DNA from: a bacterium
GTDB lineage: Bacteria > Blakebacterota > Blakebacteria > Blakebacterales > Blakebacteraceae
DNA: 26,437 nt
Direction of reading: 5' to 3'
Assembly (NCBI GenBank): GCA_025774615.1
Contig: JALGVQ010000044.1
Span: 1 to 26,437, forward strand
This document shows, in pieces, positions 1 through 26,437 of the stretch. Position numbers and translations under genes: made by a program. The notes below the pieces were generated by a model. The model saw only the letters and a program-made list of their open reading frames with translations, ran no database searches and was not told the DNA's origin. Positions within the stretch are counted from its first letter, which is position 1; each line of letters opens with the position of its first letter.

Positions 1-1
1 T

Positions 2-1504
2 CACATAGGACATGCCTATACAACGATCCTCGCCGACGTGTTGACGCGTTACCATCGCCTCTTCGGCAAAGACACCTGGTTCCTGACCGGAACGGACGAG
101 CATGGGCTCAAAGTGCAGGAAGCCGCCAGTGAAGCAGGGATGGAACCGAAGGAATACTGTGACGGTATGGTTGGCCGGTTCATGGAACTGTGGGAACAGC
201 TGGGGATCAGATACGATCGGTTCATCAGAACAACCGATACCGATCACATGGCTTACGTTCAGAAGGTGCTCCTTGATCTCTACGAGAAGGGGGAGATCTA
301 CTCGGCTCCTTACCAGGGTTGGTACTGCGTCCCCGATGAGCGGTTCTGGACAGAGAAGGATATCGTTGACGGTAACTGCCCTGATTGCGGCAGGCCGGTG
401 ATCGAGATCGAGGAGGAGAACTACTTTTTCAAAATGGGATCCCGCCGGGAATGGTTGATCGAGCATATAGAAGAGAATCCCGGATTCATCTTCCCTGAAA
501 GTCGGCGGAACGAGGTTCTCGGATTCCTGCACCAGGGGTTGGGTGATCTCTGTATCAGCAGGCCGAAGAGTCGGCTGGCATGGGGGATCCCGCTTCCATT
601 CGATCCTGACTATGTGACCTATGTCTGGTTCGACGCGCTTCTCAATTATGTGACGGCTACGCTGGAACTGGAGGATCCACAACAAGGTGAAGGATGGTGG
701 CCGGCCGATCTGCACCTGATCGGCAAGGACATCGTCACGACCCACTGCGTCTACTGGCCCACAATGCTGAAAGCCGCGGATATGCCGCTTCCCAGTCGCA
801 TCGCGGCCCACGGCTGGTGGCTGGTAGATGAAGAAAAGATGTCAAAAAGCCTGGGGAATGTAGTCAAGCCGCTCGAACTGGCCGAGCGATACGGCGTAGA
901 TCCGTTCCGCTATTTCCTCATGCGTGACATGACGGTCGGACTCGATCGCTCCTTCAGTGAGGTCGACATGATCCAGCGATACAACAGCGATCTCGCCAAT
1001 GATCTCGGCAACGCGGTCAACCGTGTCACAAAGATGATCGGGCGGTATTCAGGCGGGGTGCTCGGTTCTTCCGGAAGTGCCGCCGGAGAGGAAGAGAGAT
1101 CGATCGAAGCTCTGGCGAAAAAAACCGCGGTGGAGATCCGGACTCTGGTGGAATCGCTGGCAATCAACCAGGTGATCGAGGAGATCCTGGGCCTGGTCAG
1201 AGCCACCAACCGGTACCTGGAGTTGAGGGCGCCATGGCAGTTGGCCCGGGACGAGTCACAGGCTGAGCTTCTGGCGACAACGCTCTACACCTCCGCAGAG
1301 GCCCTTCGGATCGCCGGCGTCCTGCTCAGCCCGGTGATGCCGACAAAGGCTGAAGAACTGCTGTTGCAGCTTGGTGCCACGCTGGATATCGAAGACGGGT
1401 ATGACGCCCTCACGAGCTGGGGGCTTCTTGAGCCGGGCACACCGGTTCCGGGTGGTGATGGGATCTTTCCCCGAATCGAGATGCCGGAGGACCTGAAGGA
1501 GTGA
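2..1504 (+). CDS. metG: Methionyl-tRNA synthetase, 5' end outside window
   Basis: Class I aminoacyl-tRNA synthetase that charges tRNA-Met with methionine in the cytoplasm. The frame is open from base 2, where the catalytic HIGH motif (His-Ile-Gly-His, bases 2-13) is read, so only a short N-terminal stretch is missing. KMSKS lies at bases 836-850. The zinc-knuckle region shows a Cys in GWYC and a CPDC pair about 17 residues later. The stretch WFDALLNYV is typical of the family. The protein ends soon after the anticodon-binding helical domain and lacks the C-terminal Trbp111-like tRNA-binding domain found in some MetG proteins. The stop overlaps the GTG start of the next gene by 4 bp (GTGA), so the two are probably translationally coupled. 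Confidence 0.97.
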   Translation, partial: HIGHAYTTILADVLTRYHRLFGKDTWFLTGTDEHGLKVQEAASEAGMEPKEYCDGMVGRFMELWEQLGIRYDRFIRTTDTDHMAYVQKVLLDLYEKGEIYSAPYQGWYCVPDERFWTEKDIVDGNCPDCGRPVIEIEEENYFFKMGSRREWLIEHIEENPGFIFPESRRNEVLGFLHQGLGDLCISRPKSRLAWGIPLPFDPDYVTYVWFDALLNYVTATLELEDPQQGEGWWPADLHLIGKDIVTTHCVYWPTMLKAADMPLPSRIAAHGWWLVDEEKMSKSLGNVVKPLELAERYGVDPFRYFLMRDMTVGLDRSFSEVDMIQRYNSDLANDLGNAVNRVTKMIGRYSGGVLGSSGSAAGEEERSIEALAKKTAVEIRTLVESLAINQVIEEILGLVRATNRYLELRAPWQLARDESQAELLATTLYTSAEALRIAGVLLSPVMPTKAEELLLQLGATLDIEDGYDALTSWGLLEPGTPVPGGDGIFPRIEMPEDLKE

Positions 1505-2313
1505 AGCTGGTCGATACCCACGCCCACCTCTTCTGGGAGGATTATGAACACGACCTGGATGAGGTGGTGGAGCGGGCGCGGGACGCAGGTGTGGAAGCGA
1601 TCCTCAACCTTGGCACCGATGATGAAACAAGCGCTGAGTGTGTCAACCTGGCCGAGAGATATCCCACCTGCTGGGCCGCTGCAGGTATTCATCCGAACGA
1701 CGCCTCGCTGTACGATTCCGACCGCGATGCAGTCATGGGTCGCGTGCGCGACCTGCTCTCGCACCCGAAAGTGATCGCTGTCGGTGAGAGTGGTCTCGAT
1801 CTCTACCGGGACCGGGTCTCACTCGACACACAGGTCAGGTGCCTCGAGGACCATTTCGCCCTGGCCCGGGAACATGGTCTGCCGATCGTACTGCACAACC
1901 GTCAGGCTGATGCAGAGCTTCGTGACGCGCTCGTGAAGTGGGATGAGGGTGTAACAGCGATCCTGCATTGTTTTGCAGGCGATGCTGAATTCGGAAGATG
2001 GGCGATCGAACGGGGACACTTCCTCGGTCTGGGTGGAGTGTTCACTTTCCCTTCCAGCTCCCTGCGGGAGATGGTGGGAGAGTGGGATCTCGATCACATC
2101 CTGCTTGAAACCGACAGCCCCTTTCTGAGCCCGGTACCTTACAGGGGAAAACGGAACGAACCAACGTACGTCGCTGATACTGCTGCCCTGGTCGCAGACA
2201 CCCTCGGTATGACTCATGACGACCTGGCTGAACGAACCACCGCCAATGCATATCGTGCGCTTGATATCCCGATCGCTGCCGGTTCGAACGACCCGACAGA
2301 CGCCGGATCATAA
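1501..2313 (+). CDS. tatD: TatD family metal-dependent hydrolase/DNase
   Basis: Predicted cytoplasmic TIM-barrel metallohydrolase. TatD proteins act as 3'-5' exonucleases or related phosphoesterases. Metal ligands are visible: HxH at residues 7-9 (DTHAH), Glu96 in GESGLD, His132 in VLHNR, His156 in LHCFAG and Asp205 in ETDSP. The length of 270 residues is normal. The GTG start at 1501 is favoured because it overlaps the metG stop (GTGA) and puts the THAH motif at the usual place just after the N-terminus. The metG-tatD-rsmA order is common in bacteria and points to one transcript. The exact substrate cannot be read from the sequence. The last 15 or so residues after the barrel are low-complexity and Asp/Ser rich. 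Confidence 0.95.
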   Translation: MKLVDTHAHLFWEDYEHDLDEVVERARDAGVEAILNLGTDDETSAECVNLAERYPTCWAAAGIHPNDASLYDSDRDAVMGRVRDLLSHPKVIAVGESGLDLYRDRVSLDTQVRCLEDHFALAREHGLPIVLHNRQADAELRDALVKWDEGVTAILHCFAGDAEFGRWAIERGHFLGLGGVFTFPSSSLREMVGEWDLDHILLETDSPFLSPVPYRGKRNEPTYVADTAALVADTLGMTHDDLAERTTANAYRALDIPIAAGSNDPTDAGS

Positions 2314-2316
2314 GGC

Positions 2317-3144
2317 ATGGGACGGCGACGCCCACCTGCGCTCGGTCAGCATTTCCTGCATGACCCCGCTATCGCCGAAAGGATCGTGGATGCCCTCTCT
2401 CCGGAGGGAAGATCCGTTCTCGAGATAGGACCGGGAAAAGGGATTCTGACACGACTGCTGGCTGATCGGGCTGAACGGCTCACCGCTGTTGAGATCGACC
2501 GAAGACTGGCGGAGGATCTCCGCCATGATCCGCATCTGGCAAATGTCTCCATCATCGAGGGAGATATCCTCAGTCGACCACTCCACCAGTGGCAGGACCC
2601 ACGCCCTGATGGTCAGTTCCTCCTGATCGGGAATCTTCCCTACCAGATTACCAGCCCGCTCCTCTTCGCCTGTCTCGATAATCGGGAATTCATAGACAGG
2701 GCGGTCCTGATGATGCAACGGGAAGTGGCGGCAAGGCTCTCTGCCAGAGAAGGCAGTCGAACCTATGGTGCGATCAGCGTTCTGGCGGCACTGTTCGCGA
2801 GCACCGAGATCGCGCTCACCGTCGGAAAGGGCGCGTTCAAACCTCCGCCCCGGGTCGAGTCGGCAGTGGTCAGACTCACCATGCTCGAGCGACCATTGGG
2901 TGGAGTGGGAGAACCGGGAGGTCTCTCCCATGAGCGGGTAAAAAAGGTGGTAAAGGCAGCATTCTCCCAGAGAAGGAAGATGCTCCGCAACAGTCTCAAG
3001 GGGGGGCTTGCCCGGCTCGATCCGGAGGAGATTGCAGAAGGGGCGGCGGCTGCGGGTATCGATCTGGACCGGCGCGCAGAGACGCTTTCCCCTGAGGAGT
3101 TTATCGAGCTCGCTCGTGCCCTTCCCGACCCGGATGGTGTATGA
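2317..3144 (+). CDS. rsmA: 16S rRNA (adenine-N6,N6)-dimethyltransferase RsmA/KsgA
   Basis: SAM-dependent enzyme that dimethylates the two adjacent adenosines in helix 45 near the 3' end of 16S rRNA, a late step of small-subunit assembly. Family signs in order: LGQHFL at residues 9-14, the SAM-binding motif I EIGPGKG at 36-42, the acidic AVEID at 57-61, GD at 82-83, the catalytic NLPY at 106-109, and the conserved GAFKPPPRVESAVV stretch at 172-185. The length (275) is usual. ATG 2317 lies 3 bp behind the tatD stop, in keeping with coupling. A long open frame on the opposite strand here is only its shadow. Confidence 0.97.
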   Translation: MGRRRPPALGQHFLHDPAIAERIVDALSPEGRSVLEIGPGKGILTRLLADRAERLTAVEIDRRLAEDLRHDPHLANVSIIEGDILSRPLHQWQDPRPDGQFLLIGNLPYQITSPLLFACLDNREFIDRAVLMMQREVAARLSAREGSRTYGAISVLAALFASTEIALTVGKGAFKPPPRVESAVVRLTMLERPLGGVGEPGGLSHERVKKVVKAAFSQRRKMLRNSLKGGLARLDPEEIAEGAAAAGIDLDRRAETLSPEEFIELARALPDPDGV

Positions 3145-3201
3145 TATGGGTACAGACATGGAGTCTGTCGGTTTCACCAACAGGTTCCAAGGAGTGATCG
3201 A

Positions 3202-4317
3202 ATGCAGGAATTAACTCTCTCGGTTCGCGATCCCTGGATGACCCCGCGTCTGGGCGCCAGCGTAAAAAAGATGTCTGTGGCAATCAGGGCAGTTGTTTTG
3301 GGATATCTGGCGTATGCGATATTCGGGCACCTGTCGTATCTGGTTATGGGCAGGCCAGTTGCAGAGACCTGGACCCTCTACAGGTTCTTTCCTCCCCCTC
3401 CGGGTATCGGATCAGGTATCGGATCGATGCTCATCTGGGATATGGGGGCTGTGACAGCTGTTCTCAGTCTCATGATCGGTGGTACCGGTATCGCCAAGAT
3501 CACCTACCGGCAGCTGAAAGGGGACAACTTCTACGGCAACAGCGACGCCTGGAGGTATGCTCTTGCCAGGGGGCGATCCACTCTGGGAACACCATTCATC
3601 AACGCTGTACTGCTTGCACTCATCTGCCTGGCCCTCTGGGTCGTAGGGTGGATATCTTCGATCCCCTTTGCCGGCCCCCTCTTCCTCGGCCTCATGGCCC
3701 TGCCCACCTTCGGGCTCGCGCTCCTGGCGGTATATGTAGCAGTGGCATTCCTCCTCTCCCTGCTGTACACACCATCGGTGATAGGTGCAACAGGTGAGGA
3801 CGCGCTTGAGGGAACGATACAGGTGTTCGGTCTTCTCTGGAACAATCCGTGGCGAACGGCCGGGTATACCGTCACCGTTGTGTTAACGGCTCTCATGGCG
3901 GCCTGGGTCCTGGCGATACTCAGCCTCCTTGCGCTCACCGTTCTGGGGGGTGTGCTCAGCGCTGTCATGGGACCGTCGTTCGATACCATGGCGGCGGGCA
4001 CGATATCCTATCTGCCGTTGAAGAGCCTCTTTTTCATCGACCTGCCGATGTGGATCTGGCCTGGTCCCCTGATGAATCTGCTACCGGCGGTAGATGTCAT
4101 GGCACTTCCACTGACCGGATCACAGGGTGTCGCGGTCTTCATCGGTGGTATCTCACTGGTGATAGTGAGCGGGGTACTGCTCTCGTATGTGATCAGTTGC
4201 CTGGCCAGCGGTTTCACCGTCTCTTACATCGTGCTGAGACGAATGAAAGATGGTGAAGATCTCCTCGAATGGAGCGATGACGTAGATGAACTGGAGTACC
4301 GGGAGGTCGGAGATTGA
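3202..4317 (+). CDS. Polytopic membrane protein of unknown function
   Basis: I do not recognise this family. The 371-residue product is mostly hydrophobic, with about seven or eight likely membrane segments: around residues 25-49, 73-98, 130-152, 155-188 (probably two), 218-255 (one or two) and 307-345. It carries Pro/Gly-rich turns (FFPPPPG near 62-68) and ends in a short acidic cytoplasmic-looking tail (350-371). ATG 3202 follows a good ribosome site, AAGGAG at 3190-3195. Its stop overlaps the TTG start of rdgB (TTGA), so it is part of the same transcription unit. A small inverted repeat (ACAGAC / GTCTGT, 3152-3168) sits in the 57-bp gap after rsmA. A transporter or a membrane-remodelling role would be guesses. 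Confidence 0.85.
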   Translation: MQELTLSVRDPWMTPRLGASVKKMSVAIRAVVLGYLAYAIFGHLSYLVMGRPVAETWTLYRFFPPPPGIGSGIGSMLIWDMGAVTAVLSLMIGGTGIAKITYRQLKGDNFYGNSDAWRYALARGRSTLGTPFINAVLLALICLALWVVGWISSIPFAGPLFLGLMALPTFGLALLAVYVAVAFLLSLLYTPSVIGATGEDALEGTIQVFGLLWNNPWRTAGYTVTVVLTALMAAWVLAILSLLALTVLGGVLSAVMGPSFDTMAAGTISYLPLKSLFFIDLPMWIWPGPLMNLLPAVDVMALPLTGSQGVAVFIGGISLVIVSGVLLSYVISCLASGFTVSYIVLRRMKDGEDLLEWSDDVDELEYREVGD

Positions 4318-4925
4318 AGAAACTCACATCGCTGGTTCTTGCGACCGGGAACACCCATAAGGCGGATGAGATCAGAGTACTGTTTCGGGATGTGAATACC
4401 CGTCTGGTTTCACTCGGTGAACTGGGTCTCGATGTGGATGTGGTCGAGGATGGGGATACGTATGTGGAGAACGCGCTGATCAAGGCCCGGGCCGCGGCCA
4501 GCGCGGCAGGTATGCCCGCCATCGCTGACGATTCGGGGATCGAAGTGGATGCTCTCGATGGCGTCCCGGGGATCCGGAGTGCCCGCTTTGCCGGTGAAGA
4601 CGCCACCGATCTCGAGAACAACGAGCTTCTGTTGAAAATGCTGGAACAGATACCGGAGCAGGAGAGGGGCGGCAGGTTCGTCTGTGCCGCCGTATATGTA
4701 CCCGCATCCACTCAGCCTGGCGAGGAGATCGTGTGCATCGGAGAATGGCCGGGACGCATCGGTTTCGCTCCGAGGGGGGAGAGCGGTTTCGGGTATGATC
4801 CGCTCTTCATCATCCCTGAGGAGGGGGCCACGGCAGCCGAGCTGGGCCCTGAGTACAAGAGGGAACATTCACACCGGTCCAGAGCGTTCACCGCTCTCGC
4901 TGACCATCTGAAGGCTTTGAGCTGA
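4314..4925 (+). CDS. rdgB: XTP/dITP diphosphatase (RdgB/HAM1 family)
   Basis: House-cleaning pyrophosphatase that hydrolyses non-canonical purine triphosphates (XTP, dITP) to monophosphates and keeps them out of DNA and RNA. Visible signatures: ATGNTHK at residues 10-16 (substrate phosphate binding), ADDSGIEVDAL at 71-81 with the metal-binding aspartates, GVPG and SARFAG at 83-94, SGFGYDPLF at 157-165 and SHRSRA at 186-191 (base recognition). The length of 203 is typical. The TTG start at 4314 is favoured because it overlaps the stop of the preceding gene (TTGA), has GGAGG just upstream, and places the TGNxHK motif at its usual distance from the N-terminus. Confidence 0.95.
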   Translation: MKKLTSLVLATGNTHKADEIRVLFRDVNTRLVSLGELGLDVDVVEDGDTYVENALIKARAAASAAGMPAIADDSGIEVDALDGVPGIRSARFAGEDATDLENNELLLKMLEQIPEQERGGRFVCAAVYVPASTQPGEEIVCIGEWPGRIGFAPRGESGFGYDPLFIIPEEGATAAELGPEYKREHSHRSRAFTALADHLKALS

Positions 4926-4955
4926 CCCGCCGATACCATACATTCATACGTTGTC

Positions 4956-5032
4956 CGGGGCGTGGCGCAGTCCGGTAGCGCACCTGCTTTGGGAGCAGGG
5001 GGTCGCCGGTTCAAATCCGGCCGCCCCGACCA
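4956..5032 (+). tRNA. tRNA-Pro (anticodon UGG)
   Basis: A complete cloverleaf can be drawn. The acceptor stem CGGGGCG (4956-4962) pairs with CGCCCCG (5022-5028), followed by discriminator A and an encoded CCA (5030-5032). The anticodon stem is CCTGC/GCAGG with loop TTTGGGA, giving anticodon TGG at 4990-4992. The T loop is TTCAAAT. It lies 30 bp after the rdgB stop and could be read through from that operon. A minus-strand gene converges on it from the right. Confidence 0.97.
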
Positions 5033-5061
5033 CTTCCTTTTCAATACATCAATTATTGCAT

Positions 5062-5724
5062 TTACTTGAATATCCGGTGTCCCACGAATGTGAAGAGTGT
5101 GGTCAGCCCGGTGTATGCCGCGAATCCGCGGAGATCATAAAGTGCGTTCTTATCCGGATCACGCTTGTCGAGGTCGGTCCAGTACCACATGCCCAGCAGA
5201 CTGCCGACCAGACCGGAGAGGTATGTCGGTAACCCGTTCGTCTTCACTGGACTGACACGGGTAATACCATTCTTGGCATAGAGTGGTGTGAGTCCGTTGT
5301 AGAGAAGAATGTTGAACACCACTTCACCATTCTGGACTTTATTATCGGTGCCTTCATTCCAGAGCCAGTTGGCCTTGCTGAAATTGTACTCCTGATGGAT
5401 GGCAAGATCCGCTACCCAGGCAAAGAAAAATCCGATCATTGAGCCAACCCATGCGCGACCGATCTCACGATCGGTCCGGCGCCAACCGTATTGCATGGCA
5501 CCGGATGCTGCGTCCCGCATGGCGTCCGGTCGGAGCGATATGAAACCAATGTTTGTGCGCCCGGTCGATGCTGAGAGTGCTAACGGCCCCAGTTGTGCCT
5601 GATAATAACCGGAATGCAGAGCGTACGAGTCGCCCGACAGGCGTACCGCCTGCTGTGCGTCTGCGCTCGTGGTCAATGCCAGGAACGTCAATATTGTTAA
5701 TAGATATGGAGCTTTCCCTCTCAT
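5062..5724 (-). CDS. Exported protein of unknown function
   Basis: No family recognised. The 220-residue product begins with a clear signal peptide (MRGKAPYLL..., hydrophobic core to about residue 18, likely cleavage after SADA near residue 23). The mature part has at least two moderately hydrophobic segments (WVGSMIGFFFAWVADLA and YLSGLVGSLLGMWYW) and a final one (FAAYTGLTTLFTFVG), so it may be membrane-associated or an outer-membrane protein. It is rich in Tyr, Trp and Asn. ATG 5724 is preferred over the in-frame GTG 5742 because the signal peptide then begins directly and GGAAGGTGA lies at a fitting distance. It stands alone on the minus strand between tRNA genes. Its own promoter must lie in 5725-5915. 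Confidence 0.75.
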   Translation of the reverse strand: MRGKAPYLLTILTFLALTTSADAQQAVRLSGDSYALHSGYYQAQLGPLALSASTGRTNIGFISLRPDAMRDAASGAMQYGWRRTDREIGRAWVGSMIGFFFAWVADLAIHQEYNFSKANWLWNEGTDNKVQNGEVVFNILLYNGLTPLYAKNGITRVSPVKTNGLPTYLSGLVGSLLGMWYWTDLDKRDPDKNALYDLRGFAAYTGLTTLFTFVGHRIFK

Positions 5725-5852
5725 CCGCTGCTCACCTTCCACATGTTGATGATTCGGTTATGCATGGAAAACGGAACCGGTGTGTAATTGTTTACGGGGG
5801 AGAGTATGCAGTGGAAGTGTCGAGCGCAAGAGTTACGACTATCTGAATTATG

Positions 5853-5901
5853 GTGATCGACGTGATCACAACAGCATTGCAACAGAATGATCTACTATAC
5901 A
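5853..5901 (+). promoter_or_regulatory. Possible promoter/operator region of the tRNA cluster
   Basis: A -10-like TATACA (5896-5901) ends 14 bp before the first base of tRNA-Arg, where a tRNA promoter is expected. No convincing -35 box stands at 16-18 bp. Upstream is an inverted repeat, GTGATC (5853-5858) and GATCAC (5864-5869) with a 5-bp centre. It could bind a regulator, or belong to the divergent minus-strand gene. Motif inspection only. Confidence 0.3.
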
Positions 5902-5915
5902 TCTTTCACTTTCTG

Positions 5916-5992
5916 GCGCCTGTAGCTCAGCTGGATAGAGCAGTGGGTTTCTAACCCGCCGGTCGCAGGTTCGAGTCCTGCCAGGCGTGCCA
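5916..5992 (+). tRNA. tRNA-Arg (anticodon UCU)
   Basis: The acceptor GCGCCTG (5916-5922) pairs with CAGGCGT (5982-5988; first pair G-U), followed by discriminator G and encoded CCA (5990-5992). The D arm is GCTCAGCTGGATAGAGC. The anticodon stem GTGGG/CCCGC has loop TTTCTAA, giving TCT at 5950-5952. The T arm GCAGG/CCTGC carries loop TTCGAGT. First gene of a three-tRNA cluster, 13 bp from the next. Confidence 0.97.
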
Positions 5993-6005
5993 TGGACATG
6001 ATCAT

Positions 6006-6083
6006 GGAGAGAGTAGCTCAGTCGGTTAGAGCACCAGGTTGTGGCCCTGGGGGCCGGGGGTTCAATTCCCCTCTCTCTCCCCA
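6006..6083 (+). tRNA. tRNA-His (anticodon GUG)
   Basis: The acceptor GAGAGAG (6007-6013) pairs with CTCTCTC (6073-6079). The histidine-specific extra G-1 is encoded at 6006 and faces discriminator C at 6080; CCA is encoded at 6081-6083. The anticodon stem CCAGG/CCTGG has loop TTGTGGC, giving GTG at 6041-6043. The T loop is TTCAATT. Middle gene of the cluster. Confidence 0.97.
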
Positions 6084-6091
6084 TTGAATGC

Positions 6092-6166
6092 GTCCCCATC
6101 GTCCAGTGGTTAGGACACCGGGCTTTCAATCCGGCAACGGGAGTTCAATTCTCCCTGGGGACGCCA
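6092..6166 (+). tRNA. tRNA-Glu (anticodon UUC)
   Basis: The acceptor GTCCCCA (6092-6098) pairs with TGGGGAC (6156-6162), followed by discriminator G and encoded CCA (6164-6166). The anticodon stem CCGGG/TCCGG has loop CTTTCAA, giving TTC at 6125-6127. The T arm is GGGAG/CTCCC with loop TTCAATT. Last gene of the cluster, 8 bp behind tRNA-His. Confidence 0.97.
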
Positions 6167-6181
6167 TAACTACCCTGCACG

Positions 6182-6207
6182 CGCCCCACCTCTCAACAGG
6201 TGGGGCG
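6182..6207 (+). terminator. Perfect 10-bp hairpin between tRNA cluster and mrp
   Basis: CGCCCCACCT (6182-6191) and AGGTGGGGCG (6198-6207) form a perfect GC-rich stem around a 6-base loop. It stands 15 bp after tRNA-Glu and ends 22 bp before the mrp start. No T-run follows, so it is either a terminator without a U-tract for the tRNA transcript or a 5'-leader structure of mrp. The sequence does not decide between these. Confidence 0.55.
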
Positions 6208-6229
6208 TATCCATGAAAGAGGCCAGCAG

Positions 6230-7363
6230 ATGTCCACAGACGAGAATGCACCAGGTCTGGCACCGGAAGTAGTCCTTGAAACGTTGAGCGCGATCCAGGA
6301 CCCAGATCTTGGCAAGGATATTGTCTCACTCGGTTTCATCAAGAATCTGGAAATCGACGGGGGAACGGTCTCGTTCACCATCGAACTCACGACTCCGGCC
6401 TGCCCCGCCAAGGACCTCTTCGTCTCCCAGGCCAGGGAGCTGGTAGGTCAACTGGAGGGTGTGGAGAATGTGGAGGTCTCCCTCTCGGCCAGCCAGGCAC
6501 AGCCGCAGATCCAGCCACAGAACCTGATTCCCGGGGTAACTCACACGATTGCCGTCGCGAGCGGCAAGGGTGGTGTAGGCAAGTCGACCATTGCCGCCAA
6601 TCTCGCTCTGGCTCTGGCCAGGGAGGGGGCGAGTGTCGGCCTGATGGACGCTGATATCTACGGGCCGAGCATACCGATCATGTTCGGTATCAGGGAACGA
6701 CCCGATACGACCGGAGAAGGGAACGAGGGGAGCAGGATCATTCCGCTCGAAAAGCATGGGATAAAACTCATGTCCCTGGGGTTTCTCGCCGATGAGCGGA
6801 TGCCGGTGATCTGGCGTGGACCGCTGGTGGGCAAGATGGTCCAGGAGTTTCTGGAGCGTGTTGAGTGGGGTGAACTTGATTATCTGATCGTAGATCTTCC
6901 TCCCGGTACAGGTGACGCGCAGCTGACACTGGTACAGAGCGCGCCCCTCTCGGGTGCCGTAGTGGTGACCACACCTCAGGAAGTGGCGCTGGAGGACGTA
7001 GTGCGCGCGCTTCGCATGTTCGAACGAGTCAATGTTCACATCCTCGGACTTGTGGAGAACATGGCTTATTTCACCTGTGATGGTTGCGGGAAGCAGCACA
7101 ATATCTTCTCATCGGGAGGCGGTCGCCGAACTGCCACACAGCTCGGTATCCCCTTCGTGGGTGAAGTCCCCCTCGATGGTTCAGTCTGTGAAGGTGGAGA
7201 CGCGGGTACTCCGGCAATAATTGTCGATCCCGAATCAACTGTTTCACAGGTGTTCATTGAGATGGCGCGGGCCGTGGCTGCAAACGCGAGTATTGTTTCG
7301 ATGCGGGAGGGAATCAGCCAGCGAGAACTTGCCGAGATATCAGAAAAGAGACAGGAAGGGTAG
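6230..7363 (+). CDS. mrp: Mrp/ApbC (NBP35-type) iron-sulfur cluster carrier ATPase
   Basis: P-loop ATPase of the MinD/ParA class thought to bind and hand over Fe-S clusters in the cytoplasm. The N-terminal 90 residues form a MIP18/DUF59 domain (QDPDLGKDIVSLG near 23-35, ACPAKD with Cys58). The ATPase domain has a deviant Walker A, SGKGGVGKST at 111-120, DADIYGPS at 140-147 and VDLPPGTGD at 221-229. The CxxC (Cys283, Cys286) that binds the cluster at the dimer interface is present in FTCDGCG. ATG 6230 is chosen over an in-frame ATG at 6200 because it has AGAGG at 6218-6222 and the earlier start lies inside the hairpin. The gene after it starts 9 bp downstream, so the two are probably cotranscribed. 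Confidence 0.95.
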   Translation: MSTDENAPGLAPEVVLETLSAIQDPDLGKDIVSLGFIKNLEIDGGTVSFTIELTTPACPAKDLFVSQARELVGQLEGVENVEVSLSASQAQPQIQPQNLIPGVTHTIAVASGKGGVGKSTIAANLALALAREGASVGLMDADIYGPSIPIMFGIRERPDTTGEGNEGSRIIPLEKHGIKLMSLGFLADERMPVIWRGPLVGKMVQEFLERVEWGELDYLIVDLPPGTGDAQLTLVQSAPLSGAVVVTTPQEVALEDVVRALRMFERVNVHILGLVENMAYFTCDGCGKQHNIFSSGGGRRTATQLGIPFVGEVPLDGSVCEGGDAGTPAIIVDPESTVSQVFIEMARAVAANASIVSMREGISQRELAEISEKRQEG

Positions 7364-7372
7364 TACCTGGCG

Positions 7373-8275
7373 ATGAGCATGCTCGGCCGCGCTGTTGTGG
7401 CATTGATGCCACTTGTTCCGAGACAGATCGTCGGTCGTATTTCACGTCCCTATATTGCCGGTGAGACCCTGGATGACGGGATTGCCAGGATCAGGGCTCT
7501 CGGCGACCAGCAGTGTATGGCATCACTCGATATCCTCGGGGAAGAAGTAGCGCATGTTGAGGAGACCGAGGCTTTCGTGCTCCAGTATCTGGAAACACTT
7601 GAGCGGATCGAAGCTGATGGGGTCGCTTCGAATATCTCGATCAAACCGACAGCCCTCGGGTTGAATCTCGATCCGACTCTTTGTGAAAAGAATCTGAGGC
7701 GTCTCCTCACAAGAGCCAGAGAACTTGGGAACTTCGTACGTATGGATATGGAGGACTCGAGTACGACGAGCGCCACCCTTGATCTCTATCGGAAACTCAG
7801 GGATGACTTCGATAATGTGGGAGTAGTACTGCAGGCGTATCTCAAGCGGTCTCTCAGTGACATTGAAGCCCTGAAGGCATTGAAGGTGAACGTCCGCGTC
7901 TGCAAGGGGATATACATCGAGCCCCCGGAGATCGCTTTCAAGGATCGCCAGCGGATCAGGGATTCCTTCATGGAGATGGTTGAAACGCTTCTCGCTGGTG
8001 ATTGTTATGTCGGCATCGCTACGCATGACCGTCAGTTGGTGGAACGATCGTTCGAACTCATCGAACGTCTCCGTCTTAAAAAGGATGCGTATGAGTTTCA
8101 GATGCTTCTCGGAGTTTCACCGGGTCTACGTCGAGAGATCGTGAAGGCGGGGCATACCATGCGTGTCTATGTGCCCTATGGCGCGCAGTGGTATGCGTAT
8201 TCCACACGGCGGTTGAAGGAGAACCCCGCCATTGCCGGGCATGTATTCAGGGCGCTCCTGAGTTCGAAATCGTAG
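7373..8275 (+). CDS. Proline dehydrogenase, monofunctional
   Basis: FAD enzyme that oxidises L-proline to pyrroline-5-carboxylate. The 300-residue length matches stand-alone PRODH enzymes (Thermus/Deinococcus type), not the long PutA fusion. Conserved blocks in TIM-barrel order: ISIKPTALG 88-96, RMDMED 123-128, VVLQAYLKRS 151-160, RVCKGIYIEP 175-184 (flavin contact), GIATHD 214-219, YEFQMLLG 240-247, VPYG 267-270 and YSTRRLKENP 276-285 (substrate-carboxylate Arg pair). The start at ATG 7373 has GGAAGGG about 12 bp upstream; ATG 7379 is possible. No P5C dehydrogenase gene lies next to it, so the second step must be encoded elsewhere. The gene symbol (putA or putB) is left open. Confidence 0.92.
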   Translation: MSMLGRAVVALMPLVPRQIVGRISRPYIAGETLDDGIARIRALGDQQCMASLDILGEEVAHVEETEAFVLQYLETLERIEADGVASNISIKPTALGLNLDPTLCEKNLRRLLTRARELGNFVRMDMEDSSTTSATLDLYRKLRDDFDNVGVVLQAYLKRSLSDIEALKALKVNVRVCKGIYIEPPEIAFKDRQRIRDSFMEMVETLLAGDCYVGIATHDRQLVERSFELIERLRLKKDAYEFQMLLGVSPGLRREIVKAGHTMRVYVPYGAQWYAYSTRRLKENPAIAGHVFRALLSSKS

Positions 8276-8555
8276 GTCGCAGTATCAGGTACGGTATCAG
8301 GTAAAGGATTTCATCGGTAATACGTCTAACATGAGGGACGAAAAGACCGGGCTCTCCATGACAGATTTCATCAGAGAGCAGGAGTGTCAGCGAAGCGGCA
8401 GGAGACAGAAGAGAGAGTATTACTTGACTACTGACCCTGCTGATACATAGCCTTTAGGGTTATGTTCTGGAGGAAGTGATCTTGGACCGGAAGGTTCCAA
8501 CAGAGGATTGTGTCACTTTCACCCCGAGCTGATAACCATTCGGGAGGAATGTCGT
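8276..8555. other. Intergenic stretch with a 10-bp tandem direct repeat
   Basis: This 280-bp gap separates proline dehydrogenase from the TPR gene. GTATCAGGTA occurs twice, at 8282-8291 and 8294-8303, with a 12-bp period just behind the proline dehydrogenase stop. A -35-like TTGACT is at 8424-8429, but I see no good -10 box at the right distance. No open frame here looks like a gene and no strong terminator hairpin is visible. Confidence 0.5.
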
Positions 8556-9467
8556 ATGAAGCGTACCATTCTGATGGCCAGTGCCATCGCCATGCTGGTT
8601 ACTGTTGCGAATGTACAGGGCCAGGGGATTGAGAATGTCGAAGCGGCTGAAGCCTACAATCAGGCGAGAACCCTCTACCAGGAGGGGAATTATGATGAAG
8701 CTAAGGAACTGCTTCTCAAGTCTGCAAGGCTGGAGTCGGGTAACTACAGGGCGCACTACCTGCTGGGCCTGACGTATCAGCGACTCCGTCAGTCGGATGA
8801 TGCCATCAGCCAGTTCGAAGCCGCGGTCAGATTCAATCCGAATTACTATCAGGTCTATTCTGCAATGGCTTCGGTGTATCTCAACAACAAGAATGACGTC
8901 GATCAGGCTCTGGCCAACTACATCAAGTCGGGTGAAGTGTCAGAGAGTGTCGGAATGCCGTACTGGCAGGCTTTTTTCAACCAGGGAAAGATCTACTTCG
9001 ATCAACTGAAATGGAATGAGGCCCTGCAGGCATACAGCAAGGTCGCTCAGTACCAGCCGACAAATAAAGATGCTTTCCTATTGATGGGCCGCGTCCAGGT
9101 GGAAACGGGTGATTACGAGAATGCGATCATGAACTTCAGCCAGGCTGCGAACATCGAACCGACCTGGATGGACCCGTACTTCTTCCAGGCGAACGTCCTG
9201 AACCGGCTGGGGCAGTATGACGCGGCGATCGTCGCGGCTGACAAGGCCCTCGAACGGATGCCGGGTGATGGTGGAAGTCTCTTTGAAAAGGGTATGGCGC
9301 TCAAGAATCAGGAGAAATGGGACGAGGCAATAGCCGTTCTTGAACAGGCAGCACGTGATGCTCAGTGGCGTCAAAATGCCAACTACCAGGTCGAAGTCAT
9401 CAAGAATCGCGACAAGTACGTGGATATCCCACCGGACACGGGAGCCACGATCCCTCCGATACACTGA
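8556..9467 (+). CDS. Exported tetratricopeptide-repeat protein
   Basis: The 303-residue product has a signal peptide (MKRTILMASAIAMLVTVANV, likely cut after VQG near residue 22) and then about seven TPR units running to about residue 280. Each has the usual helix-turn-helix pattern, for example AYNQARTLYQEGNYDEAKEL, HYLLGLTYQRLRQSDDAISQ and AFLLMGRVQVETGDYENAI. A short Pro/Thr-rich tail ends the protein. TPR arrays are protein-protein scaffolds, so it is probably a periplasmic adaptor; the partner is unknown. ATG 8556 is chosen over an upstream in-frame ATG (8508) because GGGAGGA (8542-8548) stands 7 bp ahead and the signal peptide starts there. It is followed by a strong terminator, so it is probably monocistronic. 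Confidence 0.88.
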   Translation: MKRTILMASAIAMLVTVANVQGQGIENVEAAEAYNQARTLYQEGNYDEAKELLLKSARLESGNYRAHYLLGLTYQRLRQSDDAISQFEAAVRFNPNYYQVYSAMASVYLNNKNDVDQALANYIKSGEVSESVGMPYWQAFFNQGKIYFDQLKWNEALQAYSKVAQYQPTNKDAFLLMGRVQVETGDYENAIMNFSQAANIEPTWMDPYFFQANVLNRLGQYDAAIVAADKALERMPGDGGSLFEKGMALKNQEKWDEAIAVLEQAARDAQWRQNANYQVEVIKNRDKYVDIPPDTGATIPPIH

Positions 9468-9509
9468 GCCACATCAGTTCGTATACGACATCTGAACATC
9501 CGGATGCAG

Positions 9510-9540
9510 AAAGGGCGGCCAGAAGGCCGCCCTTTTCAAT
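9510..9540 (+). terminator. Intrinsic terminator after the TPR gene
   Basis: AAGGGCGGCC (9511-9520), loop AGAA, GGCCGCCCTT (9525-9534) form a perfect 10-bp stem, extended by an A-T pair and followed by TT and an AT-rich stretch (CAATTTT). It lies 43 bp behind the TPR stop. The HD-GYP remnant on the other strand ends at 9573 and converges on it, so the hairpin may act in both directions. Confidence 0.85.
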
Positions 9541-9572
9541 TTTCCAGCTCCATAAGATGTGACAGAGGACCG

Positions 9573-11178
9573 TTACCCTTTGGGAAAGTCCCGCGAATCC
9601 TCCGGTCCCGTTATGTAGAGCATCGGTTCACTCTTCAGATCGATTGTGCGACCCTGTTCCAGCGCGGAACCATCTGCAGTGTAAAGGACCTGGGTAACGG
9701 GGCGCAGAGGGTAGCCCTTATTGATAGTGACAACACTGCAGATCTCACCTGAATTCAGCTTCACGAATGAACCTGCGGGAAAAATGCTGATCTCATCGAT
9801 AAAGGCCTTCACAACATCTTTGTCGAACAACTGTCCACCCAGCCGGATGAGCTGCTGGAGAACATTGAAGGGGATCATGTGGTCACGGAAGGGTCTCACA
9901 TGGGATATCCCGACCCATCGAGACGTTCGTGTTCCTGGTACGCAATAGTCTCCAAAAAGGGATAGGCGCCAGTATAACTGGTAAGCAGCTGCTTTCCATA
10001 TGCCGGATGCTGTTTGATCTGGGCATATCCTGACTGATCGAGCTTACCCTGTCTTGTTATCAGGCCCTCAGGCAGCTGTGTCATGCCGATATCGTGGACC
10101 ATTGCTCCCAGCGTCAGCTCGTACAGTTTGTCGCCTGGCATCTTCATCCCCATCCCTGCCCGCATCGTCAGGAGGGCAACATTCACCTGATGACAAGCCA
10201 GGTAATGATCAGAGTCATCGAATTCCGCCGTATGCTGAATGGCCTTGAGGCAGAGATCGCCGGAGCTGGTTACACTCTCGATGATCTGTTCGACGATCTG
10301 TGCGATCCCGGAGATAGGCGGTTCAGATCTGCCGCGATGTCCTCGCAGGAACTGCAATGTGATCGCTACAGCGTCCTCATACAGGGTGATGATATCCGAG
10401 CATGCTTTTCCATCAACAGCGATCGTTGCAGGTTCTGGTGGGAGTGCTGCCTTAGATTTGGGAATGACAGGCTTAACAACACCCGCAGGAATGGTTGGCT
10501 GTGACGAAACCATATCGGCCATTCGTGGAGGCCCATCGGATGGGCTCACATTGATGCGCCCGGTAACCGGTTCGTTGATTTCGGGTTCAGCGACAGGAGG
10601 ATCGACAGATTCCGGTACCTGATCGGCTGATTCAGAAATATCTGCAGTGGGTGCAGCAGGTATTGGATCAGGAATCGTTTCAGGTTCAACGGTCCCGGTG
10701 AGCAACGGGAAGAGAAGAGATTCGATTTATCGGTTCCCGGCCGGGTAACCGGGGCGGTGGAGAGTTCTTCGATGGTATCAATCAGATCTTCAGCTGATAT
10801 CGGTAACGAGTGCAATCTCAGGTTGGGGACTCCGTCGAACAGCCCCTTTTGTTCTGCATCGGGCAGTATGACGATCCGGTCAGGGTAGTCAGATGTTGCG
10901 ATATCCCGAAGAAAGGATCCGGCTTCCTCAATCCGGCCATCAACCATGATCACAACGCGTCCCGCCACCTTCAGTCGAACCTGCAACTCGGCTGGAGTCG
11001 GAAAGTAACGGATGCGATACCCGCGATCCTCGATTGCGCTCCGGATGAGATCGACCATCACCGTATCGTCAGAAAGGATGAGGATCTCGGGAAGTGACAC
11101 ACTCGGAGGTGGTTCCTCTTTCCGGGTAGGTCTCGTTGTCTCCGGACCTGATGGAAATGCATCACTCAGACGAACCAT
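9573..11178 (-). pseudogene. Broken receiver-like + HD-GYP c-di-GMP phosphodiesterase gene
   Basis: Three consecutive frames together make one response-regulator/HD-GYP protein. Frame one (from ATG 11178, RBS GAGAGG) encodes a CheY-like domain (ILILSDD, VVIMVDGR) and leaves register near 10703-10729. Frame two (from about 10726 to 9896) encodes a Pro/Ser-rich linker and most of the HD domain: CHQVNVALL, MVHDIGM, IKQHP and EHERLDGSGYP. It then stops right after GYPM. Frame three (9904-9573) resumes with HVRPFRD and the C-terminal part (LFDKDVVKAF, PAGSFVKLNSGE). Between GYP and RPFR about 30 residues normal for the family are absent, so the second lesion is a deletion as well as a frame change. 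The intact protein would degrade cyclic di-GMP. The start overlaps the end of the preceding transferase gene by 17 bp, so it was the last gene of the polysaccharide operon. Confidence 0.8.
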
Positions 11179-12325
11179 CGGAATCCTCTCGCGCGGCTTC
11201 TGATCTGTTATCCATAAATAACATGAATCGTCCGATGACAGTAAGGATAATCACTCCCTGAACGAGAGCCAGACCGGCATACAGTCCACTGGTGGTGCTC
11301 AGAATAATGGCACTGAGTGACAGGATAAGTGAAATAACACAGATGAACATCACCACGTCAAACCGGTTCAGGCCGATATTGAGCAGACGATGGTGGATAT
11401 GATCCCTGCCGGCGTATTCCAGCCATCCCCGGAAGGTGCGGATCCTCCCGTCTGCGAACCGGGTGATGGTAATGAACGTGGTATCGAAGATCGGTACGCC
11501 GAGGATCAGCAGGGGAACCACGACATTGATCGCAGATGAACCTGCACCTCCCCAGTCACCCACCAGGGCGATTGATGCCAGTGAAAAGCCCAACAGGGTC
11601 GCGCCTGAATCACCCAGATAGACCGAGGCCGGTCTGCGGCGAAAATTATGGGGAAGGAATCCGACGCAGGCACCACATAACGCGGCGCAGAGGAGGAGGA
11701 AGAACGACTGACCGCTGGCGACTGCAACCAGTCCCAATGATCCGGCAGCTACCACGGTCAAGGAGGCAGCCAGCCCGTCGATCCCATCAAGGAAGTTGAT
11801 GGCATTGGTGAGGCCGATGAGCCATATCGCGGTCAGCGCGATCTCTGCCACATCGCCCCATAGTGCTTCAGGTAAAAAGGTGATTCGAACACCCGCCGAG
11901 ATAACAATGGCCGCTGCGCCAAGCTGAACAAACAGTTTCAGGGTTGCGGGTAGTTCCCAGAGATCATCCAGGACTCCGATCAGCAAGAGGGGCCCAAGAG
12001 CTATCATCAGGGCCCTGATCCCATCATCCTGAAGGTGATACCCGTAGTGGAAGTTCACTGCCAGGAAGCCGGCATAAATAGCAATACCGCCTACCAGAGG
12101 TATCGCCCCCTCGTGGATCTTGCGCTCATTCGGCCTGTCGACAAGCCCCATCTTTGTTGCAAGCAGTGACAGGGGCTGCACGAGGGTGAATGAGACTGCC
12201 GCCGCCAGGGAAAAAGGACCAAGCCATTCCAGCCATCGGGGCAGGTTGATCATTGAGTTAAAAACGAAAAAGAGGATTACTCCCAATAGGGCGATGACAG
12301 TGGTTACTACTTGTCTCAGGTTCAC
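11162..12325 (-). CDS. Undecaprenyl-phosphate sugar-1-phosphate transferase (WecA/TagO type)
   Basis: Polytopic inner-membrane enzyme of the MraY/WecA family that moves a sugar-1-phosphate (commonly GlcNAc-1-P) from UDP-sugar to undecaprenyl phosphate, the first step of lipid-linked glycan assembly. It has about ten to eleven membrane helices. Family motifs: VDRPNERKIHEG at 62-73, GGIAIYAG 79-86, the catalytic aspartates in GVLDD at 117-121, NAINFLDGIDGLA 174-186, VYLGDSGA 235-242 and HIHHRL 309-314, which marks the WecA/TagO branch rather than MraY. The GTG start at 12325 overlaps the stop of the upstream aminotransferase (GTGA). The C-terminal tail is hydrophilic. It is the only initiating transferase visible in the locus, so it probably primes the exopolysaccharide. 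The exact sugar is not readable. Confidence 0.93.
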   Translation of the reverse strand: MNLRQVVTTVIALLGVILFFVFNSMINLPRWLEWLGPFSLAAAVSFTLVQPLSLLATKMGLVDRPNERKIHEGAIPLVGGIAIYAGFLAVNFHYGYHLQDDGIRALMIALGPLLLIGVLDDLWELPATLKLFVQLGAAAIVISAGVRITFLPEALWGDVAEIALTAIWLIGLTNAINFLDGIDGLAASLTVVAAGSLGLVAVASGQSFFLLLCAALCGACVGFLPHNFRRRPASVYLGDSGATLLGFSLASIALVGDWGGAGSSAINVVVPLLILGVPIFDTTFITITRFADGRIRTFRGWLEYAGRDHIHHRLLNIGLNRFDVVMFICVISLILSLSAIILSTTSGLYAGLALVQGVIILTVIGRFMLFMDNRSEAAREDSDGSSE

Positions 12326-13419
12326 CCGATCAGCCCCTTGTCTGCAGCAGCTCCAAGCACATTCAGCACGCGAGCCTGCTGATCATCTCTCAGCGCAGGA
12401 TAGATGGGAATGCTTATCACCCTGTTCCACGCCTCCCTGGTGTTGGGAAGAGACTCGTGCCCCAGAAGACGATCCAGGGTCACCGGCACCGGACGTCTGC
12501 AATGTACTCCATGATAATTACAGAATTCGAGCATATCGGTGATATCGGTCGGCGACCAGCAGAGGTAGCGATACCATGATGCGGTAGCTCCCGGTGCCGG
12601 TGGTATGGGGATGAGGCCCTGTGACTGTACCGCCTCGTGGTACCGGCTGGCGATCGCGGCTCTCCGTTCGAGGAATTCCGGCAGACGGGACCACTGTACA
12701 CGGGCCAGGGCTGCCTGCAGGTCACTCATCTTGAAATTGAACCGGGGTGCCCACTCTGACTTCCCGTCGTAATCGCGAAGGTCACGGGCCCGCTCGTTGG
12801 TTGCGTTCCTGGATGTAGAGAGCATCCCTCCTTCACCGGCGCAGAGCATCTTCGTGGCGTAGAAGGAGAGGATCGCGGCATCGCCGGTACTGCCGACAGG
12901 CAGGCCCTCCCGGAGCGCGCCGATGCTCTGGGCGCAATCCTCGATCACGATCGGTACGGCCTCTTTCCAGGATGCTGTGTCGAGCGGATAGCCCCAGGGA
13001 TGAACCACGATAGCCGCATCGATCGGACCATCAACGGAATCGAGGGCAGCAGGGTCTGGCGCGATTCCGCCTTCTGCCACGTCGAGAAGTACCGGTTCCG
13101 CTCCGGCCCACTCGATCGCGTGCAATACCGCTGAGCAGGTGAATGCCGGCAGTGCCACCCGCTTCCCATCGCGCAGGTCGAGGCTCACCAGCGCCAGCAG
13201 GAGCGCCTGACCGCCCGATCCTGTAGCAGTTGCGCCGGGATGGGAGAAGTACAGGGCGATCTCGTTCTCGAGGGAGATGACTTCAGGTCCGCCTGCAGGA
13301 TGACCACCCCTGATCACCTGCAGGAGAGCTGTCTCCTCAGCATCACCCAGTGTTGGACTGGAGTGAGGGACGATATCAGATATTGATGAGGAGCCGCTGA
13401 CTGTTGAATCCTTCAGCAT
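12322..13419 (-). CDS. DegT/DnrJ/EryC1/StrS-family sugar aminotransferase
   Basis: Cytoplasmic PLP enzyme of the class that makes amino-sugars on nucleotide-linked keto-sugars. The PLP lysine is Lys190 in FYATKMLCAGEGG, with EDCAQSIGA (Asp161 for the pyridine nitrogen), ALPAFTCSAVLHAI near 89-102 and the N-terminal IVPHSSPTLG that opens this fold. The length of 365 is typical. ATG 13419 is preferred over ATG 13455 because GAGGG stands 7 bp upstream and the homologous part starts soon after. It overlaps the PIG-L gene by 44 bp. Together with the PIG-L and WbqC genes it suggests that the exported glycan carries a modified amino-sugar, but the donor is unknown. Confidence 0.9.
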   Translation of the reverse strand: MLKDSTVSGSSSISDIVPHSSPTLGDAEETALLQVIRGGHPAGGPEVISLENEIALYFSHPGATATGSGGQALLLALVSLDLRDGKRVALPAFTCSAVLHAIEWAGAEPVLLDVAEGGIAPDPAALDSVDGPIDAAIVVHPWGYPLDTASWKEAVPIVIEDCAQSIGALREGLPVGSTGDAAILSFYATKMLCAGEGGMLSTSRNATNERARDLRDYDGKSEWAPRFNFKMSDLQAALARVQWSRLPEFLERRAAIASRYHEAVQSQGLIPIPPAPGATASWYRYLCWSPTDITDMLEFCNYHGVHCRRPVPVTLDRLLGHESLPNTREAWNRVISIPIYPALRDDQQARVLNVLGAAADKGLIG

Positions 13420-14002
13420 GTCGAACCCTCGCCTGAATCCCGCGGAATGTAGCATTGCTCATTGCCATGTCGATGATCGTGGTTTCCTCGATATGCGTCT
13501 TGGTCATCTGGGAAGCATGGATTCGGAGGAGTTCGGCCTTCTCGTCCAGGACCCCGGTGATATCGACATAGACGTTCGGAGTGAATCCCTGTGATGTCGG
13601 TCCTTCATAAAAGAGGAAGTTCGGAATATACCGCGTTGCGGATAGAGTACAGGCAGTCAGATTCCGGTGATCCTGGTGGGTATCATCTCTCCAATGGGTA
13701 AAAATGAATTTAGGATGTACCTGGCCGATGATCTCTTCAACTTCGGATATCAGGTTCTGTGAGAGAGGGATCTGTGTATCGGTATAGCCTCCCCAGAAGA
13801 GTTCTGCTGCTCCCAGTGTTTCGGCGGAAGCCTCCATCTCCTGAGCCCGCGTATCACCAGAGCCTCCAATGGAGCCATGTGTAGCGACGTAGAGGTAAAC
13901 CCCGTGCCCGGCTTGTGCGTATTTCAGCAGGGTACCACCGCAGCCGTACTCGATGTCATCGGGATGGGCTCCGATGGCCAGGATGTTAACTGTCTTCTCC
14001 AT
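13376..14002 (-). CDS. PIG-L/LmbE-family N-acetylsugar deacetylase
   Basis: Zinc-dependent deacetylase family that removes acetyl from GlcNAc-type groups. Metal and catalytic motifs: GAHPDDIEYGCGG at 11-23 (His13, Asp15, Asp16) and the distal THQDH at 108-112. The 208-residue length is normal for small cytoplasmic members; no signal peptide is seen. ATG 14002 is preferred over ATG 14035 because it has AAGGA upstream and places AHPDD near residue 12 as usual. It lies 22 bp behind the WbqC-family gene and overlaps the aminotransferase gene. The likely role is to deacetylate a nucleotide- or lipid-linked amino-sugar of this polysaccharide, inferred from context. Confidence 0.9.
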   Translation of the reverse strand: MEKTVNILAIGAHPDDIEYGCGGTLLKYAQAGHGVYLYVATHGSIGGSGDTRAQEMEASAETLGAAELFWGGYTDTQIPLSQNLISEVEEIIGQVHPKFIFTHWRDDTHQDHRNLTACTLSATRYIPNFLFYEGPTSQGFTPNVYVDITGVLDEKAELLRIHASQMTKTHIEETTIIDMAMSNATFRGIQARVRHAEGFNSQRLLINI

Positions 14003-14024
14003 GATCCTGTCCTTCGCAAGCGCC

Positions 14025-14717
14025 TCAGCGACCATTTGCCGCGCGCATCAGCGCGAGGGCATCCGGACCGCAATTACACAGCAGGTCTACAGTCGACATC
14101 GCGGGGAGGAAGTCCCCGAATGGTTGAGTGTACACCGGGTGAGTGAAATCGTGAATGCAAACCTCGATGCCGCTGCCGTGCCATCTCTCCATCTCCATAT
14201 ACTCCGGGCCCGCTGATCCCGCCAGGTAGGTATCCGCGCCTGTCTGCCTGCATAGTGAGATGAGACGTTCATCCGGGTGTTCGGGTGCCGGATCCATCTC
14301 ACTCGCCCAGAGGAGGGGGGTGTCGATCCCCATCAATTCCATGAAGACTTCTAGTGTGGCCCGGTTGAGAGGGGCCAGGCGCTCCCACCCCTTCTCCCAG
14401 ATCCTATCGAGATATTCCGTTACCCACGAATAGTGGGGTGCTGAGCCGTAATGGGTCCGCAATGCCTGTTGATGCTTACGGCTCCACGATTCCTGGTGTG
14501 GGTCGATCACTGTTTCGGACAGCAGTTGGCCAAAGTCATGAATGACCGGTACGGTGACCCAGGATGGTCCCTGGGCGGTCTTGAACCGGTTCCGGTTCTG
14601 CCACTCGCTCTTCTTGAACTGAACCGTATCGAGCAGGATAAATATATCGGCTTGATCTATCTTGTCGAGATACCCGGCCCAGGGGAGATATTGCGGTTGA
14701 TGGATCGAAATGATCAT
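14025..14717 (-). CDS. WbqC-family protein
   Basis: The 230-residue product opens with the family hallmark ISIHQPQYLPWAGYLDKI, followed by VQFKKSEWQNRNR near residues 32-44 and WVTVPV. WbqC-like proteins occur widely in O-antigen and exopolysaccharide clusters, often next to aminotransferases and PIG-L proteins as here. A biochemical role is not firmly set; an amino-sugar modification enzyme is the usual guess. ATG 14717 overlaps the stop of the preceding gene (ATGA), so the two are translationally coupled. No membrane segment is seen, so it is predicted to be cytoplasmic. Confidence 0.88.
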   Translation of the reverse strand: MIISIHQPQYLPWAGYLDKIDQADIFILLDTVQFKKSEWQNRNRFKTAQGPSWVTVPVIHDFGQLLSETVIDPHQESWSRKHQQALRTHYGSAPHYSWVTEYLDRIWEKGWERLAPLNRATLEVFMELMGIDTPLLWASEMDPAPEHPDERLISLCRQTGADTYLAGSAGPEYMEMERWHGSGIEVCIHDFTHPVYTQPFGDFLPAMSTVDLLCNCGPDALALMRAANGR

Positions 14718-16231
14718 CGGTCTGTCACCGGAATGGGTTCGTTACCGTATCTTATGAAGATCGGATTAGAAAGCAGTCGATGCCCGTGACTCTCAATCTG
14801 TAATCGATAGAAAGCACCACTCTCACCCGGGTCGTAAGGAGGTTCGATATAGGTAAGGTTCATTGGGGGGGTGCCCACGACACTGTCTACAACCACTCCT
14901 GACCGGATAAGCCGTACGGTTGCTGACTGTGTCTCAGTCCCGGTGAAGCTCCACGCCGCCTCGACCGAAACTGGTCCCTGGTAGTCCAACTCCTCACCCA
15001 TCAATGCGGTTGCGTTTCCCGACAGTACCATGAATCGATCAAGGCTGAGTCTTCCATCGAGGGTCGTTGCCCGTACCGCGTATCCCTTTCCTTCCTTCAG
15101 AGCATCAAGGATCGCCCTGGGTGATCTGTCGGGCGAGCGCACGATAGAGAGCACTTCATTGACTCTCTTGGCATCTCTACCCTGCATCTGTTGTGGATGG
15201 AGTGCGAGTTCACCCCAGCCCCACGGCGCAAAACGGCGCTCACCTTCCAGGTACGAGATCAGCGCCTGATCCCACTGGTTACCCGGTTCGTGCGCCATCG
15301 TGCCGGAGGCGGGATAGATCGAACCAAAACTCCTGTAATTGCTTGTTTCAAGAAGGACCTCAGGGTGCCAGCTGGTGTGGATCCCGACACCCATGTATGT
15401 ATGATTGTCGGACGTCTCCACCTGGGTCCACATGGAGAATCCACCCAGTTCATTCACGTGATCGATCAGTGTCTGATACGGTTTGAAGCCGGTGTCAGCC
15501 CGATACGGACTGAACGGCTCAAGGCTGGGAGGTCCCGACCAGATAAGAAGCGCGACCGGGATCACTGCCAGAAGTGCCCGCACCAGATAGAGCTTATTCA
15601 GCACATAGAGGAAGAGAGAGAGGCACACTATCAGTACGATTGCCCAGGGAAGGATCTTCCACGACCCGAAAAGTGAAGTGTGCAACCCGAGGACCGGCAG
15701 TTCCTCATAGTCTTTCGGCTCAGGCAGGTCGAGGACGAGGATGTTCCGCTGCCAGTTCCACATGGTCAGGTCGCGACTCCACGGCGCTCCAGTCCAGTAG
15801 TAGTACGGAGCCACCTCTACCCCCGCCAGCAGTGTGATTCCGGGTACGGCCTGATCTGTCCTTTCCACTTTATCGAAATACTCCTCGGATCCGAGGCGCT
15901 TCACTGAGGGTTCGGTGCGGAAGAACTCGCGGAAAGACCGCGCTTCAGGGTTTTTGAGTCGGAACGACCAGAATGACCTGATGACAGGAGGACTCCACTC
16001 CCATTCAGTGATGAGCTGTTCGGTGAGAATGACAACATCCACACCCGCAGCCAGAGCCTGCCTCTGCAGATCCTCTACCGAACCCCAGTCACCGGCGATC
16101 ACCCCGTGAGAATGAAGAAGTACGTTCCATTCCTGCTCGGTCTCCTGGGGAGAAGATCGACTATCTGAGTGTACCGGAGTGGGTGCCAGCGGCAGGTGCA
16201 GAATGGCAAGCAGGACTATCAACCATAACAT
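14714..16231 (-). CDS. Membrane protein with a degenerate PHP-like domain
   Basis: From ATG 16231 the 505-residue product starts with a signal-anchor or signal peptide (MLWLIVLLAILHLPLAP). It is followed by a PHP-like start: VLLHSHG near 38-43 (the HxH position) and VDVVILTEQ at 64-72, where PHP proteins usually read TDH. GVEV at 137-140 matches the PHP glutamate site. Two membrane helices lie at about 195-211 and 217-231. The C-terminal half (SWHPEVLL..., ALKEGKGYAVR) looks like the extracytoplasmic part seen in PHP-related proteins with a beta-rich end. Missing His/Asp ligands make hydrolase activity doubtful. The frame is open upstream; a GTG at 16273 is an alternative start, but it abuts its own GGAGG. 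Function unknown; its place in the operon suggests a role at the cell envelope. Confidence 0.7.
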   Translation of the reverse strand: MLWLIVLLAILHLPLAPTPVHSDSRSSPQETEQEWNVLLHSHGVIAGDWGSVEDLQRQALAAGVDVVILTEQLITEWEWSPPVIRSFWSFRLKNPEARSFREFFRTEPSVKRLGSEEYFDKVERTDQAVPGITLLAGVEVAPYYYWTGAPWSRDLTMWNWQRNILVLDLPEPKDYEELPVLGLHTSLFGSWKILPWAIVLIVCLSLFLYVLNKLYLVRALLAVIPVALLIWSGPPSLEPFSPYRADTGFKPYQTLIDHVNELGGFSMWTQVETSDNHTYMGVGIHTSWHPEVLLETSNYRSFGSIYPASGTMAHEPGNQWDQALISYLEGERRFAPWGWGELALHPQQMQGRDAKRVNEVLSIVRSPDRSPRAILDALKEGKGYAVRATTLDGRLSLDRFMVLSGNATALMGEELDYQGPVSVEAAWSFTGTETQSATVRLIRSGVVVDSVVGTPPMNLTYIEPPYDPGESGAFYRLQIESHGHRLLSNPIFIRYGNEPIPVTDR

Positions 16232-16262
16232 CGGTACCGAATGATAGTGATGGGTCCCGTGG

Positions 16263-17069
16263 CTAATACTCACCCTCCAGGGTGCGGGAGACATCGTAGA
16301 TGACCATCTCATCAATTTCATCCAGTTGCCGGGACGCGCCGAGGAGGAGCGCCAGATTACAGATATTGTTGATCCGGCGCGGGATGCCCCCACTCAGATC
16401 ATGGGCAAGTTCGTATGCTTTCTGTGTGAAGAGATCCCTCTTGGCACCGGCGGTCGTGAGTCGATGCCTGATATAGTCGGCTGTGTTCTCTTCGGTGAAC
16501 GGTGCCAGATGCGCTCGCATAGCCAATCGCTGGGAGAGCGGCTTGTTGAGGTCCACCTTCAGTCCCAGTTCCGGTTGACCGACCAGGAAGAGACTCAACA
16601 GCGTCTTTCCCTCATACTGGTAGTTCAGGAGGAGGCGGATCTCTTCGAAGGTCTCCTTCTGCTCGATGATATGCGCTTCATCGATGATGAGAATGGTCTC
16701 CCGACCATCACGATAGTTATTGATCAGCGCTTCCTCCAGCAGCTGGATAACGTCGGCTTTGTTCTCCGGGACAGATGTGAGACCCATCTTGATGAGGATC
16801 ATACGGAGTAGCTCGAGATCGTTGAGCTGGGGATTTGAAACCACGATGAACCGGTAGTTCGACTTGTCCAGACGTGACTTGAGGAGGTGGATGGCCAGCG
16901 TTTTTCCACAGCCGAATACCCCGGTAAGGAGAGCCGCACCCATGTCATTCTGTACGCAGAAGAGCATACGACTCAGAGTCTCTTCATGCTGTGGTGAGTG
17001 GTAATAGAAGTCAGGATCCGGAGTGTTCTTGAAGGGCATCCGGTCCAGACCCCAGTTTTCCAGGTACAT
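16263..17069 (-). CDS. ExeA/GspA-like AAA+ ATPase of a polysaccharide locus
   Basis: The 268-residue AAA_22-type ATPase has Walker A GVFGCGKT at 50-57, Walker B ILIIDEAH at 126-133, the sensor-like LVGQPELG at 162-169, SQRLAMRA at 179-186 with a likely arginine finger, and GGIPRRIN at 227-234. The N-terminal WGLDRMPFKNTPDPDF is the ExeA-family entry motif. Members of this group are often found in exopolysaccharide loci, including those with exosortase (XrtA), where they carry the name XrtA-associated ATPase. No exosortase or PEP-CTERM protein is seen in this window. ATG 17069 has AGGGA about 9 bp upstream. Its stop lies only 31 bp before the start of the PHP-like protein, so the two are cotranscribed. 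The partner it remodels is unknown. Confidence 0.9.
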   Translation of the reverse strand: MYLENWGLDRMPFKNTPDPDFYYHSPQHEETLSRMLFCVQNDMGAALLTGVFGCGKTLAIHLLKSRLDKSNYRFIVVSNPQLNDLELLRMILIKMGLTSVPENKADVIQLLEEALINNYRDGRETILIIDEAHIIEQKETFEEIRLLLNYQYEGKTLLSLFLVGQPELGLKVDLNKPLSQRLAMRAHLAPFTEENTADYIRHRLTTAGAKRDLFTQKAYELAHDLSGGIPRRINNICNLALLLGASRQLDEIDEMVIYDVSRTLEGEY

Positions 17070-17155
17070 AGTTGCGGTCCCTGTCAGTAATGGCGTGGAG
17101 TTTCAGGCTTTCTCCCCACTTCCTTTGTAACATACCAGCTTTCGAATAATACAGC

Positions 17156-17184
17156 AGAATATGAATATTTCGGAGCATGTTCAA
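17156..17184 (-). promoter_or_regulatory. Possible internal promoter before the ExeA-like gene
   Basis: In the 162-bp gap after the GT4 gene, the minus strand reads TTGAAC (17179-17184), a 17-bp spacer, then TATTCT (17156-17161). A second -10-like TATTAT lies at 17146-17151. This is the only real gap inside the polysaccharide operon, so a secondary promoter for the modification genes is plausible. Motif match only, moderate quality. Confidence 0.35.
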
Positions 17185-17231
17185 CATTAGTTCATGCATT
17201 GGATGATGCCGACTGCTCTTCCGCTCGATCC

Positions 17232-18389
17232 TCATGAAGAAAGCAGTGATTCGTAAAGCGTGATATGCTGATGTGTCGTCACCTCTGAAGTATAAACGGT
17301 ACACACCCTCTCATAGGCAGCTTCCGCCAGCATGTCCCGCTCTTCCGACGACGCGATGAGAGAGAGGATCTCCTTCGCGAGTACTTCGGGATCTGAAGCG
17401 GGAACGAGTCGACCGGCATTCCCGGCGTCAAGCACGCTCGGTACCCCTCCCACAGAAGTGGCTATGATCGCCAGCTTGGCCGACATGGCCTCCAGAAGCA
17501 CACGACCGAATCCCTCGTTCAAGGAGGATAACACGAACAGATCCGCCAGTCCGAGAAGATCGGCCATATCCTCCCTGAAGCCCCACAGACGGATCCGCTC
17601 ACCGCAGTCCGATTCCCTGATCATGCCGCGGAGTCGCGCCTCCTCGGGGCCGGCACCGAATATCCAGCACTTCCAGTTATCCGCTCCGATGCCGATCTGT
17701 GCGAGTGCGCTTATCAGGGTGCCCTGGTCCTTGACCGGTACCAGTCTCCCGGAAGTAACGATAAGGACTTCGTCATCCTCGATACCATGATCCCGGCGAA
17801 GAGCGGTCCTGGATTCAGTGGCAGGCGGAGCGTAGAGGGTATGGTCGATACCGATCGGTATCTGGATGTGCTGCTCCGGTCTGCCGATCCCGGTCTCGAT
17901 GTAACTCTGCGACTCTTCTTCCGTCAGTCCGATGATGACACTGGTCCACCGTGAGGCAAACCGGTCGAGAACAGAAAAGAACCGCTGTTTCCAGCCGGTG
18001 AAGTAACCTTCGAGGATCGTTCCCCTTGGTGAATAGACTATGAGAGACACCCCTGCCAGACGCGCTGCGAACCTGCCGATAAAGCCCGCTTTGCTGGTAT
18101 GGGCGTGCACGATTACCGGTTTTATCCGACGGATCAGTCGCCACAGACTTATAAGAGCTGCCAAATCATGCCAGAGATGGGGATCGCGTCTCAGTGAAGG
18201 GATCGTATGAATGGGGATCCCGAGCGCTTCAGCCTCGGGGAGCATGTCCTCCAATGGAGACGGCGTGAGTCCGGTGGCAAGCTCGACAGGGACACCTGCT
18301 TCAGAAAGACCTTTAAGCAGGAGCAGAAGGCTCGTTGGCGCCCCACCGGCTTCCAGCCGTGTGATGATATGCAGAATGGGTCCGCTCAA
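17232..18389 (-). CDS. GT4-family glycosyltransferase
   Basis: GT-B fold retaining glycosyltransferase, predicted to add a sugar to the growing lipid-linked glycan on the cytoplasmic side of the membrane. Visible: the N-terminal glycine loop HIITRLEAGGAP at 7-18, HAHTSKAG near 95-102 and PIGID near 178. The donor-binding site has SGRLVPVKD, and SSLNEGFGRVLLEAM carries the ExxxxxxxE signature. The length of 385 is normal. The TTG start at 18389 overlaps the stop of the upstream GT9 gene (TTGA) and has AGGGAAAG ahead of it. A 162-bp gap follows it. Donor and acceptor sugars cannot be told from sequence. Confidence 0.92.
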   Translation of the reverse strand: MSGPILHIITRLEAGGAPTSLLLLLKGLSEAGVPVELATGLTPSPLEDMLPEAEALGIPIHTIPSLRRDPHLWHDLAALISLWRLIRRIKPVIVHAHTSKAGFIGRFAARLAGVSLIVYSPRGTILEGYFTGWKQRFFSVLDRFASRWTSVIIGLTEEESQSYIETGIGRPEQHIQIPIGIDHTLYAPPATESRTALRRDHGIEDDEVLIVTSGRLVPVKDQGTLISALAQIGIGADNWKCWIFGAGPEEARLRGMIRESDCGERIRLWGFREDMADLLGLADLFVLSSLNEGFGRVLLEAMSAKLAIIATSVGGVPSVLDAGNAGRLVPASDPEVLAKEILSLIASSEERDMLAEAAYERVCTVYTSEVTTHQHITLYESLLSS

Positions 18390-19465
18390 AATGTCTTTCC
18401 CTGTTCAGATTTGAGTTCCTGAACAGCGGATAGTACGCGCGCAGTGCTGATAGATCGAAGAGAGAGGGGAAGTAGAATGTTGCGAAGGACTGCATTAGGG
18501 ACCTTCAAGGAACCCGAGAGGACACGATACCTAGTTTCGGGGAGCCATGGATGTAACGTTCTAACCGGTAGATTCCCGAAGAGAGCAATCGTTGGCACAC
18601 CCGCTGCGGCAGCAATATGCATAGGTCCAGAGTTGTTGGTGATCAGCATCTCAGCCCCCGAGATAATTTTTACAAGACCCGGCAAATCAAGCTCTCCTGC
18701 GAGAGAAAACGCTCTTGGGCCGATAATCTCAGCTATCTTTCTACTAGTGGCTACTTCAGAGGCCGAACCCAGTATAACAATGCCGAGCTTCTGGTCCAGG
18801 AGGGCTCTGCCCACATCAGCGAATCGTGAGGCGGGCCATCGTTTCCATGAGGTATAACCGCCGGGGTTGATGCAGAGATATGGTTGTGGCAGGATAACCG
18901 GACCCTCAGGCGTACTCTTAAAAACAAATTCTGGAGCAGGTGCTTTAAGGGGAGGGACGCCCATGACAGTCGCTGTCCTGCAATAGCGGATCACGTTATG
19001 ATTGCCTGCCATCGACTGCTCCGGCATTCCCCGGGTATATGGCAGAATAGTGTTCCGGTATCCACGTCCGACTGAGTTGCCAACTCTGAGATTTCGCAGG
19101 AGGAACCATACACTGAGCAGGCCCCGTAATGAACCGATTTCATGCAGATTGACCACGATATCGGGTGAATAAGTCGCAACATCACGCTCGAATGTTGAAA
19201 TGATCATTCTGGAAGCACGAGAGAATAATGACCGAGGCCATCGAACTCGATTCAGATCCAGAGTAATGACCTGCGATCTGATTCCGAGGAGTGGGACGAT
19301 CGGCAAAGCGCGAGGTACTACCGCAAGCAGCGTATTCCCGACACCAAAGTGTTGCTCGATCGATTTTACTGCAGGGGATGCGAGTACGAGATCACCGATT
19401 CCCGCAAGCATCAGGATCAGAATCCGTTCACTCGGGCGTGAATTCTCAACAAGCATATTGATCAT
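18386..19465 (-). CDS. GT9-family glycosyltransferase (heptosyltransferase-like)
   Basis: Member of the ADP-heptose:LPS heptosyltransferase family (GT9, GT-B fold). It has the N-terminal GIGDLVLASPAVKSI near 22-36, CINPGGYTSWKRWP near the middle (phosphate loop plus catalytic region) and the C-terminal TNNSGPMHIAAAAG with GVPTIALFG, the strongest family marker. The length (359) is typical. ATG 19465 overlaps the stop of the upstream polymerase gene (ATGA), and its own stop overlaps the GT4 gene. Its place inside an exopolysaccharide operon suggests it adds a sugar to this polymer rather than to LPS core, but that is inference. The DNA here reads somewhat more AT-rich than the housekeeping part. 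Confidence 0.9.
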   Translation of the reverse strand: MINMLVENSRPSERILILMLAGIGDLVLASPAVKSIEQHFGVGNTLLAVVPRALPIVPLLGIRSQVITLDLNRVRWPRSLFSRASRMIISTFERDVATYSPDIVVNLHEIGSLRGLLSVWFLLRNLRVGNSVGRGYRNTILPYTRGMPEQSMAGNHNVIRYCRTATVMGVPPLKAPAPEFVFKSTPEGPVILPQPYLCINPGGYTSWKRWPASRFADVGRALLDQKLGIVILGSASEVATSRKIAEIIGPRAFSLAGELDLPGLVKIISGAEMLITNNSGPMHIAAAAGVPTIALFGNLPVRTLHPWLPETRYRVLSGSLKVPNAVLRNILLPLSLRSISTARVLSAVQELKSEQGKTF

Positions 19466-20907
19466 CGAGGCGTGGATGAAATGAGACCGTGAGATACTTG
19501 AGGGGTAAGCGATTCCGACTTCTCATCCACTTTTGTATCGGGATTATTGAAGATATGGAGAAAAGTCACAATTCCGGCCAGAAGCCAGAATGGCTCCATG
19601 ATACGCACAATGATGAAGGTGTTTGATCCCAACGCGTGAAATGCCAATCCGGCGAGTCCGGCAAGGAATCCGATGCAAATACCCTGCTCCCATTTATCAG
19701 CCGCCGACTTGAGCGCGGACCATCCCTGAATGAATAGGGAATAGATGAGCCAGAGAAACGTTGCCAGACCGAGCAGTCCCGTCTCGATCAGCACCCGGGG
19801 GTACTGGCCATCGATAAATCCATAGCCTGTAACACCATATCCTATCAAAGGATGCTTCGGAAAATCGGAGAGAATATCCTCATACGACTTGAGCCGGGCA
19901 GAGGTAGATGTATCGAGTCGTATATTACCGAGTTCAACCTGGCCCGTAGATATCCGTTGCCCACCGAATGTATATTCAATCCGCTCAGTAACCGATGATG
20001 GTGCGAGGAGAATGAGTGCAAGAACGAATGTGACGGCTGAGAAACCAGCGATGATTTTCTGGCGACTGAGCATCACAATGACAATAGCAACTGCGAATAT
20101 CCCGAGATACGAGGCTCTCGACAGTGTAAATAGGAAAGGGATACCAAGAATGGTGATGCCGACAGCATAGCGGATTCCCTTCCTGAGGCTATCCGAAGAA
20201 ACCAATAACCCAGCATACAGTGCTATTAACAGTACCAGGTAGCCGCCAAGGGTATTCGGCTCTCCTGATTCCCCTTCGAATGGAGCTGTGACCCTCACAC
20301 CGAGAGGTATCTGGATGCCTGCATATATTGCAACAAGTATTCCTGTGATAAAGAGAACCCGAATCAATCTTCGGGCTTGGGCTTTGTCATGGATGAAGTT
20401 AACCACCGCAAAATAAACGAAAACATACTCAACATACTTTAACACATAAAAAAATCCCGTGATCGGACTCACTCGGTCGAAAAGCATTCCGATGGTAGTA
20501 CTCACTATGGCGATCAGAATATACGCCATGATAGGTCTATTGAGGGGAGTGCTGAGGAAGAGGCCAAGTTCCTGATACACTGCTCCCCTGGCAAACCACG
20601 CGAAGGCAATAATCAGAAGAAGAAAATCATCCAGGCGCAGAGTGACTCCACGCTCGGTTGTTGCGCCACCGCCAGTAAGGTTGCTCGCGATAATCTCGGG
20701 GCCGAGCAGCATTGAGAAGATAAGGATGTAAATCCCCACCTCGGGCCAAAGAAAGCAGATGAGCAGGATCAGCAAACCAAGGGTTATAGCAAGACCAGTT
20801 ATATTTCCGGTATTGGCTATTGCCTGAGCGGATACAATACAGAGGATACCTACGAACAGTGCCAGACCGACACCGACTACGCGATCGGACGAGGAAAGCG
20901 TTGGCAT
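19462..20907 (-). CDS. O-antigen ligase/polymerase-like membrane protein (Wzy_C family)
   Basis: The 481-residue inner-membrane protein has about ten to twelve hydrophobic helices. It has a periplasmic loop between about residues 310 and 380, and within it the family stretch LSDFPKHPLIGYGVTGYG, then IETGLLGLATFLWL. This pattern fits the O-antigen ligase/polymerase superfamily (Wzy, WaaL). In a wza-wzc operon it is most likely the polymerase that joins repeat units in the periplasm. Ligase function cannot be excluded. ATG 20907 starts 7 bp behind the kinase gene stop, with only a weak AAAG ribosome site, so coupling to the upstream gene is likely. The C-terminal tail is hydrophilic. Confidence 0.88.
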   Translation of the reverse strand: MPTLSSSDRVVGVGLALFVGILCIVSAQAIANTGNITGLAITLGLLILLICFLWPEVGIYILIFSMLLGPEIIASNLTGGGATTERGVTLRLDDFLLLIIAFAWFARGAVYQELGLFLSTPLNRPIMAYILIAIVSTTIGMLFDRVSPITGFFYVLKYVEYVFVYFAVVNFIHDKAQARRLIRVLFITGILVAIYAGIQIPLGVRVTAPFEGESGEPNTLGGYLVLLIALYAGLLVSSDSLRKGIRYAVGITILGIPFLFTLSRASYLGIFAVAIVIVMLSRQKIIAGFSAVTFVLALILLAPSSVTERIEYTFGGQRISTGQVELGNIRLDTSTSARLKSYEDILSDFPKHPLIGYGVTGYGFIDGQYPRVLIETGLLGLATFLWLIYSLFIQGWSALKSAADKWEQGICIGFLAGLAGLAFHALGSNTFIIVRIMEPFWLLAGIVTFLHIFNNPDTKVDEKSESLTPQVSHGLISSTPR

Positions 20908-20914
20908 ATCTGCT

Positions 20915-23773
20915 TTAAGGGGTGGGAGGGATCACATGGCGCACACGCGCCATGAAAACCTGCCCTGTTTCGCGTATAATCTTCGCGTCTCGCTCACATG
21001 CCTCTTTATCTTTATGCAGGCCGACAAAGACACGGTACCAATCACCCAATCCCGGTACTTCTTCGGTACGCAGCCAGATTTGTTCAGTTTCGGTAATGTG
21101 CAGTTGTGTCAGCGCGGCCCTGAGCGATTCGGCATCTTCGAGGTTCCTGAAAGAGCCGACGTGCACGCTCCAGGTTGGTTTCTCCATGACTGCTGGTTCG
21201 AAGGTTGATGGTTCACTGATAGGCAGAGATGTGGACGGTGCCATCGGAATTGAGGTGGGTACATCTTCGATTGCCTGTACCGTTGATTCGGAACAAGACC
21301 CAAGAAGCATGGATACAACAAGAAATATTACTGCAGCAGCAAGAGCTATCCAGGCCCATAGTGGAATCTTTCTGAACCAGGATTCCTCCCCATCTTCCTC
21401 GCTTACCTCGATTTCCGGCTTATCAGAACTAATATCTCTGATCACGTCTCCCGAGTGTTCTTCCCCCTCTTTGGACGTTTCATTATCATTCTTGTCAAAA
21501 TAATCAATTTTAACCCAAGACGTTTCATCTTTCGTTCCGCTGATTCTGTACGACTCCGACCTGTCACGTTCCCGTTTTTCTACGTAGTCCTGCTCTTCCT
21601 TTTTGAAGAGACTCTTCACCATGCCGAGAAGCGTCTTCTTCTCTTTCGTTTCCTCACCGTAGTACTTGGTCATGTACTGGCTGTAAGGAGAATAGCCGCC
21701 GATCTCTGCCTTCACGTCGTTCATCGCCAGACCGAGTACATGAGCACCAACGTTTGAGAGATGGAATTTTGCTCGACGCAGGGCGTTTCGGGGAACTTTT
21801 CCGACCTGATAAATCAGAACTGCCCAATCGACCTGGCGACCAACGATCGCCGCGTCGGTGACCGGCAGGATCGGTGGACAGTCAACCAGGACCATGTCGT
21901 ATTCTTCACTCGCCTCCTCGATCATCTGGGCGAAACGGGGCGAGCTCAGGAGCTCTGATGGGTTAGGGGGGATACCACCGGCCGTGACGATGCTCAGATT
22001 ATCCAGTCCGGGCATCTGCATGATGTTCTGCAGGCTGAGCGGTCCCACCATCATGTCGGTGATTCCCTTGACACAGTCGCGCCACTCCTTCTGACCGGTC
22101 AGAATGTCGGTCATACCGCTCTCAAGAGAGAGACCGAATGACTTGTAAACAGTGGGGCGGCGCATGTTGCATCCCATGAGAAGAACACGATTACCGGCCT
22201 GGGCGACTGTGATGGCCAGGTTCGCCATCGTAGTAGACTTGCCCTCCTGCAGACTCGATGAAGTAATTACAAAGGTATTTTTGGTTTCGATCGATTCTCC
22301 GGTGCCGCCAATTGCAAATTGAAGGTTTGTCCGGAGGGTTCTGTAGGCCTCAGCGGCAGGTGACTTGGGATCGTACTGAGTAATGAGTCGCGCAAACATC
22401 GTGAGGTGGGGATGACCTTCAAGCTCAGGGTTCTGCTCCACGAGCTGCTCGCTCATCCTCTCGACCGGAAGATGAGGAATCACCGCAAGGACCGGTACTT
22501 CAATGTATTCCTCCACATCTTCGATGGTGCCGATAGAGGTGTCCATCGTCTCGATGACGAAGGCGATGACAATACCGAGCATGAATCCCAGCAACAGACC
22601 GATAACGGTCTTCAGACCTTGTCCACCGCCCAGATCCGATGCAGCCGTAGTGGGGTAACCTACAATGGAGACCTCATCGACAGTGCCTGCGGTTCTGATC
22701 TGAACTTCCTGCAGACTCGTTTCCAGCTGTGTGACTAACTGGGTATTCAGGTCCACCTTTCTCTGAAGGGTAGCCAGCTCTACTTCTTCGCCAGGAAACT
22801 CAAGTAATCGGGTGTTGTATTCCTCAAGCCTGATTTCTATCTGGGTGATATCCTGCTCGACCGACTCGAGGAGTTCTCCGCGTACGATATCGATCCTCTC
22901 ATCAAGGATGCGAATCGGCTCAGCGTCCTTGGTGTAGGTGAGCAGGAGCCGGTTTCGATCGGACAGCAGGGAAGAGAGTTGGGAGTCATTCTCGATGTAC
23001 TGGGAGAGGAATGTTGGATCGGTTGAGATCCCGGCAGATGTGAATCCCTCATTACCCTCCATCAAGCTGAGTTTCATTATGTTGAGAGTAGCGAGCCGGT
23101 CGGAAAGGATAGTCCTGCGTTCAATGAGGGGGAGGAGAGCGGCAGCATCAGAGAGGGAGTAAGGTAGATTGCTCTGTCGGAATTCCTTGAGTTGTGTCTG
23201 AAGAGAATCGAGGTTGCCGTTGATTTGTCCCAGGGATCTTAAAATTTCTGATTCAGCGCGATCATTCTGCTCGGTTGCTTTGGTTCTGCTGTAGTTCTTG
23301 AACCCCCTGGCTGCAAAGGTAGCCAGTTGCATAGCTTCCTCTTTTGTTGCCCCTCTCGCCGTGATATCAATAAGGCCGGAATATCCTACCTGCTCCGCAC
23401 TGATACGATTTTCCAGGTTGGTGATAGCGCCCCACCAGATCGAATCATTATGGGCGTTCTCGAATACCAGATCTTCCGGAATGGTATCATCCATCAGCTT
23501 GGCCGTCTCAAGAAGCACCGGCTGGCTGGAGATGAGCATGGTCTGGGTTGCGATATTATCTTCGGAACTCCAGGAGAATGTCTCCAGCATTAATCCGGTG
23601 AGATCGCTGGCCTCAGTAATCCTGACCGTTGCGGTGGCCTCCCAGGTAGCATCCGTATCCATCGACATCACAAATGAGAGGCCGCCCAGTCCGATTGAGA
23701 TCGCTACGATCACAATGACGTGGCGGCGGAGGATGCGGAAATAATCGCGCAGGTTCAGTTCGTAGCGAGCCAT
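20915..23773 (-). CDS. Wzc-type tyrosine autokinase with extra C-terminal TM and SPOR domain
   Basis: Co-polymerase and tyrosine kinase that controls chain length and export with the Wza partner. Order (952 residues): Wzz domain with TM1 near 17-36, a periplasmic coiled-coil stretch (about 170-360), TM2 near 389-408, and a BY-kinase domain. The kinase has Walker A SSSLQEGKST (505-514, Lys512) and Walker B MVLVDCPP (627-634). The Tyr cluster (Tyr694, 697, 700, 704, 705) follows the kinase. The Walker A' segment reads LLMGCNMRR (531-539), with Gly and Asn where family members have two Asp. Unlike normal Wzc, which ends at the Tyr cluster, a charged acidic linker (710-800), TM3 (804-825) and a periplasmic SPOR domain follow (about 867-947: WSVHVGSFRN, DWYRVFVG). 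The start lies 3 bp behind the wza stop. Confidence 0.93.
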   Translation of the reverse strand: MARYELNLRDYFRILRRHVIVIVAISIGLGGLSFVMSMDTDATWEATATVRITEASDLTGLMLETFSWSSEDNIATQTMLISSQPVLLETAKLMDDTIPEDLVFENAHNDSIWWGAITNLENRISAEQVGYSGLIDITARGATKEEAMQLATFAARGFKNYSRTKATEQNDRAESEILRSLGQINGNLDSLQTQLKEFRQSNLPYSLSDAAALLPLIERRTILSDRLATLNIMKLSLMEGNEGFTSAGISTDPTFLSQYIENDSQLSSLLSDRNRLLLTYTKDAEPIRILDERIDIVRGELLESVEQDITQIEIRLEEYNTRLLEFPGEEVELATLQRKVDLNTQLVTQLETSLQEVQIRTAGTVDEVSIVGYPTTAASDLGGGQGLKTVIGLLLGFMLGIVIAFVIETMDTSIGTIEDVEEYIEVPVLAVIPHLPVERMSEQLVEQNPELEGHPHLTMFARLITQYDPKSPAAEAYRTLRTNLQFAIGGTGESIETKNTFVITSSSLQEGKSTTMANLAITVAQAGNRVLLMGCNMRRPTVYKSFGLSLESGMTDILTGQKEWRDCVKGITDMMVGPLSLQNIMQMPGLDNLSIVTAGGIPPNPSELLSSPRFAQMIEEASEEYDMVLVDCPPILPVTDAAIVGRQVDWAVLIYQVGKVPRNALRRAKFHLSNVGAHVLGLAMNDVKAEIGGYSPYSQYMTKYYGEETKEKKTLLGMVKSLFKKEEQDYVEKRERDRSESYRISGTKDETSWVKIDYFDKNDNETSKEGEEHSGDVIRDISSDKPEIEVSEEDGEESWFRKIPLWAWIALAAAVIFLVVSMLLGSCSESTVQAIEDVPTSIPMAPSTSLPISEPSTFEPAVMEKPTWSVHVGSFRNLEDAESLRAALTQLHITETEQIWLRTEEVPGLGDWYRVFVGLHKDKEACERDAKIIRETGQVFMARVRHVIPPTP

Positions 23774-23776
23774 GGA

Positions 23777-24868
23777 TTATTTCTTGACCGAATCGATGAG
23801 AATGGTGGCAATGACAGCCGTCTGCAGGATCGACCACGTATCCCTGAAGAACGAGATCGTCGAGTCGTAGGCGCTCCGTCCGACATGAAGGATATCGCCC
23901 GGTTCGAGTCGCATATTGGCAAGCATATCTCCCTTTTTCAGGATATCACGATAGGGGACCTTGTAGAGGACCGCGTCCATCCCCCGCCCGCGTACGAGGG
24001 TGACCCATCTCGTCTGCGCCCTCGCCGTCGGCCCTCCGGCCTCGGAGATGGCGTCCAGCACCGTCATACCGGGTCGTGGCTGGAGCATACTCTGCTGAGT
24101 GACTTCGCCCAGGACGAAGATCCTGTGTTGGGTGACCGTAGTCGAGGGCACGAGAACGACATCTCCACGATCAAGGACGGGATTCTGACTCTCATCAGCG
24201 TTATAGATCGTTGCAGTAAGGTCGAACATACCCGACCTGCCAGAGATGTCAGTGATCATGATGGCGGATCGATCAGCGTTCTCGCCGAACGCCGCATTGG
24301 TCAGGATGAAGTCGAGCAGAGTAGTGCGACGTTCGAGCGCATAGCGCCCTTCGCCTGAACTGCCGCCGCCCCCCCCCCGCGATGCAACCTCTCCCATGAG
24401 GGTGATATGCGCTCCCCGATAGGTAAGGATCCTTAAAGTGGGCTGTGGACGTCTGAGAGTGGATGAGAGGATGTCTGCCAGATGCTCTTCTGCTTCAGGA
24501 ACGGTCAGACCGCCGATCATGATCGGAGCGCTGGAGATGTGGGTTGGGAGTCGTACTTCGCCACCCGATCCGACGCGGACCGGATAGGTTATTGGACCAT
24601 TCTCGAGGGAGAGAGTCAGTTCGATATCATCATCAGGATTGAGGCGGTAGTAAAACGCACCCTCGACGGTACGGAAAACCGCGTTGCTCTCAGGATGCGG
24701 GGCTCTCTGCCATGTTTGCCCGGCCTCAAGATCAGATGGAAGTATGATCGCCGATTCCGATCCCTGATCGGAAGGGAGGTAGGTCGTCAGATCCGATCCA
24801 CCCGCACAGGCGGATAGAACGACGCCCAGGATCAGCGCAACTGTACAGACTGGAAGCGATCGCCTCAT
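23777..24868 (-). CDS. Wza-type polysaccharide export outer-membrane lipoprotein
   Basis: Poly_export/SLBB protein that forms the outer-membrane export channel. The 363-residue product starts with a lipoprotein signal (MRRSLPVCTVALILGVVLSA, lipobox LSAC, Cys21). The Poly_export domain shows FYYRLNPDDDIEL near 72-84, then an SLBB-like unit from about 153 (HITLMGEVASRG) and a second from about 248 (HRIFVLGEVTQQS, TVLDAISEAGG). It ends with a helix rich in aliphatic residues (WSILQTAVIATILIDSV), as in Wza. ATG 24868 is chosen because the lipobox then fits a normal signal peptide; the open frame continues upstream to 24967 without one. GGAG is about 11 bp ahead. First gene of the minus-strand operon. 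A ten-G run codes for five glycines at 165-169. Confidence 0.93.
   Translation of the reverse strand: MRRSLPVCTVALILGVVLSACAGGSDLTTYLPSDQGSESAIILPSDLEAGQTWQRAPHPESNAVFRTVEGAFYYRLNPDDDIELTLSLENGPITYPVRVGSGGEVRLPTHISSAPIMIGGLTVPEAEEHLADILSSTLRRPQPTLRILTYRGAHITLMGEVASRGGGGGSSGEGRYALERRTTLLDFILTNAAFGENADRSAIMITDISGRSGMFDLTATIYNADESQNPVLDRGDVVLVPSTTVTQHRIFVLGEVTQQSMLQPRPGMTVLDAISEAGGPTARAQTRWVTLVRGRGMDAVLYKVPYRDILKKGDMLANMRLEPGDILHVGRSAYDSTISFFRDTWSILQTAVIATILIDSVKK
24369..24378 (-). repeat. Run of ten G inside the wza-type gene
   Basis: The coding strand carries an uninterrupted G10 (C10 on the + strand), followed by GGC codons; it encodes the Gly-rich turn of the first SLBB unit. Slippage by one base would truncate the export protein. 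The run is long for a coding region of this GC content. Confidence 0.9.
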
Positions 24869-24938
24869 GATGCAGGTTCTCCGGAGCACTCGAATGCTCA
24901 TCCGCCGAAGTCGATGAATCCTCAGAGGATGATACCCA

Positions 24939-24967
24939 TTAATACTGACATGATAATGGCATGACAA
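24939..24967 (-). promoter_or_regulatory. Likely promoter of the polysaccharide operon
   Basis: On the minus strand TTGTCA (24962-24967, five of six bases of the sigma-70 -35 box) is followed by a 17-bp spacer and TATTAA (24939-24944, four of six of the -10 box). The transcript would have a leader of about 65 bases before the wza ATG. This is the best promoter match in the 199-bp divergent gap between wza and the GT4 gene. Confidence 0.5.
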
Positions 24968-24974
24968 AGTTGCT

Positions 24975-24986
24975 AGTATGCATACT
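24975..24986. promoter_or_regulatory. 12-bp perfect palindrome next to the operon promoter
   Basis: AGTATGCATACT is its own reverse complement and lies 7 bp upstream of the predicted -35 box of the minus-strand operon, in the middle of the divergent gap. It is a candidate binding site for a dimeric regulator acting on one or both transcripts. No second copy was noticed in the window. Confidence 0.4.
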
Positions 24987-25067
24987 GCTGGATCATGGTA
25001 AAGTTCGACGGAGCATCCATGACCCGTTGAGGCTGAAACTCTTACCTGTCAGGAGACCGAATCTGAC

Positions 25068-26144
25068 ATGAGACTGCTGCACGTCATAGAAGACCTCGGT
25101 GTAGGTGGGATCGAACGTCTGCTGGAGGATCTCCTCCCGCGACTGCGTGATTCCGGTCACAATGTCGAGGTGTTATGTCTCTGGCAGGGAGGAGTAGTAG
25201 CCGAGAAATTGAAACAAAACGGGTTCACGGTCCACCTGGCAGGAATGCAGAGTTACTGGAATCCAGGGTATGTGATCCGGACCTCAAGATTGATCAGGAA
25301 ACTGGATGTGGACCTGGTCCATGCCCATGGTTCGTTTGCCAACATTTTTACCGGGTTTGCCAGCATGCTGCCCGGTTTTCCTCCCCTCATTATCCAGCAC
25401 CACACCCTCTGGACCGGTGGTGTGTTCCGGCGGCAGGTCCTGGCTGAGAAGGGCGCAGGCAGTAAAGCAGCTCGTGTTCTCTGCGTCTCGCACGCAACAG
25501 CTGATTCGCTGACGAACGCTGGTATCGTCTCCAGAGAAAAGATACGTGTTGTCCAAAACGGGATAGAGATCGACCGGTTTCCGGTTACTGAGATGTCGGA
25601 TCGCCGCCGCATCATCAGCGTAGGGTCGCTCGCCCCCCACAAAGGACACATGGTCCTGCTCGAGGCGATGGGGCTCGTTCTCCAGCAGTGTTCGGATGCG
25701 TTTCTGACCTTTATTGGAGACGGCTCAGAGAGATCCCGGATCGAGGAGAGGATCGAGGAACTCGACTTACAGGATCACGTGCGACTGGAAGGAATCGTTG
25801 ATGATGTCCAGGGCTGCCTCAGCAGCGCGGGATTGTTCGTGTTTCCCTCTATAGAGAGAGAAGGGCTCGGGATCGCCTCACTGGAGGCCATGGCATCGGG
25901 ACTCCCGGTCGTTGCTTCAGATTGTGGCGGCATCAGCGAGGTCATCGAACACGGTGTGACCGGAGTGCTGGTCCCCCCGGGAGATTCCAGAGCACTGGCG
26001 GGTGCTGTTATCAGACTCATTTCGGATCGGGAGGAAGCCGAGCGACTGGCCGCGGCTGGACGCAGGCGGGTGGAAGAACACTTCACAGTTGAGCAGACCT
26101 GCCGGGAACTCCTGGCCGTCTACGAAGAGGTGCTGAGTGGGTAA
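25068..26144 (+). CDS. GT4-family glycosyltransferase
   Basis: The 358-residue GT-B glycosyltransferase shows HVIEDLGVGGIERLL at 5-19 (N-terminal glycine loop), LVHAHGSFAN near 103-112, QNGIEIDRF near 163-171 and VGSLAPHKGH in the donor domain. The signature EREGLGIASLEAMASG gives the two acidic residues, followed by DCGGISEVI. It probably adds a sugar from a nucleotide donor to the exopolysaccharide repeat unit. ATG 25068 has AGGAGA (25051-25056) upstream, at a slightly long spacing. It is divergent from the wza operon and sits across the shared regulatory gap, and its end overlaps the next gene by 8 bp, so a rightward glycosyltransferase operon begins here. Confidence 0.93.
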   Translation: MRLLHVIEDLGVGGIERLLEDLLPRLRDSGHNVEVLCLWQGGVVAEKLKQNGFTVHLAGMQSYWNPGYVIRTSRLIRKLDVDLVHAHGSFANIFTGFASMLPGFPPLIIQHHTLWTGGVFRRQVLAEKGAGSKAARVLCVSHATADSLTNAGIVSREKIRVVQNGIEIDRFPVTEMSDRRRIISVGSLAPHKGHMVLLEAMGLVLQQCSDAFLTFIGDGSERSRIEERIEELDLQDHVRLEGIVDDVQGCLSSAGLFVFPSIEREGLGIASLEAMASGLPVVASDCGGISEVIEHGVTGVLVPPGDSRALAGAVIRLISDREEAERLAAAGRRRVEEHFTVEQTCRELLAVYEEVLSG

Positions 26145-26437
26145 CGGCCTGAAAGTCCTTTATTTTTCGAGTTTTGGCGACTATCGCGGTGGAGGGCAAC
26201 GCAGTCTGGATCTGCTGATACAGGGGATGATGGGAAAAGGGGTCTCACCGGTTGTAGTCGCGCCGGAAGAAGGGGCCCTGCTCACTTCACTTGAACAGCA
26301 GGGCGTTGAGACCAGGATCATCGCCCTCCCACCTCTGCGAAGTCTCAGGATCGACAGGATCGCCGGGGCGATCCGGAATATCAGGAGTACCCTGGAAGAG
26401 TTGGAGGTGAACCTGGTTCACACCGATGGTCCACGGT
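26137..26437 (+). CDS. Glycosyltransferase (GT4-type N-terminus), 3' end outside window
   Basis: From GTG 26137 an open frame runs to the window end (about 100 residues): a start like GNGLKVLYFSSFGDYRGGGQ with the Gly-rich loop of GT-B enzymes, then LVHTDGPR near the end, like the LVHAHG strand of the preceding gene. GAGG (26127-26130) lies 6 bp ahead, inside the end of the previous gene; the 8-bp overlap supports coupling. The donor-binding half is not visible, so the family call rests on the N-terminal domain only. Confidence 0.75.
   Translation, partial: MGNGLKVLYFSSFGDYRGGGQRSLDLLIQGMMGKGVSPVVVAPEEGALLTSLEQQGVETRIIALPPLRSLRIDRIAGAIRNIRSTLEELEVNLVHTDGPR

Follow-up and report, generated by a model that had tools for sequence, protein, structure and literature searches.

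A Wzc-type gene with a C-terminal extension in a polysaccharide cluster

The window, which is the whole 26,437-nucleotide stretch of DNA from an uncultured bacterium analysed here, carries on its minus strand a polysaccharide cluster with a PCP-2a/BY-kinase-like gene between an OPX export gene and a Wzy-type gene. The product of the kinase-like gene is expected to govern both the chain length of the polysaccharide and its export. The features are listed below, with residue numbers of the 952-aa protein in brackets; the congener is the corresponding protein from an independent genome of the same genus.

23777..24967, minus: OPX outer-membrane export protein (Poly_export, SLBB_2), upstream partner; Pfam and synteny
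20915..23773, minus: PCP-2a/BY-kinase-like protein, 952 aa, with a third membrane helix (TM3) and a SPOR domain; ORF, Pfam, NCBIfam and AlphaFold2
23492..23761, minus: Wzz domain (5-94), enclosing the first membrane helix (19-38); Pfam PF02706, 26.9 bits, cut-off 25.5, and model
22556..22771, minus: GNVR domain (335-406), running into the second membrane helix (about 385-411); Pfam PF13807, 32.7 bits, cut-off 27.7, and model
21659..22363, minus: BY-kinase domain (about 471-705), EX2RX2R at E475/R478/R481; Pfam, NCBIfam, PDB sequence and fold matches
22232..22261, minus: Walker A, SSSLQEGKST (505-514), K512 kept
22154..22183, minus: degenerate Walker A', LLMGCNMRRP (531-540), G534 and N536 in place of both Asp; alignment to PDB Wzc and clade counts
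21872..21895, minus: Walker B, MVLVDCPP region (627-634), D631 kept
21659..21694, minus: Tyr cluster, Y694, Y697, Y700, Y704 and Y705
21365..21658, minus: charged cytoplasmic linker (706-803), predicted disordered; pLDDT mostly below 50, 55% identity to the congener
21299..21364, minus: TM3 (804-825); modelled helix 805-824, 82% identical in the congener, K/R pattern
21185..21298, minus: periplasmic Pro/Ser/Thr-rich linker (826-863); pLDDT below 50, 24% identity to the congener
20933..21178, minus: SPOR domain (866-947); Pfam, FtsN sequence match, model and PDB fold matches
19462..20907, minus: Wzy-type polymerase/ligase (PF04932), downstream partner; Pfam and synteny
18386..19465, minus: GT9 glycosyltransferase; Pfam
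17232..18389, minus: GT4-type glycosyltransferase; Pfam
16263..17069, minus: XrtA-associated-type AAA ATPase, TIGR03015-like, below the cut-off; Pfam and NCBIfam
11162..12325, minus: Glycos_transf_4 (WecA/MraY-type) lipid-linked sugar transferase of the same cluster

The 952-aa ORF has no internal stop. The PCP-2a periplasmic part is present, with Wzz and GNVR above their cut-offs and two membrane helices, and the kinase part was matched by Pfam AAA_31 (residues 511-638, 33.1 bits, cut-off 27) and by the NCBIfam tyrosine autokinase model TIGR01007 (168.5 bits, cut-off 108). Among solved chains, Wzc was matched over approximately residues 313-713 and the kinase domains of Etk, CapB, BceF and VpsO over the kinase part, and Foldseek with the whole-protein model also gave a Wzc match. 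The five Tyr at 694-705 are internal, and the chain ends much further on, after a Pfam SPOR match (PF05036) at residues 866-934 with 34.6 bits (cut-off 21, E 2.4e-8).

A sequence-only reading of this DNA had proposed that a Wzc-type kinase continues in frame past a Tyr cluster at 694-705 into a third membrane helix and a periplasmic SPOR domain, and the analysis bore this out. The interval that it marked, 20918-21658, is exactly residues 706-952 of the ORF; the profile searches that it proposed placed Wzz, GNVR, AAA_31 and SPOR all above the Pfam cut-offs; and AlphaFold2 modelled the third helix at 805-824. K/R residues lie on the kinase side of TM3 and none follow it, in both the window protein and the congener, so the C-terminus is expected in the periplasm.

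The cluster extends to genes for WbqC, PIG-L, a DegT aminotransferase and the WecA-type transferase, and an HD_5-domain protein lies close to its end (9896-10705). The OPX-PCP-Wzy order was kept in most relatives with long enough flanks. There was no wall or division gene in the window operon; the source genome has genes for an Amidase_3 amidase and for FtsZ, four SPOR matches in all, and two LMW-PTP genes outside the window. The suggested tie to division fared less well, as it derives from the behaviour of SPOR domains elsewhere, and its sole genomic hint, an ftsZ gene close to that of the kinase, was present in only 2 of 16 genomes; division-gene neighbourhood was therefore dropped as general evidence. 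Both cases are from Fidelibacterota: in L120 (14665-19238) murC-ftsQ-ftsA-ftsZ precedes the kinase-SPOR operon, and in L068 (5-1689) ftsA-ftsZ lies upstream at the same place.

Some other features of the neighbourhoods were also seen. Desulfobacterota, Planctomycetota and Fidelibacterota have a gene for a small, basic membrane protein with one pass (about 70-200 aa) between those of the co-polymerase and Wzy; it directly follows the kinase ORF in L043, L044 and L048 and is also present in L045 (+126), L046 (+205) and L120 (6001-6309). In five Fidelibacterota loci (L068, L070, L074, L081 and L111) a fixed block of CRP-like regulator, radical SAM protein and response regulator precedes OPX. Stand-alone TM-SPOR genes beside tail-less kinases were not seen in the loci inspected.

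Conservation and recurrence of the layout

The congener has the same layout from end to end (959 aa, 65% identity, and 92% in the kinase domain), and the isolate Meg22_46_Bin_213 (L035) has a protein of the congener's length and identity. The congener's SPOR score was 19.7 bits, slightly below the Pfam cut-off of 21. Mismatches at codon positions 1/2/3 between the window gene and L035 were 9/9/82% in TM3, 31/27/63% in SPOR and 58/42/66% in the linker between them, a pattern which shows purifying selection on TM3 and SPOR in this genus, with the linker hardly constrained. The source genome is a fragmented metagenome bin of 324 contigs, and a fusion of two genes by misassembly or frameshift was therefore considered; but the frame and layout are repeated in the independent genome and in other phyla, so such an artefact has next to no probability and was ruled out.

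A profile of five relatives was searched against about 85,000 species genomes, which gave 80 loci, and a FastTree tree was built on the Wzz-kinase part of the Wzc-like proteins. All proteins bearing TM3 or SPOR, except for one unrelated case with RodZ_C, fell into one clade of 42 (support 100). TM3 was present in 29 of the 42, of which 15 were labelled as SPOR proteins (certain or degenerate) and 14 had no SPOR; the other 13 had neither, two of them being cut by a contig end. SPOR tails were carried by Nitrospirota, Desulfobacterota, Rokubacteria, Fidelibacterota and the window genus, mostly in OPX-PCP-Wzy operons. Scores exceeded the Pfam cut-off in the window protein, in L009, L041, L042, L043, L051 (71.6 bits, two matched stretches), L069 and L078, and also in L122 and L124 from a domain-wide sample. 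L081 scored 18.5, L055 and L074 were weak at 14.4 and 14.9, and L068, in which a Pfam SPOR match was absent, was counted by the likeness of its tail to those of sister proteins. Close relatives (E up to 1e-72) turned up in 28 of the 336 genomes of a spread sample; judged by their tails, 6 have TM3 with a SPOR-type tail and 5 have TM3 alone.

Thus, the search for the same domain order that had been suggested overturned the idea that the layout is unique to this genome, as it recurs in several phyla. The sequence-only reading knew of no standard Wzc with this layout; the layout is widespread and not a one-off, but no prior description of it was found in the open-access papers searched.

Several Fidelibacterota tails consist of degenerate, sub-threshold SPOR units, and the Planctomycetota (Brocadiales) proteins keep TM3 and end 5-14 residues later without SPOR, as do others that end soon after TM3. 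Given these degenerate tails and SPOR-less proteins, SPOR is dispensable within the clade. In an IQ-TREE tree, parsimony required 8 SPOR changes, at least 4 of them forced by well-supported branches, and each of these may be a gain or a loss. Two proteins close to the SPOR-bearing L043 (7001-10186), namely L044 (7001-9247) and L048 (7001-9244), end soon after the Tyr cluster, which suggests a recent loss or gain of TM3 and SPOR together. Outside the clade, the distant BY-kinase L027 (949-3624, minus strand) has TM3 and RodZ_C (49.4 bits) at the same place after the kinase; therefore, BY-kinases probably gained a C-terminal periplasmic domain related to the wall or cell shape on at least two occasions.

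This distribution allows for another explanation, that TM3 is the functional part, which anchors the Tyr tail and alters oligomer packing, while whatever follows in the periplasm (SPOR, RodZ_C or nothing) is secondary and exchangeable. The 14 clade members with TM3 and no SPOR fit it, notably those of Planctomycetota, as do the conservation of TM3, the highest of any segment of the extension (82%), and the RodZ_C protein. However, purifying selection acts on SPOR too in the window genus, and the domain is found in many lineages, in some cases as two copies; we consider this explanation rather unlikely.

SPOR fold and kinase motifs

AlphaFold2 on the full protein gave a beta-alpha-beta-beta-alpha-beta domain at 867-947 (pLDDT mostly 74-95), and the domain modelled by itself reached pLDDT 90. 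The fold prediction proposed earlier thus returned a SPOR fold, for which the best PDB matches included the SPOR domain of RlpA (Z 11.6, rmsd 1.7 over 76 residues), CwlC (10.0), DedD (7.9) and DamX (6.0). The RlpA domain has been solved with denuded glycan (PMC6895207). The sole sequence match among solved structures was the FtsN SPOR domain, and the match was weak (E 0.016); in that weak alignment W912 and R914 occupy the positions of FtsN W283/R285, which are among the residues needed for septal targeting (PMC6895207). The conserved strand-1 Gln, by contrast (the Q251/Q270 equivalent), is His871 in the window protein and other residues in several relatives.

The change at this key position, together with the strong divergence of SPOR units among relatives, would fit a domain that binds another partner, such as OPX, the secreted polysaccharide or Wzy, instead of peptidoglycan. 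The Trp and Arg of the glycan face are nevertheless as in FtsN, and the closest fold is that of a glycan-binding SPOR, which makes another partner improbable.

The kinase domain passed the Walker A, Walker B and EX2RX2R criteria of PCP-2a BY-kinases and failed DxDxR (GCNMR), which is the Walker A' motif by definition (PMC8517177) and is thought to aid Tyr recognition and the start of phosphorylation (PMC12004946). The alignment of LLMGCNMRRP to LLIDCDMRK of Wzc gives a change from DxD to GxN. In the clade of 42, the first position was D in 21, E in 13, N in 4, G in 3 and T in 1, and the second was D in 39 and N in 3; GxN occurred only in the window protein, the congener and Tariuqbacter (3 of 42) and, in a wider sample, in L122, L132 and L139. 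An active kinase had been assumed from the start, but with both aspartates replaced (G534, N536) phosphorylation may be weak or absent in the window species, and by the motif definition kinase activity is doubtful.

In the extreme case the protein would be a pseudokinase scaffold, in which degeneration of Walker A' would put an end to Tyr phosphorylation, and binding to the wall would serve as the assembly switch instead. GxN is shared with the congener and is rare elsewhere, and there is a precedent in EcpK, as BY pseudokinases serve as PCP scaffolds (PMC12004946). Lys512, Asp631, EX2RX2R and the five Tyr are intact, however, the kinase domain is 92% identical in the congener, and most SPOR-bearing relatives keep DxD or ExD, so a complete loss of activity has a low probability in our view. 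Like the window protein, EcpK and HfsB have a BY-kinase fold with lost catalytic motifs that serves a PCP (PMC12004946), but they are stand-alone proteins without a Tyr tail, whereas the window protein is fused and has the Tyr cluster. EcpK has none of the three Walker motifs, whereas degradation here is confined to Walker A'; identity as an EcpK-type pseudokinase was ruled out by the presence of Walker A, Walker B and the Tyr cluster.

Proposed role and known relatives

The reading we favour, with a probability of roughly 0.55, is a three-pass Wzc-type co-polymerase that uses its SPOR domain to dock the Wzc/OPX exporter on glycan stripped by amidases, at sites of division or remodelling. The N-terminal part would form a Wzc-like inner-membrane oligomer that controls Wzy and docks to the OPX exporter, and past the Tyr cluster the chain would cross the membrane a third time and hold SPOR in the periplasm on a flexible linker. 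SPOR most likely binds glycan strands without stem peptides, and once bound it would position or keep the exporter at places in the wall opened by amidases, at the septum or in remodelling zones. The Tyr tail would be anchored on either side, and binding to the wall could thereby also alter its packing and hence the assembly state. The analysis established the domain order, the third helix, the SPOR fold, the operon, and the conservation and recurrence of the layout; from these we infer glycan binding, septal targeting and this coupling of wall state to assembly.

Docking is favoured by the domain matches, the layout of the congener, selection on TM3 and SPOR and the recurrence of both across phyla, and likewise by the RlpA-like fold, the retained W912/R914, the OPX-PCP-Wzy order and the presence of Amidase_3 and FtsZ in the genome. 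A precedent is the BY-kinase CpsD, which directs capsule synthesis to the division site in Streptococcus pneumoniae (PMC4574921). Docking is weakened by His871 at the Gln position most conserved for glycan binding, by the dispensability of SPOR in the clade, and by the gene content of the window operon and the rarity of ftsZ adjacency. A broader version, which we regard as speculative and unlikely, would make these proteins a distinct and widespread class of co-polymerases with three membrane passes. Their Tyr tail would end in a periplasmic wall reader (SPOR, or RodZ_C in another case) that gates phosphorylation or takes its place, so that capsule would be polymerised and exported only at sites where peptidoglycan is being split.

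With such a co-polymerase, the export of capsule may be coupled to division or to remodelling of the cell wall. The protein bears on how the Wzc/OPX exporter passes peptidoglycan and on how surface polysaccharide is kept in step with growth and division in Gram-negatives, and a co-polymerase with its own predicted reader of denuded glycan, kept in several phyla, offers a testable physical link. The natural variants of the clade (TM3 with or without SPOR, DxD and GxN kinases, and the independent RodZ_C fusion) could serve to tell apart what the anchor, wall binding and phosphorylation each contribute.

No description of SPOR paired with a BY-kinase or Wzc was found in the open-access literature searched, and NCBIfam has no model specific to the kinase-TM3-SPOR layout; provisionally, this PCP-2a/BY-kinase variant with TM3 and SPOR is apparently undescribed. 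Its nearest known relatives are the PCP-2a BY-kinases Wzc and Etk, which share Wzz, GNVR, the kinase with its Tyr cluster and the gene position between OPX and Wzy, and among solved structures Wzc gave the best matches in both sequence and fold. In Wzc the chain stops at the Tyr cluster, however, whereas the window protein has 247 further residues with TM3 and SPOR and has lost the Walker A' aspartates. CpsC/CpsD of S. pneumoniae (PCP-2b) is likewise a BY-kinase complex and sets capsule synthesis at the division site, but it is split and Gram-positive and is localised via the C-terminal end of CpsC, with no SPOR domain mentioned (PMC4574921). The SPOR fold is common to FtsN, DamX, DedD, RlpA and the window protein, and the C-terminal extension repeats the FtsN-type arrangement of single-pass anchor, linker and SPOR; none of these four proteins is fused to a polysaccharide co-polymerase or kinase, and the window protein is.
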